NCBI RefSeq assembly: GCF_015548375.1
Contig: NZ_JADMWW010000009.1
Coordinates: 1 to 64,000 of the forward strand
Origin: Collinsella aerofaciens
Lineage (GTDB): Bacteria > Actinomycetota > Coriobacteriia > Coriobacteriales > Coriobacteriaceae
Reading direction: 5' to 3'
Length of the DNA: 64,000 bases
The translations under genes were made by a program, and so were the position numbers. The notes below the pieces were generated by a model. It was not told where the DNA came from and did not search any database. It saw nothing but the letters and a program-made list of their open reading frames with translations. Within the stretch, counting starts at the first letter, position 1; each line of letters begins with the position of its first letter. Positions 1 to 64,000 of this stretch are shown here, piece by piece.

Positions 1-531
1 ATTGTGTCACAGGTAAGGGATAGCCGGTCCTTATGAGTTGAATTACGCGCGTGCGGATATAAAGGGTGGCATGTTAAGCTGGTCGTTTTCTCGTTCTGGG
101 ACATTTGCAGTAGGATGAGTGGGACTAGGCGCGCTGCGGTGTGATGGTTGAGACTTGTATCGCTGCAAATCCGCTGATGCACATTTTGCTATTGGGCTTG
201 AAGGTGGGACCGGCAGGCCTTTGTTTGGGATGTTCTGGTCGTCCAACGCGTGTTGCACGGCTTTATATTGTTACGCTCGTTCGGCGCTCCGTTGGAGCAT
301 TTCCGGGTTTGTCGGCATCATGACTTGGCCAAGTGACACGCTTGCCGGGACGGTTGTAACGCCGCGCCGGTTCCGTGTGCTCCTTCGTTGTTGGCCTGTC
401 CAGCCGGGGGCGGATTCGGCCTCATGTTGTGGCGCACGGCCTTCAGGGGCTTCCCCCTGGCGAGTTATGTTCGTCCGTATGGGTAAGGGTCGGGTTGAGC
501 TGACAATCCCGTGTCGGAAGGGGCTTGCACC
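1..531. other. No convincing gene
   Basis: This stretch has short overlapping open frames on both strands, but none combines a ribosome binding site, G/C-biased third positions and a plausible protein. No RNA gene or repeat was recognised. It may be the tail of a degraded accessory region that continues left of the window. Confidence 0.5.
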
Positions 532-1021
532 ATGCGCGCGATGACAGAGATTGAGTGGCTGGACGGCCGTGTGACGAAGGTGCCGGAGCTCGCCCTGGGC
601 GATGCGCTCGGCGAGAGCGTCCAGGCGGAGCTCGATTTCGGGTTCGACGACGTGTTGGAGGGCCTTTGGGTTGAGGTGCGCCATCATGAGCCGGATGAGG
701 ACTCGGACGGCGACCCGCGCGGGAGGGGCTGCGCACTGTACGCGGACTGCCGGTACAGCCTGGTCGAACCGTCGGACCTCGACCGTGTCTTCTGCATCCT
801 TTACGAGGGGCAGCCGAGGGTCCAGCCGCGTCGCGGGGGAGCTCGTGAACCTTTCGCGGGCCTGCGCGTTGTCCTGCCTCATGCTCGGATCTCCCTACCC
901 GCCAGGCGCCCTCGAGGCCCTGGCCGCGTGCGCTCGATACCTCTGCGGTCCGGCTTTCACATCCGACCTCGCCGCCCGTGCCCGCGCCGCGGGGGAGCTA
1001 GGGCCCCCGCGGCGGCGGTGA
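532..1021 (+). pseudogene. Unrecognised gene, apparently frameshifted near 810-840
   Basis: From ATG 532 (preceded by GGAAGGGG) the first frame shows strong G/C third positions and an acidic protein-like sequence up to about 810 (ending near VFCILYEGQP). After about 830 that frame turns into low-complexity Arg/Pro sequence. The +1 frame instead takes over the G/C third-position pattern (GELVNLSRACALS onward, with PPGALEALAACARYLCG) and runs to TGA 1019-1021. The simplest reading is one gene of about 160 codons broken by an indel. Two overlapping genes or programmed frameshifting are possible. I do not recognise the family and assign no function. Confidence 0.4.
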
Positions 1022-1601
1022 ACGCGGCCGCTGCGTGGGAATTTGGGATGGGGGCGGGTTCCGAAACGCCTGCGGAGGGGAGAACCCCGTTGGGCGGGGA
1101 CTATTCGTGATGCTTGATATCGCATTGCAGTATGGAAGCACGGATCATCTTCGCGATGGTCCGACCGGTTGATGGGCTAGGACGCGCATTCAGCAGGGAA
1201 GGGGATGGCTTTTAATGCCGCTTTTGGCTTATGCGTGCCGCGCTCCGCGTATGGCCATCCTGCGGTGCTAAAGCATTCTTGAAGTCTGTTAAGTGAATTC
1301 GTTTTAATCGCGCACGTGGCCGTTTGCCCATGTCGCATAACAGGATTCACTGTTGATTGCCCGTGTGATGACAGCGTGAGTTTCGGGGGGGGGTAGCGTG
1401 AGCGGAGTCGCCGCGTTGTATAAGTCTGGCCGGCCCGACTGATGTGTCGATCTGTCGGGCCGGCCGAGAATGGTGAAGAGATCTCGCTGTTGAATGAACG
1501 AATGTTACAAGCAGCTCTTCAAGGCGCTTTGGGCGTTGGCTGGGGCTGCGCAGTCAATCGCATGCAGTGATAGGCGAGGCGATTGCTCGATGAGCCGGCG
1601 A
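1022..1601. other. Intergenic stretch downstream of the RiPP operon
   Basis: No supported gene. The only structure seen is the 12-bp inverted repeat at 1428-1465 (separate entry). The open frame at 1494-1808 on the plus strand is antisense to the precursor gene and lacks coding character. Confidence 0.5.
1428..1465 (-). terminator. Perfect 12-bp inverted repeat after the RiPP operon
   Basis: GGCCGGCCCGAC (1428-1439) and GTCGGGCCGGCC (1454-1465) pair perfectly across a 14-nt loop. It lies about 135 nt past the stop of the leftward precursor gene. There is no T-tract on either side, so termination would be Rho-assisted or weak. It could also be a binding site or a mobile-element end. Confidence 0.4.
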
Positions 1602-1784
1602 CTAGTTCTGTGCTGCACTCGTCCCGGTGCCGTCGTTGTCTGCCGAGTACCAGAATGCGTAGGCCGCAACGACGGCATCATAGACGGCTGCGACTACGTT
1701 ATCCACGACGGCTGCAAAGTTGACCACAACGGGAACGGGGCCGGTTTTGGAATCCATCTTCTCTACTTCTGGGGTCTCATACAT
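1602..1784 (-). CDS. Candidate RiPP precursor peptide, 60 aa
   Basis: This short gene is last in the leftward operon. AAGGAG overlaps the stop codon of the radical SAM gene and sits 8 nt before ATG 1784, so it is almost certainly translated. The N-terminus MYETPEVEKMD resembles the 'Y-x-x-P-x-V/L' leaders common in precursors handled by PqqD and radical SAM proteins. The rest is rich in Val, Ala, Asn, Asp and Tyr, with no Cys, Ser or Thr until the tail. From Asn22 it shows heptad spacing: NFAAVVD, NVVAAVY, DAVVAAY, then AFWY. The absence of Cys argues against a sactipeptide or lanthipeptide. Epimerisation or C-C crosslinking would fit, but the chemistry is inference. Confidence 0.65.
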   Translation of the reverse strand: MYETPEVEKMDSKTGPVPVVVNFAAVVDNVVAAVYDAVVAAYAFWYSADNDGTGTSAAQN

Positions 1785-1796
1785 GGGAACATCTCC

Positions 1797-2843
1797 TTAG
1801 AATTGTGACAGGACGCTCAGGTCGCCTAGATCATCGTCGATCAGGTCGATATAGAGGTCGCCGTCCATATTGATGTCTGCAATCAACGATGAGATCTCTT
1901 CCATCTCGTCAATCGAGTGCATACGATTGGCCAACGCGGTAACAACGGGCTTATCCCAAACGGTTGCCATTCCGGCATCGTAGTATTCCTGAAGGCTGTG
2001 TTTGCGAACGTTTCCGATGATGAGAGGTATATAGGGGGATGCGACGATATCGCCATTGGCGTGGATGGCCACTTGGTCAAATTGCATTTGCAGTTGAGGG
2101 AATCTGACCAAGTGGTCGATGGGGTCGCCCCACTCAAGCATGAAATAGCCTCGATAGTCCGGATCGTATCGAAGGTCATTGATCGTGTTGACTAGCCGAC
2201 GGTATTGATTATTCGAAGGGCGAATCGTGCGGTTTCTTCGGGCTCTACCGAGGAGCATGAGCGGCTGAACTCTAAGGTCAATTCGGTCAGTTCTACCCGA
2301 CGATTTCAGCTTGTCTCGAAGCATCGTGCAAACTGGTTTGAAATCGTCGACATTGAACGATGTCGGACAAAAGGCAATTGAAAGGTGCAGTGAGGTTTCG
2401 TTCAGCGTGATATCGATGGCGTCGAGCACCCGGTCGTATAATCCCGAGAGTCCTCGCATATGTTCGTGAGAATCGCGTAGGCCATCGAGGCTAAACTGTA
2501 TGCCGTTTAAACCGGCGCGTTCGAGCTCATGCAAAGTATTTGAGTTTGCGAGCAGACCGTTTGACACGAGGTTGCATTTGACGCCAGATGCGCTGAGCCG
2601 CCGCAAGGACTCGATGACAAGATCCTTTCGCAGGAGGGTCTCGCCTCCGCAGAAGCAGAAGCTAAAGGGGTGCATTTGACAAATCGAGTCGACGAGTTCG
2701 AGGACTTCGTTGTCGGATAATTCGTTCGCGACGACATCGTTTTCTCCACTGTTGTTGAAGCAGTGTAGACAACGAAGGTTGCATTTGTTTGTAATGTCGA
2801 GCGCAACGCTGTGGGGCGCTCCGATTATTGCCGGCATGCTCAT
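1797..2843 (-). CDS. Radical SAM peptide-modifying enzyme, 348 aa
   Basis: The cluster motif CNLRCLHC (Cys21, Cys25, Cys28) near the N-terminus identifies a radical SAM enzyme; the GGE-type SAM-binding motif follows (FCGGETLL). The C-terminal third contains a sequence around residues 262-280 (NGDIVASPYIPLIIGNV) that looks like the start of a SPASM/twitch domain. However, the expected Cys is Ser, and no Cys occurs after about residue 172, so auxiliary Fe-S clusters are unlikely. Its ATG overlaps the upstream stop (TAATG), and its own stop overlaps the precursor's ribosome binding site. The likely substrate is therefore the 60-aa peptide downstream. The product chemistry cannot be read from sequence. 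Confidence 0.85.
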   Translation of the reverse strand: MSMPAIIGAPHSVALDITNKCNLRCLHCFNNSGENDVVANELSDNEVLELVDSICQMHPFSFCFCGGETLLRKDLVIESLRRLSASGVKCNLVSNGLLANSNTLHELERAGLNGIQFSLDGLRDSHEHMRGLSGLYDRVLDAIDITLNETSLHLSIAFCPTSFNVDDFKPVCTMLRDKLKSSGRTDRIDLRVQPLMLLGRARRNRTIRPSNNQYRRLVNTINDLRYDPDYRGYFMLEWGDPIDHLVRFPQLQMQFDQVAIHANGDIVASPYIPLIIGNVRKHSLQEYYDAGMATVWDKPVVTALANRMHSIDEMEEISSLIADINMDGDLYIDLIDDDLGDLSVLSQF

Positions 2844-3736
2844 TATTGCTTCTTATCGAGCGGGCGAACAAACAGCTTGACGTCGCCCGAGTCGAGCTCA
2901 TTGGGCAGGGTGCCGACTAAGGAAAAGCCAAGGCGCTGGTCGGAATGGTCAAGTTGTTCGGCGATTGGGGTGGAATCAGGCGCGTCAATTCTGAGCGCGC
3001 GGTAGGCTTTGGGAGCGGAAGATCCGTAGTATTCCGCAAGGCGGTCGAGCACACCGGCAAGCAGCGTGGAGCTGCATGAGATAAATTTGATGATGACGCT
3101 GCGGCCGGCGGGATTAGTGGCCGGCTCGCATATTATCAATCCATTAATTTCTCCGGACTGGCTCGTGAGTAGAAAATAATCATGGGTAAAGGAAAAGAGC
3201 CTTTGGCGAAGAACCAGAAAGTTCTCCAATTCGGGCTCAACGTCGAACTCAGAGAAATAGATCCTATTGCCATTTTTGGACTGTTTTGCAGAGAGGGATT
3301 TTGCAGCCGCCTCTTCGATTTCAGCAAACCTGCTCGCGTCCGCGAGAATAAGCAGCTCGTCGGGATTCACCGATGTTAGGTAATCGGAGCCGAAAGGGTC
3401 GTTCATATATCTCCCTTCTTTCTTCCAAACGATAAGACAGTTTACGGTCAGGCTATGCAGGGTTTGGGCCAGGTCATGCGCTAGCGTCTCGCGCGGTTGA
3501 TCTGGGTATTTTTCTTGGAACAGACGGAGAATTTTGGGCAAATCGCAGGTGCCGTCGCATAAGTCAAGAATCTCTTTAGCGACCCTGTTGAGGATCGTAT
3601 AGATTTGTTTCCCATCTGAGCTTAGGACGCTCAGGCGGTTATTTGGTTCACTGCGAAGGTAGCTTGGGACGAGGGGGATAGGGATGACTCCAGGCAATGA
3701 TGAGATTTGCGCGCTCCAAACATTCACGGATTCCAT
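2843..3736 (-). CDS. PqqD-type RiPP recognition domain fused to a GNAT-like domain, 297 aa
   Basis: ATG 3736 follows AAAGGAG; upstream in-frame codons lie in the A+T-rich promoter region. Residues about 15-95 match the PqqD/RRE pattern (ILNRVAKEILDLCDGT, then a helical segment ending LIVWKKEG), which binds precursor leaders. Residues about 110-297 look like a GNAT acyltransferase fold: a mixed alpha/beta stretch ending in GFSLVGTLPNEL and then a VKLFVRPL strand, typical of GNAT C-termini. The enzyme may chaperone the peptide and acylate it, but acetyl-CoA-binding residues are not clear and the domain could be structural only. It is first gene of the leftward operon and couples to the radical SAM gene by TAATG. 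Confidence 0.7.
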   Translation of the reverse strand: MESVNVWSAQISSLPGVIPIPLVPSYLRSEPNNRLSVLSSDGKQIYTILNRVAKEILDLCDGTCDLPKILRLFQEKYPDQPRETLAHDLAQTLHSLTVNCLIVWKKEGRYMNDPFGSDYLTSVNPDELLILADASRFAEIEEAAAKSLSAKQSKNGNRIYFSEFDVEPELENFLVLRQRLFSFTHDYFLLTSQSGEINGLIICEPATNPAGRSVIIKFISCSSTLLAGVLDRLAEYYGSSAPKAYRALRIDAPDSTPIAEQLDHSDQRLGFSLVGTLPNELDSGDVKLFVRPLDKKQ

Positions 3737-3906
3737 TGATCTCCTTTGGTTGTGGCCTATCTTCCTCGAATAGCAACTCGTTCGATAAAATATCACAAAT
3801 CGAAACGATATAAAAAAGAATATATTTATATCGATATACAATATTAGGTTAAAAAAAGTTTTGATGTTTGTCGATAGGGCTGGTATTGAAGGAGTGGACT
3901 GGAGTG
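3737..3906. promoter_or_regulatory. A+T-rich divergent promoter region of the RiPP cassette
   Basis: This region separates the leftward modification operon from the rightward export genes and is far more A+T-rich than its surroundings. It contains the perfect 12-bp palindrome TATATCGATATA at 3827-3838 and several TATAAT-like hexamers on both strands, so exact promoters cannot be fixed by eye. A regulator binding the palindrome could control both directions. Confidence 0.5.
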
Positions 3907-4266
3907 ATGGCGATGTCGGACGTTGTGGTTTCAATGGTGGGGTCATGCCTGCTGCTGTTGTTCGGAATAATGATATATCGAGGCAAGCTCACGGGATTGC
4001 TTGCCGGAATGTCATTGCTATCGGGAGAGCGTTTAGAGGAGGCAAAGCGGACGGCCGAGTCTCTAGGCGCAAACCGAGTGGTGGGGGCGTCTATAGTTTT
4101 CTCCGCAATATGCCTTTTTCTCTCGTCCCTTTTTCCGGACAAAAGGGCTATTCTCGGTCTGATGGTGGCTGCTGTTATAATCGCCGCGCTTGCCTATGCA
4201 AATAGGGGGCTTATTCGTATGTATATAAAGGTGAAATGGAATCCTGGGCACCGCAACCCGAGATAA
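3907..4266 (+). CDS. Small membrane protein, DUF3784-like, about 119 aa
   Basis: Three close starts are possible (GTG 3904 with AAGGAG 9 nt upstream, ATG 3907, ATG 3913 with GGAG 8 nt upstream); 3907 is a compromise. The protein has an N-terminal hydrophobic helix (residues about 5-20), a cytoplasmic stretch containing GKLTGLLAGMSLLSG, then two more hydrophobic segments. The GK-x-x-x-LLAG pattern after the first helix resembles DUF3784 membrane proteins, often found near ABC genes. It is the first gene of the rightward arm and may support export or self-protection; function is not established. Confidence 0.55.
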   Translation: MAMSDVVVSMVGSCLLLLFGIMIYRGKLTGLLAGMSLLSGERLEEAKRTAESLGANRVVGASIVFSAICLFLSSLFPDKRAILGLMVAAVIIAALAYANRGLIRMYIKVKWNPGHRNPR

Positions 4267-4298
4267 TGTCTTGAGCAAGGATTAACAACAAGGGATAT

Positions 4299-4370
4299 AT
4301 GGGAGCGATTAAGCGGCGAGCAAATTCAGTTTTGGATAAAAGGCCGCTTGATGGGAGCTGGCATGTTTAA
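4299..4370 (+). CDS. Possible 23-aa upstream ORF
   Basis: ATG 4299 is preceded by AAGGG and reads MGAIKRRANSVLDKRPLDGS and three further codons. The stop TAA (4368-4370) overlaps the ABC exporter's start at 4363. It could be a translational-coupling leader for the exporter. It could equally be chance; composition is basic and has no recognisable motif. Confidence 0.25.
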   Translation: MGAIKRRANSVLDKRPLDGSWHV

Positions 4371-5967
4371 GAAGACGGTTCACGAGTTGTTTCGGTGTAA
4401 AGGGTCACGGCTTTTCGTGATTCTCATGCTGGTGAATTTTGCTCTCTCGTGCGTCATGCCCGCCTTAAACGGTGGGTTTGTAGACTTTCTCGTGACGAAT
4501 AGGGATCCATCTCGCGTCGTGTGGTTTGCGGCCTTTGTTGCGGGCATAGGGATATCGGCCTCCTTCATGTCGTATGCGATGGGTGTGAACGTATCGCGCG
4601 TCATCTTGGAGATGACGACGAGACTGATGGGGACCACGTGTGAGTCGTTTGAACGGGGGCCCCTGGAAAAGGGGGAGCAGGCGGATCCATCCTATACAAC
4701 GCAGAGGGTGTATGCGGATTCGAATGCGGTGTCATCGTTTGTCGTGAACAACTTCCTGACGATCGGGCTTAACATCGTTCTGGTTGTGTTGATATGCATC
4801 ATCCTGTTTTCGATTAATCCGGTGTTCCTGGTGTTAAGTGCATGTTCGCTTGTTGCGTACTTCATTTTATTCAGGGCGTTGAAAAAGCCGTTGTACAACA
4901 GTTCGCTTGCGAACAAGGAGGGTTTGAGTAAGCTTTTCGCGTCCGTGAGCGGCGAGCTGTCGCAGTTGTTTGACATTAAGTGCGATGGCGCATATAACCA
5001 GAGCGCTCGGACGCTCAAAGGGGTATTCGAGGGGTACTACCCGATTTACATGAAAGCAAGTAGGGTCTCGAATCTGGCCACATCAAGCGACGGCCTGATC
5101 TCGTCTGTGTTTCGGGGGGCACTGCTCGTGATCTCCGGGATGGAAATATTGAGCGGAAGAATGAGCTTAGGCGAGTTCACAATGGTGAACTCGTATTACT
5201 CGATGGCGTTCGGATGCTTCAAGTATTTTTTGAATTATTTCAAATCGTATCAGGACGCAAGGGCCTCGTTCGACCGATTGGGGGCTCTGACGGAGGACGC
5301 CGAGGACCGCGGCACCCTCACGGTTGGGCACGTGGAGAGCATATCGTTGTCCAACATCGCGTACCGATACGCGGGAAAGCCCTACTTATACCGCGACCTC
5401 TCCGTGGAGGTGGAGGAAGGAAAAACCTATGCCATTACCGGGCCGAACGGATGCGGAAAAAGCACGTTTCTGAAGGTGCTCCTTGGACTATATTCTGCTG
5501 GGGGACATCGGGCTTTGGGGTCGGTGCCATATGAAGAGCTCGATATGGAGACGATCCGACGGGACCTGTTTGCGGTGTGCCCGCAAAAGCTCTTTATTCC
5601 GAACGAAACGGTGGAGAATTACCTTGAGAGGACGTCGATTCGGGGATCGAGCGAAAACCTCCGAGAGCTTGTGCCGAGTTTCTATCGAACCGTCGAATCG
5701 TTAAAAGGCAAGAATTGTAGAGACCTTTCTGGTGGAGAGTATCGAAAGCTAAGGATATTCGCAGCACTTCGCAGGCAGCCGGAAGTGCTTGTGTTCGATG
5801 AACCAACGAACGATTTAGATGAAGAAAGCCGTCGGGAGTTCACGGAGTATATTCATCGAAATCCCTTCGATCAGCTAATTCTTGTTGTAAGCCATGATCA
5901 GGATTTGATTTCAGCATGCGATAGGAAGCTGGATTTGGATTTCGATCCGAAAAATGGGCAATGCTGA
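4363..5967 (+). CDS. ABC exporter, membrane and ATPase domains fused, 534 aa
   Basis: ATG 4363 is chosen because GGGAG lies 5 nt upstream; ATG 4351 lacks a site. Residues 1-300 form an exporter-type membrane domain with about six hydrophobic helices. The nucleotide-binding domain has Walker A GPNGCGKST (360-368), signature LSGGEYR (from 455), Walker B VLVFDEPTND (Asp479, Glu480) and the H-loop SHD. No C39 peptidase domain precedes it, so it cannot trim a leader itself. It is the likely exporter, or immunity pump, for the modified peptide. Codon use is more A+T-rich than in the housekeeping genes to the right. Confidence 0.85.
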   Translation: MFKKTVHELFRCKGSRLFVILMLVNFALSCVMPALNGGFVDFLVTNRDPSRVVWFAAFVAGIGISASFMSYAMGVNVSRVILEMTTRLMGTTCESFERGPLEKGEQADPSYTTQRVYADSNAVSSFVVNNFLTIGLNIVLVVLICIILFSINPVFLVLSACSLVAYFILFRALKKPLYNSSLANKEGLSKLFASVSGELSQLFDIKCDGAYNQSARTLKGVFEGYYPIYMKASRVSNLATSSDGLISSVFRGALLVISGMEILSGRMSLGEFTMVNSYYSMAFGCFKYFLNYFKSYQDARASFDRLGALTEDAEDRGTLTVGHVESISLSNIAYRYAGKPYLYRDLSVEVEEGKTYAITGPNGCGKSTFLKVLLGLYSAGGHRALGSVPYEELDMETIRRDLFAVCPQKLFIPNETVENYLERTSIRGSSENLRELVPSFYRTVESLKGKNCRDLSGGEYRKLRIFAALRRQPEVLVFDEPTNDLDEESRREFTEYIHRNPFDQLILVVSHDQDLISACDRKLDLDFDPKNGQC

Positions 5968-6059
5968 TGGGAAACGCTTAGAGTTCGGGCTTGCGCGTCA
6001 TGGAGTAATCTTTCCTCTTATCGAAAATCGTTACAATATAAGAAAAACAGTAAGCAAGA

Positions 6060-6653
6060 AGAAATGGCTCGGGGAAGAGCTCGCTGCTGTCAGTGATATT
6101 GGGTCTATATCCAGATAACACGGAAGGGGCCGTCCTCTACAACGGGGTATCACAGCGTCGCATCGACCGATACGCATTGCGGCGGTGCCGAGTTGGCATT
6201 ACGGAGCAAGAGCCCCCTATTGTTGGGGGGACGATCCTCGATAATCTTACGCTGCTTTCTGATGATTTCGAGGCCGACAAACTGAATCGGATGCTTGCCA
6301 TATTGGGGTTAGACAAAATGATTGCCGCTGCGGAGAACGGGGCGGCAGCGATGCTTGGCAGCAAGAAAGGAGGGGTGTCCGGCGGGGAGAAGCAGAACAT
6401 CGCAATTGTGCGGCAGATGTTGAAATCGCCGGACGTCATGTTGTTTCTTGAGTCAACTTCAGCTCTTGATGCGAAGAGCCGGAGCGCGCTAATTAAATTG
6501 CTTCATGAGGTTAAGAGAGACCATATTGTAATTGTTGTCACTCATGACGAAGAGATGCTTGCGGCTTGCGACGAGGTCATTCCGATGCCCGGATGCTTAT
6601 CGGGACGTGGCGTTGAAGGCCCAGAAGATCGAAATGGCGTGGGTGTTGGGTAA
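6060..6653 (+). pseudogene. Truncated ABC transporter ATPase
   Basis: The frame opens after a TAA at 6051 and begins in the middle of a Walker A motif (NGSGKSS, from 6063). The whole membrane domain and the first part of the ATPase domain are missing. Downstream are a Q-loop region (EQEPPIVGGTILDNL), a signature VSGGEKQ and an H-loop THD. Walker B reads VMLFLESTSALD, so the Mg-binding Asp has become Leu and the following Pro has become Ser. Five-prime loss plus a catalytic substitution indicates a decayed second exporter gene. GTG 6093 could allow a fragment to be translated, but it could not bind ATP normally. Confidence 0.75.
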
Positions 6654-6731
6654 GTCCCTACGCGTACGACGTTGGGTTTCTGATCTTCATCGTCCTGCAA
6701 AGAAGGCTTTGTAACACGTTTCCCCTGGGAG

Positions 6732-6768
6732 GCCCCTTTTGTCCGTAGTGGCAAAGAGGGGCTTTTTC
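6732..6768 (+). terminator. Intrinsic terminator after the RiPP export genes
   Basis: GCCCCTTTTG (6732-6741) pairs with CAAAGAGGGGC (6752-6762) with one bulged G, followed by TTTTT. It ends the rightward arm of the cassette. Confidence 0.75.
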
Positions 6769-6797
6769 GTTTCCCTCTTGCGGCGGAGGGGGACACC

Positions 6798-6986
6798 ATG
6801 CGCCTATACAGGACGACCTGCGCGCTTTCGTCGGATGACGGGCTATGTGTCGAGATGGGGGTCTCGGGTGGAGGCCGCGTCGCGGTCGCGGTCGGCCAGC
6901 GACCATCGGTACGGCTCAATCGTATTACCAGAACTAGTAAGGAGCCGCCCTTTCGGACGACTCAAACTGTAATGGGGCTTTTTTAG
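6798..6986 (+). CDS. Hypothetical 62-aa ORF
   Basis: ATG 6798 follows GGAGGGGGACACC, a plausible ribosome binding site, and codons between about 6830 and 6920 are biased to G/C in the third position. The stop falls inside the left arm of the large inverted repeat at 6974-7049. No motif or family is recognised, and it sits between two terminator-like structures, so it may be a remnant rather than a gene. Confidence 0.25.
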   Translation: MRLYRTTCALSSDDGLCVEMGVSGGGRVAVAVGQRPSVRLNRITRTSKEPPFRTTQTVMGLF

Positions 6987-7049
6987 CTACCCCGGCCGTT
7001 ACTCCGCCAAAGCATTCGCGCTATCTGCCGGGGTGGCTAAAATAGCCCC
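6974..7049. repeat. Large inverted repeat, 22 of 23 positions paired
   Basis: GGGGCT (6974-6979) pairs with AGCCCC (7044-7049). After one mismatch, TTTTAGCTACCCCGGC (6981-6996) pairs with GCCGGGGTGGCTAAAA (7027-7042) with a single T-G wobble. The loop is 30 nt. It lies between the RiPP cassette and ppdK. It is longer than needed for a terminator and could be a mobile palindromic element. Confidence 0.65.
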
Positions 7050-7162
7050 GTCCCAAATTAGCTACTCTGACCAAAATCCCTGGGACAAATACTTCTGATA
7101 GATTTTGTCTTTCTTGGCTATTGCGTAGTTTAAGAGATTCCATTACAATAATTACAGCTTTT

Positions 7163-7180
7163 TGCTAAAGCGTTTTAGCA
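7163..7180. promoter_or_regulatory. LacI-family-type operator upstream of ppdK
   Basis: TGCTAAAGCGTTTTAGCA is an 18-bp palindrome with one mismatch centred on CpG, the hallmark of LacI/CcpA-family operators. A second half-similar site, ACCGCTTTTGA (7187-7197), follows at once and overlaps a possible -35 TTGACC (7194-7199). A related pair of sites lies upstream of adhE. Confidence 0.55.
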
Positions 7181-7399
7181 GTTTATACCGCTTTTGACCT
7201 GCGACTACGTTGTACTGGTATCTTCATAAGGTAACCACCTTTACCTACCGTTTACCGCCAGTTTTAGCACGTTTACCAAACCGCGCAGCCTCTGCTCAAG
7301 CCCGCCCAAAACCCGCCGTATAGTTCCCTCACGGTCCGCATCCGGCGGGTCGATTCGTTACCACGGTCGTGTGTGCGAACACATAGAAGGGGAAGTATC

Positions 7400-10150
7400 G
7401 TGAGCGATTGCAAGAGGGTTTACCGTTTTGGAACCGACGCCCAGGGCACTTGTGTCACCGAGGGCGACAAGTCTATGAACTTTGTGCTTGGCGGCAAGGG
7501 CGCTAACCTTGCCGAGATGAGCCGTATCGGCCTGCCGGTCCCCGGTGGCTTTACCATTACCTGCCAGACCTGCGTTGAGTACTCCGGTGCCGGCAATGTT
7601 TGGCCTGCCGGCGCGCTTGACGAGATCGTTGCCGCCGAGGCCGACCTCGAAGCCCGCTGCGGCAAGAAGCTCGGAGATGCCAACGATCCGCTGCTCGTCT
7701 CGGTGCGCTCTGGCGCTCCGTTCTCCATGCCCGGCATGATGGACACGGTCCTCAATCTGGGCCTCAACGACGATTCCGTCCTGGGCCTCATCGCCCAGAC
7801 GCAGAACCCGCGCTTTGCTTGGGACAGCTATCGCCGCTTTATCCAGATGTTCTCCAACGTCGTCATGGGCGTCGACGCCGACCTGTTCGAGAACGCCCTG
7901 ACCCAGGCCCGCCTGGTTGCCGGCGTCCGCGTCGATTCCGAGCTTTCGGCCGAGGACCTGCAGGAGCTCGTCGAGACCTTCAAGGGCATCTTCTCCGATA
8001 ACGTCGAGGCTGCCCTGTATCCCGAGCTCGAGGTCGTCGATGGCAAGCCCATCTTCCCGCACGACCCGGAGCTCCAGTTGCGCCTTGCCATCCAGGCCGT
8101 CTTTGGCAGTTGGATGAACGAGCGCGCCTGCATCTACCGCAAGCAGCACGGCATCTCCGACGAGCTCGGCACCGCCGTCAACGTTCAGGCCATGGCCTTT
8201 GGCAACAAGGGCGAGACCTCCGCGACCGGCGTCGCCTTCACGCGCAATCCGGCCGACGGCACCAAGGAATTCTACGGCGACTTTCTGGTCAACGCTCAGG
8301 GCGAGGACGTTGTCGCCGGCATCCGCAACACCGAGCCCATCGCCGACCTCAAGACCACTCCGGGCCTCGAGTCTGCAGGCGATGAGCTCGAGCGCGTGTT
8401 CCTGACGCTCGAGGATCACTATCGCGATATGTGCGACATTGAGTTCACCATCGAGCAGGGCAAGCTCTGGATGCTCCAGACCCGCGTGGGCAAGCGCGCC
8501 GCCACGGCGGCCCTGCGCATCGCCATCGAGATGGTCGAGGAGGGCCTCATTACTCGTGAGGAGGCCGTGAGCCGCATCGACCCTGCGCAGCTCGGCCAGC
8601 TCTTACATCCGCAGTTCGATTCCTCCAAGAAGTACGAGGCGCTCGCGACTGGCCTTAACGCCAGCCCCGGTGCCGCCGTGGGCGAGGTCGTGTTCTCGAG
8701 CGATGACGCCGTCGTGCGTTCTGCCGAAGGCCACAAGGTCATCTTGGTCCGCTGGGAGACCAACCCCGACGACCTGAAGGGCATGGTTGCCGCCGAGGGC
8801 ATCCTGACGAGCCATGGCGGCAAGACAAGCCACGCCGCCGTTATTGCTCGCGGCATGGGTACGCCCTGCGTCTGCGGTGTCGAGCGCTTCCATATTGACG
8901 CGGCCGAGAAGGTTGTGCGCATCGAAGGCAGCGATCGCGTACTGCACGAGGGCGACATCATCTCCATCGACGGAACCCAGGGCATCGTCGTCGACGGTGC
9001 GGTCGACCTGGTCTCCGCCGAGCTCACGGGCGACCTGGACACCATTCTGTCCTGGGCCGACGAGATTCGTCTGGACGAGACCTGCGGCCACGCCAACCAC
9101 GTGCGCGTCAACGCCGACAACCCCGAGGATGCCGAGCTTGCGCTTGAGTTTGGCGCCGAGGCCATCGGCCTGTGCCGCACCGAGCATATGTTCCTGGGCG
9201 ATCGCAAGAACATCATCCAGAGCTTTATCCTGTCCGATGACGAGGCCGTGAAGCAGCAGGCGCTCGCCGATTTGCTCAAGGTCCAGACCGAGGACTTCTT
9301 GGCTATGTTCAAGACCATGTCCGGCCGCGATGTGGTCGTTCGTCTGCTCGATCCGCCGCTGCACGAGTTCCTGGATGATCCTCGCGAGCTCGAAGTCGCC
9401 ATCACCAAGAAGGAAGCCGCTGGCGCTCCCGAGGAGGAGCTCGCCGCCCTGCGTGCCCGCCTGCGCCGCATCGATAGCATGGTTGAGTCCAACCCCATGC
9501 TGGGCCTGCGCGGCGTGCGTCTGTCCGTCGTCTTCGGTGACCTGCCGCTCATGCAGGTCCGCGCTGTGGCTACGGCTGCCGCCCGTCTCATCAAGGAGGG
9601 TGTCGACCCGCGTCCCGAGATCATGGTTCCGCTCGTCTCCATTACGGCCGAGCATGTCCAGACGCGCGAGGTCATTGAGCGCGTGATCGCCGAGGTTTCC
9701 GCCGAGGAGGGCGTTGAGCTCAATATCCCCGTGGGCACGATGCTCGAGCTGCCGCGCGCCTGCATGGTTGCCGACGAGATCGCCCAGCACGCCGACTTCT
9801 TCTGCTTTGGCACTAACGACCTCACGCAGACGACCTTCGGCTTCTCCCGCGACGATGCCGAGGCCAAGTTCATCCCGCTGTACATGCACAAGAAGATTCT
9901 GAAGGATAACCCCTTCGAGACCATCGACACGGCGGTGCTCGAGCTGGTGCGCATGGCCGTGGCCAAGGGTCGCGCCACCAACCCCGGCATGCACTTTGGT
10001 GTGTGCGGTGAGCACGGCGGCGACCCCAAGTCCATCAAGGGCCTGTTCAACGTGGCCGATGTGGACTACGTGTCCTGCTCGCCCTACCGCGTGCCGCTCG
10101 CACGTCTCGCTGCCGCCCAGGCCAAGCTCGAGGCCAAGCGTAACGCCTAA
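7400..10150 (+). CDS. ppdK: Pyruvate, phosphate dikinase, 916 aa
   Basis: PpdK interconverts pyruvate, ATP and phosphate with phosphoenolpyruvate, AMP and pyrophosphate. In fermenting anaerobes it often runs toward pyruvate. GTG 7400 is the start, with AAGGGGAAG just upstream. The order is typical: N-terminal ATP-grasp domain, swivelling phosphohistidine domain with GGKTSHAAVIARGMGTPC (His478), and C-terminal PEP/pyruvate barrel with CGEHGGDP (Cys869). Length is slightly above the usual 870-890 residues. It stands alone between a regulatory region with a LacI-type palindrome and a strong hairpin, so it is probably monocistronic and carbon-regulated. Confidence 0.97.
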   Translation: MSDCKRVYRFGTDAQGTCVTEGDKSMNFVLGGKGANLAEMSRIGLPVPGGFTITCQTCVEYSGAGNVWPAGALDEIVAAEADLEARCGKKLGDANDPLLVSVRSGAPFSMPGMMDTVLNLGLNDDSVLGLIAQTQNPRFAWDSYRRFIQMFSNVVMGVDADLFENALTQARLVAGVRVDSELSAEDLQELVETFKGIFSDNVEAALYPELEVVDGKPIFPHDPELQLRLAIQAVFGSWMNERACIYRKQHGISDELGTAVNVQAMAFGNKGETSATGVAFTRNPADGTKEFYGDFLVNAQGEDVVAGIRNTEPIADLKTTPGLESAGDELERVFLTLEDHYRDMCDIEFTIEQGKLWMLQTRVGKRAATAALRIAIEMVEEGLITREEAVSRIDPAQLGQLLHPQFDSSKKYEALATGLNASPGAAVGEVVFSSDDAVVRSAEGHKVILVRWETNPDDLKGMVAAEGILTSHGGKTSHAAVIARGMGTPCVCGVERFHIDAAEKVVRIEGSDRVLHEGDIISIDGTQGIVVDGAVDLVSAELTGDLDTILSWADEIRLDETCGHANHVRVNADNPEDAELALEFGAEAIGLCRTEHMFLGDRKNIIQSFILSDDEAVKQQALADLLKVQTEDFLAMFKTMSGRDVVVRLLDPPLHEFLDDPRELEVAITKKEAAGAPEEELAALRARLRRIDSMVESNPMLGLRGVRLSVVFGDLPLMQVRAVATAAARLIKEGVDPRPEIMVPLVSITAEHVQTREVIERVIAEVSAEEGVELNIPVGTMLELPRACMVADEIAQHADFFCFGTNDLTQTTFGFSRDDAEAKFIPLYMHKKILKDNPFETIDTAVLELVRMAVAKGRATNPGMHFGVCGEHGGDPKSIKGLFNVADVDYVSCSPYRVPLARLAAAQAKLEAKRNA

Positions 10151-10187
10151 CGCCTTGCGTTTCCGCGCGTAACGTAGCCCCCTTCAT

Positions 10188-10217
10188 ACCGCCCGTCTCA
10201 TATTTGAGACGGGCGGT
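10188..10217. terminator. Hairpin terminator after ppdK
   Basis: ACCGCCCGTCTCA (10188-10200) and TGAGACGGGCGGT (10205-10217) pair perfectly over 13 bp with a TATT loop. The tail is only mildly T-rich. Confidence 0.7.
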
Positions 10218-10262
10218 TATCATGTGCGGGTTTTGTCTTTTTGTCTGCGTAAAAAATAGTTC

Positions 10263-10290
10263 TTGCAGCGCAAACCTGCGCGTGTATACT
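10263..10290 (+). promoter_or_regulatory. Promoter of rplS
   Basis: TTGCAG (10263-10268), a 16-bp spacer and TATACT (10285-10290) match a housekeeping sigma-70-type promoter. The leader downstream contains GTGCCG and CGGCAC (6-bp stem around 10311-10334), a possible ribosomal-protein leader hairpin. Confidence 0.65.
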
Positions 10291-10359
10291 CGAATACGTT
10301 TGTTCAACTACGTGCCGGCCAAGGTGGTACGGCACCTCTAGAAGAGTAAGGAATTGCAC

Positions 10360-10701
10360 ATGGATTACATCCGCGCAATCGAGCGTCAGCAGATCCGCGA
10401 GGACATCCCGCAGGTCCGCGTTGCCGACAACGTCAAGGTTCACTACCGCATTAAGGAAGGCGACCGCGAGCGCATCCAGGTTTTCCAGGGTGACGTCATC
10501 CGCATGGCCGGCGCCGGTGCCCGTGAGACCTTCACCGTCCGCAAGATTTCCTTCGGTGTCGGTGTTGAGCGTACCTTCCCGCTTCACAGCCCCAAGATCG
10601 CCAAGCTCGAGGTCGTTCGCCATGGTCGCGTCCGTCGCGCCAAGCTGTACTACCTCCGCGACAAGGTGGGCAAGGCTGCTCGCATCCCCGAGAAGCGCTA
10701 A
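10360..10701 (+). CDS. rplS: 50S ribosomal protein L19, 113 aa
   Basis: L19 sits at the interface of the two ribosomal subunits. The protein ([18 protein letters not shown] start, then the conserved [15 protein letters not shown] region and the [15 protein letters not shown] end) is full length. ATG 10360 follows TAAGGA; TTG 10354 is in frame but less well placed. It has its own promoter and a strong terminator, so it is monocistronic here rather than part of rpsP-rimM-trmD-rplS. Confidence 0.97.
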
Positions 10702-10735
10702 GAAGATCGCAGCGTCTGTCCACTCGTTTGGACAC

Positions 10736-10765
10736 AAGGGTCACCTTCGGGTGGCCCTTCTTTTT
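10736..10765 (+). terminator. Intrinsic terminator after rplS
   Basis: AAGGGTCACC (10736-10745) pairs with GGTGGCCCTT (10750-10759) with one wobble, followed by CTTTTT. Confidence 0.85.
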
Positions 10766-10794
10766 ATCTGATTTGCATGCAAGGAGGGCCTGGT

Positions 10795-11583
10795 ATGGCC
10801 AACATGACGAGCTCGGTTTCGGCATCGCAGGTTGCCGGTGAGTTGGCGAGCGCTACGTTTGAGGAGATTCCCGCCCTCGTGGAGCATTATCGCGAGGACC
10901 CGCGCCAGCAGGTGATCAAGGCTTGTGAACGCGCCCTCAAACGCCATGCCAAAGAGCTTGTCGAGCGCGAGCGCGTCAATGACATGTACGAGCTTATGCA
11001 CGAGCTTGGCGGCGATGGGGTGGTCGTTGGTGTCGACGAGGTGGGTCGCGGATCGGTGGCCGGTCCTTTGACGGTATGCGCCGTCTGTCTTCCTATGGAG
11101 CCGCGCGTCTGGGGTATCAACGATTCCAAAAAGCTCACGCCCGCGCGCCGCGAGTTGCTCTCAGTGAAGATTGCCGAGGTGGCGACGGCGATCGGTTTTT
11201 GCCATATCGCGCCGAAGGATATCGATGAGATGGGCATGGCCCGTGCTATCCGTGCCGCCGTTGCGGGCGCCGTGGCCGATACGGGACTTGAACCCGACTG
11301 CGTCCTCATGGATGGCAACCCCTTGGGCGCCGTTCCTAACGAGCGCGACGTGGTCAAGGGCGATGCCAAGATCGCCTGTATCGCCGCGGCATCCATCATG
11401 GCCAAGGTCACGCGTGACGAAATGATGGTCGAGTACGACGCCGAGTATCCCGAGTACCATCTGGCCGAGTCGAAGGGCTATGCAAGCCCCGAGCATATCG
11501 AGGCCATTCGCAAACATGGACTTTGTCCACTGCACCGCGTGAGCTTTTGCGGAAACTTTCTGCAGACTGAGCGCCTTTTCTAG
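10795..11583 (+). CDS. rnhB: Ribonuclease HII, 262 aa
   Basis: RNase HII cuts the RNA strand of RNA-DNA hybrids and removes misincorporated ribonucleotides. The catalytic DE pair is in GVDEVGRGSVAGPL (Asp81, Glu82), with MDGNPLG and SIMAKVTRD further on. ATG 10795 has AAGGAGG 7 nt upstream. The first 75 residues before the catalytic core form an N-terminal extension, longer than in E. coli, and helical in character. A strong terminator follows, separating it from yraN. Confidence 0.96.
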   Translation: MANMTSSVSASQVAGELASATFEEIPALVEHYREDPRQQVIKACERALKRHAKELVERERVNDMYELMHELGGDGVVVGVDEVGRGSVAGPLTVCAVCLPMEPRVWGINDSKKLTPARRELLSVKIAEVATAIGFCHIAPKDIDEMGMARAIRAAVAGAVADTGLEPDCVLMDGNPLGAVPNERDVVKGDAKIACIAAASIMAKVTRDEMMVEYDAEYPEYHLAESKGYASPEHIEAIRKHGLCPLHRVSFCGNFLQTERLF

Positions 11584-11632
11584 GTCAATTGTGGAGACAG
11601 GGACCTCTGGGGTTTTATAAACCTGCTGGTAG

Positions 11633-11674
11633 CGGGCCGTGTGCAACGTGAGTGTTGCGTACGGTCCGTTTTTT
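11633..11674 (+). terminator. Strong intrinsic terminator after rnhB
   Basis: A 15-bp stem (11633-11647 with 11654-11668, three wobble pairs) with a 6-nt loop is followed by six T residues (11669-11674). Confidence 0.9.
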
Positions 11675-11772
11675 GTCGGCATTTGGTCAGCTATTGGTTT
11701 GCTTCCGGTACTTACCCGCATGAAAGGTGCCCTCATCATCGGGGCAATGCAGTGTGCGGGAAAGGAGACCCC

Positions 11773-12258
11773 ATGTGTGCCGCAAGCAAAAAGAGCAAGA
11801 CGCAGCAACTCAAGGAGCGCTGGGAAGACGGCGAGCTCGACTGCGGGGCGATTACGCCCGAGTTTATCAAGGGGCTCAGTCCCCGCGAGCTCGGCATGCT
11901 GGGCGAGCTGATCACCATCGATTACTTTAACGAGCGTGGATACACCTTGTTGGAGCAGGGCTATCGTTGCATTGAGGGTGAAGCCGATCTGGTGCTGCTC
12001 GATGAGCTCGACGATGTCGTTGTGATGGCCGAGGTCAAGACGAGACGCGTCGCCCTGGATTGCACCACGCGGGTCTTTCCCGAGGAGGCCGTGGACGCCC
12101 AAAAGCAGCGTCGGTATCGCCGTATCGCAAGTTGCTATCTCATGGAGCACTATCCGCTCAGGTCGATTCGCTTCGATGTCGTGGGCGTCACCATCCGCGG
12201 CGGGCATGTCGCCGAGATCGAGCATCAGTACAATGCGTTCGATTGGCAGGTGTCGTGA
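11773..12258 (+). CDS. yraN: YraN/UPF0102 family endonuclease-like protein, 161 aa
   Basis: The family has a restriction-endonuclease-like fold; its cellular role is not settled, though it is found repeatedly beside rnhB, comM and dprA. The core shows LGELITIDYFNERGYTLLEQ and the putative metal site around the Asp/Glu of LVLLDELDDVVVMAEVKTRR. ATG 11773 follows AAAGGAG. About 40 residues of N-terminal extension precede the family core. The stop overlaps the comM start (TGATG), so the two are translationally coupled. Confidence 0.9.
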   Translation: MCAASKKSKTQQLKERWEDGELDCGAITPEFIKGLSPRELGMLGELITIDYFNERGYTLLEQGYRCIEGEADLVLLDELDDVVVMAEVKTRRVALDCTTRVFPEEAVDAQKQRRYRRIASCYLMEHYPLRSIRFDVVGVTIRGGHVAEIEHQYNAFDWQVS

Positions 12259-13781
12259 TGGCGTTCGAGACGTTTGCCGTGCATGCGGCCTGCATCCGCG
12301 GCGTTGAGGCAATTCCCGTTACCGTCGAGGTCTCGCTTGCCGGTGGCGTTCCGGGCATCCAGATGCTCGGCATTCCGAGTATGGAGGTGATGGAGTCGCG
12401 CGGGCGTATCCGGTGCGCCATGCGCTCGGCCGGCTTCGAGATCCCTCGGTCTGGCATTACCGTCAACCTGGCACCTGGCGATATCCGCAAAACTGGCAGC
12501 GGTTTTGACCTGCCCATCGCCATCGCGGTTCTGGCGGCCGATGGGCAGATTCCCCGTGACAACCTCGATCGTTGCCTTATCGCAGGAGAGCTTGGCCTGG
12601 ACGGCACGGTGCCACCCGTCAAAGGCGAGGTGGCGTTTCAGCTGTTGGCGCGCGATATGGGGCTTTCCTTTATCGCCGGTAGGTCCGATCAGCATGTCCC
12701 GCTTGCGGGCGTTGACTGCGGGTTTATCGACCACCTATCTCAGCTTGCCCATGGCATGGGGGATGCCGCACGGCATTACCTGGATTCTGAAGTGCTCGAG
12801 GCGACCTTTGAGCCCGAGCTCGATTATGCCGACGTTCTGGGGCAGGAGGTCGCCAAACGTGGCATGGCGCTTGCGGCCGCCGGCGAGCTCGGATTGCTCA
12901 TGATCGGTTCGCCCGGTTCGGGCAAGACCATGCTTGCGCGGCGCATGACCGGCATCCTGCCCGAGCTTTCTCTCGAGGATCAGCAAGAGGCGCTGTGCAT
13001 CCATTCGGTCTTGGGCGAGAACATCGATGGACTGCTTGCGGGGCATCGCCCCTTCCGCAGTCCGCATCACAGTATTTCGACCGCGGGACTTATCGGCGGC
13101 GGGCGTCCGGTGCATCCGGGCGAAATTAGCTTGGCTCATGGCGGCGTGCTCTTTTTGGACGAGCTCGCCGAGTTTCCCACCGGCGTGCTGCAGACGCTGC
13201 GTCAGCCCATCGAGCGCGGGTACGTGAGGATCGTGCGCGTTGACGGGGCCTTTACGTTTCCGTCGCGCTTTCAGCTGCTGGCCGCGAGCAATCCCTGCCC
13301 CTGCGGCTTTTTGGGCGATCGCGAGGTGCCGTGTCGCTGCTCGGCGGCGATGGTCGAGCGCTATCGGTCTAAACTGCGCGGTCCTTTGGCCGACCGTATC
13401 GACATGATGATCGATGTGACCCGTCCCGACCCCCAAGTGATTATCGAGGGTGCGGAGGGTATGTCGTCGACTGAGTTGCGTGACTACGTTGCGCGCGGTC
13501 GCGCTTTTCGCGCTTGGCGCGAATCCCGTATGGACGATGCGGATGCTGAGGCCGAGGATGACGAGACGCGGTCCATTGACGGCGTCGTTTCGACCTTTGA
13601 GCTTGATGATGCTGCCGAGAAATGCGTACTCGGCCTGTCCAAACGCACACATCTCACAGGGCGTGGCATCGTGCGCCTGGTTCGCATTGCGCGTACGATC
13701 GCAGATGTCGCCGAGAGCGAGCAAGTGACGCAGGACCACGTGCTCGAGGCGGCGATGTACCATGGAAGGAGGGACCAATGA
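12258..13781 (+). CDS. comM: ComM/YifB family AAA+ helicase, 507 aa
   Basis: ComM-type proteins are hexameric helicases that promote branch migration during integration of incoming DNA in natural transformation. The order is typical: N-terminal Lon-like ChlI domain (residues about 20-140), AAA+ core with Walker A GSPGSGKT (217-224), Walker B around VLFLDELAE, then the Mg-chelatase-like C-terminal domain. The Cys-rich NPCPCGFLGDREVPCRC motif is also present. It overlaps yraN upstream and dprA downstream, forming a DNA-processing operon. Confidence 0.95.
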   Translation: MAFETFAVHAACIRGVEAIPVTVEVSLAGGVPGIQMLGIPSMEVMESRGRIRCAMRSAGFEIPRSGITVNLAPGDIRKTGSGFDLPIAIAVLAADGQIPRDNLDRCLIAGELGLDGTVPPVKGEVAFQLLARDMGLSFIAGRSDQHVPLAGVDCGFIDHLSQLAHGMGDAARHYLDSEVLEATFEPELDYADVLGQEVAKRGMALAAAGELGLLMIGSPGSGKTMLARRMTGILPELSLEDQQEALCIHSVLGENIDGLLAGHRPFRSPHHSISTAGLIGGGRPVHPGEISLAHGGVLFLDELAEFPTGVLQTLRQPIERGYVRIVRVDGAFTFPSRFQLLAASNPCPCGFLGDREVPCRCSAAMVERYRSKLRGPLADRIDMMIDVTRPDPQVIIEGAEGMSSTELRDYVARGRAFRAWRESRMDDADAEAEDDETRSIDGVVSTFELDDAAEKCVLGLSKRTHLTGRGIVRLVRIARTIADVAESEQVTQDHVLEAAMYHGRRDQ

Positions 13782-14713
13782 TGGCCGAGGGGACCTTTGA
13801 GCTGCATCCAGGTGATGCGTTGTATCCCGAGACCGTTTTGGAGCTTTCTGATGTACCCCAGACGCTTTATGTGCGCGGCAACCCCAAGGTGCTTTCGACG
13901 CCCGCGCTCTCCATCATCGGCGCGCGTAAGGCCTCGCCGTATGGTCTTGCCGTGGCAGAGCTTGCGGCAAAGGTGGCGGTCGAGGCGGGAGTGACGGTAG
14001 TTTCGGGCGGCGCGGTCGGTTGTGACCAGGCCTCGGGTTGGGCTGCGGTCAACGCCGGCGGCAAACACGTCGTGGTGCTGGGGACGGGCGCCGACGTGGT
14101 CTACCCGCGTTCGAGCGCGGGGCTTATTACTCGCACGCTCGATACGGGTGGCGCGGTCGTGTCGATCTCTCCGTGGGGCATGGGTCCGCGCAAGTTCGCC
14201 TTTCCGCGCCGCAATCGCGTGATCGCGGCCCTGTCGCAAGCCCTCTTTGTTTCCGAGGCGGGTATGCCTTCCGGGACGTTTTCTACAGCCGAGGCTGCTA
14301 TGGATTTGGGGCGCGAACTTCTTGTCGTGCCGGGGTCGATCCTATCGCCCGAGTCGCGTGGCACGAATTACCTCATTGCGAACGGTGCCTGCTGCATCAT
14401 CGACGAGGAATCTATCGAGATGGCTATCTCACGCATCTACGGCACCCTGCGCTACTCGCGCCCCGATGCTCCCGGCATTGCCGACCTGGATCCAACACAG
14501 CAGACCGTGATGCATGCGCTCATCGCCTCTCCGCTCAAGGTCGACGACATTGCGGCGCTCGTCTCGCTCGATGCTGTCGGCGTACTTAAGCTCCTGGGTT
14601 CGCTTGAGCTCGAGGGTCTTATCGAGCGCATGATGGATGGAAGGTATGCGCCCTCCAAGTTTGCCCTTCACGCCCAGACACCCTTCGGTCACAATGGAAA
14701 ACATGTCAATTAG
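13778..14713 (+). CDS. dprA: DNA-processing protein DprA/Smf, 311 aa
   Basis: DprA protects incoming single-stranded DNA and loads RecA. The Rossmann-like core is clear: GARKASPYGL, then VVSGGAVGCDQASG, and VVLGTGADVVYP. A C-terminal winged-helix segment (about 245-300) follows. ATG 13778 overlaps the comM stop; ATG 13781 is equally possible, with AAGGAGG 8 nt before it. With comM here and comEA-comEC at 40-43 kb, the window holds most of the cytosolic and channel parts of a DNA uptake pathway. Confidence 0.95.
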   Translation: MMAEGTFELHPGDALYPETVLELSDVPQTLYVRGNPKVLSTPALSIIGARKASPYGLAVAELAAKVAVEAGVTVVSGGAVGCDQASGWAAVNAGGKHVVVLGTGADVVYPRSSAGLITRTLDTGGAVVSISPWGMGPRKFAFPRRNRVIAALSQALFVSEAGMPSGTFSTAEAAMDLGRELLVVPGSILSPESRGTNYLIANGACCIIDEESIEMAISRIYGTLRYSRPDAPGIADLDPTQQTVMHALIASPLKVDDIAALVSLDAVGVLKLLGSLELEGLIERMMDGRYAPSKFALHAQTPFGHNGKHVN

Positions 14714-14727
14714 AAAGGTGTTTGCAG

Positions 14728-16065
14728 ATGCTGTTTGATCAGGTGACGGTTATCGGTGGCGGTCTGGCGGGTTCGGAATGCGCGATCCAGCTGGCAGACC
14801 GCGGTTTTGCCGTTAAGCTGTGCGAGATGCGCCCCCAGGTTAGCTCCCCGGCTCACCATACCGATCACTTGGCAGAGCTCGTCTGCTCCAATTCGTTTAA
14901 GTCGACCCGTTCCGATTCCGCGGCTGGTTTGCTGAAGGCCGAGCTTGAGCGCATGGGTTCAGTCCTGCTCGATTGCGCCCATCGCGCGGCTGTTCCCGCC
15001 GGCGGTGCCCTGGCGGTCGACCGCGTCAAGTTTTCCGAGCTTGTCGAGGCCGAGGTTGCCGCCCGTCCCAATATCGAGATCATTCACGGCGAGGTCACGC
15101 AGATTCCCGAAGGTCACGTGGTCATTGCCGCCGGCCCCTTGTGCTCGCCGGCGCTGAGCGAAGAGGTCATGAAGCTCGTCGGTGGCGACGCCCTTGCGTT
15201 CTTCGATGCCGCGGCGCCGATCGTCGATGCCTCCACGCTCGATATGGACGTGCTGTTCTCGCAGTCGCGCTACGAGGAGCAGGGGAGCGGCGACTATCTC
15301 AACGCTCCGCTCAACAAGGAGGAGTACGAGGCCTTTATCGAGGCGCTTACCACGGCCGACCGCGTGGTGCTCAAGGACTTTGAGGGCGGCGATCTGTTCC
15401 AGGCCTGCCAGCCTGCCGAGGAAGTTGCGCGCACCGGCAAGGACGCCATTCGCTTTGGCGCCATGAAGCCCGTCGGCCTCACCGACCCGCGAACCGGTCG
15501 TCGTCCCTGGGCGGCGATTCAGCTGCGTGCCGAGAATAAGGAGAAGACCGCCTATAACCTGGTGGGCTTCCAGACCAACTTGACCTTTGGCGAGCAGAAG
15601 CGCGTCTTCCATATGGTGCCGGGCCTGGAGAACGCTGAGTTCTTCCGCTACGGTGTCATGCACCGTAATACCTTTGTCGACGCCCCGCACGTGCTCGATG
15701 GCACCTTTGCCGTGCCTGGTACCGGCGTGCGCCTGGCCGGTCAGATCACCGGCACCGAGGGGTACATGGAAGCCGTGGCGACCGGTCTGCTCGCGGCGCT
15801 CAACACCTATGCCGAGGCTATCGGCGCCGCGGGCGTCGAGTTGCCCCGCGTGGGCGCCCTGGGCGCGCTCGTGGGCTATGCGACCGATCCTGCCACCGTG
15901 GGCTACCAGCCCATGCATGTCAACTTTGGCCTGGTGCCGCCGCTCGAGGACGGTAAGCGTCGCAGCAAGCGCGACCGCTATCAGGCGTATGCGGACCGTG
16001 CGCTCGAGGCTCTTGATGCCTATCTGGCCACTCGCCCCGATCTGTTTGGAGGCGACCGGTCATAG
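14728..16065 (+). CDS. trmFO: Folate-dependent tRNA (m5U54) methyltransferase, 445 aa
   Basis: TrmFO methylates U54 in the T-loop using methylene-tetrahydrofolate and FAD. The N-terminal FAD-binding motif VIGGGLAGSECAIQLADRG and the conserved ELVCSNSFKS segment are present, along with the C-terminal GxYG-type region of the family. ATG 14728 is preferred over TTG 14722, with AAAGGTG upstream. Its 3' end carries GGAGG (16048-16052), which serves the next gene. Confidence 0.95.
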   Translation: MLFDQVTVIGGGLAGSECAIQLADRGFAVKLCEMRPQVSSPAHHTDHLAELVCSNSFKSTRSDSAAGLLKAELERMGSVLLDCAHRAAVPAGGALAVDRVKFSELVEAEVAARPNIEIIHGEVTQIPEGHVVIAAGPLCSPALSEEVMKLVGGDALAFFDAAAPIVDASTLDMDVLFSQSRYEEQGSGDYLNAPLNKEEYEAFIEALTTADRVVLKDFEGGDLFQACQPAEEVARTGKDAIRFGAMKPVGLTDPRTGRRPWAAIQLRAENKEKTAYNLVGFQTNLTFGEQKRVFHMVPGLENAEFFRYGVMHRNTFVDAPHVLDGTFAVPGTGVRLAGQITGTEGYMEAVATGLLAALNTYAEAIGAAGVELPRVGALGALVGYATDPATVGYQPMHVNFGLVPPLEDGKRRSKRDRYQAYADRALEALDAYLATRPDLFGGDRS

Positions 16066-16982
16066 CCTTTGACCTGTACGATGCCGTCGACTCGTTTATC
16101 GCCTATATCGCATGTGTCGAGGGACTTTCTCCCAACACGGTGACGGCCTATGGCTCGAGGCTGGAGCGCTTTGCTGCCTGGTGCGAACGCGAGGGCATCG
16201 ACGCTCGCGCCGCCGACGTACGGACCGTTCGTTCCTATTTGGCCGAGCTGTCGCGTGGCCAGGTGGCGGCTCGGACCCTTGCGGCACACCTGTCTGCCAT
16301 TCGCTCACTCTATCGGTGGATGGCTGTCGAGGGGATTGTCGAGGGCGATGCGGTCTCGGCGATCGCATCGCCCAAGCTGCCGCGCGACCTGCCGGGCGTC
16401 CTTACGACTCAACAGGTGGAGGCACTCCTCAAAGCCCCCGATACCTCAACACCCGCGGGACTGCGCGATGCGGCGATGCTCGAGTTGCTCTATGCCTCGG
16501 GTGCCCGCATCTCAGAGCTTGCGGCGCTCAATGTGGAATCCATCTCATGGTCCGAGCGCACGCTGCGCCTGTGGGGCAAGGGGAGCAAAGAACGTATCGT
16601 CCCCCTGTATCGTCGTGCGCTCGAGGTGACTCGTTTCTATATTGAGGAGGGGAGGCCGGTGTTGCTCGCTCAGGCAAAGCGCCGTGACCCCGCCACCGGG
16701 CCGCATCCGCTGCTTATATCGGTGCGCGGCAATCGCATGAGTGCCGCCATGTTCAGGCGGCGGTTCCATACGCTGGCGACGCTCGCCGGCATTCCGGCCG
16801 ACATCGCCCCGCATGCGATGCGCCATACCTTTGCGACCGACTTGCTCGAGGGCGGCGCGGACCTGCGCTCGGTTCAAGAGCTGCTGGGTCATGCGAGCCT
16901 GTCCACGACGCAGATCTACACGCATCTCACACCCGATCGGCTTAAGCGGGCTGTGGCTCAAGCCCATCCCCGCGGCGAATAG
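16062..16982 (+). CDS. Tyrosine recombinase XerC/XerD family, 306 aa, apparent ATA start
   Basis: Xer recombinases resolve chromosome dimers at dif. The catalytic set is complete (numbering from ATA 16062): Arg149 in ASGARISEL, Lys173 in WGKGSKERI, His251 and Arg254 in HAMRHTFAT, His277 in LLGHASLSTTQIY and Tyr286. The N-terminal DNA-binding domain (DAVDSFIAYI, EGLSPNTVTAYGSRL) is encoded upstream of the first in-frame ATG/GTG/TTG (GTG 16140). The only well-spaced start is ATA 16062, 9 nt after GGAGG; CTG 16074 is the alternative. The frame is closed by TGA at 16014. The gene overlaps the trmFO stop. XerC versus XerD cannot be decided here. Confidence 0.9.
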   Translation: MAFDLYDAVDSFIAYIACVEGLSPNTVTAYGSRLERFAAWCEREGIDARAADVRTVRSYLAELSRGQVAARTLAAHLSAIRSLYRWMAVEGIVEGDAVSAIASPKLPRDLPGVLTTQQVEALLKAPDTSTPAGLRDAAMLELLYASGARISELAALNVESISWSERTLRLWGKGSKERIVPLYRRALEVTRFYIEEGRPVLLAQAKRRDPATGPHPLLISVRGNRMSAAMFRRRFHTLATLAGIPADIAPHAMRHTFATDLLEGGADLRSVQELLGHASLSTTQIYTHLTPDRLKRAVAQAHPRGE

Positions 16983-17031
16983 TGGCTGGGACGTCCCGCG
17001 CCGCGCTCAGGTGTGTGGTTTTGATTGCGGG

Positions 17032-17060
17032 TTGGCAGGAAGATGCATTCCTGCTATCAT
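17032..17060 (+). promoter_or_regulatory. Promoter of rpsB-tsf
   Basis: TTGGCA (17032-17037), a 17-bp spacer and TATCAT (17055-17060) form a good sigma-70-type promoter. It leaves a leader of about 135 nt before rpsB, long enough for autoregulation by S2, although no known leader motif was recognised. Confidence 0.7.
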
Positions 17061-17201
17061 TCATCGGGTTGCTTCACGGCAACAGGTTTATATCACGCAC
17101 GCGCGGCTACTTCATACCGTGGTGCCCGGGCTTTGGTAGCACATGTCCGGGTTGGTTTTGGAGGATGACCCCGCGCGGAGGCAAACCACAGGAGGTTTAA
17201 C

Positions 17202-17930
17202 ATGGCTACCAAGATTAATATCCGCACCCTGCTCGAGGCCGGCTGCCACTTCGGTCACCAGACCCGTCGCTGGAACCCCAAGATGAAGCCGTTCATCTTC
17301 GGTGAGCGCAACGGCATCTACATCCTCGACCTCAAGCAGACTATCCTCGACGCCGACCAGGCCTACACCTTCGTCAAGAACGTCGCCAAGGGCGGCAACG
17401 TGCTGTTCGTCGGCACCAAGAAGCAGGCTCAGGAGGCCGTCAAGAACGCTGCTGAGCGCGCCAACATGCCTTACATCAACCAGCGTTGGCTCGGCGGCAT
17501 GCTGACCAACTTCGTCACCATCCGCTCCCGCATCAACCGCATGGAGGAGCTTGAGGCCATGGTCGAGGACGGCCGCATGGCAGTGCTACCCAAGAAGGAG
17601 CAGGCTGTTCTCGGCAAGGAGCTCACCAAGCTCCAGACCAACCTCGGTGGCGCCCGCGACATGAAGGGTCTGCCCCAGGCTCTCTTCGTCATCGACACCA
17701 AGCGCGAGGAGAACGCCATCAAGGAGGCTCAGCGCCTGAACATCCCCGTCGTCGCTCTGATCGACACCAACTCCGATCCCGACGAGGTCGAGTACGGCAT
17801 CCCCTGCAACGATGACGCTATCTCTGCTGTCACCCTTATGTGCGAGCTCATGGCTGACGCCTGCCTCGCTGGCTCCGGCAAGGAGCAGGTCTCCGAGGCC
17901 GAGATGGCCGCTGAGCCCAAGGCCGAGTAA
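17202..17930 (+). CDS. rpsB: 30S ribosomal protein S2, 242 aa
   Basis: S2 is needed for assembly of the small-subunit head and binds S1 in many bacteria. The sequence shows the hallmark stretches [30 protein letters not shown] and the [13 protein letters not shown] segment. ATG 17202 has AGGAGG upstream. It is followed 45 nt later by tsf, the standard rpsB-tsf pair. Confidence 0.98.
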
Positions 17931-17975
17931 ATCAGTCTTAGTTAATTCTTTTTCATCTCTTTGAAAGGAACCACA

Positions 17976-18845
17976 ATGGCCCAGATTACCGCCGCTATGG
18001 TCAAGCAGCTCCGCGAGATGACCGACTCCCCGATGATGGAGTGCAAGAAGGCTCTCGTCGAGGCTGACGGCGACATGGACGCCGCTGTCGACGTTCTTCG
18101 TAAGAACGGCCTTGCCAAGGCTGCCAAGAAGGCTGGCCGTGAGACCAACGAGGGCGCTGTCGCCGCGTTCGTCTCCGAGGATGGCAAGACCGGCGCTCTG
18201 CTCGAGCTCTCCTGCGAGACCGACTTCGTTGGCTCCAACGCCAAGTTCACCGGCTTTGCTTCCAAGGTCGCTGAGGTTGTCGCTACCACCGAGCCTGCTG
18301 ACGTCGACGCTCTGCTCGAGAAGCCGATGGGCGAGGAGACCGTTTCCTCCGAGCTCACCGAGATGATTCACATCATGGGCGAGAACATGAAGATCTCCCG
18401 CTTCGCTGCCCGCAAGGCCGAGAACGGCGCGCTCGCTTCTTACATCCACATGGGTGGTAAGATCGGCGTCCTCGTCGAGTTCGCCTTCGAGAAGGCCGAG
18501 ACCGCTCAGGCTGAGTCCTTCAAGGCCTTCGCTCACGACGTTGCCCTTCAGGTTGCCGCCGTCGCCCCGATCTGCGCTACCCGCGATCAGGTTCCGGCCG
18601 AGACCGTCGAGCACGAGAAGCAGATCTACATGGCTCAGGCTGCCGAGTCCGGCAAGCCCGAGGCTATCCAGGAGAAGATGGCTGTCGGCCGTCTGGAGAA
18701 GTTCTACAAGCAGTCCGTGCTCACCGAGCAGGAGTTCATCAAGGACAGCTCCCTCACCATCAAGAAGTACGCTGAGCAGGTCTCCAAGGAGCTTGGCGAC
18801 ACCATTACCGTCGTTGCCTTCGACCGTCTGGTCCGTGGCGAGTAA
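17976..18845 (+). CDS. tsf: Elongation factor Ts, 289 aa
   Basis: EF-Ts is the nucleotide exchange factor for EF-Tu. The N-terminal UBA-like helix bundle and the signature MVKQLREMTDSPMMECKKAL are present, followed by the core repeats (FVGSNAKFTGF region) and the C-terminal module. ATG 17976 has GAAAGGA upstream. A terminator directly after it ends the rpsB-tsf unit. Confidence 0.98.
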   Translation: MAQITAAMVKQLREMTDSPMMECKKALVEADGDMDAAVDVLRKNGLAKAAKKAGRETNEGAVAAFVSEDGKTGALLELSCETDFVGSNAKFTGFASKVAEVVATTEPADVDALLEKPMGEETVSSELTEMIHIMGENMKISRFAARKAENGALASYIHMGGKIGVLVEFAFEKAETAQAESFKAFAHDVALQVAAVAPICATRDQVPAETVEHEKQIYMAQAAESGKPEAIQEKMAVGRLEKFYKQSVLTEQEFIKDSSLTIKKYAEQVSKELGDTITVVAFDRLVRGE

Positions 18846-18868
18846 ATAAGCTCTTGTAGCTGGTAATG

Positions 18869-18903
18869 AGCAGGCTGTGGGTTTTACTCACAGCCTGCTT
18901 TTT
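18869..18903 (+). terminator. Intrinsic terminator after tsf
   Basis: AGCAGGCTGTG (18869-18879) and CACAGCCTGCT (18889-18899) pair perfectly, followed by a T-run. Confidence 0.9.
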
Positions 18904-18962
18904 CATGGCTCTCCGTTAAGCCTTTGATATCATATTGAGAGTCTAATTAAAGGAGGATCGCT

Positions 18963-19685
18963 TTGTCCGACATCCGATATAAACGCGTGCTTCTTAAGCT
19001 TTCCGGCGAAGCACTGATGGGCGACGGCCAATATGGCATTGACCCCAAGGTTACCGACCATCTTGCCAAGCAGGTCAAGGAGCTGCTCGCCGTTGGCCAT
19101 GAGGTCGGCGTCGTTGTCGGCGGCGGCAATATTTTCCGCGGCATGGCAGGCGCTGCCGGTGGCATGGAGCGTGCTCAGGCCGACTACATGGGCATGCTGG
19201 CAACCGTTATGAACGCGCTCGCCCTGCAGGATGCCTTCGAGCACAACGATGTTCCCTGCCGCGTGATGAGCGCTATCCAGATGAACGAGATCTGCGAGCC
19301 CTATATTCGTCGCCGCGCTATCAACCATCTGTCCAAGGGCAACGTCGTCATCTTCGCTGCCGGTTCGGGCAATCCGTACTTTACGACCGACACCGCCGCG
19401 GCTCTTCGTGCGTGCGAGATCGGCGCCGAGATTCTGATTAAAGCCACCAAGGTTGACGGCATCTACGACAAGGATCCCGTCAAGTGCGCCGATGCCGTCC
19501 GTTTTGACAAGATTACCTATCACGAGGTTCTCGTCCGCGGTCTGCAGGTTATGGATTCCACGGCTACGGCACTGTGCCAGGATAACCGTATGCCGATTTT
19601 GGTCCTCAACATCGATGGCGAGGACACCGTCAAGCGCGCGCTCGCGGGTGAGCCCGTCGGCACGCTCGTCTATCAGGAGGATTAA
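18963..19685 (+). CDS. pyrH: UMP kinase, 240 aa
   Basis: Hexameric bacterial UMP kinase converts UMP to UDP. The amino-acid-kinase fold is evident: [12 protein letters not shown] at the N-terminus, [11 protein letters not shown], and the [17 protein letters not shown] region. Start is TTG 18963, with AGGAGG 6 nt upstream; no ATG lies nearby. It heads the pyrH-frr-uppS-cdsA-dxr-rseP-ispG-proS run, whose genes are separated by only a few bases. Confidence 0.97.
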
Positions 19686-19687
19686 GC

Positions 19688-20224
19688 ATGGCAGAGAACA
19701 TCACCGCCCATATGGACAAGTCGCTCGAGTCCCTCAAGCATAACTTCTCCAAGGTCCGTACCGGTCGCGCCAACGCCAACATTCTGTCCGACATCACCGT
19801 TGATTATTACGGTGTCCCCACGCCGGTCACGCAGATTGCCGCCGTCAAGACCCCCGAGGCTCACATGCTGCTCATCGAGCCGTGGGACAAGGCGCTCATC
19901 AACGCTATCGTCAAGGCCATCGGCGCTTCCGATCTGGGCATTACCCCCAACTCCGATGGCACCGTCGTTCGTCTGCCGTTCCCGGCCCCCACTGAGGAGC
20001 GCCGTCGCGAGCTCGTCAAGGAGTGCCGCGAGTACGCCGAGCAGGCCAAGGTGTCTATCCGTAGCATCCGTCGCGACTTCAACAATAAGCTCGAGCGCGA
20101 TGAGGAGCTCACCGAGGACGATGTCCGTCGCGAGCAGGCCAAGGTCCAGAAGCACACCGATGAGTATGTCGCCAAGGTCGAGGAGCTTCTGAAGGAAAAA
20201 GAAGCCGAGGTCATGGAGATCTAA
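19688..20224 (+). CDS. frr: Ribosome recycling factor, 178 aa
   Basis: RRF splits post-termination ribosomes together with EF-G. The sequence contains the conserved LKHNFSKVRTGRANANIL near the N-terminus and VRLPFPAPTEERRRELVK in the middle. It begins two bases after the pyrH stop, with GGAGG inside the end of pyrH. It is slightly shorter than the usual 185 residues but complete. Confidence 0.97.
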   Translation: MAENITAHMDKSLESLKHNFSKVRTGRANANILSDITVDYYGVPTPVTQIAAVKTPEAHMLLIEPWDKALINAIVKAIGASDLGITPNSDGTVVRLPFPAPTEERRRELVKECREYAEQAKVSIRSIRRDFNNKLERDEELTEDDVRREQAKVQKHTDEYVAKVEELLKEKEAEVMEI

Positions 20225-20225
20225 G

Positions 20226-21020
20226 GTGCAATACGACAAGCATAAACTGGTCGAGTACTTTGCCGACGCCCCTGCGGGCGTCGGTTTTTCCGACCTTGAC
20301 CTCAATAACATTCCGCACCATATCTCGTGCATCATGGACGGCAACGGTCGTTGGGCCACGTCGCGCGGTCTTGCACGCACCGAGGGTCATAAGGCAGGTA
20401 TCGTCTCGCTGCGCGAGATCATTACCGCCTGCGTGCGCCTGGGCGTCGACGTGCTTTCTGCCTATGCGTTTTCTACCGAAAACTGGAACCGTCCGCAGCA
20501 TGAGGTCAACGTCTTGATGCATCTGTTTGCCAAGACGTTTATCGACGAGCTGCCGCTTCTGAAGCGCGAAAACGTGCGTGTTGTCTTTTTGGGTGACATT
20601 TCCGCGCTGCCCAAGAAGACCCGCGACGTTTTTGAACGCGGTCTTGCCGAGTGCGCCGATCACACCGGTATGACGCTGGCGCTTGCCGTCAACTACGGCG
20701 CGCGTGCCGAGATTACCCGCGCTGTCCGTCAGATTGCACTCGACGCTGCCGCCGGTAAGATCGATCCTGCCGCAATTGATGACGACATGGTGGCTTCCCA
20801 TCTCTATACCGCCGGCCTTCCCGATCCTGAGCTTGTGATTCGCACCTCTGGTGAGCTGCGCCTTTCGAACTATCTGCTGTGGCAGGTGGCTTATTCCGAA
20901 TTCTACGTCACCGATACCTATTGGCCCGACTTTGATCGTTGGGGCCTTGTCGACGCCATTTTGGCCTATCAGGGCCGTGACCGTAGGTTTGGTGGACTGA
21001 GTAAGACCGAGGAGGCTTAA
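20226..21020 (+). CDS. uppS: Undecaprenyl (polyprenyl) diphosphate synthase, 264 aa
   Basis: This cis-prenyltransferase makes the lipid carrier used for peptidoglycan and other wall polymers. The catalytic Asp38 lies in IMDGNGRWA, and the later motifs AFSTENWNRP and GELRLSNYLLWQ(V/T)AYSE are conserved. GTG 20226 follows the frr stop by one base. An extra N-terminal stretch of about 15 residues precedes the core. Confidence 0.96.
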   Translation: MQYDKHKLVEYFADAPAGVGFSDLDLNNIPHHISCIMDGNGRWATSRGLARTEGHKAGIVSLREIITACVRLGVDVLSAYAFSTENWNRPQHEVNVLMHLFAKTFIDELPLLKRENVRVVFLGDISALPKKTRDVFERGLAECADHTGMTLALAVNYGARAEITRAVRQIALDAAAGKIDPAAIDDDMVASHLYTAGLPDPELVIRTSGELRLSNYLLWQVAYSEFYVTDTYWPDFDRWGLVDAILAYQGRDRRFGGLSKTEEA

Positions 21021-21022
21021 TC

Positions 21023-21922
21023 GTGTCCGATCGTCCCAAGGCATCTGCTCCCAAGACGCCTGCGCGCAAAGCTGCCACTGCTGGAGCGCCTGCAGCTAAG
21101 AGCGGCACCGGTTCGTGGCTGGCGGGCTTTATTACCCGTGCCGCCGCCGGTATCGTCTACGCCGTTGTCTTTATCCTGTGCCTGGTTTTGGGTATCGTGC
21201 CCACGGCCATCTTTGTTTCCGTCATGAGCGGTCTGTGCTGCTATGAGTTTTTCCGTATGACAAGGCTCGATGGCAAGATGGCTAACGAGCGCATGGGTAT
21301 CGCTGCCGCCGTACTCTTTCCGCTGTCGGCGTTGGGCGATTCGATGTTGCTGAATGCCCTGCTTTTTGCCCTGATGCTCGCTGTGGGCATTTGGTATGTC
21401 TGGTCGCCGCGTACCCGCATCTCTGATGTGGCCGTGACGCTCATGGGTCCCATCTACACTGGCTTTATGCTGTCGGCTATCGTGCTGCTGCGCGATGCCG
21501 TGCCCGGTTTTGCCGGTGCCCTGCTTTCAGTGGGCGTTTGCGCGTCCCTTTGGGTCTCCGATTCGTTTGCCTACATCGTGGGTAGCCGTATCGGCAAGCA
21601 CAAGATGGTTCCCAAGATCTCTCCCAAAAAGAGCTGGGAGGGGTTTGCCGGCGGCATCCTGGGCTCGGTTTTGATTTGGCTCATCCTGTGGGCGACGCAC
21701 TTCTACAAGCTCAGCCTGCCCTATGCGCTGCTGTGCGGCGTGGTCGTGTCCATTCTGGGCGTTATCGGCGACCTTATCGAGTCGCGCATCAAGCGCGGTG
21801 TGGGCGTCAAGGATTCCGGCAACCTTATCCCGGGCCACGGCGGAATGCTCGATCGTAGCGATTCGCTTATCTTCGGCTGCATCACCGCGCAGCTGCTTTT
21901 GATGATCGGAGGCGTGCTGTAA
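21023..21922 (+). CDS. cdsA: Phosphatidate cytidylyltransferase, 299 aa
   Basis: CdsA makes CDP-diacylglycerol for phospholipid synthesis in the membrane. It has multiple hydrophobic helices and the family signature near the C-terminus, IKRGVGVKDSGNLIPGHGG followed by MLDRSDS. The first 30 residues form a Lys/Ala/Pro-rich cytosolic tail. GTG 21023 starts two bases after uppS; the stop overlaps the dxr ATG (TAATG). Confidence 0.95.
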   Translation: MSDRPKASAPKTPARKAATAGAPAAKSGTGSWLAGFITRAAAGIVYAVVFILCLVLGIVPTAIFVSVMSGLCCYEFFRMTRLDGKMANERMGIAAAVLFPLSALGDSMLLNALLFALMLAVGIWYVWSPRTRISDVAVTLMGPIYTGFMLSAIVLLRDAVPGFAGALLSVGVCASLWVSDSFAYIVGSRIGKHKMVPKISPKKSWEGFAGGILGSVLIWLILWATHFYKLSLPYALLCGVVVSILGVIGDLIESRIKRGVGVKDSGNLIPGHGGMLDRSDSLIFGCITAQLLLMIGGVL

Positions 21923-23109
21923 TGTCCTTCCAGACGACGTATGGCCCCGATGGGCGCCTTCGCGTTGCCATCCTGGGTTGTACGGGCTCCATCGGCACCC
22001 AGGCACTCGATGTGTGCCGTCAGCATGCCGATCGCCTGCAGGTGACGGCGCTGTCCGTTAACTCCAGTACCTCCGAGCTCGTTGCCGCTGCCCGCGAGTT
22101 CTCGGTTCCGGCGGTTGCCGTGGCCGATGTCGATCATGGCGATGACGCCGTGCTGCAGGAGTTGCCCGAGGGAACGAAGCTCGGCGTTGGCGCGCAGGCG
22201 GTTTGCGAGCTCGCGCGTCGCGACGATGTCGACTGCGTGCTTGTCGCTATTGTGGGCGCCGCCGGTCTCGAGGCGAGCCATGCGGCCTTGACCTCAAATA
22301 AGCGCCTTGCCCTTGCCAACAAGGAGTCCCTCGTCGTCGGTGGCGACTTGCTTATGCCGTTGGCGCAACCGGGCCAGCTTATTCCAGTCGACTCTGAGCA
22401 CTCCGCCATTTACCAGTGCTATCTGGGGGAGAACCCGCGCGAGGCTTATTGTATTTGGCTCACCTGCTCGGGCGGTCCGTTCTTTGGCCGCACGCGCGAC
22501 GAGCTCAATCGCGTGACGCGTGCCGATGCCCTCGCGCATCCCACGTGGGCCATGGGTGCCAAGATCACCATCGACTCCGCCACCCTCATGAACAAGGGCC
22601 TGGAGCGCATTGAGGCCATGCATCTGTTTAACTGCGACCTCGATTTCATTAACGTGGTCGTGCAACGTCAGTCCAAGATTCACTCTATGGTCGAGTTCGC
22701 CGACGGCTCCGTGATGGCGCATCTCGGTGCATCCGACATGCGTATTCCCATCCAGTTCGCGTTCTCGTATCCCGAGCGTTGGGATGCCCCGGCGCCTCGT
22801 ATCGATTTCCGCGAGCTGGGGCAGCTCACGTTTGATGCTGCCGACATGGATACCTTCCGCTGTCTGGCACTGGCCGAGCGTGCCGGCAAGACGGGTGGCA
22901 CCATGCCGTGCGTGCTCAATGCCGCCAACGAGGTTGCCGTCGATGCCTTCCTGCACGATGGCTGCAGCTTTACCGATATCGATCGCATTGTGGAATCCTG
23001 CATGGACGCCCACGATATGCAGGCGGTCGATTCGTTTGAGCAGCTTCGCGACATCGATGCGTGGGCGCGTGAAAAGGCTGCGCAGGTGCTCGCCGCAACC
23101 CGTTCCTAA
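21922..23109 (+). CDS. dxr: 1-deoxy-D-xylulose 5-phosphate reductoisomerase, 395 aa
   Basis: Dxr catalyses the first committed step of the MEP isoprenoid pathway with NADPH. The NADPH-binding ILGCTGSIGTQAL motif, the catalytic PVDSEHSAIYQC region and the substrate-loop ITIDSATLMNKGLE are present. It is the first of two MEP genes in this operon; ispG follows after rseP. This supplies precursors for UppS encoded upstream. Confidence 0.97.
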   Translation: MSFQTTYGPDGRLRVAILGCTGSIGTQALDVCRQHADRLQVTALSVNSSTSELVAAAREFSVPAVAVADVDHGDDAVLQELPEGTKLGVGAQAVCELARRDDVDCVLVAIVGAAGLEASHAALTSNKRLALANKESLVVGGDLLMPLAQPGQLIPVDSEHSAIYQCYLGENPREAYCIWLTCSGGPFFGRTRDELNRVTRADALAHPTWAMGAKITIDSATLMNKGLERIEAMHLFNCDLDFINVVVQRQSKIHSMVEFADGSVMAHLGASDMRIPIQFAFSYPERWDAPAPRIDFRELGQLTFDAADMDTFRCLALAERAGKTGGTMPCVLNAANEVAVDAFLHDGCSFTDIDRIVESCMDAHDMQAVDSFEQLRDIDAWAREKAAQVLAATRS

Positions 23110-23134
23110 CCCATAAGGATTGCTTTTTCGTTTT

Positions 23135-24496
23135 ATGGATACTGTTCTGAGCGTTCTCTCATCGGTCTTTTGGGGCCTGCTGATGCTTTCCGTCCTCGTG
23201 TTTTTGCACGAGGGCGGCCACTTTTTGGCGGCGCGTGCCTGCGGCGTCCGTGTGACCGAGTTCTTTTTGGGCCTGCCGTGCCGCTTTGACATCCATTACA
23301 CGTCGCGTCGCATTGGAACCAAGTTTGGCGTGACCCCGCTGCTGCTGGGTGGCTACGCTGCCATCTGTGGTATGGATCCGACCGACGTCTCGTGTGCCGA
23401 TCGCGTGCTCGCGGCTATCTATCGTCATGGTCGCGTGACCGTGGCCGACCTTGCTGTCGAGCTCGAGCTTTCCGAGGAGGATGTGCTCGAGGCATGCGCC
23501 CTGTTGCTTGGCTGGGGCTCCATCGCACCCTGGTATGAGGAAGGGGAGAAGCCCTCGCCGAGCTACTATCCCACCAAGTATCAGACGCTGCCGCGAGACG
23601 CGGCGGGTTACACCACCTTTGACGGTCGCCGTTTCGATCGCGAACATTCAACTGCCGAGGGCGATGCGTGGGAGCTGCCGTGCGGCGAGGCCGAGTTCCT
23701 TGCACGAGAGCGCTCGCACACCTATCTTGGCCAAGGCTTTCTCAAGCGCGCCTTTATGCTGCTCGCGGGCATTATCGTCAATATCTTGACGGGTTTTTTG
23801 CTCCTTATGAGCATCTATTCCATTGCGGGTGTCACCGTGCCGATGGATACCAACGTGATCGGTCAGGTTGACGAGGGGTCTATTGCCGCCAAGGCGGGTA
23901 TCGAGGCCGGTGATGCGATCCTTTCGGTTGACGGTGTCTCATGTTCCACTTGGATGGATGTCTACGATGCCATCGGCAAGGCCGCCGGTAAGGACGATAT
24001 CGCCATCGAGTACGAGCGTGACGGCAAGCAGCATTCGACCACGGTTGCGCTCAAAGAGGACGAGCGCCTAGGTGTGTATGCCTCTACGCAGGTGGTCCGT
24101 TTAGACCCCATCACGTCGGCTCGCCTGTCGTTCTCCTATGTCGTGCAGACAGCGGATGGCGTGATGCGCCTGCTCCAGCCGCAGCATACGATGGAGATTC
24201 TCGATCAGTCTTCTTCGATCGTGGGTATTAGCGTTATGTCCTCACAGGCCGCTGCTGCCGGCCCTGCCACGTTCCTTTCGTTTGCTGCCCTCATTTCGTT
24301 CTCGCTTGGCTTTATGAACCTGCTGCCCATCCCACCACTCGATGGCGGCAAGCTGGTCATCGAGATCATTCAAAAGATTGCGGGCCGCGAGCTACCTCTC
24401 AAGGTCCAGACGATTGTGAGCTATGTGGGCATCGCGCTCTTTGCGCTGCTGTTTGTCTATATGCTTCGTTCCGACATCCTTCGATTTATTCTGTAG
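23135..24496 (+). CDS. rseP: RseP-type site-2 metalloprotease with a winged-helix-like insert, 453 aa
   Basis: Intramembrane zinc protease of the M50 family that cleaves anti-sigma factors or signal-peptide remnants. Zinc motif HEGGH (25-29) is in the first helix, a PDZ domain occupies roughly 240-320, and NLLPIPPLDGG lies in the C-terminal membrane part. Between GGY (about 73) and GQGFLKRAF (about 199) there are about 120 residues, far more than usual. Part of it (DRVLAAIYRHGRVTVADLAV and the next 25 residues) reads like a winged helix. ATG 23135 is chosen; TTG 23120 is possible, and neither has a strong ribosome binding site. Confidence 0.9.
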   Translation: MDTVLSVLSSVFWGLLMLSVLVFLHEGGHFLAARACGVRVTEFFLGLPCRFDIHYTSRRIGTKFGVTPLLLGGYAAICGMDPTDVSCADRVLAAIYRHGRVTVADLAVELELSEEDVLEACALLLGWGSIAPWYEEGEKPSPSYYPTKYQTLPRDAAGYTTFDGRRFDREHSTAEGDAWELPCGEAEFLARERSHTYLGQGFLKRAFMLLAGIIVNILTGFLLLMSIYSIAGVTVPMDTNVIGQVDEGSIAAKAGIEAGDAILSVDGVSCSTWMDVYDAIGKAAGKDDIAIEYERDGKQHSTTVALKEDERLGVYASTQVVRLDPITSARLSFSYVVQTADGVMRLLQPQHTMEILDQSSSIVGISVMSSQAAAAGPATFLSFAALISFSLGFMNLLPIPPLDGGKLVIEIIQKIAGRELPLKVQTIVSYVGIALFALLFVYMLRSDILRFIL

Positions 24497-24509
24497 GGGA
24501 GTGTTTGGA

Positions 24510-25592
24510 TTGTCTTTATCCCATCCTTTGCCTCGCGAGTTGACGCGCCCCGTGCATGTGGGCGGTGTGCAGATCGGTGGCGGCGCGCCGGTGGTGGTCC
24601 AATCCATGACCTGCACCGATACCGCTGATGCCCAGGCAACGCTTGCGCAAGTGTGCGCGTTGGCGCAGGCTGGCTGCGATATCGTGCGTGTGAGCGTGCC
24701 CACCGAGGCCGCGCTTGAGGGTTTCCGCACCATCTGTGCTGAGTCTCCGGTGCCAATCGTTGCCGATATCCACTTTAACCACAAGCTGGCCATTGGCGCT
24801 GTGGAGGCCGGTGCCGCCAAGCTCCGCATCAATCCCGGTAATATCGGCGATTGGGCCAAGGTCGATGCTGTCATCGATGCCGCGGGTGCTGCGGGCTGCG
24901 CAATTCGCATCGGTGTCAACGCTGGTTCGCTTGAGCAGGATATCGCCGAGCGCGAAGACCTCACGCAGCCCGAAAAGCTCGTGATGTCGAGCGAGCGCTT
25001 CGTCAAGCACTTTGAGGACCGCGGCTTTACGAACATTGTGCTTTCGGCCAAGGCCCATAGCGTGCAAACGACGCTCGATACCTATCGAGCCCTGTCGCGT
25101 GAGATTCCCCACGTTCCGCTTCACCTGGGCGTAACCGAGGCGGGTACCAAGCTTCAGGGCACTATCAAGAGCTCGGTGGGTCTGGGTATTCTGCTGTCCG
25201 AGGGCATCGGTGACACCATGCGCGTGTCGCTTACGGCCGATCCGGTTGAGGAGCCGCCGGTTGCCTGGGGTATTCTGCAGTCGCTGGGCCTGCGTCGCCG
25301 TGGCCCCGAGATTGTCTCGTGCCCCACGTGCGCCCGCTGCCAGGTTAACCTTATTCCCATCGCCGAGGAGGTCACCGAGCGGCTTAAGAACTACTCCGCG
25401 CCGCTTTCTATCGCTGTGATGGGATGTGCCGTTAATGGCCCCGGTGAGGCTTCTGATGCCGACCTGGGCGTTGCTTGCGGACGTGGTCAGGCCTTGCTCT
25501 TTTCGCATGGCCAGATCATTGGTAAAGTAGCTGAGGACCAAATTGTCGACGCGCTTATGGCAGAGGTCGACAAACTTATTGAGGAGAAATAA
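24510..25592 (+). CDS. ispG: 4-hydroxy-3-methylbut-2-en-1-yl diphosphate synthase, 360 aa
   Basis: IspG is the 4Fe-4S enzyme that makes HMBPP in the MEP pathway. The TIM-barrel region has PVHVGGVQIGGG and the DIVRVSVPT motif; the C-terminal cluster ligands lie in SCPTCARCQ and GCAVNGPGEASDADLGV. TTG 24510 is chosen because GGGGAG sits 7 nt upstream; GTG 24501 is in frame but overlaps that site. It begins 13 nt after rseP and abuts proS. Confidence 0.96.
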   Translation: MSLSHPLPRELTRPVHVGGVQIGGGAPVVVQSMTCTDTADAQATLAQVCALAQAGCDIVRVSVPTEAALEGFRTICAESPVPIVADIHFNHKLAIGAVEAGAAKLRINPGNIGDWAKVDAVIDAAGAAGCAIRIGVNAGSLEQDIAEREDLTQPEKLVMSSERFVKHFEDRGFTNIVLSAKAHSVQTTLDTYRALSREIPHVPLHLGVTEAGTKLQGTIKSSVGLGILLSEGIGDTMRVSLTADPVEEPPVAWGILQSLGLRRRGPEIVSCPTCARCQVNLIPIAEEVTERLKNYSAPLSIAVMGCAVNGPGEASDADLGVACGRGQALLFSHGQIIGKVAEDQIVDALMAEVDKLIEEK

Positions 25593-27314
25593 ATGACCCG
25601 AGCAATGTATATGTCTAAGCTCTATGCGCCGACGCTTAAAGAGGATCCGGCGGACGCTGAGCTCGCCAGCCACCGCCTGCTGCTCCGTGCCGGCATGATC
25701 CGCAAGGAGGCCGCCGGTCTGTATTCTTATCTGCCGCTCGCATGGCGCTCGATCCGCAAGATCGAGAACATCGTGCGCGACGAGATGGATGCTGCCGGCG
25801 CCCAGGAGCTTATGATGCCTATCATGGTCGATGCCGAGCTGTGGCGTGAGTCCGGCCGTATCGATGCCTATGGCAAGGAGCTTGTGCGCTTTGACGACCG
25901 TCATGGTCGCGAGTTCGTCCTGGGCCCCACGCACGAGGAGACCGTCACGGCCCTGGTGCGCAACGAGCTGCGCTCCTACAAACAGCTGCCCGTCAACCTG
26001 TACCACATCCAGGATAAGTTCCGCGACGAGTTCCGTCCCCGCTTTGGCCTGATGCGCGGCCGTGAGTTCATCATGAAGGACGCCTACAGCTTCTCCGCCA
26101 CGCAGGAGAGCCTGCAGGAGGAGTACGACAAGATGAAGCAGGCGTACGCCAATATCTGCGAGCGCTGCTACATCAAGGCTCTGCCCGTCGTCGCCGATTC
26201 TGGCGAGATCGGTGGCGATACCTCCGTCGAGTACATGGCTTTGGCTGACGCCGGCGAGGCTTCGCTCGTCTACTGCGACGATTGCGGCTTCGCTGCCGAT
26301 GACGAGGCTGCAAGCACCAAGGTCGTCGTGACCGAGGGTCCTGGTGACGGTACGCTCACCAAGGTTGAGACTCCGGGCATGGGCACCATTGAGGCTGTTG
26401 CTAAGTTCTTTGGGTTCCCCGAGAACGGCACGCGCAAGTCGCTGGCACTCATCGACGCCGAGGGCAAGCCGGTCGTGGCCATTGTTCCGGGCGATCACGA
26501 GCTCAACGATTGCAAGGCCGAGCACGTCTTTGGCAAGGGCTATCGCATGATGACCGACGAGGAGCTTCAGGCGAACGGTCTGCACAAGGGCTTTATCGGA
26601 CCGGTTAACCTGCCCGATGGCATTCGTCTGGTCTGCGACGAGAGCCTGCGCGAGTCCAAACAGTGGGCCTGCGGTGCCAACGAGGTCGATTATCACTTTA
26701 CCGGTGCCTGCCCCGAGCGCGACTTTACCGTCGATGAGTGGGCCGACCTGGTCACCGTTGTCGCCGGCGACCCCTGCCCGCACTGCGGCAAGCCGCTCTC
26801 CGCTGCCCGCGGCATCGAGGTTTCTCAGGTCTTCCAGCTGGGCACCAAGTACTCCGAGGCCATGGGTGCCACCTTTATGGATGAGGACGGCAAGGAGAAG
26901 CCGCTCATCATGGGTTGCTACGGCGTGGGCGTGTCCCGCTCGCTTGCTGCCGTCGTGGAGCAGCACAACGACGAGCACGGTATCGTCTGGCCGGTCTCCG
27001 TTGCCCCGTACGAGGTCGCGGTGATTCCGCTTGATCCCAAGAAGGAAGAGTGCGCTACCGTCTGCGAGCAGATTGTTGATGGCCTGTGTGCCGAGGGTAT
27101 CGAGGTCGTCGTCGACGATCGCGATGAGCGTCCGGGCTTTAAGTTTGCCGATAACGACCTCATGGGCTTCCCGTATCAGGTGGTTCTGGGCAAGCGCGGC
27201 CTTAAGAATGGCACCGTTGAGCTCAAGGACCGTGCTACGGGCGAGCGCGAGGACGTGGCGATCGACGAGGTCGTTGCCAAGGTTGCCGAGCTTGTTAAGG
27301 CAGCCCGCCGTTAA
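25593..27314 (+). CDS. proS: Prolyl-tRNA synthetase, bacterial type, 573 aa
   Basis: Class II aminoacyl-tRNA synthetase. Motif 1-3 regions are present (LLRAGMIRKEAAGLYSYLPL, then FRDEFRPRFGLMRGREF, and MGCYGVGVSRSLAAVVEQ). The central YbaK-like editing insert (about residues 240-385) marks the bacterial form, and the anticodon domain is C-terminal. ATG 25593 starts right after the ispG stop, with GAGGAG in between. It closes the long operon, and a strong terminator follows. Confidence 0.98.
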   Translation: MTRAMYMSKLYAPTLKEDPADAELASHRLLLRAGMIRKEAAGLYSYLPLAWRSIRKIENIVRDEMDAAGAQELMMPIMVDAELWRESGRIDAYGKELVRFDDRHGREFVLGPTHEETVTALVRNELRSYKQLPVNLYHIQDKFRDEFRPRFGLMRGREFIMKDAYSFSATQESLQEEYDKMKQAYANICERCYIKALPVVADSGEIGGDTSVEYMALADAGEASLVYCDDCGFAADDEAASTKVVVTEGPGDGTLTKVETPGMGTIEAVAKFFGFPENGTRKSLALIDAEGKPVVAIVPGDHELNDCKAEHVFGKGYRMMTDEELQANGLHKGFIGPVNLPDGIRLVCDESLRESKQWACGANEVDYHFTGACPERDFTVDEWADLVTVVAGDPCPHCGKPLSAARGIEVSQVFQLGTKYSEAMGATFMDEDGKEKPLIMGCYGVGVSRSLAAVVEQHNDEHGIVWPVSVAPYEVAVIPLDPKKEECATVCEQIVDGLCAEGIEVVVDDRDERPGFKFADNDLMGFPYQVVLGKRGLKNGTVELKDRATGEREDVAIDEVVAKVAELVKAARR

Positions 27315-27344
27315 TCGACGATTTCGCTTGTAGTTCGATATGTG

Positions 27345-27388
27345 GGACGGCCCCGCATTTCTCCAATCGGGGAGATGCGGGGCCGTCC
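27345..27388 (+). terminator. Long hairpin terminator after proS
   Basis: GGACGGCCCCGCAT (27345-27358) pairs perfectly with ATGCGGGGCCGTCC (27375-27388), and further pairs extend into the loop. The tail TATTATCTT is T-rich. Confidence 0.85.
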
Positions 27389-27419
27389 TATTATCTTGTA
27401 GCATCCTCGATATCTAAAA

Positions 27420-27457
27420 GGAAAACCCCACAGCCCATGCGAGCTGCGGGGTTTTCC
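27420..27457 (-). terminator. Bidirectional hairpin between proS and the kinase gene
   Basis: GGAAAACCCCACAGC (27420-27434) pairs with GCTGCGGGGTTTTCC (27443-27457) with one mismatch. Read leftward it terminates the kinase gene, whose transcript has a T-rich 3' arm (GGTTTTCC); read rightward it backs up the proS terminator. Confidence 0.7.
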
Positions 27458-27492
27458 ATTGTGCCTCCGATGCGAAATAAATCGCTCAGATA

Positions 27493-28257
27493 TTACTGAT
27501 AATCGACGACGTCGATCCAGTTCTTCAGGAACTCATCGTTCACGTTGCGCTTACGAGCGAGCTCGGAAGCGGCGACGATGCTCGTCCACTGACGCACGAC
27601 CTGCATGGGCATGTCGGCACGGTCGCAGTAGAGCTCCAGGTAGGCCTCGGCCTGGTCCTTGCTGTTGAGGGCAAAGAGCAGGTAGGTGGTGGCAACGTCG
27701 GCAGCAGGGGAGCCCTGGGTGGCGTGTGCCCAGTCGCACACATAGAGCTGGCCGTCGTCGCCGACGATGACGTTGGAGGGGTTGAAGTCGCCGTGGCAGA
27801 CCTTGAACTCCTTGGTCATGCCGTCCAGACGCTCCTGAAGGTTGTAGCGCGTGGTGGCATTGAGCTGATCAAGGCTGTCGATCATGCGGGCGAACTTGTC
27901 GCGCTGACGGTTGAGCAGCGGGGAGGTGTAGCCGTGGATCTCGATCTGGAGGTCGACGAACATCTCGAGGTACTCACCAAAGCGCTGGGGCTCGGCAGTC
28001 ATCTTCTCGGCAAGGGTGGTGCCCGGAACCTTCTCGGTCACGAGCGCCCAGCCGTTGGCGTTCTCGAGCTGGGAAACCTCGAGAGCCTTGGGGCTGCGGA
28101 TGCCGCACTCATTGATGCGGGCAAGATTCAAAGCCTCGTTGAACACGTCGGAGACAGGCTTGGTCTCGTTAAAGACCTTGACGATCTTGTCGCCCAGGTC
28201 GTAAACGACCTTGTTGCCACGGCGGACGAGCTCGGTCTTGGAATCGGGTAGCAGCAT
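27493..28257 (-). CDS. APH/choline-kinase-fold phosphotransferase, 254 aa
   Basis: The small-molecule kinase signature VCHGDFNPSNVIVGDDG, followed by YVCDWAHATQGSPAADVA (catalytic Asp in HGD, metal Asp in CDW), places it in the aminoglycoside phosphotransferase/choline kinase superfamily. The N-terminal lobe is short (NKVVYDLGDKIVKVFNE). It resembles the small Fibrobacter-type putative phosphotransferases. Its substrate is unknown; there is no specific evidence for antibiotic resistance. ATG 28257 has AAAGGAT upstream. It lies about 90 nt downstream of adhE on the same strand and may be co-transcribed. Confidence 0.85.
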   Translation of the reverse strand: MLLPDSKTELVRRGNKVVYDLGDKIVKVFNETKPVSDVFNEALNLARINECGIRSPKALEVSQLENANGWALVTEKVPGTTLAEKMTAEPQRFGEYLEMFVDLQIEIHGYTSPLLNRQRDKFARMIDSLDQLNATTRYNLQERLDGMTKEFKVCHGDFNPSNVIVGDDGQLYVCDWAHATQGSPAADVATTYLLFALNSKDQAEAYLELYCDRADMPMQVVRQWTSIVAASELARKRNVNDEFLKNWIDVVDYQ

Positions 28258-28291
28258 GGTTGCATCCTTTCAACGATGCGATAGAAGCGAC

Positions 28292-28326
28292 GGCGGGGGT
28301 GTGTGAAACACCCGTGCACCCCCGCC
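28292..28326. repeat. 10-bp inverted repeat between adhE and the kinase gene
   Basis: GGCGGGGGTG (28292-28301) and CACCCCCGCC (28317-28326) pair perfectly around a 15-nt loop. No T-run follows it in the direction of adhE transcription, so it may attenuate or protect the 3' end rather than terminate fully. Confidence 0.5.
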
Positions 28327-28346
28327 GCAAAAAACCGTGCTAAAAA

Positions 28347-30995
28347 CTAGCAGACGGCGTAGTCCTGGGGCTCGCGGCCGTAGTAGGCGTCCAGGTAGAG
28401 CTCCTTGATCTCGCTCATGAGCGGGTAGCGCGGGTTAGCGCCGGTGCACTGGTCGTTGAATGCCTGCTCGGTCATCTCGTCGAGGGTGTCGAGGAAGTAC
28501 TGCTCGTCAACACCGTAGTCGGCGATGGTCTTCTTGACACCGATGAAGTCCTTGAGCTCCTCGAGCTTCGTGATGAAGTTCTCGAAGACCTCCTTGTCGT
28601 CCTTGCCCTCGATGCCGCAGTACTTGGCCATCTCGGCGTAGTTGTGCAGCGCGTTGGGGTAAGGATACTGGGAGAAGGTACCCATCTTGACGGGAGCCTC
28701 GGCGGCGTTGTAGCGCATGACGCGGGTCAGGATGACGGCGTTAGCGATGCCGTGGGGCAGGTGATGGAAAGCGCCGAGCTTGTGAGCCATGGAGTGGTTG
28801 AGGCCCAGGAAGGCGTTGGCGAAGGCCATACCGGCCATGCAGGAGGCGTTGTGCATCTCCTCGCGGGCGTGCGGGTCCTTGGCGCCGTTCGTGAAGCTGG
28901 AGGGCAGGTTCTCAAAGACGAGCTTGGCAGCGCGCTCGGAGAGGCCCTTGGTGTAGTCGGAAGCCATGATGGAGACGTAGGACTCGATGGCGTGGGTCAT
29001 GACGTCGATGCCGGAGGCAGCGGTCAGGCCGCGCGGGGCGGTCATGCAGTTGTCGGCGTCGACGATAGCCATGTTGGGGAGCAGCGCGTAGTCGGCGAGC
29101 GGCCACTTGATGCCGGTCTCCTTGTCGGTGATGATGGCGAACGGCGTGCACTCGGAGCCGGTACCCGAGGAGGTCGGGACGGCGACGAAGTAGGCCTTCT
29201 TGCCCATCTCGGGGAAGGTGAAGATACGCTTGCGGATGTCCATGAAGTCCATGGCCATGTCCTCAAACTTGCACTCGGGGTGCTCGTACATCATCCACAT
29301 GATCTTGCCGGCGTCCATAGCGGAGCCACCGCCGACGGCGATGATGACGTCCGGCTCAAAGAGAGCCATCTGCTTGGCGCCGCGACGTGCGCACTGCAGC
29401 GACGGATCGGGCTCGACGTCGTAGAAGCAGTCGTGGGCGATGCCCATCTCGTCGAGCTTGGCCTCGATGGCGCGGGTGTTGCCATTCTTGAAGAGGAACT
29501 GGTCGGTAACGATGAAGGCGCGCTTCTTGCCCATGACGTTGCCCAGCTCGTCGAGGGCGACGGGCGTGGAACCCTTCTTGAAGTAGACCTTCTCGGGAGC
29601 GCGGAACCACAGCATGTTCTCACGGCGCTCGGCCACAGTCTTAACGTTGATCAAGTGCTTCACCCCAACGTTCTCGGAGACGGAGTTGCCGCCCCAGGAG
29701 CCGCAGCCCAGGGTCAGAGACGGCTTCATGCCAAAGTTGTACAGGTCACCGATGCCGCCGTGCGAGGACGGGGTGTTGATGACGATGCGGCAGGCCTTCA
29801 TGACGTGCTCGAACAGGCTGATCTTCTCGGCCTGGGCGGGGTGCACGTACAGAGAGGCGGTGTGGCCCGGGCCACCGGCGAGCACCAGGTGCTCGGCCTT
29901 GTCGACGGCCTCCTGGAAGTCCTTGGCGTGGTACATGGCCAGGACCGGGGAGAGCTTCTCGTGGGAGAACTCCTCCTTGGCGGGGTCGGTGGAGGTGACC
30001 TCGGCGATCAGGATCTTGGTCTTGGCGGGAACCTCGATGCCGGCGAGCTCGGCGATCTTGGCGGCAGCCATGCCGGGGATGCGGTGATCGAGGGCGCCGT
30101 TCTTGAACATGGCGGCACGCAGGGCCTCCATCTCGGCACCCTGCTTGACGAAGTAGCAGCCGCGCTTCTGGAACTCGGCCTTGACCTGGTCGTAGATGGT
30201 GTCGATGACGGTCACGGACTGCTCGGAAGCGCAGATCATGCCGTTGTCGAAGGTCTTGGAGTGGATGATGGAGTTGACTGCGAGCAGAACGTCGGCGGTG
30301 TCGTCGATGACGACCGGGGTGTTACCGGCGCCAACGCCCAGGGCGGGCTTGCCCGAGGAGTAGGCGGCCTTGACCATGCCCGGGCCACCGGTGGCGAGGA
30401 TGATGTCGACGTCTCGCATGACCATGTTGGTCAGCTCGATGGAGGGGACATCGACCCAGCCGATGATGCCCTCGGGGGCGCCGGCCTTGACGGCGGCGTC
30501 AAGCACGAGCTTGGCGGCGGCGATGGTGCACTTGGCGGCAGCCGGGTGCGGGGAGATGATGATGGCATTGCGGGTCTTCAGGCTGATCAGCGTCTTGAAG
30601 ATTGCGGTGGAGGTGGGGTTGGTCGTCGGGATGACGGCGCCCACGATGCCGATGGGCTCGGCGATCTTGGTGATGCCGTAAGCCTCGTCGCGCTCCAGAA
30701 CGCCACAGGTCTTGGTGTTCTTGTAAGCGTTGTAGATGTACTCTGCGGCGTAGTGGTTCTTGATGACCTTGTCCTCAAGAACGCCGCGGCCGGTCTCCTC
30801 GATGGCCATCTTCGCCAACGGGATACGAGCCTTGTTGGCGGCCATGGCGGCCTCATAGAAGATCTTGTCGACCTGCTCCTGCGTGTACGTAGCAAAAAGC
30901 GCCTGGGCCTCTCGCATCTGAGCGAGCTTAGCCTCAAGCGCCTCTACGTTGTCCACAATTGCGGGAGTAGTGTTTTCCGGTGACTTTTTCACCAT
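28347..30995 (-). CDS. adhE: Bifunctional acetaldehyde-CoA/alcohol dehydrogenase, 882 aa
   Basis: AdhE reduces acetyl-CoA to acetaldehyde and then ethanol, regenerating NAD+ in fermentation, and forms filaments called spirosomes. The N-terminal aldehyde dehydrogenase half (about 1-440) has its catalytic Cys in DNGMICASEQS. The C-terminal iron alcohol dehydrogenase half has GGGSAMDAGKIMW and the metal His residues in HSMAHKLGAFHHLPHG. ATG 30995 follows AAGGAGACACAA. The upstream region carries two AAAGCG-type operator-like sites similar to those before ppdK, suggesting shared carbon or redox control. Confidence 0.98.
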   Translation of the reverse strand: MVKKSPENTTPAIVDNVEALEAKLAQMREAQALFATYTQEQVDKIFYEAAMAANKARIPLAKMAIEETGRGVLEDKVIKNHYAAEYIYNAYKNTKTCGVLERDEAYGITKIAEPIGIVGAVIPTTNPTSTAIFKTLISLKTRNAIIISPHPAAAKCTIAAAKLVLDAAVKAGAPEGIIGWVDVPSIELTNMVMRDVDIILATGGPGMVKAAYSSGKPALGVGAGNTPVVIDDTADVLLAVNSIIHSKTFDNGMICASEQSVTVIDTIYDQVKAEFQKRGCYFVKQGAEMEALRAAMFKNGALDHRIPGMAAAKIAELAGIEVPAKTKILIAEVTSTDPAKEEFSHEKLSPVLAMYHAKDFQEAVDKAEHLVLAGGPGHTASLYVHPAQAEKISLFEHVMKACRIVINTPSSHGGIGDLYNFGMKPSLTLGCGSWGGNSVSENVGVKHLINVKTVAERRENMLWFRAPEKVYFKKGSTPVALDELGNVMGKKRAFIVTDQFLFKNGNTRAIEAKLDEMGIAHDCFYDVEPDPSLQCARRGAKQMALFEPDVIIAVGGGSAMDAGKIMWMMYEHPECKFEDMAMDFMDIRKRIFTFPEMGKKAYFVAVPTSSGTGSECTPFAIITDKETGIKWPLADYALLPNMAIVDADNCMTAPRGLTAASGIDVMTHAIESYVSIMASDYTKGLSERAAKLVFENLPSSFTNGAKDPHAREEMHNASCMAGMAFANAFLGLNHSMAHKLGAFHHLPHGIANAVILTRVMRYNAAEAPVKMGTFSQYPYPNALHNYAEMAKYCGIEGKDDKEVFENFITKLEELKDFIGVKKTIADYGVDEQYFLDTLDEMTEQAFNDQCTGANPRYPLMSEIKELYLDAYYGREPQDYAVC

Positions 30996-31086
30996 TTGTG
31001 TCTCCTTGCGATCGGAGATTTACCCTACGCCTTGCATGATAGCAAGAAATAATTCGGTGAACGGTAAGATTCCTTTAAAAGGCACA

Positions 31087-31124
31087 CTAAAACGCTTCAA
31101 TAAAATGAACCGCTTTAACTAAAA
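31087..31124 (-). promoter_or_regulatory. Two LacI-type operator-like sites upstream of adhE
   Basis: Read in the adhE direction, GTTAAAGCGGTTC (from 31119 leftward) and TGAAGCGTTTTAG (31099-31087) each have an AAAGCG or GAAGCG core with central CpG and T-rich second half. The string AAGCGTTTTAG is identical to that in the ppdK palindrome and has the same orientation relative to the gene. Confidence 0.45.
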
Positions 31125-31148
31125 CTATCTGCCTGCTGCATCGCCCCG

Positions 31149-31407
31149 CTCATTGGGGACGGACTTACATGAGAATTTCAATCGGAAAACGGGAAGAACG
31201 GGGCATCTTTTTGACAATTGCTATTCGCGGGTCGCGGTTGAGTCAGACACGCAGGCGGTGCAGCTGCTCGACTATATTCGTCTCAATCTCGTGAAAGGTG
31301 CGCTTGGCTCAATCGAGGCGTACCGCTGGTCAAGCTACAGGGCATACCAGCTGGGCTACGATCCCTTTGACATCTGCAAACACTCATGTAAGTCTGTCCC
31401 CAATGAG
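31149..31407. mobile_element. Remnant palindromic (REP/RAYT-type) element
   Basis: A 25-bp sequence at 31149-31173 recurs inverted at 31383-31407 with 24 of 25 positions identical. Between them lies a fragment of a REP-associated tyrosine transposase. The core CTCATTGGGGA of the repeats appears a third time in the loop and arm of the adjacent terminator (31423-31433). This is consistent with a decayed transposase gene bounded by its palindromic repeats. Confidence 0.65.
31171..31365 (+). pseudogene. REP-associated tyrosine transposase (Y1 family), C-terminal fragment
   Basis: The translated segment reads TGRTGHLFDNCYSRVAVESD, then LLDYIRLNLVKGALGSIEAY and RWSSYRAYQLG. This matches the 'R-x-GHLFQ-RY', 'YI-x-LNPV-x-AG' and 'WSSY' signatures of RAYT/Y1 transposases. 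The N-terminal half, with the HUH metal-binding motif, is absent, so the gene is dead. The frame opens inside the left inverted repeat. Confidence 0.75.
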
Positions 31408-31412
31408 TGCAA

Positions 31413-31442
31413 AAAGGCGCCCTCATTGGGGAGGGCGCCTTT
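31413..31442. terminator. Perfect 12-bp hairpin between the RAYT remnant and rpmB
   Basis: AAAGGCGCCCTC (31413-31424) pairs with GAGGGCGCCTTT (31431-31442) with loop ATTGGG. Read leftward, the 3' arm is followed by TTT TGC, so it can terminate the leftward rpmB transcript. It shares CTCATTGGGGA with the flanking repeats. Confidence 0.7.
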
Positions 31443-31510
31443 GGTAAGTTCTATATGAACGCGAGGTCTTTGACCCGGAGAGTCCGAAGTACTTGTTGGT
31501 AAGACCTTAT

Positions 31511-31699
31511 TTAGGAGCGCGCAACCTTGCCAGACTTGAGGCAGGTGGAGCAAACGTTCATCTTGCGACGGTGACCATCGACGACGACGTAGACGCGCTG
31601 GATGTTGGGGCGGAACTTACGGTTGGTGACGCGGTGAGAGTGGCTGATGGAGCGACCGGCAACGGGGTGCTTACCGCAAACTTCGCAAACTTTGGACAT
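31511..31699 (-). CDS. rpmB: 50S ribosomal protein L28, 62 aa, zinc-binding form
   Basis: L28 is a late-assembling large-subunit protein. Two CxxC pairs (CEVCGK near the N-terminus, CSTC near the C-terminus) mark the zinc-containing C+ type, and SHRVTNRKFRPNIQ is conserved. ATG 31699 has AAGGAGG upstream. A zinc-free paralogue might exist elsewhere for zinc starvation. Confidence 0.96.
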   Translation of the reverse strand: MSKVCEVCGKHPVAGRSISHSHRVTNRKFRPNIQRVYVVVDGHRRKMNVCSTCLKSGKVARS

Positions 31700-31753
31700 A
31701 ACTGACCCTCCTTGGGCGACAAACGAACATGTCGCGTTAACAAACAAGCCTGA

Positions 31754-31763
31754 ACTATAGCAC
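31754..31763 (-). promoter_or_regulatory. Extended -10 promoter of rpmB
   Basis: On the minus strand the sequence reads GTGCTATAGT: a TGC extension plus TATAGT. The same 10 bases occur before rpsT at 44442-44451. A weak -35 (TTGCGC) lies 20 bp upstream. Confidence 0.55.
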
Positions 31764-32022
31764 AGAAGTCGCTCCCTGTGCGCAATCTACACAGAGATAT
31801 TCCTCTTTTGGCGATAGTGCCCACGCCACGGCCCTGGACGTAGATCCGATTTGCGTGCAGCAGAGGGGATTATGCCAGCTCGTGCGTGCGTTTTCAAGCT
31901 CGTCCCACAAATATATATAGGTTTATGGAGCATTGGGCTCCGTTTACGGATTGCTCTGTATTTATGCTCGCAATTAAGCCCGAGGTTGGCTACACTATCC
32001 CTTGACCATTAAAGGGGTACGA

Positions 32023-32112
32023 GATACCCACATGGAATTACATAGCTGCCAAAGAGCAGCCTTTCCTGTGGGTGTCTGGTCCGCTTTAAGCGGTCGGGCA
32101 TCTATTTTTTTT
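32023..32112 (+). promoter_or_regulatory. PyrR-type transcription attenuator of the pyr operon
   Basis: GATACCCACA (32023-32032) pairs with TGTGGGTGTC (32067-32076) around an inner GCTGC/GCAGC hairpin. The segment GGTGTC (32071-32076) can instead pair with GGCATC (32097-32102), enclosing CCGC/GCGG, to form a terminator followed by eight T residues (32105-32112). The two folds are mutually exclusive. Placed directly before pyrR, this fits uridine-nucleotide-dependent control by PyrR. The PyrR-binding consensus itself was not clearly matched. Confidence 0.75.
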
Positions 32113-32139
32113 GACTGTGTCAGCAGTCAAGACATGTGA

Positions 32140-32736
<597 letters not shown>

Positions 32737-32740
32737 TACC

Positions 32741-33685
32741 GTGGCGTTCAACCATAAGCACCTGATCGACATTACCGAGTACTCCGAAGAGGACATCAAG
32801 CTCATCCTCGAGACCGCCAAGGCGTTCTCCGAGGTCAACGAGCGTGCCATCAAGAAGGTCCCCACGCTCAAGGGCAAGACCATCGTCAACATGTTCAACG
32901 AGCCCTCGACGCGCACCCGCAGCTCCTTCGAGCTCGCCGAGAAGCGTCTTTCGGCCGACAGCCTCAACTTTGGCGGCTCCTCGACCTCCACGGTCAAGGG
33001 CGAGAGCCTCGTCGACACCGTCGAGACCCTCAACGCCTACAAGATCGACTGCATCGTCGTGCGCGATAAGCACGCCGGTGCTCCCTACATCGTCACGCAG
33101 AACTCGCCCGCGAGCGTCATCTGCGCCGGTGACGGCAAGCACAACCATCCCACGCAGGCCCTGCTCGACCTGTACACCATCTGGGAGCACAAGGGTGACT
33201 TCCACGGTCTGAAGGTCGCCGTCGTCGGCGATATCGCGCACTCCCGCGTCTGCGGCTCGCTGATTCCCGCCCTTAAGATCATGGGCTGCGAGACCTACGC
33301 CGTCGCCCCCGGCACGCTGCTGCCGCCGGCGCCCGAGGTCCTGGGCTGCGACCACGTGACGAGCGACCTCGATTCCGTCCTGCCCGAGCTGGACGTCGTT
33401 TACATGCTGCGCGTGCAGCAGGAGCGTCTCGAGGGTGCCCCGTTCCCGACCATTCGTGAGTACCACAAGCTCTTCGGTCTGACCAAGGACCGCGAGAAGC
33501 TCATGAAGCCCGACGCGATTATCTGCCACCCGGGCCCCATCAACCGCGGCGTCGAGTTCGATTCCTATATGGCCGACCACCCGCAACGCTCCGTCATCCT
33601 GGAGCAGGTCTACGCCGGTATCTGCGTGCGTATGGCTATCCTGTATCTGCTGCTTGGAGGTGCCGATAATGGCCTTGCTTCTTAA
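32741..33685 (+). CDS. pyrB: Aspartate carbamoyltransferase catalytic chain, 314 aa
   Basis: PyrB condenses carbamoyl phosphate with aspartate. The carbamoyl-phosphate motif STRTRSSFELAEKRL and the HPTQALLDLYTI and HPGPINRG segments are present. GTG 32741 is chosen (GGGAGGT 10 nt upstream, matching the family N-terminus HLIDI); GTG 32729 would overlap pyrR. No regulatory pyrI was seen, as expected in pyrR-type operons. Confidence 0.97.
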   Translation: MAFNHKHLIDITEYSEEDIKLILETAKAFSEVNERAIKKVPTLKGKTIVNMFNEPSTRTRSSFELAEKRLSADSLNFGGSSTSTVKGESLVDTVETLNAYKIDCIVVRDKHAGAPYIVTQNSPASVICAGDGKHNHPTQALLDLYTIWEHKGDFHGLKVAVVGDIAHSRVCGSLIPALKIMGCETYAVAPGTLLPPAPEVLGCDHVTSDLDSVLPELDVVYMLRVQQERLEGAPFPTIREYHKLFGLTKDREKLMKPDAIICHPGPINRGVEFDSYMADHPQRSVILEQVYAGICVRMAILYLLLGGADNGLAS

Positions 33686-34958
33686 GAATGCCCACGTCGT
33701 CGACCCGTCCGTCGAGCTTGACGGTGTCGTTGACGTCCTGATTGACAGCGACAAGATCGCCGAGGTCGGCGAGAGTCTCGCCGTCGAGGGAGCCGAGGTC
33801 CGCGACCTTTCCGGCAAGTACCTCGTCCCCGGCCTGGTGGACATGCACGTCCACCTGCGCGAGCCCGGCTACGAGGTCAAAGAGGACATTGAGAGCGGCA
33901 CCCGCGCAGCTGCCAAGGGCGGCTTTACCGGCGTGTGCGCCATGCCCAACACCGACCCCGTTACCGACAACGGTACCGTCGTTGAGTTTGTCAAGTCCCG
34001 CGCTGCCGAGGTCGGCCACTGCCGCGTCTATCCGTCGGGCGCCATGACCCGCGGTCTTAAGGGCGAGGCCATGTCCGAGATGGGCGATATGGTCGCCCAC
34101 GGCGCCGTCGCCTTCACCGATGACGGTCGCGGCGTGCAGGGCGCGGGCATGCTCCGTCGCTGCATGGACTACGGCAAGATGTTCGGCAAGGTCTTCATGA
34201 GCCACTGCCAGGACGAGGACCTGGTCGGCCACGGCCAGATCAACGAGGGCAAGGTCTCGACCCGTCTGGCTCTCGAGGGCTGGCCGGCTGCCGGCGAGGA
34301 GCTCCAGATCGCCCGCGACATCGAGATCGCCAAGCTGACCGGTGCCAAGCTGCACATCCAGCACATCTCCACCGCCCATGGCCTGGAGATCGTGCGTGCC
34401 GGCAAGGCCGCTGGCGTTCAGGTTACCTGCGAGGCCACCCCGCACCACATGTTCCTGACCGAGAACGATCTAGACGAGACCTACAACACCTCGCTCAAGG
34501 TCAATCCGCCGCTGCGTACCGAGGAGGATGCCGAGGCCATCCGCCAGGGCGTCATCGACGGCACCGTCGACGTTATCGTCACCGATCACGCTCCCCACAC
34601 CCCGTGGGAGAAGGCCCGCGAGTTCGAGCTTGCGCCCTTCGGCATGATCGGCCTCGAGACTTCGCTGTCGCTCGTCCTCACCGAGCTGGTCAACACGGGC
34701 AAGATGAGCATGGGCCGCATGGTCGAGCTCATGGCCATCAAGCCGCGTGAGATCCTGGGCCTCGACCAGGTTCAGGTCAAGGCGGGCTCCGTTGCCGACC
34801 TGACCGTGTTCGACGCGTCCGCCACCTGGACGGTTGGCGAGGACGGTTACGAGTCGCGCGCCGAGAACTCCGGTTTTGCCGGCCGCACGCTCACCGGTCG
34901 TGCCACCGATGTGTTTGTCGGCGGCAAGCAGACGCTTGCCGACGGCTGCATCTGCTAG
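33669..34958 (+). CDS. pyrC: Dihydroorotase, 429 aa
   Basis: Class I dihydroorotase cyclises carbamoyl-aspartate to dihydroorotate. Metal site DMHVHLREPG, the LHIQHISTAHG and TPHHMFL His residues and VTDHAPH are all present. ATG 33669 has GGAGGTG upstream and overlaps the end of pyrB by 17 nt. Confidence 0.97.
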   Translation: MALLLKNAHVVDPSVELDGVVDVLIDSDKIAEVGESLAVEGAEVRDLSGKYLVPGLVDMHVHLREPGYEVKEDIESGTRAAAKGGFTGVCAMPNTDPVTDNGTVVEFVKSRAAEVGHCRVYPSGAMTRGLKGEAMSEMGDMVAHGAVAFTDDGRGVQGAGMLRRCMDYGKMFGKVFMSHCQDEDLVGHGQINEGKVSTRLALEGWPAAGEELQIARDIEIAKLTGAKLHIQHISTAHGLEIVRAGKAAGVQVTCEATPHHMFLTENDLDETYNTSLKVNPPLRTEEDAEAIRQGVIDGTVDVIVTDHAPHTPWEKAREFELAPFGMIGLETSLSLVLTELVNTGKMSMGRMVELMAIKPREILGLDQVQVKAGSVADLTVFDASATWTVGEDGYESRAENSGFAGRTLTGRATDVFVGGKQTLADGCIC

Positions 34959-35050
34959 CATAGCTTTATCGCTTTTGTGCGCGGCGCCCTTGCGGTGCCG
35001 CGCTTTCTATTCGTTTGGACCATGCAACCGCATGGGGGATTGGAGCGTCT

Positions 35051-35842
35051 ATGCCCACACCTTCCACTGCACGCATGCACGACTTCGAGGTCGTCTCGAA
35101 CCGGGAGATCGCCGACGGCATCTTCTCGCTCGTCATCTCGGCCCCCAAGCTTGCAAGTGCGCTCAAGCCCGGCCAGTTTGTGAACATTGCCGTGCCCGGC
35201 GATGCTTCCTCGCTGCTTCGCGTGCCCCTGAGCTTCTATCGCGCCGACGCCGAGGCCGGCACCGTCGAGCTGTGGTACGCCGTCGTGGGCGACGATACCC
35301 GTCGTTTGTCCCAGATGGGCCCTGGCTCCACCTCTAACCTGCTGGGCCCCGGTGGCCGTGGCTGGATGGTACCCGAGGGCACCAGGAAGGCCCTGCTCGT
35401 CGCCGGTGGCATCGGTGTTCCGCCCGTGCTGTGCCTTGCCGGCAAGCTTGCCGAGCAGGGTGTGGCCGTCGACGTGTGCCTGGGTTTTGGTACCGCTTCC
35501 AAGGCCGTGGGCATCGATGAGTTCCGCGCGTTGGGCGCCACGGTCAACGTTTGCACCGACGACGGCTTGCTCGGCACGCACGGTTTTTGCACCGATCCTG
35601 CCGCCGAGCTGCTCGGCGAGGGCGGCTACGACTACGTCGCCAGCTGCGGTCCCGCCGTCATGATGAAGAAGGTCGCCGCTGCTGCCGCCGAGGCCGGTGC
35701 GTACTGCGAGGTGTCCCTCGAGCGCATGATGAGCTGTGGCTTTGGCGCCTGCAACACCTGCAATGTCGAGACGGTCGACGGTATGAAGGGCGCTTGCATG
35801 TGCGGCCCCGTGTTCGATGCTTCCAAGGTGGTGGTCTTCTAG
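35051..35842 (+). CDS. pyrK: Dihydroorotate dehydrogenase electron transfer subunit, 263 aa
   Basis: PyrK carries FAD and a 2Fe-2S cluster and passes electrons from dihydroorotate to NAD+. The ferredoxin-reductase fold (FVNIAVPGDASSLLRVPLSF) and the C-terminal cluster ligands in MMSCGFGACNTC and GACMCG are visible. ATG 35051 follows TTGGAG. The stop overlaps the pyrD GTG. Confidence 0.96.
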   Translation: MPTPSTARMHDFEVVSNREIADGIFSLVISAPKLASALKPGQFVNIAVPGDASSLLRVPLSFYRADAEAGTVELWYAVVGDDTRRLSQMGPGSTSNLLGPGGRGWMVPEGTRKALLVAGGIGVPPVLCLAGKLAEQGVAVDVCLGFGTASKAVGIDEFRALGATVNVCTDDGLLGTHGFCTDPAAELLGEGGYDYVASCGPAVMMKKVAAAAAEAGAYCEVSLERMMSCGFGACNTCNVETVDGMKGACMCGPVFDASKVVVF

Positions 35843-36765
35843 TGGGTACCGTGAACATGGCCGTCGATTTCGGCGGCGTCAAGATGCAGAACCCCATCAA
35901 CACCGCAGCCGGTACTTTTGGCTACGGCTGGCAGTTCCAGAACTTCTTTGATGTTTCCCAGCTGGGCGCCATCACCACCAAGGGTTGCGCAGCCGAGCCC
36001 TGGCCCGGCAACCCCGCGCCCCGCATGGCCGAGATCCCCGGCGGTATGATCAACTCCGTGGGCCTTCAGAACCCCGGCGTGGCCGCCTTTGCCCGCGAGT
36101 CCGGCCCGTGGCTCGAGCAGCTCTCCAAGGACGGTTGCCAGGTCATCTGTCAGGTTGCCGGCCACTCCGTTGACGAGTTTGTGCGCGCGCTCGAGATGTA
36201 TGTCGAGCTATGCCCCTGGGCTGCCGGCTACGAGATCAACGTGAGTTGCCCCAACATCGCCGCCGGCGGTGCCGCCATGGGCTCCACGCCCGAGGGCGCC
36301 TCTTCCGTTATGGCTGCCTGCCGCAAGGTGACCGATAAGCCGCTGTTCGTGAAGATGGCGCCGGTCAACGTCGCCGAGATCGCCAAGGCCCTCGAAGCCG
36401 CCGGCGCCGACGGCCTTTCGGTCATTAACTCCATCCAGGGCATGGCCATCGACGTCCATACCCGCAAGTCCCGCGTGGCAAAGCCCAAGGGCGGCCTTTC
36501 GGGCCCGCTGTGCCACCACATCGCCGTGCGCATGGTCTGGGAGGTCGCCCAGGCCGTCGATATCCCCATCAACGGTGTCGGCGGTGTCATGACCGGCGAG
36601 GATGCGGCCGAGTTTATCCTGGCCGGTGCCACCTGCGTGTCGGTCGGCATGGCCAACTTCGTCGATCCGTGCGCTTCGCTCAAGATCGCGCATGAGCTTG
36701 AGGCCTGGGCCGAGTCCCAGGGCGTAAAGGACATCAACGAGCTGGTAGGTGCTTTCGAATGCTAG
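35842..36765 (+). CDS. pyrD: Dihydroorotate dehydrogenase, class 1B catalytic subunit, 307 aa
   Basis: This FMN enzyme oxidises dihydroorotate to orotate and works as a PyrD2-PyrK2 heterotetramer. The class 1 active-site Cys lies in GYEINVSCPNI, and the C-terminal INGVGGVMTGEDAAEF binds FMN phosphate. GTG 35842 overlaps the pyrK stop; GTG 35851 and ATG 35857 are alternatives. The NAD-linked 1B form suits an anaerobe. Confidence 0.96.
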   Translation: MGTVNMAVDFGGVKMQNPINTAAGTFGYGWQFQNFFDVSQLGAITTKGCAAEPWPGNPAPRMAEIPGGMINSVGLQNPGVAAFARESGPWLEQLSKDGCQVICQVAGHSVDEFVRALEMYVELCPWAAGYEINVSCPNIAAGGAAMGSTPEGASSVMAACRKVTDKPLFVKMAPVNVAEIAKALEAAGADGLSVINSIQGMAIDVHTRKSRVAKPKGGLSGPLCHHIAVRMVWEVAQAVDIPINGVGGVMTGEDAAEFILAGATCVSVGMANFVDPCASLKIAHELEAWAESQGVKDINELVGAFEC

Positions 36766-37475
36766 AGACCGATGCCCGCGACCGCGTAATCGTCGCCCTC
36801 GACTGCGATCGTGAGCGTGCGCTCGAGCTCGCCCACGAGCTTTCGGGCCATGCCGCCTGGCTCAAGGTTGGTATGACGCTCTATTACGCTGAGGGCCCAG
36901 AGATCGTCAAGACCTTTAAGGACCTGGGCTTTAAGGTCTTCCTCGACCTTAAGTTCCATGATATTCCGCATCAGGTTCGCGGTGCCGCCCGTTCGGCCTC
37001 GCTTGCCGGTGCCGACCTGCTCTCGGTTCACGGCTTGGGTTCGGGCGCCATGCTCGCTGCCTGCCGCGAGGGTGCCGAGGAGGCGCGCGAGGATCGCGCC
37101 AAGCTCGTTGCCATCACCGTGCTCACGAGCATGAACCAGGATTCGCTGGCCGAAATCGGCGTTGAGTCGCCTGTGGCCGAGGAAGCCGCCCGTCTGGCAA
37201 AGCTTGCCCAGGCCAACGGCATCGACGGCATCGTGTGCTCGCCGATGGAGGCCCATGACATGCGCGAGTTGCTCGGCCCCGACGCGCTGATCGTGACTCC
37301 GGGCGTGCGTCCGGTGGGTGCCGCCCTTGGTGACCAGTCCCGTGTGGCGACGCCTTCCCAGGCTATCGAGCGCGGCGCGAGCCATATCGTGGTGGGCCGA
37401 CCCATCACCGGTGCCGACGACCCTGTTGCCGCCTTTGACGCCATCGTCGCCGAGCTGGTCGAAAACGTCGCGTAA
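36759..37475 (+). CDS. pyrF: Orotidine 5'-phosphate decarboxylase, 238 aa
   Basis: PyrF decarboxylates OMP to UMP. The catalytic D-K-x-x-D array is seen in VFLDLKFHDIPHQV, and the phosphate site is in VTPGVRP and HIVVGRPIT. ATG 36759 overlaps the pyrD stop. It is the last pyr gene here; carAB and pyrE are not in the window. Confidence 0.96.
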   Translation: MLETDARDRVIVALDCDRERALELAHELSGHAAWLKVGMTLYYAEGPEIVKTFKDLGFKVFLDLKFHDIPHQVRGAARSASLAGADLLSVHGLGSGAMLAACREGAEEAREDRAKLVAITVLTSMNQDSLAEIGVESPVAEEAARLAKLAQANGIDGIVCSPMEAHDMRELLGPDALIVTPGVRPVGAALGDQSRVATPSQAIERGASHIVVGRPITGADDPVAAFDAIVAELVENVA

Positions 37476-37520
37476 AAGATTCCCCTAAGTCACCACTTTT
37501 GGGTTTCATTAGCACAAAAT

Positions 37521-37578
37521 AGCCCCTGTGCCTGCGTAAACTTTCCCATCCTTTGTGTGGAATCGCAGGTCAGGGGCT
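37521..37578. terminator. Hairpin after the pyr operon
   Basis: AGCCCCTG (37521-37528) plus CCTGCG (37531-37536) pair with CGCAGG (37564-37569) plus CAGGGGCT (37571-37578) around a 27-nt loop. A weak T-rich tail (TAACTTT) follows. Confidence 0.6.
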
Positions 37579-37597
37579 TAACTTTGGGCGCAGTATA

Positions 37598-37626
37598 TTG
37601 CACTTTTTGCGGGTATCGTCTAACCT
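37598..37626 (+). promoter_or_regulatory. Possible promoter of mihF
   Basis: TTGCAC (37598-37603), a 17-bp spacer and TAACCT (37621-37626). The -35 is good and the -10 moderate. It lies about 90 nt before mihF. Confidence 0.4.
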
Positions 37627-37714
37627 ATGGAGCCGCGATTGGGCATTTTGTACGTTCTACGTGCTAAAATGCCAATTATTGAATCAGATATAACCCAACT
37701 ATTTGGAGGTACGA

Positions 37715-38023
37715 ATGGCACTCCCTCAGCTTACCGATGAGCAGCGCAAGCAGGCTCTTGAGAAGGCTGCTGCCGCACGTCACGCCCGCGCTGAGCTTCG
37801 TGAGCAGATCAAGAAGGGCGAGAAGTCCCTCGAGTCCGTGCTCAACTCCGATGACCCCATCGCTTCCCGCATGAAGGTTTCCACCCTCATCGAGTCTCTT
37901 CCTGGTTATGGCAAGGCCAAGGCCGCCAAGATCATGGAGGAGCTCGGTATCTCCGCTACCCGTCGCGTCCAGGGCCTCGGCGTCCGTCAGCGCGAGCAGC
38001 TCCTCGAGCAGCTGACCAAATAA
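37715..38023 (+). CDS. mihF: Integration host factor, actinobacterial type, 102 aa
   Basis: mIHF is a nucleoid protein of Actinobacteria unrelated to the alpha/beta IHF of Proteobacteria. It is made of an N-terminal helix and a helix-two-turn-helix domain (STLIESLPGYGKAKAAKIME, then ISATRRVQGLGVRQREQLL). ATG 37715 has GGAGGT upstream. The mihF-gmk-rpoZ order is typical of the phylum and is one of the strongest taxonomic clues in the window. Confidence 0.95.
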   Translation: MALPQLTDEQRKQALEKAAAARHARAELREQIKKGEKSLESVLNSDDPIASRMKVSTLIESLPGYGKAKAAKIMEELGISATRRVQGLGVRQREQLLEQLTK

Positions 38024-38593
38024 GTGAGCGCTCAGGATTCCAAGCTCTTTGTGATTTCTGGACCGTCAGGCGCAGGGAAGGGTACGCTCGTCACTCGTGT
38101 GCGCGAGCGCCGCTCGAACCTGGGCCTGACGGTTTCGGCTACCACGCGAGCACCACGCAAAGGTGAGGTCGACGGCGTTAACTACTTTTTTCTGACGCGC
38201 GAGGAGTTCGACCGCCGCGTGGCAAACGGCGAGTTTGTTGAGTGGGCCGAGGTCCACGGTAACTGCTACGGCACGTTGGTGAGCGAGGTCACATCCAAGC
38301 TCGCCTCGGGCGCGTCTCTGATTTTGGAGATCGATGTCCAGGGCGCCCTGCAGGTGAAGGAGCGTTTCCCCGAGGCCGTGCTGATCTTTATCAAGCCGCC
38401 TTCGCTTGAGGTGCTCCGCGAGCGTCTAGTCGGTCGCGGTACCGAGACGCCCGAGACGATTGAGCTGCGTATGGCAAACGCCGCCGATGAGCTTGCCCTT
38501 GCCGACCGCTACGACGACGTCGTGGTAAATGACGATCTCGACCGCGCGACCGATGAGCTCGTTCGCGTTCTCGATATGCATGAAAGGATCTGA
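38024..38593 (+). CDS. gmk: Guanylate kinase, 189 aa
   Basis: Gmk converts GMP to GDP. The P-loop SGPSGAGKGTLV is at the N-terminus, followed by SATTRAPRKGEVDGVNYFF for GMP binding and LEIDVQGALQV. GTG 38024 immediately follows the mihF stop, so expression is probably coupled. Confidence 0.97.
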   Translation: MSAQDSKLFVISGPSGAGKGTLVTRVRERRSNLGLTVSATTRAPRKGEVDGVNYFFLTREEFDRRVANGEFVEWAEVHGNCYGTLVSEVTSKLASGASLILEIDVQGALQVKERFPEAVLIFIKPPSLEVLRERLVGRGTETPETIELRMANAADELALADRYDDVVVNDDLDRATDELVRVLDMHERI

Positions 38594-38598
38594 GGTCC

Positions 38599-38880
38599 GT
38601 GTCCGTTGTAAAGCCTTGCATTGACGATCTTCTGGAGAAGACCGATCACAACCGCTTCCTGCTCGCTTCGCTTGCCTCCAAGCGCGCCTGCGACATCAAT
38701 AGCATGCTGCGTGGCCAGCACAACCGCGTGCTTGCCGTCCAGGATGTCGATGACATCACCATCGGGCTTTCCGGTGCCGACACCATCTCGATGGCTATGG
38801 ACGAGATTGTCGACGGCGACATCTCTTACGACGAGGCCCGTTACGAGAAGGCGCTCGGCCACAAGGTTGCTGAAGCCTAA
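38599..38880 (+). CDS. rpoZ: RNA polymerase omega subunit, 93 aa
   Basis: Omega helps assemble the beta-prime subunit. The conserved N-terminal PCIDDLLEKTDHNRFLLASL followed by ASKRACDIN is clear. GTG 38599 lies five bases after gmk, and the stop abuts thiI. The gmk-rpoZ pair is conserved in most bacteria. Confidence 0.94.
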   Translation: MSVVKPCIDDLLEKTDHNRFLLASLASKRACDINSMLRGQHNRVLAVQDVDDITIGLSGADTISMAMDEIVDGDISYDEARYEKALGHKVAEA

Positions 38881-40125
38881 ATGGCGGCTCGCGTCTGCCT
38901 GGTCCACTATCACGAGGTTGGACTGAAGGGTAAGAACCGCGCACATTTTGAGCATATCCTCATGGATAACATCAAGGCGGCCTTGGCCGCCTTTTCCGTG
39001 AATGCCGTGTCTCGAATTTCCGGTTATATCCTCGTGACCTTTAACGAGCATCAGGCCGACGAGGCGGCGCGTGTCATTCGCACCGTTCCCGGCGTTGCTC
39101 GTGTGTCTTTGGCGTATCACACCAATCGTGACCCTCAGGAGTACTGTGCCGCCGCCGTGAAGGCGCTGCGCGAGTTTGGTTCCTTCGATTCGTTTAAGGT
39201 GCACGCCAAGCGCTCCAATACCGACTATGAGCTCACCTCGATTGACATCAATCGTCAGGTGGGCGAGGTGCTGTGCGAGGCCTTCCCCGATAAAAAGGTT
39301 CAAATGCATGACCCCGATGCGATGGTGCACGTACTGGTGGTCCAGGGTAGCGTTTATGTGTACGCGCGCTCCGAGCGCGGCGTGGGCGGTCTGCCGGTGG
39401 GTTCTGCCGGCAAGGTCGTGACGCTGCTGTCGTCGGGTATTGATTCTCCGGTGGCGACCTGGATGCTCGCGCGTCGCGGCGCGGTGTGCGTGCCGGTACA
39501 TTTCTCAGGTCGTCCGCAGACGCCCGACACGAGCGAGTATTTGGTGCAGGACATCATCCGTGCGCTTGAGCCGGGTGTCCAGATCGGCCGCCTGTACGTG
39601 GTGCCGTTTGGCGATTGCCAGCGTGAGATTTCGGTCACCTGTCCCAGCAACCTGCGCGTGATCATGTATCGCCGCATTATGTATTCGGTTGCCGAGCGCA
39701 TTGCACACATCGAGGGCGCCAAGGCCATCGTGACGGGCGAATCGCTTGGACAGGTTGCCTCCCAAACGCTTGAGAATATCATGGCCGTTAACGAGGCCGT
39801 GAAGATCCCCGTGTTCCGTCCGCTCATCGGTTCGGACAAGCAGGAGATTATCGCGCGCGCCGAGGAGATTGGTACGTTCGATATCTCGACTGAGGCCGCT
39901 CCCGACTGCTGCACGCTGTTTATGCCGCGTCGTCCCGAGACGCACGCTAAACTCGATGCCGTGCATGAGGCCTGGGAGTTGTTCGATCACGAGGAGATGA
40001 TCGAGCGCCTACTCAAGCAGACCGAGTACATCGACTTCGAAAGCAACACGTATAAGGCCCCTAAGACCTTAAAACGCAAACATTCGGAGCTTGCTCCGCG
40101 TGAGATTTACCAAGATCACGAGTAA
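38881..40125 (+). CDS. thiI: tRNA 4-thiouridine synthetase ThiI, 414 aa
   Basis: ThiI adenylates U8 of tRNA for sulfur transfer. Domains in order are an N-terminal ferredoxin-like part, THUMP (about 60-165) and a PP-loop ATPase with LLSSGIDSPVATWM. There is no C-terminal rhodanese domain, as in the short ThiI form, so sulfur comes from a dedicated desulfurase. ATG 38881 follows the rpoZ stop with no gap. A perfect terminator follows. Confidence 0.95.
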   Translation: MAARVCLVHYHEVGLKGKNRAHFEHILMDNIKAALAAFSVNAVSRISGYILVTFNEHQADEAARVIRTVPGVARVSLAYHTNRDPQEYCAAAVKALREFGSFDSFKVHAKRSNTDYELTSIDINRQVGEVLCEAFPDKKVQMHDPDAMVHVLVVQGSVYVYARSERGVGGLPVGSAGKVVTLLSSGIDSPVATWMLARRGAVCVPVHFSGRPQTPDTSEYLVQDIIRALEPGVQIGRLYVVPFGDCQREISVTCPSNLRVIMYRRIMYSVAERIAHIEGAKAIVTGESLGQVASQTLENIMAVNEAVKIPVFRPLIGSDKQEIIARAEEIGTFDISTEAAPDCCTLFMPRRPETHAKLDAVHEAWELFDHEEMIERLLKQTEYIDFESNTYKAPKTLKRKHSELAPREIYQDHE

Positions 40126-40135
40126 ATTTGTGCAT

Positions 40136-40168
40136 AGACCGACGATGCTCTTGCATCGTCGGTCTTTT
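40136..40168 (+). terminator. Intrinsic terminator after thiI
   Basis: AGACCGACGATGC (40136-40148) and GCATCGTCGGTCT (40153-40165) pair perfectly with a TCTT loop, followed by TTT. Confidence 0.9.
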
Positions 40169-40338
40169 GCTATCTGGGCATTTTGCGGCTAAGTGTTCAT
40201 TTGCTGACGTGTGTCTGAATAAATGGACAGATTTGTGCAAGGTTTTGGTCAGCTTTTGGTTTGACTGCGAAAACCGGTTTTGAAGCATGGCTGTTGCAGG
40301 GCTCTTTTCCTGACACGATGTTGTTGGGAGGTTTTGCT

Positions 40339-41052
40339 ATGGCGCAGCGCGAACAACACGAACGGGTCAAAAAGATGGACCGCTGGGCGGGCAAGCTGCT
40401 CGGTCATAAGGCTGTGGTGGTGGCGATACTGGTCGTCATTGCGATGGCGAGCGGCTTGGCGATGGCGAACCTTAGCGGCGGTACTGGCGGCGTGTCGTTT
40501 GAGCGCACTGATGGTTCGGGCTCGTTAGTGGAGCCGGGATCCGGCGATGCCTCGAGCGGAAAGACATCCGAAGGCTCTTCGTCTAAGGCGTCTGCCGCGG
40601 CAGAGGTTTATGTCGATGTTGATGGTGCCGTTGTGTCGCCCGGTGTATATCGCGTCAAGGACGGCGCGCGGGTGGCTCAGGCGATAGATGCCGCCGGCGG
40701 GCTGGCGCCCGAGGCAGACGTTACGGGGCTCAATCGGGCATCCAAGGTCGTCGATGGGCAGAAGATTCACGTTCCAACGGTGGGGGAGCAGCAGGCGTCC
40801 ATTGCGGAAGCCGGTGTTGATGGTGGGGCTTCCGCATCATTGGGCGTGAGTGGCGCAACGGGCCTAGTCAACATCAATACGGCAAGCGCGGCAGAGCTGC
40901 AAACGCTCTCGGGCATCGGTCCCTCCATGGCACAGTCGATTATCGATGAGCGGACAAAGAACGGTGCTTTTGCCTCGGTTGACGATCTGATGCGTGTGTC
41001 GGGAATCGGCGAGAAGAAGCTTGCCAAAATCAAAGATTGCATCTGCGTATGA
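40339..41052 (+). CDS. comEA: ComEA-type DNA-binding competence protein, 237 aa
   Basis: ComEA binds incoming DNA outside the membrane and feeds it to ComEC. It has one N-terminal membrane anchor (VVVAILVVIAMASGLAMA), a Ser/Gly-rich linker, an SLBB domain (YVDVDGAVVSPGVYRVKDGA) and a C-terminal helix-hairpin-helix pair (LVNINTASAAELQTLSGIG). ATG 40339 follows GGGAGGT. The stop overlaps the comEC start (ATGA). Confidence 0.94.
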   Translation: MAQREQHERVKKMDRWAGKLLGHKAVVVAILVVIAMASGLAMANLSGGTGGVSFERTDGSGSLVEPGSGDASSGKTSEGSSSKASAAAEVYVDVDGAVVSPGVYRVKDGARVAQAIDAAGGLAPEADVTGLNRASKVVDGQKIHVPTVGEQQASIAEAGVDGGASASLGVSGATGLVNINTASAAELQTLSGIGPSMAQSIIDERTKNGAFASVDDLMRVSGIGEKKLAKIKDCICV

Positions 41053-43352
41053 GTGCGACCGAGCGCGAACATGTGATGCCTCCGCGGCCCCTGATGCCGT
41101 GGACGATGGCCCTGTGTGCCGGCATGTGCATGAGCTGCGCCTTGGTGCTCAACGTGGCCGCCGATGCGCTGCTGTGGGAGCGGGCTTCGGCGGTCGGGCC
41201 GCTTTGGGCCATCCCCGTTGCGGCGGCGGTATTCGTTGTGCTGGCTCAATCTTGTGCGTGGCTTGCCCCTTGGAAGCGGTGGCTGTATGCCGCGTCCGTC
41301 GGTCTTGTGGCGGGAGCGGTCGTCTCGGCCTGGTGGGCTGTGGGCGCGCTAAGCGCCTCGAAGGCGCTCGACGGTCGAGCGGCAAGCAGCCTTGAGTTTG
41401 TCGTGCAGGGTGATCCATCCATAAACGACGACGTGTTTTCCTATACCTGCGAGGCACGCGCGGACGGTAAGAACTTGGCAATGGTTCGCCTATCGTGCGA
41501 CCTCGAGCTCAAGGTCGGGGCGCACGTGCGTGTTATCGGTCGCGTTTCACGTTTTGAGAACGATGCGTATGGACGATCGCGCGTGCTCCGAGGTGAGGTG
41601 CGCAAGGTTAAAGTCGTTCGGATTTTGTCGGTCGATGAGGACTCTCCGGGACCGCTTCTTCGGATGCGAAATGGGCTGCTTGCGTCCATCGCGCCTGCGA
41701 CCGACCCGGCGCGTGCACTCATAGCCGGTGTCGCCTGCGGTCGTTCGGCCGAGCTGCGCGCCCAGCCGACGGGCGACTGGTTTTCGGTGACGGGAACGGC
41801 GCATCTTATCGCCGTCTCGGGCAGCCATTTGGCTATCGTGGGGTTTGTAATCGAGGGTGTATTGCAAAAGACTCGGTGCTCACGTGGTCTTCAGCGGGCG
41901 ATATTGGCGATAACGCTTGTGGGCTACGTTGCCTTTACGGGCGCGTCTCCCTCGGCCGTGCGCGCGTGCTGCATGGTGTTCGCGACGCTTGTCGTAAACG
42001 GCGCGGGGCGTCGCCGGCACGGAATTTCGGCACTCTTCGTAACCATGTCCATCTTTGTGCTGCTGCGGCCGACGGTTCTGTTCGAGATGGGATTTCAGCT
42101 TTCATGTGCCAGCGTCTTAGCCATTCTGTGCTTTTGCCCCTATGCGACCTACGCTTTGGGTGAGCTTAGTGTTCCGTCGGGCGTTGCCGGCATGCTTTCC
42201 GTCACGCTGTGCTCGCAACTGGCGACACTTCCCATTACCATTCCTGCCTTTGGTACGTTCTCGCTCATTGCTCCGCTGGCAAATGCGGTCCTCGGTCCGG
42301 TGGTGAGCGTACTGCTCGTCGTGTCCATCGTGCTGGTTCCCTTTTCGCTCGTGGGACCGTTGCGGACTTGGGCGCTCGTTGTGCCCATGATTGCCGCCCG
42401 TTGCGCGCTGTTTTTCGAGCAGCTGTTTGCCGCCGTGCCGGGTGCATCCGTGAGTGTGCCGCCCGATAGCAAGTGGATTTACCTAGTGCCGTGTTTGCTG
42501 GCGGTTCTGCTTGTCCGGTGGCCGCGTCCCCGTGCACGTCCTATGGCGGTGGGGCTTGCATGCCTGGTGCTCTTGGCTGCGATTCCGTACGCCTACTGGG
42601 ATCGATTCGCTCCGCCTTCGGTGACGGTGCTCGATGTGGGCCAGGCCGATGCGATTCTTATTCGCCAGGGCGGCGCAGTGGCGCTCGTCGACTGCGGGCT
42701 CGACGAGCGCGTGGTGGCGGCGTTGGTTCGCAATAACGTGCACCATATCGATGCCGTCTTTGTGACGCATTGGGATGAGGACCACTGGGGTGGTCTGCCT
42801 GCCGTGCTCGAACAGTTTTCGGTCGGAACGATTGCCGTGGCGGCGGATGCGCTGGAGGATGCTCCTGCCGAGGTATTGAACCGACCTGGCGTGGAGTATC
42901 GGCAGGTGTGCCGTGGGGATACGGTCGACATCGGCTCTTTTTGCGCCCGCGTGGTGTGGCCATTCGAGTCCGTGGATGGCGAGGGAAATGAGGACTCGCT
43001 TGTCCTGTTGCTCTCTTATGTTCAGGAAGGCAAGGGCCTGCGCATACTCCTCACCGGTGATGCCGAGCTTGACCAAGAACGGGAATTCGTGCAGGAGGTG
43101 GGGGATATCGATGTCCTTAAACTTGGGCATCACGGCTCTAAGGTTTCAGTTGATGGTGAGTTGCTGGACGTCCTGAAGCCCGAGCTTTCCCTCGCGAGCG
43201 CGGGCGAGGGGAATCGATACGGCCATCCGTCCGATGCCTGCATCGATGCCGTTAAGGAAGCGGGCGGCGTGTTCGCGTGCACCATCGAACACGGCGATAT
43301 CACCATCACGCCGACTGCGAATGGCTTTGCGATGCGATGCCAGCGACCGTGA
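41049..43352 (+). CDS. comEC: ComEC/Rec2 DNA channel protein, 767 aa
   Basis: ComEC is the membrane channel for single-stranded DNA in transformation. It has an N-terminal hydrophobic region, a DUF4131-like soluble part (about 100-210), the competence-domain helices with AVSGSHLAIVGFVIEG, and a C-terminal metallo-beta-lactamase-like domain (VTVLDVGQADAIL, then THWDEDHWGG). ATG 41049 overlaps comEA by four bases. The metal-binding HxDxDH residues are retained, so nuclease activity is possible. Confidence 0.95.
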   Translation: MSATEREHVMPPRPLMPWTMALCAGMCMSCALVLNVAADALLWERASAVGPLWAIPVAAAVFVVLAQSCAWLAPWKRWLYAASVGLVAGAVVSAWWAVGALSASKALDGRAASSLEFVVQGDPSINDDVFSYTCEARADGKNLAMVRLSCDLELKVGAHVRVIGRVSRFENDAYGRSRVLRGEVRKVKVVRILSVDEDSPGPLLRMRNGLLASIAPATDPARALIAGVACGRSAELRAQPTGDWFSVTGTAHLIAVSGSHLAIVGFVIEGVLQKTRCSRGLQRAILAITLVGYVAFTGASPSAVRACCMVFATLVVNGAGRRRHGISALFVTMSIFVLLRPTVLFEMGFQLSCASVLAILCFCPYATYALGELSVPSGVAGMLSVTLCSQLATLPITIPAFGTFSLIAPLANAVLGPVVSVLLVVSIVLVPFSLVGPLRTWALVVPMIAARCALFFEQLFAAVPGASVSVPPDSKWIYLVPCLLAVLLVRWPRPRARPMAVGLACLVLLAAIPYAYWDRFAPPSVTVLDVGQADAILIRQGGAVALVDCGLDERVVAALVRNNVHHIDAVFVTHWDEDHWGGLPAVLEQFSVGTIAVAADALEDAPAEVLNRPGVEYRQVCRGDTVDIGSFCARVVWPFESVDGEGNEDSLVLLLSYVQEGKGLRILLTGDAELDQEREFVQEVGDIDVLKLGHHGSKVSVDGELLDVLKPELSLASAGEGNRYGHPSDACIDAVKEAGGVFACTIEHGDITITPTANGFAMRCQRP

Positions 43353-43360
43353 CGACGTCG

Positions 43361-43390
43361 TTGGCGTGTGGTGGGCCCCTGGGCTAGAAT
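43361..43390 (+). promoter_or_regulatory. Promoter of holA
   Basis: TTGGCG (43361-43366), an 18-bp spacer and TAGAAT (43385-43390), about 40 nt before the holA start. Confidence 0.5.
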
Positions 43391-43430
43391 GGCACGGAAC
43401 GAATACGAAGGCCTGCGGGAGGGGAGCGCA

Positions 43431-44396
43431 ATGTCCGAAACCGGTCTGCTGCCGGCATATCTGATTGTCGGTACCGACGGAGTCAAGCGCGATCACGCCG
43501 TCTCGCGTATGAAAGCGCGTCTGGAAAAGTCGGGCATGGTCGAGTTCAACCTCGACGAGCGCGACATGACCAAGGACCCCGAGATCGAGTCCATTATCGG
43601 ATCGCTTAACACCTTTCCGATGGGCAGCGAGTTTCGCCTGGTAATCCTTGATGGCTGCTCAAAGCTCGCCAAGGCGGTCTCGGAGCCGCTTGTCGAGTAT
43701 CTGGCGAGTCCCAGCCCCACAACGGTTTGCCTTATAATCGCCGATTCGCTTGCCAAGAACACGCGCCTGTACAAGGCGATCGCCAAGATTGACAAGAAGG
43801 CCGTGATCGACTGTTCAGGCACTAAGCGCTGGGAGCTGCCGCGTCGCGTGCAGCAGATGGCGACGCAGCACGGAAAGTCCATCTCGACGGCGGCTGCCGA
43901 GGAGCTCGTTTCGCGCTCGGGCGAGAACACCCGCATGCTCGATAACGACTTGGCTAAGCTTGTCCAGATGGTCGAGGCGCCCCAGATTGAGCTTGCCGAC
44001 GTTGAGCGCTGGATTGTACGTACGGCTGAGGTTCAACCCTGGGACTTTCTCAATGCGGTCTCGGCACGTGACATGCGCCGCTCGCTCGAGCTCTTCAATC
44101 TACTGCCCTCCAAGAGCTACGTGTGGACTTATACATTGCTGTGCGGCCGCATTCGCGAACTGATCGTTGCCAAGGCGCTCGATGCGCGCGGGCAGGGGCG
44201 TGAGCTCGCTGCGACGCTCAAGCTCCAGTCCTGGCAGGTCAAGAATCACCTGACCTGGGCACGTCGCTTTTCGATGGCAGAGCTCGTCGCAGCGCTCGAG
44301 GGGGCAGTCGATGTGGAGCTCGCGCTCAAGGGTTCGGCCGATTCTCAGACCGCGCTTTTGCTCTGGATTACGAACATCTTGAGAAAATCGTGTTGA
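43431..44396 (+). CDS. holA: DNA polymerase III delta subunit, 321 aa
   Basis: Delta opens the sliding clamp in the clamp loader. The protein shows the family N-terminal segment PAYLIVGTDGVKRDHAVSRM and the C-terminal helical region. The pattern of residues (RLVILDGCSKLAKAVSEPL, then MLDNDLAKL) matches HolA/YqeN. ATG 43431 follows GGGAGGGGAGCGCA. The comEA-comEC-holA-rpsT order is widely conserved, which supports the call. Confidence 0.93.
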   Translation: MSETGLLPAYLIVGTDGVKRDHAVSRMKARLEKSGMVEFNLDERDMTKDPEIESIIGSLNTFPMGSEFRLVILDGCSKLAKAVSEPLVEYLASPSPTTVCLIIADSLAKNTRLYKAIAKIDKKAVIDCSGTKRWELPRRVQQMATQHGKSISTAAAEELVSRSGENTRMLDNDLAKLVQMVEAPQIELADVERWIVRTAEVQPWDFLNAVSARDMRRSLELFNLLPSKSYVWTYTLLCGRIRELIVAKALDARGQGRELAATLKLQSWQVKNHLTWARRFSMAELVAALEGAVDVELALKGSADSQTALLLWITNILRKSC

Positions 44397-44441
44397 TACC
44401 TGCCTATTTGACAAATTCGTTCTATCCCTTTGAGGGGGAGC

Positions 44442-44451
44442 GTGCTATAGT
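44442..44451 (+). promoter_or_regulatory. Extended -10 promoter of rpsT
   Basis: GTGCTATAGT (44442-44451) is identical to the rpmB promoter element. No good -35 is found 16-18 bp upstream, consistent with an extended -10 promoter. TTGACA at 44408-44413 is too far away to be its partner. Confidence 0.55.
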
Positions 44452-44526
44452 AGGCGCTTGCATGACCTCACCGTGTCTCAGAGGTGTCATACATTTTTTG
44501 CAAGGAACTCGAAAGGAACTCCAGAA

Positions 44527-44793
44527 GTGGCAAACATCAAGTCTCAGAAGAAGCGTATCCGCACCAATGAGGCAGCTCGCATGCGTAACAAGGCTGTCAA
44601 GTCCGAGCTCAAGACGCTGACCAAGCACGTCCAGTCCGCCGTCGCCGAGGGCGACGCCGAGAAAGCCCAGGCTGCCCTCAAGACCGTCACCAAGCGTCTC
44701 GACATGGCTGCCGCCAAGCATGTTATCCACAAGAACCAGGCTTCCAACCGCAAGTCCGGTCTTGCCAAGCTCGTGAACAGCATCAACGCCTAA
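44527..44793 (+). CDS. rpsT: 30S ribosomal protein S20, 88 aa
   Basis: S20 binds 16S rRNA early in assembly. The basic helical sequence [20 protein letters not shown] and the [17 protein letters not shown] end are diagnostic. GTG 44527 is the start, with AAAGGA upstream. A perfect terminator follows at 44828, so it is monocistronic. Confidence 0.97.
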
Positions 44794-44827
44794 GTTGTAA
44801 ATTTCACACCACACAGATTACGCGCAT

Positions 44828-44864
44828 AAATGGAGCCTGTTTTATGGAACAGGCTCCATTTTTT
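44828..44864 (+). terminator. Intrinsic terminator after rpsT
   Basis: AAATGGAGCCTGTT (44828-44841) pairs perfectly with AACAGGCTCCATTT (44848-44861), followed by further T residues. Confidence 0.92.
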
Positions 44865-44889
44865 GTACCGCTCGGGTAAGATAGTCCGC

Positions 44890-46701
44890 ATGAATACTTC
44901 AATTGACATTTCCCACATCCGCAACTTCTCAATCGTTGCGCACATCGACCATGGCAAGTCCACGATCAGCGATCGCATCCTCGAGCTCACCCATACCGTC
45001 GACGAACGCGACATGGAGTCGCAGCTGCTCGACACCATGGATATCGAGCGCGAGCGCGGCATCACGATCAAGTCCAATGCCGTTCGCGTGTCCTATGACG
45101 CCGACGATGGCGAGACGTATCAGTTCAATCTGATCGATACGCCGGGCCACGTGGACTTTACCTATGAGGTCTCGCGCTCGCTGGCAGCCTGTGAGGGCGC
45201 GGTGCTCGTCGTCGACGCCACGCAGGGCGTCGAGGCGCAGACCGTCTCTAACGCGACGCTCGCCATGAACGCCAATCTGGACATTGTGCCGGCCATCAAC
45301 AAGATCGACCTGCCCTCGGCTCATCCCGATGAGGTTAAGACCGAGATCGAGGATGACCTGGCGATCCCTGCCGATGATGCCGTGTGTGTCTCGGGCAAGA
45401 CCGGCGAGGGCATCCACGATCTGCTGGAGTCCATTGTCTTTCTGATCTCTCCGCCCAAGGGCGATGCGAATGCGCCGCTCAAGGCACTCATTCTGGATTC
45501 ATACTTCGACGAGTATCGTGGCGTCGTCGCCACGGTGCGCATCTTTGACGGCTCCATCAAAAAGGGCGATACCTTGCGCATGATGCAGGCAAAGGGCGAC
45601 TTTTTGGTCGATGGCGTGGGCGTCAAGCGTCCCGCCGAGACGCCGGTCGACGCGCTGACGGTCGGCGAGGTCGGATACGTGGTCACGGGCCTGAAGGACC
45701 CCGAGGCCGTTCGCGTGGGCGACACCCTTACCTGGGCGTCGAACCCCTGCCCCGAGCCGCTTCCCGGCTACCGCGAGGCTAAGCCCATGGTCTATACGGG
45801 CCTGTTCCCGATCGATAACAAGGACTACGAGAACCTGCGTGACGCGCTCGATAAGCTGCACGTCAACGACCCGTCGTTGGTGTGGGAGCCCGAGACCTCG
45901 GTGGCGCTCGGCTTTGGCTTCCGCGTGGGCTTCTTGGGCCTGCTGCATATGGAGGTCGTCAAGGAGCGCCTGGAGCGTGAGTTCAATCTTGACCTCATTG
46001 CCACGAGCCCCTCGGTGGACTATCACGTCTACAAGACCGACGGCGAAATGATCGATGTCCGCAGTCCGCAGGACCTTCCCGAGGCCACGCGCATCGAGCG
46101 TATCGAGGAGCCCTACCTTAAGGCAAAGATCATCTGCCCGCCCGAGTATACGGGTGCCGTCATGCAGCTCGCTATCGAGCACCGCGGCATTACTACCGAC
46201 ATGATCCATCTCACGAGCAAATCGGTCGAGATGCGCTTTGATATGCCGCTCGCCGAGCTCATCTTGGACTTCTTTGACCAGCTCAAGAGTCGTACAAAGG
46301 GCTATGCCTCGCTCGACTACGAGTTCAACGAGTACCGTCCCTCTGAGCTCGTTAAGCTTGATATTTTGCTTTCGGGCGACGAGGTGGACGCGCTGTCGTT
46401 TATCGTCCATAAGGACAAGGCCTATGGCCTGGCCCGTGGTCTGTGCGACAAACTTAAGGAGATCATCCCGCGTCAGCTGTTCGAGGTGCCCATCCAGGGT
46501 GCTATCGGCAACAAGATCATCGCCCGTTCTACCGTCAAAGCGCGTCGCAAGGACGTTCTTGCTAAGTGCTACGGCGGCGATATCTCGCGTAAGCGCAAGC
46601 TGCTCGAGAAGCAGAAAGAGGGCAAGAAGCGCATGAAGGCCATCGGCTCGGTCGAGGTCCCGCAGGAGGCCTTTATGGCGATCCTCAAGGTGGACGAGTA
46701 G
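44890..46701 (+). CDS. lepA: Elongation factor 4 (LepA), 603 aa
   Basis: LepA is a ribosome-associated GTPase with roles in initiation and back-translocation. G1 [14 protein letters not shown]3 DTPGHVDF and G4 NKIDLPSA are present, plus the LepA-specific C-terminal domain rich in Lys/Arg. ATG 44890 matches the family start. There is no clear ribosome binding site, and TAAGAT (44877-44882) ends only 7 nt before the ATG, so the transcript may be leaderless. Confidence 0.97.
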
Positions 46702-46705
46702 GTCT

Positions 46706-47749
46706 ATGGCGCTTTCCGAATACAGCAAGCGGCTGCTGGGCGCCTATGCCGAGCAGCCGTTCCTTATGGCTCCCATGGCGGGCGTAACCGATCCCGCTTA
46801 TCGCATCATGTGCCGCCGCCGCGGTGCCAATCTCGCCTATAGCGAGATGGTGAGCGTGGCGGGCCTTGCCTATGCCAGCAACAAGACCTGGCGCCTGGTG
46901 CTACCGGCCGACGAGGAGCAGCAGATTTGCGTGCAGCTCTTTGGCTCCAAGCCCGAGCAGTTTGCGAGTGCCGTCGCCGCCGTCGAGGAGCGTGTGGGCG
47001 ATCGCCTGTCATTGATTGATATCAACATGGCCTGTCCGGCTCGCAAGGTCGTTACTAAGGGCGAAGGCTCGGCGCTTATGCGCACGCCCGACCTGGCCGA
47101 GAAGATTGTCGAGGCAGCGGTGGGCGCGGCGCATGTTCCCGTGACCGTGAAGATCCGCAAGGGTTTTTATGCCGAGGACCGCAACGCCGCAACGTTTGCC
47201 CAGATGCTTGAAGGGGCGGGCGCCTCTGCAGTTGCCGTGCACGGTCGTTGTGCCACGCAGCTCTATACGGGCCAGGCCGATTGGTCTGTCGTCGATGAGG
47301 TTGCCGACGCCGTCGAGATTCCCGTGATTGGTTCGGGTGATGTGTTCTCGGCCGAGGACGCTGCTGAGCATCTGCGCAGTTCTGGTGCCAGCGCGGTGTT
47401 TATCGCGCGCGGCATCTACGGCAATCCGTGGGTGTTCGGTGATGCTCGCGCCCTTGCGCTCGATGGCATGCCGGTGCCGGCGCGCAGCTCCGTTGAGCGC
47501 CTAGACGCCCTGCGTGAGCACCTAACGCTGACGCATGAGCTCCTGCCGCTCATGTCGCGTGCCCGTACGTACGCAAGCTGGTACTTAAAAGGCATGCCCC
47601 ATGCCGCCGCTTGGCGTGCTCATGTGGTGCGCTGCTCCACGTACGAGGAGTTCATGGCGCTGGTCGATGAGATCGAGCGCGATGTGGTGGCCTGCGAGGC
47701 TGCCCTTGCCGCCGGCGAATCGGTGCCCCCTCATCCGCTGGGGGCTTAA
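46706..47749 (+). CDS. dusB: tRNA-dihydrouridine synthase (DusB-like), 347 aa
   Basis: FMN enzyme that reduces uridines in tRNA. N-terminal APMAGVTDPAYRIMCRRRGA, the catalytic-Cys region INMACPARKVVTKGEGSALM and AVHGRCATQLYTGQADW are conserved. It starts four bases after lepA; hemW follows two bases later. Assignment to the DusB subgroup rather than another Dus is by general similarity. Confidence 0.93.
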   Translation: MALSEYSKRLLGAYAEQPFLMAPMAGVTDPAYRIMCRRRGANLAYSEMVSVAGLAYASNKTWRLVLPADEEQQICVQLFGSKPEQFASAVAAVEERVGDRLSLIDINMACPARKVVTKGEGSALMRTPDLAEKIVEAAVGAAHVPVTVKIRKGFYAEDRNAATFAQMLEGAGASAVAVHGRCATQLYTGQADWSVVDEVADAVEIPVIGSGDVFSAEDAAEHLRSSGASAVFIARGIYGNPWVFGDARALALDGMPVPARSSVERLDALREHLTLTHELLPLMSRARTYASWYLKGMPHAAAWRAHVVRCSTYEEFMALVDEIERDVVACEAALAAGESVPPHPLGA

Positions 47750-47751
47750 GG

Positions 47752-48984
47752 GTGGCCGTTACCGCGCTGTATGCGCACGTGCCGTTTTGCGCCCAAAAGT
47801 GCCGGTACTGCGACTTTGACTCACGCAGTTTTGCTCCGTGCGACCTGAGCGCTGCGCTCGATTTCTATTTTGAGCAGTTGTTCGCGCGTCTCGATGCTTT
47901 TGGCAAGGCTGGGGCCCTTGACCAGATCCGCACCGTCTATGTTGGCGGCGGTACGCCGTCGCTGGCGGGGGAGCGCCTGGTGGAGCTTGTGCGGCGTATT
48001 CGTGCGTGGTGCGCCCCCGTTGAGTTTACCTGCGAGGCCAATCCCGAGTCGCTGACCGCCGAGCTTGCCGCTGCGCTTGCCAAGGTTGGTGTCACACGCG
48101 TCTCTCTGGGCGTGCAAACGCTCGATAACACCGAACTTACTGCCATCGGCCGTATTCACGATGCCGATCGGGCGCTCGCCGCCATCGCGACGGTCAAGAA
48201 CGCTGGGCTTGACGTGTCGTGCGACCTTATGTGCGGACTTCCCGGGCAGACCGCAGCGAGTTGGAAGCACACGCTCGATGGCGTGCTGGCGGCGGCTCCG
48301 CATCATGTGTCGGTCTACCCGCTTACGCTTGAGGAGGGGACGCCCCTTTATCGCATGGCGTGCCGCGACGAGTCGGTCGAGCCCGACGAGGATTTTCAAG
48401 CTTCGTGCATGGATGTGGCGCGTGAGCGTCTGGGTGCGGCCGGCTATCACCCGTATGAGGTGGCAAGCTATGCGCTCGACGGCCATGAGTGCGCCCATAA
48501 CATTGCCTACTGGACCGGACGGGGCTACCTGGGCCTGGGTCGTTCTGCCGCGGGCATGCTCGACGCCGGGGATTTCGACCGTCTTGCAGGTTTGTTCCCC
48601 GGTGTTTCTTCTCGAGGCGTTGCGTACCGCGTGCGTCTGGTGCAACGTGACGATGACGCGACGGCGTTCGAGACTGAATATCTGTCGCAGCGTGAGGCTG
48701 CGGCTGAAGACCTGATGCTCGCTTGTCGCATGACGCGCGGTATTGCGTCCGATCTGTTGGTTCGTGCAGCTTGCGTCATCCCAACGGGCGAGCTGGCAGC
48801 TGCCTGCGATCGCGCGCTCGAATTGGGTCTTGCCACTTGGGTGCCCGAGACGCTCGGAGTCCATGAGGGACCCTTCACTTCGGCAGACGTCCTCGCGGGC
48901 CATGTCCGAGCTCGTCTGGCGCCGACACACCTGGGCTGGCTCGATGGAAATGTTCTGTTCGAGCTGTTTTGGGATCTAGCTTAG
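47752..48984 (+). CDS. hemW: Radical SAM HemW-like protein, 410 aa
   Basis: HemW is a heme chaperone related to coproporphyrinogen dehydrogenase HemN. The motif HVPFCAQKCRYCDF gives CxxxCxxC, followed by VYVGGGTPSL and CEANPESLT. GTG 47752 is the start. The lepA-hemW-dnaJ neighbourhood is common in Gram-positive bacteria and favours HemW over HemN. The family lacks the extra Cys in the second position of the HemN motif context. Confidence 0.92.
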   Translation: MAVTALYAHVPFCAQKCRYCDFDSRSFAPCDLSAALDFYFEQLFARLDAFGKAGALDQIRTVYVGGGTPSLAGERLVELVRRIRAWCAPVEFTCEANPESLTAELAAALAKVGVTRVSLGVQTLDNTELTAIGRIHDADRALAAIATVKNAGLDVSCDLMCGLPGQTAASWKHTLDGVLAAAPHHVSVYPLTLEEGTPLYRMACRDESVEPDEDFQASCMDVARERLGAAGYHPYEVASYALDGHECAHNIAYWTGRGYLGLGRSAAGMLDAGDFDRLAGLFPGVSSRGVAYRVRLVQRDDDATAFETEYLSQREAAAEDLMLACRMTRGIASDLLVRAACVIPTGELAAACDRALELGLATWVPETLGVHEGPFTSADVLAGHVRARLAPTHLGWLDGNVLFELFWDLA

Positions 48985-49042
48985 GCCGCTCGGGTAGAAT
49001 TACCGGAATATATACGCTGCTGTGAGCAGGAGGTTGGCGCGC

Positions 49043-50146
49043 ATGGCGACGATGAACGAAAAAGATTACTACGAGATTTTGGGTGTCTCCAAGGACGCCA
49101 CCTCGCGTGATATTCAAAAGGCCTTCCAGCAAAAGGCCCGCAAGCTCCATCCGGACGTCAACAAAGAGCCGGATGCCGAGGAAAAGTTTAAAGAGGTTTC
49201 CGAGGCCTACGCCGTGCTTTCGGACGAGCAGAAGCGTTCGCGCTACGACGCCATGCGTTCGGGCAACCCCTTCGCCGGCGCTCCTACGGCTTCGCCCTAT
49301 GGCGGCGGCTACGCCGGCAGCGCGGGCTATGGCAATCCCTTTGAGGGCGGTTTTCCCTTTGGTGGCGCCTGGGGCCAGCCGCGTCGCGGGCAGGCTGCCT
49401 ACAATCCCGAGAACGGCGCCAACGTGGTCGTTGATATCAAACTCGACGCCAAGGAGGCCAAGGGCGGTGCCCGCAAGACCGTCCGCTACACGCGCTTCGA
49501 TACCTGCGGTCACTGCGGCGGCTCGGGTTCTGTCTCCTCCGAGCATGCCCATACCTGCCCAAGCTGTGGCGGCCGCGGTCACATCGACGTCGACCTGTCC
49601 TTCCTGTTTGGTGCGGGCACGTTCCAGTCGGTCTGCCCCGAGTGCGGCGGTTCCGGTAAGGTCGTGGCAGACCCCTGCCCTGATTGCGGTGGCAGCGGTC
49701 GTACTCGCGTAACCTCCGAGCAGACGATTGAGTTTCCTGCCGGCACGCACGATGGCGACGAGGTCCGCATTAGCGGCATGGGTCATGCTGGCACCAACGG
49801 TGCCGCGGGCGGCGACCTGGTCGGCCGCGCCCATGTTGAGGCCGAGCGCTTGGAAGGCAAAGCTCGTACCGGTTTTTACCTGATGGGCATCGTGGCGCCG
49901 TTTTTGGTACTCTCGGCCATTTCGGGCGTGTTCTCGGCCTTTGCCGTGATGTGCTTTATTCCGTTTACCATGGGCCTGTTCATGGTGCTTTCGGACGGCG
50001 TGCTTCATCGCAGTCTGCTGTGGTGGAAGCGCGGCGCGATGCAGTTTGCCAACGGTTTTGCCAACGGCTTCATGTTCGCGCTCGTGTCGGTTTGGTTCGC
50101 GAGCTGCTCGCAACGGGCCATGCTTTCGCCGTACCAAATGCAATAA
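49043..50146 (+). CDS. DnaJ-type co-chaperone with C-terminal membrane helices, 367 aa
   Basis: Residues 6-75 are a J domain with HPD at 36-38. A Gly-rich linker follows, then CTD I with four CxxCxGxG zinc repeats (CGHCGGSG from 155, [24 protein letters not shown]). After [17 protein letters not shown] the usual second C-terminal domain is absent. From about residue 278 there are roughly three hydrophobic helices ([20 protein letters not shown], then [18 protein letters not shown], and [13 protein letters not shown]). This would place a zinc-finger J protein at the membrane. ATG 49043 has AGGAGG upstream. A canonical DnaJ follows 80 nt later. Confidence 0.85.
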
Positions 50147-50227
50147 CATCAAACCCTCTGTTTGCGGTCGGCCCAGCTTGGGTATAGGACGCACTGTGAC
50201 AATAATGAAAGTCGGAAGGATTCGGTC

Positions 50228-51376
50228 GTGTCGGAAAATAGGGATTACTACGAGGTGCTTGGCGTCGACAGGGATGCCGACGCGCGGACGATCAAGCGTG
50301 CGTTTCTAAAGAAGGCCCGTACCGTACATCCGGATGTTTCGGACGACCCCGAGGCCGAGGCCAAGTTCAAGGAGCTCAACGAGGCCTATTCCGTTCTTTC
50401 CGATGAGCAGAAGCGTGCTAACTACGACCGTTACGGCACTGCCGACGGCCCTGGTGGTTCGGGCTACGTCGATATCAACGATATCTTTGGTGGCATGGGC
50501 ATGGACGACTTGTTCTCCTCGTTCTTTGGCGGCGGTGCCGGCGGTGGCGCCCGCAACCGTCGTGAGCGTCGTCGCGGTCGCGACATGGCCATCTCGCTTT
50601 CGGTGACGCTCGAGGAGGCGGCGCTCGGCTGCAAAAAGACGATCAGCTATGACCGCCTTGCTCCTTGCGAGGACTGCAATGGCACCGGTAGGGCAGAGGG
50701 CGCACAGGAAAAGCAGTGCGGCCGCTGTCACGGTACAGGCTACGTCACGACGGTCCAGCGCTCGTTCCTGGGCCAGGTTCAGTCTTCCTCGCCTTGCCCC
50801 GACTGCCATGGCGAGGGCACGGTTATCGACCATCCCTGCGAGACCTGCGACGGTCAGGGCCGCACGCCTTCGCATGAAAAGATCGACATCGATATTCCCG
50901 CCGGCGTTTCGACCGGTCGCCAGCTGCGCGTGAGCGGCTTTGGCGAGGCCGGCCTTCGCGGCGAGCCCTCGGGTGACCTGATTGTCAACGTGCGCGTTGC
51001 CGACCATGAGCGCTTTAAGCGCAACGGTGACGACCTGTACCTGGTGAGCGATATCTCGATTGCGCAGGCTGCGCTCGGCTGCGAGATTGAGGTCGAGGGC
51101 ATTATGCCCGACGAGGTCGTTAAGGTGACGGTTCCCGCCGGCGCCCAGTACGGCGACACCGTGAACGTCAATAATTACGGCATGCCGCGCATTGGCGGTG
51201 GCGGTTCGCGTGGCCGCCTGATCGTGCAACTGCGCGTGGTCGTTCCCACCAATCTTTCCAATAAGCAGCGCGAGCTGCTCCGTGCTTTTGCCGATGATAT
51301 GGGCGATGACGTCGCTTCCGGTAAGAAGTCGGTGACCGACCGTATCAAGAGTGCCCTCGACGATATCCTCGATTAA
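50228..51376 (+). CDS. dnaJ: Chaperone protein DnaJ, 382 aa
   Basis: Full canonical order: J domain (DYYEVLGVDRDADARTIKRA, HPD motif), Gly/Phe region with GGMGMDDLFSSFFGGG, four zinc repeats (CEDCNGTG, CGRCHGTG, CPDCHGEG, CETCDGQG), CTD I-II and dimerisation end. It stimulates DnaK ATPase and delivers clients. GTG 50228 has GGAAGGA upstream. No dnaK, grpE or hrcA is adjacent. mtaB starts 9 nt downstream. Confidence 0.95.
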   Translation: MSENRDYYEVLGVDRDADARTIKRAFLKKARTVHPDVSDDPEAEAKFKELNEAYSVLSDEQKRANYDRYGTADGPGGSGYVDINDIFGGMGMDDLFSSFFGGGAGGGARNRRERRRGRDMAISLSVTLEEAALGCKKTISYDRLAPCEDCNGTGRAEGAQEKQCGRCHGTGYVTTVQRSFLGQVQSSSPCPDCHGEGTVIDHPCETCDGQGRTPSHEKIDIDIPAGVSTGRQLRVSGFGEAGLRGEPSGDLIVNVRVADHERFKRNGDDLYLVSDISIAQAALGCEIEVEGIMPDEVVKVTVPAGAQYGDTVNVNNYGMPRIGGGGSRGRLIVQLRVVVPTNLSNKQRELLRAFADDMGDDVASGKKSVTDRIKSALDDILD

Positions 51377-51385
51377 GGAGCCCGC

Positions 51386-52678
51386 GTGCTCGCACCCCAT
51401 ATTTCCGTCGTCAACCTCGGCTGCCGTGTCAACCGGGTTGAGTCCGACCGTATCACTGCCGATCTTATGCGCCTGGGCTTTGCTATGGTGGAGCCCCAGG
51501 ATGCCGATTTGATCGTCATTAACACCTGTGCCGTTACGGGCGAGGCCGAGGCCAAGACCCGTAAGGCCGTTCGTCATGCGCTGTCCCATCCAAACGAGCC
51601 CTATGTGCTCGTGACCGGTTGCGTGGTCAATTTGCATCCTGAGGAGTTGTTGGAGCTTTCGGATCGCGTGATCGCCGAACCGTCCAAGATCGATGTCGCC
51701 GAACGTGTCTGTGAGGTGCTGGGCGTTGAGTCCGATAGCGTTCCCGCCTGCAGCGATGGCGAGGTGGTCGATGCGCTCGGTCGCTCTCGCCTGGGCGTGA
51801 AGATTCAGGACGGCTGCAACCACCGCTGCACCTATTGCATTGTGTGGAAGGCACGTGGCCCCGAGCGCTCCGCGCCCGTCGAGTCCGTGCTCGAGCAAGT
51901 TCGCGAGGCCCAGGAGGCCGGCGTGCCCGAGGTGGTGCTGACCGGTGTGAACCTGGGTGCCTACGATGGCAAGAGCGCGACCGACGAGCATGTCGAAATC
52001 GATGAGCTGCTCGAGGCCATCATGGAGCGCACGTCTATTCCGCATGTGCGCATTTCCTCGGTCGAGCCCATGGATATCTCTGAGCGCCTGCTTAAGGTTA
52101 TGGCGCGCTATCCGCAGCGTATCGCCCCGTTTTTGCACCTGCCCGTGCAGTCCGGCTGCACGGCGACCCTGCATCGCATGGGCCGTCCCTATAGCGCCGA
52201 GGCCTTTGAGGACACGGTGCGCATGATTCGTGCCAACTTGCCCCAGGTGTCTCTTTCGTGCGATGTCATCGTCGGTTTTCCTGGTGAGACGGACGAGGAG
52301 TTCGAGGAGTCGCTGGCGCTGTGCCGTCGTGTGGGTTTCTCGCGTATGCACGTGTTCCGCTATAGCAAGCGTCCCGGTACCCTTGCTGCCGATATGCCCG
52401 ACCAGGTGCCGCCCGAGGTTATGGCTGAGCGCAGCCGCCGTATGCGGGCCGCGGCACAGGAGCTCGCTATTGCCGACGCTCGTCGTCGCGTGGGCACAGT
52501 CGAGCGTGCCGTGCTCGAGTATGGTGACAACCTGACGCTCGGCTCGTTCCATCATGCCCGTCTTGACGATACCTGTGGACTTTCAGCCCCGTGCCTGCTC
52601 GATGTTGCTATCATCGGAGTCGATGATTCCGGCTTGGTCCATGCGCGCAGGGAGGTTCATGGAAGCCTCGAAGATTAG
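51386..52678 (+). CDS. mtaB: MtaB-type tRNA methylthiotransferase, 430 aa
   Basis: MtaB makes ms2t6A37 in tRNAs that read ANN codons. The N-terminal UPF0004 domain has its cluster Cys in NLGCRVNRVES, NTCAVTG and TGCVVN. The radical SAM motif is CNHRCTYCIV, and a TRAM-like domain is C-terminal. GTG 51386 follows GGAGCCCGC. The dnaJ-mtaB-phoH neighbourhood supports MtaB rather than MiaB or RimO. Confidence 0.9.
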   Translation: MLAPHISVVNLGCRVNRVESDRITADLMRLGFAMVEPQDADLIVINTCAVTGEAEAKTRKAVRHALSHPNEPYVLVTGCVVNLHPEELLELSDRVIAEPSKIDVAERVCEVLGVESDSVPACSDGEVVDALGRSRLGVKIQDGCNHRCTYCIVWKARGPERSAPVESVLEQVREAQEAGVPEVVLTGVNLGAYDGKSATDEHVEIDELLEAIMERTSIPHVRISSVEPMDISERLLKVMARYPQRIAPFLHLPVQSGCTATLHRMGRPYSAEAFEDTVRMIRANLPQVSLSCDVIVGFPGETDEEFEESLALCRRVGFSRMHVFRYSKRPGTLAADMPDQVPPEVMAERSRRMRAAAQELAIADARRRVGTVERAVLEYGDNLTLGSFHHARLDDTCGLSAPCLLDVAIIGVDDSGLVHARREVHGSLED

Positions 52679-53645
52679 ACTTACCGTTCCCGAGGGAATC
52701 GACCCCTCGCGCGTTTTGGGCGCCGGCGACGGCGTCCTTCGTGCACTCGAGAACTTGGTGCGCGCCCATGTGGTCGCCCGTGGCGATAGCATCGCCGTGA
52801 GCGGTGACCCGGATGAGGTCGAACTCGTGGCGCGTTTTTTCGAACATGCCTTTCGTGAGGCTGCTGCCGGGCGCACGCTTTCTGCCGACGATGTCTCGCG
52901 CTGTCTGGCCGTTCTGCGCGACGGTGAGCACGAGGCTACGTCGCTTCGCGATGACGTGCTGCTTTCGTATCGCGGTCGTGCCATTCGCCCCAAAACGCTC
53001 GGCCAAAAGCGCTACGTGGATGCCATTCGCTCGCATACCATCACGTTTGGACTGGGTCCTGCCGGCACCGGTAAGACTTATCTGGCCATGGCGCTCGCCG
53101 TTGTCGCGCTTAAGCGTCACGAGGTGGGCCGTCTGATCTTGACGCGTCCGGTTGTCGAGGCGGGGGAGAACCTGGGCTTTTTACCCGGTACCCTCGAGGA
53201 AAAGATCGATCCCTACATGCGTCCGCTCTACGACGCCCTTTTTGACATGATGGATCGCGAGCGCACCGATGAGCTTATGGACCGCGGCGTGATCGAGATC
53301 GCCCCGCTTGCCTATATGCGCGGCCGCACGCTGAGCGATGCCTTCGTGGTGCTCGACGAGGCGCAAAATACCACGCCTGAGCAGATGAAGATGTTTCTGA
53401 CGCGCTTGGGTTTTAACTCCAAGTTCGTGATTACCGGCGACCTGAGCCAGCGCGACCTGGTGGGTCGTCGTGGCGGTCTTGCCGACGTTGAGCAGATTTT
53501 GGGCCGTGTCGACGATGTCGCATTTTCGCACCTCGAGCGTGCCGACGTGGTGCGCCATGCCTTGGTGGGACGTATCGTCGAGGCATACGACACTTATGAT
53601 GATGTGCGCGAGAAACGCGTACGTGACCGAAAGGAGTCCCGTTGA
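52659..53645 (+). CDS. phoH: PhoH family ATPase, 328 aa
   Basis: PhoH-like proteins are RNA-linked P-loop ATPases, usually next to ybeY. Walker A is GPAGTGKTYLAMA, Walker B is AFVVLDEAQNT, and FITGDLSQ-like VITGDLSQRDL follows. A KH-like segment precedes the ATPase. ATG 52659 lies inside the end of mtaB with GGGAGG unusually close; ATG 52641 is an alternative. The stop overlaps the ybeY start. Confidence 0.94.
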   Translation: MEASKIRLTVPEGIDPSRVLGAGDGVLRALENLVRAHVVARGDSIAVSGDPDEVELVARFFEHAFREAAAGRTLSADDVSRCLAVLRDGEHEATSLRDDVLLSYRGRAIRPKTLGQKRYVDAIRSHTITFGLGPAGTGKTYLAMALAVVALKRHEVGRLILTRPVVEAGENLGFLPGTLEEKIDPYMRPLYDALFDMMDRERTDELMDRGVIEIAPLAYMRGRTLSDAFVVLDEAQNTTPEQMKMFLTRLGFNSKFVITGDLSQRDLVGRRGGLADVEQILGRVDDVAFSHLERADVVRHALVGRIVEAYDTYDDVREKRVRDRKESR

Positions 53646-54151
53646 GTGTATTGATCAGCAACGATGCCGAACTCGATACGCTGCTTGACGCGCAGGAGGT
53701 GGAGCACATCTGCGAGGTTGTGCTTGCCGCCGAGGGCGTTGAACGTGAAGTCGAGATTTCCCTTTCGTATGTCGACGAGGACGAGATGCATGAGCTCAAC
53801 CACGAGTGGCGCGGTATCGACCGCACCACCGATGTGCTCTCGTTTGAGTGCGACTCGGCCTTTGACGATGACATTCCCGTCGATGAGACGCTCGAGCTCG
53901 GCGATATTATCTTGGCCCCGCAGGTCATTGCCCGTCAGGCCCCCGGCTTTGGCAATAGCCCTGCTGACGAGTGCCGTCTGATGCTCGTACACGGCATGCT
54001 GCACCTGCTGGGCTATGACCACATCGAGGACGACGAGGCCGAGGTCATGGAGGCCCGCGAGGACGCCATCCTGCGCGATTTGGCGCTCGAGCGCGGCGAG
54101 GACCCCAAGCTAGTCCACGTCGGCCCCATCACCAACCACGCCCACGACTAG
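53642..54151 (+). CDS. ybeY: Endoribonuclease YbeY, 169 aa
   Basis: Metal-dependent RNase needed for 16S rRNA 3' processing and ribosome quality control. The HGMLHLLGYDH motif supplies the three zinc-binding His; NHEWRGIDRTTDVLSFE is the conserved upstream segment. TTG 53642 overlaps the phoH stop and has AAGGAG 6 nt upstream. The C-terminal tail is short and charged. Confidence 0.95.
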   Translation: MSVLISNDAELDTLLDAQEVEHICEVVLAAEGVEREVEISLSYVDEDEMHELNHEWRGIDRTTDVLSFECDSAFDDDIPVDETLELGDIILAPQVIARQAPGFGNSPADECRLMLVHGMLHLLGYDHIEDDEAEVMEAREDAILRDLALERGEDPKLVHVGPITNHAHD

Positions 54152-54160
54152 GAGCCGTCT

Positions 54161-54538
54161 ATGATTCCCGGATCGAACAAGGACCATCCGTCCTTCTTAA
54201 AGTCGTTTTCCTACGCCATGGAGGGCTTCGTCACCGCCGTCAAGACCGAGCGTAACATTAAGGTCATGCTCGTGGCGGGCGTGTGCACCGTCATTGCCGG
54301 CTGCATCGTGGGGCTCGACATTGCCGAGTGGGCCACGATTATCATCTGTTGCGGCCTGGTGATTCACGGCGAGCTGTGCAACACCGCCATGGAGGCCATT
54401 GTCGACCTGGCGACCCAGGAGCTCCATCCGTTGGCCAAGCGTGCGAAGGACATCGCCGCCGCCTCTGTATACGTTCTTTCCATCACCGCCGCGATTGTGG
54501 GCGTGCTGGTATTTGCCCACGCGCTCGGCTTTATTTAG
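54161..54538 (+). CDS. dgkA: Diacylglycerol/undecaprenol kinase, 125 aa
   Basis: Small integral membrane kinase of the DgkA family; in Gram-positive bacteria it phosphorylates undecaprenol or related lipids. It has three hydrophobic helices, an N-terminal amphipathic stretch (GFVTAVKTERNIKVML) and the signature GELCNTAMEAIVDLATQ with the catalytic Glu. It lies between ybeY and era, the usual place for this gene. Confidence 0.9.
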   Translation: MIPGSNKDHPSFLKSFSYAMEGFVTAVKTERNIKVMLVAGVCTVIAGCIVGLDIAEWATIIICCGLVIHGELCNTAMEAIVDLATQELHPLAKRAKDIAAASVYVLSITAAIVGVLVFAHALGFI

Positions 54539-54550
54539 AAAGGGATTCCC

Positions 54551-55618
54551 ATGTCCGACAATATGCAGTCTACCGATGAGATTTTGGACGACGAGTCCCT
54601 GGATGCGGTGGATACCGAGGAGCTCGAGGAAGTCGAGGAGTTCGACCCGTTTAAGGGCATGAGCGATGAGGAGCTCGACGCCCTGTGCGACGAGGACGAC
54701 AACCTCGCGGACTTTGGCGACGTGGAGCCCAGTTTCCGCAGCGGTTTCGTGGCCCTGGTCGGTCGTCCCAACGCTGGCAAGTCTACGCTGCTTAATGCCT
54801 GCTATGGCAAAAAGGTCGCCATCACCTCGCCGGTGGCCCAGACGACCCGCCGCCGCATGCGCGCCGTCGTCAACCGCCCCGGCTACCAGCTGGTCTTTGT
54901 CGATACCCCCGGTATTCATAAGCCCAAGGACGGCTTGGGATCTGAGCTCAACAAGAGCGCGTTGTTCGAGCTGAACGATGTCGATGTCGTCGCGTTTTTG
55001 ATTGATGCCACCAAGCCGATCGGCAGGGGAGACGCTTGGGTTGCCGAGCGCGTAAGATGCGCCCGTTGCAAGAAGGTCCTGGTGCTCACCAAGGCCGATG
55101 AGGCCGATCCCGCCCAGGTTATGGAACAGCTCAAGGCCGCCCACGAGCTCATGGAGTATGACGACGAGATCGTGACGTCGTCGGTCAAGAACTTCAACGT
55201 CGATGCCTTTATCGAGACCGTTGCGCACTTTTTGCCCGAGGGTCCGCGTTGGTTCCCCGAGGACATGGGTACCGACGCTTCCGATGAGACGCTCGTTGCC
55301 GAGTTTGTGCGCGAGAAGGTCTTGCGCCGCACCCGTGATGAGATCCCGCACTCCGTGGGCGTGATCTGCGATGCGCTCGAGCAGACCAAGAAGGTGCTGC
55401 GCGTGCACGCCACCATTTACGTTGAGCGTGAGGGCCAGAAGGGCATCATCATTGGCAAGGGCGGCGAGATGATCAAACATATCGGTATCGACGCCCGTCG
55501 CGACCTTGAGCGCATCTTTGGCACCCAGGTCTTTTTGGAGCTGGACGTGAAGGTTAAGGCCGGCTGGCGTGACGACGAAGCTCAGATTCGCCGCTTTGGC
55601 TACAACGCCGAAGATTAG
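54551..55618 (+). CDS. era: GTPase Era with acidic N-terminal extension, 355 aa
   Basis: Era binds GTP and the 3' end of 16S rRNA and couples ribosome assembly to growth. G1 is GRPNAGKST (71-79), G3 is DTPGIHKPKDG, G4 is LTKADEAD, and a C-terminal KH domain has VEREGQKGIIIGKGGEMIK. About 60 acidic residues (many Asp/Glu) precede the G domain, making it longer than the usual ~300. ATG 54551 is well placed; no later start would keep a good ribosome binding site. Confidence 0.95.
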   Translation: MSDNMQSTDEILDDESLDAVDTEELEEVEEFDPFKGMSDEELDALCDEDDNLADFGDVEPSFRSGFVALVGRPNAGKSTLLNACYGKKVAITSPVAQTTRRRMRAVVNRPGYQLVFVDTPGIHKPKDGLGSELNKSALFELNDVDVVAFLIDATKPIGRGDAWVAERVRCARCKKVLVLTKADEADPAQVMEQLKAAHELMEYDDEIVTSSVKNFNVDAFIETVAHFLPEGPRWFPEDMGTDASDETLVAEFVREKVLRRTRDEIPHSVGVICDALEQTKKVLRVHATIYVEREGQKGIIIGKGGEMIKHIGIDARRDLERIFGTQVFLELDVKVKAGWRDDEAQIRRFGYNAED

Positions 55619-55633
55619 GGACACGCGGCGCGA

Positions 55634-56383
55634 ATGGCAGGTTCTCGCACATATCGCACCAAGGTGCTCGTCCTCGACAAGACGAAGCTCAAAGAGACCG
55701 ACCTGATCTTGACGATGCTTGACGAGCGGGGGCGGCAGGTTCGTGCCGTGGCAAAGGGCGCCCGCAAACCCGGCGGACGCCTGGCTGCGCGCTGCGAGCA
55801 GTTCTGTACGGTAGATATGCTGCTCGCACATGGACGGTCACTCGACGTGGTTTCCCAGGCCGAGCTTATGGAGGCGCCGCTCGGCGTTGCGCCCGATTAC
55901 GAGACGACCTGCGCCGCAAGCGCGATCGCCGAGGTCGCGCGCGTGTGCTCGTTCGAGGACGCCGAGGACCCGTTTACCTTTGCTATAACGCAGCGAGCGC
56001 TTGCCCTGGTGGGCAGCGGGCTCGACACGGCGCATATGGATCTACTTGTTGCGGCATATGTCTTTAAGCTGCTGTCGCACGTTGGCTATCGACCCGATTT
56101 TTCGGCCTGCGTGCTGTGCGGAGACCCCATGCTGTCGTATTTTTCGCCCCAGGCGGGCGGCCTCATGTGCGGGTCGTGCGCGTCGAGCGTTCCAGGTGCC
56201 GAACTGGTGTCGACCGGTGAGGCCGCATGGCTGCGCGCCCTCATGTCCATGACCTTCGATGCGCTTTTGGCCGAGCGAATCGACCCGCATACCGCAGCCT
56301 TTTTGCTGGGGCTTTCGCATGTTTGGGCTGCGACGCACACCGATCAGCGCCTCCGTGCGATGGAATTCATGTTGGGTCGGTGA
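55634..56383 (+). CDS. recO: DNA repair protein RecO, 249 aa
   Basis: RecO anneals single strands and helps load RecA. The N-terminal OB fold (YRTKVLVLDKTKLKETDLIL) is followed by helices and a four-Cys zinc finger (CVLCGDP and GLMCGSCASS). ATG 55634 starts 15 nt after era. The era-recO order is conserved widely. Confidence 0.94.
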   Translation: MAGSRTYRTKVLVLDKTKLKETDLILTMLDERGRQVRAVAKGARKPGGRLAARCEQFCTVDMLLAHGRSLDVVSQAELMEAPLGVAPDYETTCAASAIAEVARVCSFEDAEDPFTFAITQRALALVGSGLDTAHMDLLVAAYVFKLLSHVGYRPDFSACVLCGDPMLSYFSPQAGGLMCGSCASSVPGAELVSTGEAAWLRALMSMTFDALLAERIDPHTAAFLLGLSHVWAATHTDQRLRAMEFMLGR

Positions 56384-56521
56384 TGATGCGCAGGCGCGGG
56401 CTGCTTGTGGTAACATACCGACCTGTTGGTACCTCGACCTTGGTTGCTCGCTCCACCGGCGGCTTCCCAGTCCGAGGCGAATCGAGTCGCCCGATGGCGA
56501 CGCAAAACGAAAGGTGAAACA

Positions 56522-56800
56522 ATGACTGTTTCCAAAGAGCGCAAGGCGGAGCTGACTGCCCAGTTCGGTAACACCCCGGTCGACACCGGCAACCCCAAGG
56601 TTCAGGTCGCCATCCTGTCCGAGCGCATCAAGGAGCTGACCGAGCACATGAAGTCCCACCAGAAGGACTTCCACACCCGTCGTGGTCTGCTCATGCTCGT
56701 CGGTCGTCGTCGTCGTCTTCTCTCCTACATCAAGAAGAACGACATCGTCGAGTACCGTGAGCTCATCAAGGCTCTGGGCATCCGCGACAACATCCAGTAG
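56522..56800 (+). CDS. rpsO: 30S ribosomal protein S15, 92 aa
   Basis: S15 binds 16S rRNA helices 20-22. Conserved KERKAELTAQFGNTPVDTGN, ERIKELTEHMKSHQKDFHTR and GLLMLVGRRRRLLSYI identify it. ATG 56522 follows AAAGGTGAAACA. The 138-nt leader holds short hairpins such as GAGTCGCCCGATGGCGAC near the start, which might serve S15 autoregulation. The rpsO-pnp order is classical. Confidence 0.97.
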   Translation: MTVSKERKAELTAQFGNTPVDTGNPKVQVAILSERIKELTEHMKSHQKDFHTRRGLLMLVGRRRRLLSYIKKNDIVEYRELIKALGIRDNIQ

Positions 56801-56814
56801 GATTTGTACATGCT

Positions 56815-56846
56815 AAGAGCGTCCTGCGCAGCGGGGCGCTCTTTTT
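56815..56846 (+). terminator. Intrinsic terminator between rpsO and pnp
   Basis: AAGAGCGTCC (56815-56824) pairs with GGGCGCTCTT (56834-56843) with one wobble, followed by a T-run. Confidence 0.8.
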
Positions 56847-56913
56847 GTGTAAGGGCGCGAACAATCACGCTCTGAAGCGTGGCGGGGGCAGGGGGCCCGC
56901 GTCACATGAGAAG

Positions 56914-56936
56914 CCCGCAGGCAAGGGGTCTGCGGG
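56914..56936 (+). promoter_or_regulatory. Hairpin immediately before the pnp ribosome binding site
   Basis: CCCGCAG (56914-56920) and CTGCGGG (56930-56936) form a 7-bp stem ending 3 nt before AAAGGAG. In E. coli the pnp leader hairpin is cut by RNase III for autoregulation; a similar role here is inference. Confidence 0.4.
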
Positions 56937-56949
56937 GTAAAGGAGAACA

Positions 56950-59196
56950 ATGACACTCGTATCCAAGACCTTTGAGCTGTACGGCAAGACCTACACCTTT
57001 GAGTCGGGCGAGCTTGCCAAGCAGGCCACCGGCGCCTGCCTGGTCAAGCAGGGTGACACCACGATGCTCGACACCGTGGTCGTCTCCAAGGAGCGTAAGA
57101 ACTACGACTTCTTCCCGCTGACCGTCGACTTCAACGAGAAGATGTACGCTGCCGGCCGCATCCCGGGTGGCTACCTCAAGCGTGAGGGCCGTCCCAGTGA
57201 GAAGGCTACGCTCACCGCGCGCATGATCGACCGTCCGATTCGCCCGAGCTTCCCGGATGGCTTCCGCAACGAGGTGCACATCGTCGCCACCTCGCTCGTC
57301 GCCGACCAGGTCAACCCCTTCGACGTCATCAACGTCATGGGTGCTTCTCTGGCCATGACGCTCGGCGGCGTGCCCTTCGAGGGTCCGCTTGCCTGCGTGC
57401 GCATCGGCCGTAACGTGGAGACCGGCGAGTTTATCGTCAACCCCACCTACGAGGAGCGCGAGAACTCCGATCTGGACCTGGAGCTGGGCGGCTCTGCCGA
57501 CTTCATCTCGATGGTCGAGGCCGGCGCCGAGGAGATCTCCGAGGACGACATGCTCGCCGCCATGAAGTTTGGCCAGGAGGCCCTTGCTGCTTTCTGCCAG
57601 GCTCAGGACGAGTTCGTTGCCGAGTGGGAGCAGGTCAACGGCCCCATCGTCAAGAAGGAGTACCCGCTCGACCAGCCCGTCGAGGAGGTCCAGGAGCGCA
57701 TCTTCGCCCACTACGACGAGATGGCAGCCGCCCTTCGCGACGCCGACAAGCTCTCCCGTATCGGCAAGGTCGAGGCTCTGAAGGAGTCCATCCGTGCCGA
57801 GTTTACCGAGGAGGAGCAGGCCGCTTGGGAGCGCGAGATCCCCGTGGCGCTCAAGAAGCTCGAGAAGAAGGCCATGCGCACCATGGTCGTCGAGACCGGT
57901 GAGCGCGTCGACGGCCGTGCCGCCGACGAGATCCGTCCCATCATGGTGAAGGACAACTACCTGCCGCTCGTTCACGGCTCCGGCCTGTTCCAGCGTGGCC
58001 AGACCCAGGTGCTCTCCGTCCTGTCGCTCGGCATGCTCAACGAGGGCCAGCGTCTGGATACCATCGAGCCCACCGAGGGCAAGCGCTACATGCACCACTA
58101 CAACTTCCCGCCTTTCTGCACCGGCGAGACCGGCCGCATGGGCAGCCCCAAGCGCCGCGAGATCGGCCATGGCAATCTGGCCGAGCGCGCTCTGCTTCCG
58201 GTGCTTCCCGACGAGAACGAGTTCCCCTACGCCATCCGCGTCGTCTCCGAGGTCATGGAGTCCAACGGCTCCTCTTCGATGGCTTCGACCTGCGGCTCCA
58301 CGCTCGCCCTTATGGACGGCGGCGTGCCCATTAAGCGCCCGGTCTCCGGTATCGCCATGGGCCTGATCCAGGAGGAGGGCAAGACCGTGGTCCTGTCCGA
58401 CATCCAGGGTCTCGAGGACTTCCTGGGCGACATGGACTTTAAGGTCACCGGCACCACCGAGGGCATCACCGCCCTGCAGATGGACAACAAAGCCACCGGC
58501 CTCACCTTCGACATCCTGGCCCGCGCTCTGCAGCAGGCCAAGGAGGGTCGCGCCTTCATCCTGCAGAAGATGCTCGATGTGATCCCCGAGCCGCGCCACA
58601 CCACGCGCAGCACCGCTCCGCGCATCGTCTCCATCCAGGTTCCGACCGACAAGATCCGCGACGTCATCGGTTCCGGCGGTAAGGTCATCCGCGGTATCCA
58701 GGATGAGACCGGCGCTTCGGTCGACATCCAGGAGGACGGCACCGTCTTTGTCGGCGGCACCGGCGAGTCCGTGGACCAGGCTGTCGAGCGCATCAAGCTC
58801 ATCATCAAGGTTCCCGAGCCGGGCGAGGAGTACACCGGTCGCGTGGTCTCCATCCAGCCCTTCGGCGCCTTCGTCAACCTGCTGCCCGGTAAGGACGGCC
58901 TGCTGCACATCTCCCGCGTCGCCAAGGGCCGCGTGGAGAAGGTCGAGGACGTCCTCAACGTGGGCGACGAGGTCAAGGTCGTCGTCATCGAGGTCGACGA
59001 TCGTGGCAAGATTTCGCTCGATCGTCTGGACAAGCCCGAGGCCCCGGCTCGTGCCGAGGGTGCCTCTGAGGGCGACGGCGAGCACTTCCAGCGCCGTGAG
59101 CGTCCGCGTCGCGAGCGCTCCGAGCGCAGCGACCGTCCGCGCCGTCCCGGCGACAACGGAGGCCGCAAGCCCCGTCGTCACCACGACGCCGAGTAA
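56950..59196 (+). CDS. pnp: Polynucleotide phosphorylase, 748 aa
   Basis: PNPase degrades RNA 3' to 5' using phosphate and can add tails. Two RNase PH domains flank a helical domain; the second has SDIQGLEDFLGDMDFKVTGT. The KH domain carries IRDVIGSGGKVIRGI, and an S1 domain follows. The C-terminus ends in about 35 residues rich in Arg, Glu and Ser. ATG 56950 has AAAGGAG upstream. The gene is separated from rnj by a terminator and two long palindromes. Confidence 0.98.
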   Translation: MTLVSKTFELYGKTYTFESGELAKQATGACLVKQGDTTMLDTVVVSKERKNYDFFPLTVDFNEKMYAAGRIPGGYLKREGRPSEKATLTARMIDRPIRPSFPDGFRNEVHIVATSLVADQVNPFDVINVMGASLAMTLGGVPFEGPLACVRIGRNVETGEFIVNPTYEERENSDLDLELGGSADFISMVEAGAEEISEDDMLAAMKFGQEALAAFCQAQDEFVAEWEQVNGPIVKKEYPLDQPVEEVQERIFAHYDEMAAALRDADKLSRIGKVEALKESIRAEFTEEEQAAWEREIPVALKKLEKKAMRTMVVETGERVDGRAADEIRPIMVKDNYLPLVHGSGLFQRGQTQVLSVLSLGMLNEGQRLDTIEPTEGKRYMHHYNFPPFCTGETGRMGSPKRREIGHGNLAERALLPVLPDENEFPYAIRVVSEVMESNGSSSMASTCGSTLALMDGGVPIKRPVSGIAMGLIQEEGKTVVLSDIQGLEDFLGDMDFKVTGTTEGITALQMDNKATGLTFDILARALQQAKEGRAFILQKMLDVIPEPRHTTRSTAPRIVSIQVPTDKIRDVIGSGGKVIRGIQDETGASVDIQEDGTVFVGGTGESVDQAVERIKLIIKVPEPGEEYTGRVVSIQPFGAFVNLLPGKDGLLHISRVAKGRVEKVEDVLNVGDEVKVVVIEVDDRGKISLDRLDKPEAPARAEGASEGDGEHFQRRERPRRERSERSDRPRRPGDNGGRKPRRHHDAE

Positions 59197-59218
59197 CAGC
59201 TAAACATAAGCAGCTCAA

Positions 59219-59250
59219 CAAGGGCGACTCCGGACAGGGGTCGCCCTTTT
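59219..59250 (+). terminator. Intrinsic terminator after pnp
   Basis: AGGGCGAC (59221-59228) pairs with GTCGCCCT (59240-59247), followed by TTT. The 3' arm's last bases and T-run (59243-59250) also form the outer end of the first long palindrome. Confidence 0.8.
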
Positions 59251-59391
59251 GCTTGCGCCCGGGAGGGCCGCATATGAAGTTTCCTGCTCTACAGTCCTGC
59301 GCAAGACGGAAAGCACATTAAGTGCTTTCCTTTGCGTGCGGAACTCGCGATAAACTTCATATGCGGCCCTCCCGGGCGCAAGCAAAAGGGC
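59243..59391. repeat. Long palindrome A: perfect 40-bp arms with a 69-nt structured tip
   Basis: Positions 59243-59282 and 59352-59391 are exact reverse complements over 40 bases. The 69-nt tip (59283-59351) starts with CCTGCTCTACAGTCCTGC and contains an inner hairpin GGAAAGCAC/GTGCTTTCC with loop ATTAA. It ends with GCGGAACTCGCGAT. The same tip, inverted and with compensatory inner-stem changes, caps palindrome B. No gene lies inside. It may be a transcribed RNA fold or a DNA element. Confidence 0.9.
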
Positions 59392-59515
59392 TGGTTAGTG
59401 CCGCTCGCTATTTAGTTAGACAGTCTATTCAGTAGTCAGATTTCAGATCAGTAGATAGACACAGCAGTATTTCCCCTGATAAAACCTACCAAAATAAACC
59501 TATCTCATATTGGCA
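59392..59515. other. A+T-rich spacer between the two long palindromes
   Basis: No gene, promoter or known motif recognised. It is more A+T-rich than the surrounding chromosome and contains repeated short CAGT/AGAT-like words. It may be part of a composite element spanning 59243-59656. Confidence 0.5.
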
Positions 59516-59656
59516 GGTCAGGGCTCAGCGGCCCCGGCACGGGCTAAGTTTATCGTGAGTTCCGCACGAACAGGAGGCCACTTAATGTGGCCTCCGTCGT
59601 GAGCAGGACTGTAGAGCAGGAAACTTAGCCCGTGCCGGGGCCGCTGAGCCCTGACC
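59516..59656. repeat. Long palindrome B: perfect 36-bp arms with the same 69-nt tip, inverted
   Basis: Positions 59516-59551 and 59621-59656 are exact reverse complements over 36 bases. The loop is also exactly 69 nt (59552-59620). Read on the minus strand it begins CCTGCTCTACAGTCCTGC, has inner hairpin GGAGGCCAC/GTGGCCTCC with loop ATTAA, and ends GCGGAACTCACGAT, nearly the tip of palindrome A. The outer arms are unrelated to those of A except for AAGTTT next to the tip. Confidence 0.9.
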
Positions 59657-59844
59657 GGCGGGATACACAGGTTCAGATGGGGCTTTGATGCATGGGTGGT
59701 CTGTTGTTGTGCAAATGGGTATCATACTGAGGTTATTGCATCGACTCTGCGATGCATGTTTGTACGTTCCCGGCGGTCGGTTTGCCAGAAGCGCCCCGTC
59801 GGTTGTTCCAGACCCGTTTCGAAGAAAGGAAACCACACTAACCT

Positions 59845-61515
59845 ATGGCAGCTAAAAAATCATCTCCCTTGAAGATCATTCCGCTCGGCGGCCTTGACGG
59901 CATCGGCAAGAACATGACGGTCTTCGAATGCGGCGACGACATGGTGCTCGTTGACGCTGGCCTCATGTTCCCCGACGATTCCCAGCCCGGTATTGACCTG
60001 GTGCTTCCCGACTACACCTATGTTCTGGAGAACGAGGAGAAGCTCCGCGGTATCGTCGTCACCCACGGCCACGAGGACCACACCGGTTCGCTTCCGTATC
60101 TGCTGCAGGACCTCAACAACAAGGTGCCCATCTTCTCGAGCAAGCTGACGCTTGGCTTTATCGAAGGCAAGCTTTCTGAGTTCCGCATCCGCGCACCCAA
60201 GTTCCGCGAGGTTAAGGGCGGCAGCCATGTCAACCTCGGCGGCATCTCGCTCGACTTCTTCTCGATGACGCACTCCATCCCCGGCGCTCTGGGCGTGTTC
60301 ATTCGCACCAATCAGGGCACCGTTATGCACACTGGCGACTTTAAGCTCGACCAGACGCCCATCGATGGTGTCACGCCCGACTATGCCGCTATCAGCCGCT
60401 TTGCCAAGCAGGGCATCGACCTGTTGCTGTCCGACTCCACCAATGCCACGGTTCCCGGCTTTACCAAGTCCGAGGCCGAGGTTGGTCCCAACCTACTGCA
60501 TGCCATCAAGAACGCCCCGGGTCGCGTGTTCGTCGCTTCGTTCTCGAGCCATATCCATCGTTTGCAGCAGATCTGCGATGCCGCCCGCAAGTGCGGCCGT
60601 AAGGTCGTTGTGACCGGTCGCTCCATGCTCACCAACACCCGCGTCGCGCGCGAGCTGGGCTACCTCAACATCGACGATGCCGATATCATCGATGCCTTCG
60701 ATATCGATAACCTGCCCGACGACAAGATCGTCGTCATGTGCACCGGTTCTCAGGGCGAGCCGCTGTCGGCCCTGTCCCGCATGGCCAATGGCGAGCACAA
60801 GACGCTCTCTATCCACGAGGGCGATACCGTCATCCTCTCGGCAACTCCCGTTCCCGGCAACGAGAAAGCCGTTCAGCAGGTCGTCAACAGCTTGGCCAAG
60901 CTCGGCTGCGACGTGTGGGATAAGAACCGTGCTCTTGTCCACGTCTCGGGCCACGGCAGCCAGGAGGAGCTTAAGCTCCTGATGGCCATGGCCAAGCCCA
61001 CGTACTTTATGCCGGTTCACGGTGAGGCCGTGCATCTGCGCGCCCATGCCCAGCTGGCCCGCAAGATGGGCATCAAGGATGATCACATCTTTATCCTCGA
61101 TAACGGCGACACGCTCGAGATGCGCGGTGGTATCGTCAAGCGTGGTACGCCCGTCGAGTCCGGCGTCGTCTACGTCGACGGCCTGCGTATCGGCGATACC
61201 GACCCCATCGTCCTGCGCGATCGCCAGAAGCTCGCCAATGACGGTATGGTCACGGCCGTCGCCATCGTCTCGCTCAAGCACAAGAAGATTGAGGCCATCG
61301 AGTTCTCGGGCCGCGGCGTCTCGTTTGCCATCGACGACCAGTTCTCCGAGGATGCCTCCGCGTCTATTATGAAGACGATTGAGAAGGGCAAGTTCAGCTT
61401 TACGAGCAGCGGTTCCGATGCCATTCGCAAGGCCGTGCGCGACTCGCTCTCTAACTTTATCTGGAGTCGTACGCGCACTCGTCCGATGATCATCCCGGTC
61501 GTCATGGAGGTTTAG
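59845..61515 (+). CDS. rnj: Ribonuclease J, 556 aa
   Basis: RNase J is a metallo-beta-lactamase/beta-CASP RNase with endo- and 5' exonuclease activity and a main mRNA decay enzyme in Gram-positive bacteria. The metal motif THGHEDHTGSLPYLL, MHTGDFKLDQTP, the beta-CASP SFSSHIHR and the C-terminal VHVSGHGSQEELK and MPVHGEAVHLRAHA regions are present. ATG 59845 lacks a close ribosome binding site; GAAAGGA is about 15 nt upstream. It ends one base before the ftsK start. Confidence 0.97.
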   Translation: MAAKKSSPLKIIPLGGLDGIGKNMTVFECGDDMVLVDAGLMFPDDSQPGIDLVLPDYTYVLENEEKLRGIVVTHGHEDHTGSLPYLLQDLNNKVPIFSSKLTLGFIEGKLSEFRIRAPKFREVKGGSHVNLGGISLDFFSMTHSIPGALGVFIRTNQGTVMHTGDFKLDQTPIDGVTPDYAAISRFAKQGIDLLLSDSTNATVPGFTKSEAEVGPNLLHAIKNAPGRVFVASFSSHIHRLQQICDAARKCGRKVVVTGRSMLTNTRVARELGYLNIDDADIIDAFDIDNLPDDKIVVMCTGSQGEPLSALSRMANGEHKTLSIHEGDTVILSATPVPGNEKAVQQVVNSLAKLGCDVWDKNRALVHVSGHGSQEELKLLMAMAKPTYFMPVHGEAVHLRAHAQLARKMGIKDDHIFILDNGDTLEMRGGIVKRGTPVESGVVYVDGLRIGDTDPIVLRDRQKLANDGMVTAVAIVSLKHKKIEAIEFSGRGVSFAIDDQFSEDASASIMKTIEKGKFSFTSSGSDAIRKAVRDSLSNFIWSRTRTRPMIIPVVMEV

Positions 61516-61516
61516 T

Positions 61517-64000
61517 TTGGCGCGCGGATCTGCACAAAACGCCAAAGGCAATAAAGCCAACAACCAACCGGCATCTGCTAAGGGTGCCGGTTCCCATCTT
61601 CGTGCCAATAAGGGCCACGAGACCGACTTCGACGATTTTGAGCCCCTGGTCGAGCCCTCGGCCAACCGCGATATCGCCGGCGTGGTCATCGCCGTTTTGG
61701 CGATTGCGTCCTTCATTGCCGTGATTTCGCCGGCGACTGCACCCGTTACGGCTGCGGTTGCCGGTTTCTACCACCTGGGCTTTGGTCTGGGCGCCTACGT
61801 GCTGCCGATCGTTATTTTGCTGTTTGCCGCCACGCTCTTTTTAGGCGAGGACTCGCCGCTCAACGTGCGCTCTGTTGCGGGCGGAGCCGTGGTCTTTATC
61901 GCCGTCGTCTCCATTCTTTCGCTGATGGTGCCGCGTACGAGTGTCTCGTGTGACCTTATGTTCACGCCGCAAAATTTGTCCGCCTCGGGTGGCTACATCG
62001 GTGCGTTTATTGCGAGTGCGCTGCAGAATGCCCTGGGTAAGCCTATCGCGATGGTAGTCCTGTTGGGCCTTGTCGTCGTGGGCTTGGTCATCATCGGCTT
62101 TTCGGTGGGTGGCGTGCTGCGCTCTGCTCGCGACCGTGCGGCCGATTTTGCCGAGCGCCGTCGTGCCGATGTCAACGCCAGCCCGTGGGGTGACGACGAA
62201 GCCCTGTCGGTGCCCGGCGTTGCCCGTCCGCACCTGAGCATTCTTCGTCAAAAGGGCTCCGATGCTGCCGTGACCACGGTCATGGGCAACGATGTGGACC
62301 CGGTTTTGGACGAAGACGACGAGGACGAGAATCCGTTTGTCGACGTGTCCGAGTCGGTTGAGGTTGAGCGCGCTAAGACGACGCTGCTGCCGCGCCGCCA
62401 TGCCAAGAAGGGCAAGGCTGCGCCTAAGCTCAATACAAGCGAGCCCGACCCGTCTTGGTCCGATAGCGAGATTGAGCTCACCGAGGGCGATGACGAGGAT
62501 GACGAGGCTCCGATTGAGACCGCAAAGACAACTTTGCTGCCGCGCCGCCATGCAAAGCGCGACCAGGTAACCGGTCAGCTTTCGATGGAAGACGACCCCG
62601 ATAAGATCGACGAGTCCGAGCCGCCGTTTGCCGTGAATCCTGTTTCGGCAGCACCTCAGATCCCCGACTTCTTGAAGCATCCCAAGGTTGCCGATGCGTT
62701 TGCCTCGAGTGCTGTCGAATCGGCTGCGGCTAGCGATGGGGGAGCGGACGGCGGCGCCGCAGATAACGAGGGCGAAGAAGAGGACGGCCTCAAGCTTCCG
62801 CCGCTCGAGATCCTGCACGCCAACCCGCAGTCGGCGTCCTCCGCGTCATCTGACAAGGAGCTGGAACAGACTGCCGAGTCACTGCAATCCACCTTGCTTG
62901 AGTTTGGCCGCAGTGCCCGCGTGGTCGGCTGGATCGCCGGCCCCACGGTGACGACCTTTAAGCTGCAACCTGGCGAGGGCGAGCGCGTGAGCAAGATTTC
63001 GAGCCTCGAGGACGATATCGCGCTTTCGCTCGCTGCTCAGTCGGTGCGCATCTTTGCCCCGATCCCCGGTACCTCGCTTGTGGGTATCGAGATCCCCAAT
63101 CGCAAGCGCCAGAACGTCAACCTGGGCGACGTGCTTCCCTATGTGAAGGGCGGTCCGCTCGAGCTGGCCATCGGTCGAGATGCCGAGGGCACGCCGGTCG
63201 TCGCCGACCTTGCCAAGATGCCCCACCTGCTGATCGCCGGCACGACCGGTTCTGGTAAGTCGGTGATGATCAACTCCATCATCACGACCCTGCTCATGCG
63301 CGCGCTTCCCGAGGACGTTCGCCTGATCATGGTCGACCCCAAGCGCGTCGAGCTTGCGGGCTATAACGGTTTGCCGCATCTCTATGTGCCCGTGGTGACC
63401 GAGCCCAAGCAGGCCGCGAGCGCTCTGCAATGGGCCGTGTCCGAGATGGAGCGTCGCCTGAAGGTCTTCGAGCGTCTCAACGTGCGTAAGATCTCGACCT
63501 ACAACGAAAAGCAGGCCGCCGGCGAGTTTGAGCATTACGACAACCCGCCGCAAAAGATGCCCTACCTGGTCATCATCATTGACGAGCTCTCGGACCTGAT
63601 GATGGTCGCCGGTAAGGATGTCGAGGCCTCGATTGTGCGTATTGCGCAGCTGGGCCGTGCCGCCGGCATTCATCTTATCGTGGCCACGCAGCGCCCCAGT
63701 TCCAACGTAGTGACGGGCCTTATCAAGGCCAACATCACCAACCGCATCGCCTTTAATGTCGCCACGGGCATCGACTCGCGCGTCATCATCGACCAGATGG
63801 GTGCCGAAAAGCTCACCGGTTTGGGCGACATGCTGTTCTCCAAGGTCGACTGGGGCAAGCCTCGCCGTATCCAGGGCTGCTTTGTCTCGGATGATGAAAT
63901 CAACGAGGTCGTCGAGTTCGTCAAGTCGCAGAGCGAGCCCGACTACCACGAGGAGATCCTGTCTGCCGTGGCGCCCGCTTCCATGTCCATGGCGGGTGGC
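61517..64000 (+). CDS. ftsK: FtsK/SpoIIIE-type DNA translocase, N-terminal 828 aa, cut by the window edge
   Basis: FtsK pumps DNA at the division septum and activates Xer recombination. TTG 61517 starts one base after the rnj stop, with GGAGG (61506-61510) upstream. A basic N-terminal tail leads into four hydrophobic helices (about 55-205), a long acidic linker (about 230-440), and the alpha/beta motor domains with Walker A AGTTGSGKS and Walker B YLVIIIDELSDLM. The linker holds a duplicated motif AKTTLLPRRHAK at 286-297 and 336-347. The gamma DNA-reading domain should lie beyond 64000. Confidence 0.95.
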   Translation, partial: MARGSAQNAKGNKANNQPASAKGAGSHLRANKGHETDFDDFEPLVEPSANRDIAGVVIAVLAIASFIAVISPATAPVTAAVAGFYHLGFGLGAYVLPIVILLFAATLFLGEDSPLNVRSVAGGAVVFIAVVSILSLMVPRTSVSCDLMFTPQNLSASGGYIGAFIASALQNALGKPIAMVVLLGLVVVGLVIIGFSVGGVLRSARDRAADFAERRRADVNASPWGDDEALSVPGVARPHLSILRQKGSDAAVTTVMGNDVDPVLDEDDEDENPFVDVSESVEVERAKTTLLPRRHAKKGKAAPKLNTSEPDPSWSDSEIELTEGDDEDDEAPIETAKTTLLPRRHAKRDQVTGQLSMEDDPDKIDESEPPFAVNPVSAAPQIPDFLKHPKVADAFASSAVESAAASDGGADGGAADNEGEEEDGLKLPPLEILHANPQSASSASSDKELEQTAESLQSTLLEFGRSARVVGWIAGPTVTTFKLQPGEGERVSKISSLEDDIALSLAAQSVRIFAPIPGTSLVGIEIPNRKRQNVNLGDVLPYVKGGPLELAIGRDAEGTPVVADLAKMPHLLIAGTTGSGKSVMINSIITTLLMRALPEDVRLIMVDPKRVELAGYNGLPHLYVPVVTEPKQAASALQWAVSEMERRLKVFERLNVRKISTYNEKQAAGEFEHYDNPPQKMPYLVIIIDELSDLMMVAGKDVEASIVRIAQLGRAAGIHLIVATQRPSSNVVTGLIKANITNRIAFNVATGIDSRVIIDQMGAEKLTGLGDMLFSKVDWGKPRRIQGCFVSDDEINEVVEFVKSQSEPDYHEEILSAVAPASMSMAGG

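Follow-up and report, generated by a model that had tools for sequence, protein, structure and literature searches.

A family of extragenic DNA palindromes, old and specific to Coriobacteriales, with a conserved tip and arms that appear to be maintained by DNA copying

Coriobacteriales carry a family of extragenic DNA palindromes that is old and specific to this order, and in which a conserved tip of about 70 nt is flanked by long arms of nearly perfectly paired but freely differing sequence. The family was previously unnamed, and the openly licensed literature, supplements aside, gave no earlier description of it. Its existence is certain, and a maintenance of the arms at the DNA level is well supported. 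On balance, we consider it probable that these palindromes originated by fold-back of flanking DNA, that their arms are corrected by template switching, that their tips are exchanged between copies and that they have a REP-like role at gene boundaries. The starting point was a stretch of 64,000 nt from Collinsella aerofaciens (hereafter the window), for which an earlier note had reported two long inverted repeats with related tips and unrelated arms.

These two hairpins lie between pnp and rnj and face each other. The gene pnp for polyribonucleotide nucleotidyltransferase (56950..59196, plus strand; NCBIfam NF008805/TIGR03591 and its open reading frame) is situated to the left, i.e. on the 5' side, of hairpin 1, whose left arm (59243..59282), tip (59283..59351) and right arm (59352..59391) are read on the plus strand. 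A spacer without strand assignment (59392..59515) separates it from hairpin 2, which is read on the minus strand, with the 3' arm at 59516..59551, the tip at 59552..59620 and the 5' arm at 59621..59656. The gene rnj for RNase J (59845..61515, plus strand; NCBIfam TIGR00649) is found on the 5' side of hairpin 2 and has its start codon towards it. Both inverted repeats are exact, as had been described: the arms of hairpin 1 are complementary at 40 of 40 positions and those of hairpin 2 at 36 of 36, each around 69 nt, and the arms of hairpin 2 extend to 39 bp if one mismatch is accepted. The intrinsic terminator of pnp, recognized from its sequence (59220..59252, plus strand), overlaps with its 3' half the left arm of hairpin 1, which starts inside that half.

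The description of the two tips as near reverse complements was also accurate, because the 81-nt cores at 59277-59357 (plus strand) and 59546-59626 (minus strand) are 86% identical on opposite strands. Hairpin 1 has a type I tip with the CGCAAGACG/CTTTGCG variant and hairpin 2 a type II tip with the CTCACGACG/CTGTTCG variant; the three compensatory pairs claimed for the inner hairpin are present. The shared 18-mer CCTGCTCTACAGTCCTGC occurs at only two places within the window, both in the hairpins, at a chance expectation of 0.02. Folding of the tips gave z-scores of -4.4 and -4.1 in tip orientation and of -2.7 and -3.8 for the complements. An assembly artefact is excluded, since the hairpins recur in many independent assemblies, including the one-contig genomes G002, G074, G097 and G103. 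As a side observation, the sequence at 59470-59517 of the window resembles the right flank of the copy beside rpsL (L002), and the stretch TTCCCC(A/T)GATAAAACC..CCAAAATAAACCT....TTGGCAGG is common to the flanks of the antisense-type hairpins at rnj and rpsL; it is possibly a promoter or another repeat.

The search for further copies with a conserved tip and variable arms, which the earlier note had suggested, was successful in the own genome as well as in relatives. With the 81-nt core as query, the own genome, which belongs to the Collinsella aerofaciens complex, gave 28 matches that represent 25 elements, as six of the matches belong to three elements that are each split into halves at contig ends, where the hairpins break the assembly. 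Two more copies were found by covariance model, which brings the number to about 27, and all 25 copies examined are intergenic. In the genus Collinsella, the DNA search detected copies in 36 of 45 genomes, and one clade, the C. aerofaciens complex, has about 25-30 per genome. Sequence-verified copies exist in three families of Coriobacteriales, including Slackia isoflavoniconvertens. A strict-core scan of the phylum matched 12 of 396 genomes, all of them Coriobacteriales, and zero with reversed-pattern controls. The covariance model scored 145 of 299 genomes of the order as positive; being rich in stems, however, it also gives scores to the complementary strand, and this count is therefore not used on its own. 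In G024, G026 and G044 the model found no copies. Regarding carriage by phages, two core patterns had zero matches in IMG/VR.

The tip core consists of CAGTCCTG(n)CTCGCACG, a stem of 7-9 bp with the loop ACATTAAGT or CCACTGG and variants, and CGGCTCGTGCGGAACT, which corresponds to type III. This is the only named type among the sampled copies of the families f2 and f5, and types I and II were found in the own taxonomic family only. Tips can be up to 98% identical between sites while the arms, mostly 16-45 bp long and perfect or near-perfect in the own genome, differ completely. Only the innermost bases of the arms are common to different sites, so the claim that the outer arms are unrelated and only the tip is shared holds true. 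The same site can carry different tip types in different strains. Furthermore, G002, G004, G005 and G006, one of them a single-contig genome, have hybrid hairpins whose left and right arms come from two different alleles, and which show recombination inside the tips.

A functional RNA fold is usually proven by covariation, from which the earlier note had concluded that the fold is under selection. This conclusion could not be upheld. Over 180 distinct arm haplotypes with 5,297 pairs, 5,162 pairs (97.5%) are of the Watson-Crick type, and the remainder comprises 33 G.T, 58 A.C and 44 other pairs. Among the own copies, 27 of 38 pairs are altered on both sides. At orthologous sites, minimum spanning trees of the haplotypes contain 47 concerted versus 25 one-arm changes, counts that are not fully independent of one another; 16 of the concerted changes are transversions, for which no wobble intermediate exists. 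At the pnp-rnj site, for example, GGGAGGGCCGCATATG and GGGAGGGACGCATATG occur in different strains, each perfectly matched on the opposite arm. The adjoining pnp terminator provided a wobble control from the same strains: 15 of its 176 pairs are G.T (8.5%, 16 strains), with a T.G pair in most strains examined, compared to 3 of 997 pairs in the hairpin arms. RNA selection on this strand should raise G.U far above A.C, which is not the case, and reading the opposite strand yields a wobble excess of less than twofold, at about 1% of the pairs. Arms and tip stem nearly free of wobble pairs, together with changes on both sides at once that include transversions, are what DNA copying predicts. Hence, the complementarity of the arms looks like the result of DNA-level copying from arm to arm, i.e. 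template switching, and not of RNA-fold selection.

The base composition of the arms was considered as well. The share of G over C in the 5' arm is 0.60 with the left gene in sense and 0.59 with the left gene in antisense, so that the asymmetry is a property of the hairpin itself, independent of transcription. Arm pairs show an excess of G-C over C-G and of T-A over A-T, in agreement with the direction that was predicted by Monttinen and Loytynoja if template switching is intrastrand (PMC8794818); however, G.U intermediates underlie their asymmetry argument, and in the present arms A.C mismatches are the commoner ones. Differences in one arm are common (25 of 72 changes), hence correction is not instant. 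Moreover, at some orthologous sites (nrdD, L013) the arms are too different to be aligned, which point correction alone does not explain.

Traces of how the arms arose are found beyond them. At 13 of 54 sites, in-register inverted similarity beyond the arms exceeds the 99% null level, obtained from mismatched pairs, against an expectation of 0.5 sites; it continues for roughly 20-80 nt past the perfect arms, is nearly always in register and is decayed. In several sense-type copies the left part is the coding end of the neighbour gene (nrdD, a HAD hydrolase, a glycosyltransferase), so the right part is an inverted copy of native left DNA. Such a copy is what DNA synthesis that folds back or switches template around the tip should produce. 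A fold-back origin is therefore likely for part of the family; only a quarter of the sites keep the inverted flank copy, and for the remaining ones such an origin may be presumed. Convergent paralogous genes were rejected as a source of the flank similarity, as the flanking proteins are not paralogues. An EM search for a right-flank motif gave nothing clearly above shuffled controls, and a downstream loop motif noticed by eye, GTTNACTTG, and a GGCTGATAA motif received no support in this comparison. Another long palindrome of the own genome, GTTGCGGTGAAATAGGGACTGATTTTGCGG ... AAACAGTCCCTATTTCACCGCAAC, was seen to the right of the tip at L008. Empty sites were only partly recovered: relatives include sites without a hairpin, but the complex yielded no clean pair of sites before and after insertion, and the hairpin-free pnp-rnj region of G001 and rpsL side of G025 are equally explained by deletion. 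In other Collinsella species that lack the hairpin, the sequence around the junction has diverged too far to serve as a pre-insertion site. As another observation in the genus, the nrdD-nrdG intergenic region of hairpin-free sister species (L267 in G042, L269 in G031, L270 in G038) carries the palindrome GGGAAAATGGGGACAGTCCCTATTTTCCC, sometimes twice, which looks like a separate REP family.

The copies occupy preferred positions with respect to genes. According to a simple codon-usage gene finder, the left gene is in sense with its stop codon at most 70 nt from the core at 62 of 127 sites (20 genomes), and in antisense with its start codon at most 70 nt from the core at 14 of 127. The neighbour genes of about 116 sites are co-directional in 82 cases, convergent in 31 and divergent in 3. 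Replication orientation, counted by hand from coarse GC skew, gave no consistent bias, with 17 of 20 copies co-oriented with the leading strand in G103 and about 9 of 21 in G018. Several positions are common across genera; apart from pnp and rnj, genes were named by eye on the basis of their translations. A hairpin is placed 48-69 nt upstream of cysS in three genomes of Collinsella and in two further genera, and 57-64 nt upstream of leuS in two Collinsella genomes and one further genus, and Collinsella and another family share one 48 and 50 nt after valS, in each case with unrelated arms; a convergent glycosyltransferase/peptidase pair likewise has its hairpin position in common across genera. 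This conservation of position indicates that the hairpins are mostly old. In one genome of another family, an NlpC/P60-like gene is accompanied by a hairpin with a Collinsella-type tip at the equal distance of 62 nt (L061 in G198, family f5), and gene and hairpin together may have been acquired by horizontal transfer. The non-independent changes, the simple gene finder and the by-eye names limit the precision of these results, not the main conclusions.

Four other explanations were weighed. The hairpins could act as structured RNA, within 3' UTRs or as small RNAs, with a tip that binds a protein or ligand and a stem selected as double-stranded RNA, e.g. for RNase III processing or for stabilising mRNA. 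The tips indeed fold better than shuffles, are asymmetric and have been conserved in three families; half of the copies are oriented in sense at most 70 nt from a stop codon, and many are placed between co-directional genes such as nrdD/nrdG or ispF/cysS. We nevertheless regard this explanation as unlikely, because G.U pairs are nearly absent from arms and tip stem and are in no excess over A.C in the arms, the adjoining pnp terminator does carry wobble pairs, and no Rfam family matches. Moreover, the left gene is in antisense at a third of the sites, so its mRNA would carry the reverse complement. The notion of unusual intrinsic terminators with freely varying stems is hardly credible. GC-rich stems directly after stop codons would be in line with it, but a T tract is missing, with at least five T among the 10 nt that follow the arm at 8 of 127 sites and in 33 of 381 background windows, and separate classical terminators precede (pnp) or follow the hairpins. 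The statement that the hairpins are not a normal terminator, REP element or known riboswitch is thus borne out by the lack of a T tract, of a REP tag and of an Rfam match; the window had no matches at the Rfam gathering thresholds, and the best permissive ones were far below the cut-offs.

The remaining two explanations involve movement or exchange of DNA. That a Y1/RAYT transposase currently mobilizes the hairpins in trans as a REP-like element appears quite improbable. The copies are multiple, extragenic and palindromic, pairs closer than 400 bp are mostly facing (43, versus 12 back-to-back and 2 in the same orientation), and the own genome has two RAYT-like Y1_Tnp genes (G000:C11:236617-236949, L330; G000:C9:43688-43972, L331). 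However, neither of these is near a hairpin of the family, and their loci contain none; G016 and G018 have 13 and 24 hairpins without Y1_Tnp, and hairpins are few in G021 and G042 despite four Y1_Tnp genes. The GTAG tag was not found; the stop codon TAG stands beside 54% of the hairpins versus 46% in the background (p = 0.30), which is not significant, and is lost at orthologous sites. Arms are unshared between sites, and some positions are common across genera. MITEs and similar mobile elements would have terminal inverted repeats common to all copies and target-site duplications; in the present family the arms differ from copy to copy, and no clean empty site is distinguishable from a deletion. 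Transposition of the whole hairpin was rejected, as arm likeness between sites is limited to the innermost bases. From the earlier proposal of a family of mobile hairpins, the family with its conserved tip and variable perfect arms could be kept, whereas mobility is not supported, given positions within a few nt across genera, unshared arms and copy presence that RAYT genes do not track. The earlier note had also suggested a recombinase substrate, and some facing pairs do lie on both sides of a variable gene. We find it very doubtful that facing hairpins are boundaries or recombination sites of small gene cassettes that exchange cargo. A hexapeptide acetyltransferase gene between the facing pnp-rnj hairpins of G009 (L324:817-1437), two facing hairpins around two open reading frames at a pcrA-manA site (L114) where the own genome has a single hairpin, and the recombination inside tips seen in hybrid hairpins fit this idea; but such cases are few, most facing pairs have a gene-free interval of about 100-200 bp between them, a recombinase tracking the hairpins was not found, and the two L114 frames have no Pfam, NCBIfam or PADLOC match. 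The latter are two overlapping minus-strand frames of 287 and 342 aa (L114:2166-3949), for which a label as AbiE-like, given by eye, was discarded after Pfam, PADLOC and NCBIfam gave no support.

For the fold-back and template-switch explanation that we prefer, the following course is proposed. The tip would probably serve both as nucleus of hairpin formation and as recognition site for a putative host factor. Fold-back or template-switched DNA synthesis would copy the gene-side flank around the tip and create an inverted duplication of about 100 nt, the outer part of which would then decay by mutation. The inner 20-45 bp would be re-perfected repeatedly by intrastrand template switching in replication (quasipalindrome correction), so that the arm sequence could drift with pairing remaining perfect, and recombination could exchange tips among copies or strains. 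Physiologically, the hairpins are most likely REP-like gene-boundary elements with a conserved recognition tip; this is the least certain part of our proposal and is judged from position, because the copies directly follow stop codons or adjoin a start codon and almost never lie between divergent genes. More tentatively, it is possible that the palindromes build themselves: a tip beside a gene would prime fold-back copying of the host flank and replication would keep re-copying the arms, such that the element is defined by tip and pairing and has no arm sequence of its own. As a natural and replicated system, the family allows template-switch correction to be measured in bacteria, and it lends itself to a clean test of the origin and persistence of perfect palindromes. 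Its abundant perfect covariation, better explained by DNA copying according to the wobble test, is a warning for the discovery of structured RNAs. Moreover, the tip of about 70 nt, conserved across the order, represents a concrete target for the search, in common gut bacteria, for a factor that binds DNA or RNA hairpins.

Compared to known systems, the hairpins resemble REP/BIME/REPIN elements with their RAYT (TnpA-REP) in being multi-copy, extragenic and palindromic, in their frequent inverted pairs and in conserved stem bulges (PMC8266576, PMC3733652, PMC2817692, PMC3116915). REPs, however, are 20-50 nt long, conserve the stem itself and have a GTAG/CGTC tag (same sources), whereas the present hairpins conserve a 69-nt tip, have arms of 20-45 bp that are unrelated between sites, lack the tag and are not tracked in their presence by RAYT. 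They work like a REP-type extragenic element, yet they lack the hallmarks of REPs, namely the tag, a conserved palindrome and an association with RAYT, and we do not class them as REPs. With the structured RNA families of Rfam they share a covarying stem with conserved internal loops, but they match none of these families and essentially lack wobble pairs. Perfect inverted repeats are also known from organelle genomes, e.g. nematomorph mtDNA (PMC6649704); these are organellar and located within coding genes, and the parts of that report considered here do not describe a comparable conserved structured tip. A correspondence in mechanism is found with quasipalindrome correction and template-switch mutations, which likewise produce perfect complementarity at the DNA level, concerted changes and an excess of G-C and T-A in 5' to 3' direction (PMC7202029, PMC8794818). 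Concerted changes of both arms without wobble intermediates, as expected of a palindrome maintained by template switching, were observed in the present family. Such mutations are known as sporadic events at individual hairpins (PMC7202029, PMC8794818), whereas in the present case the same process appears to have preserved perfect pairing around a conserved tip in an entire dispersed family and for long times.
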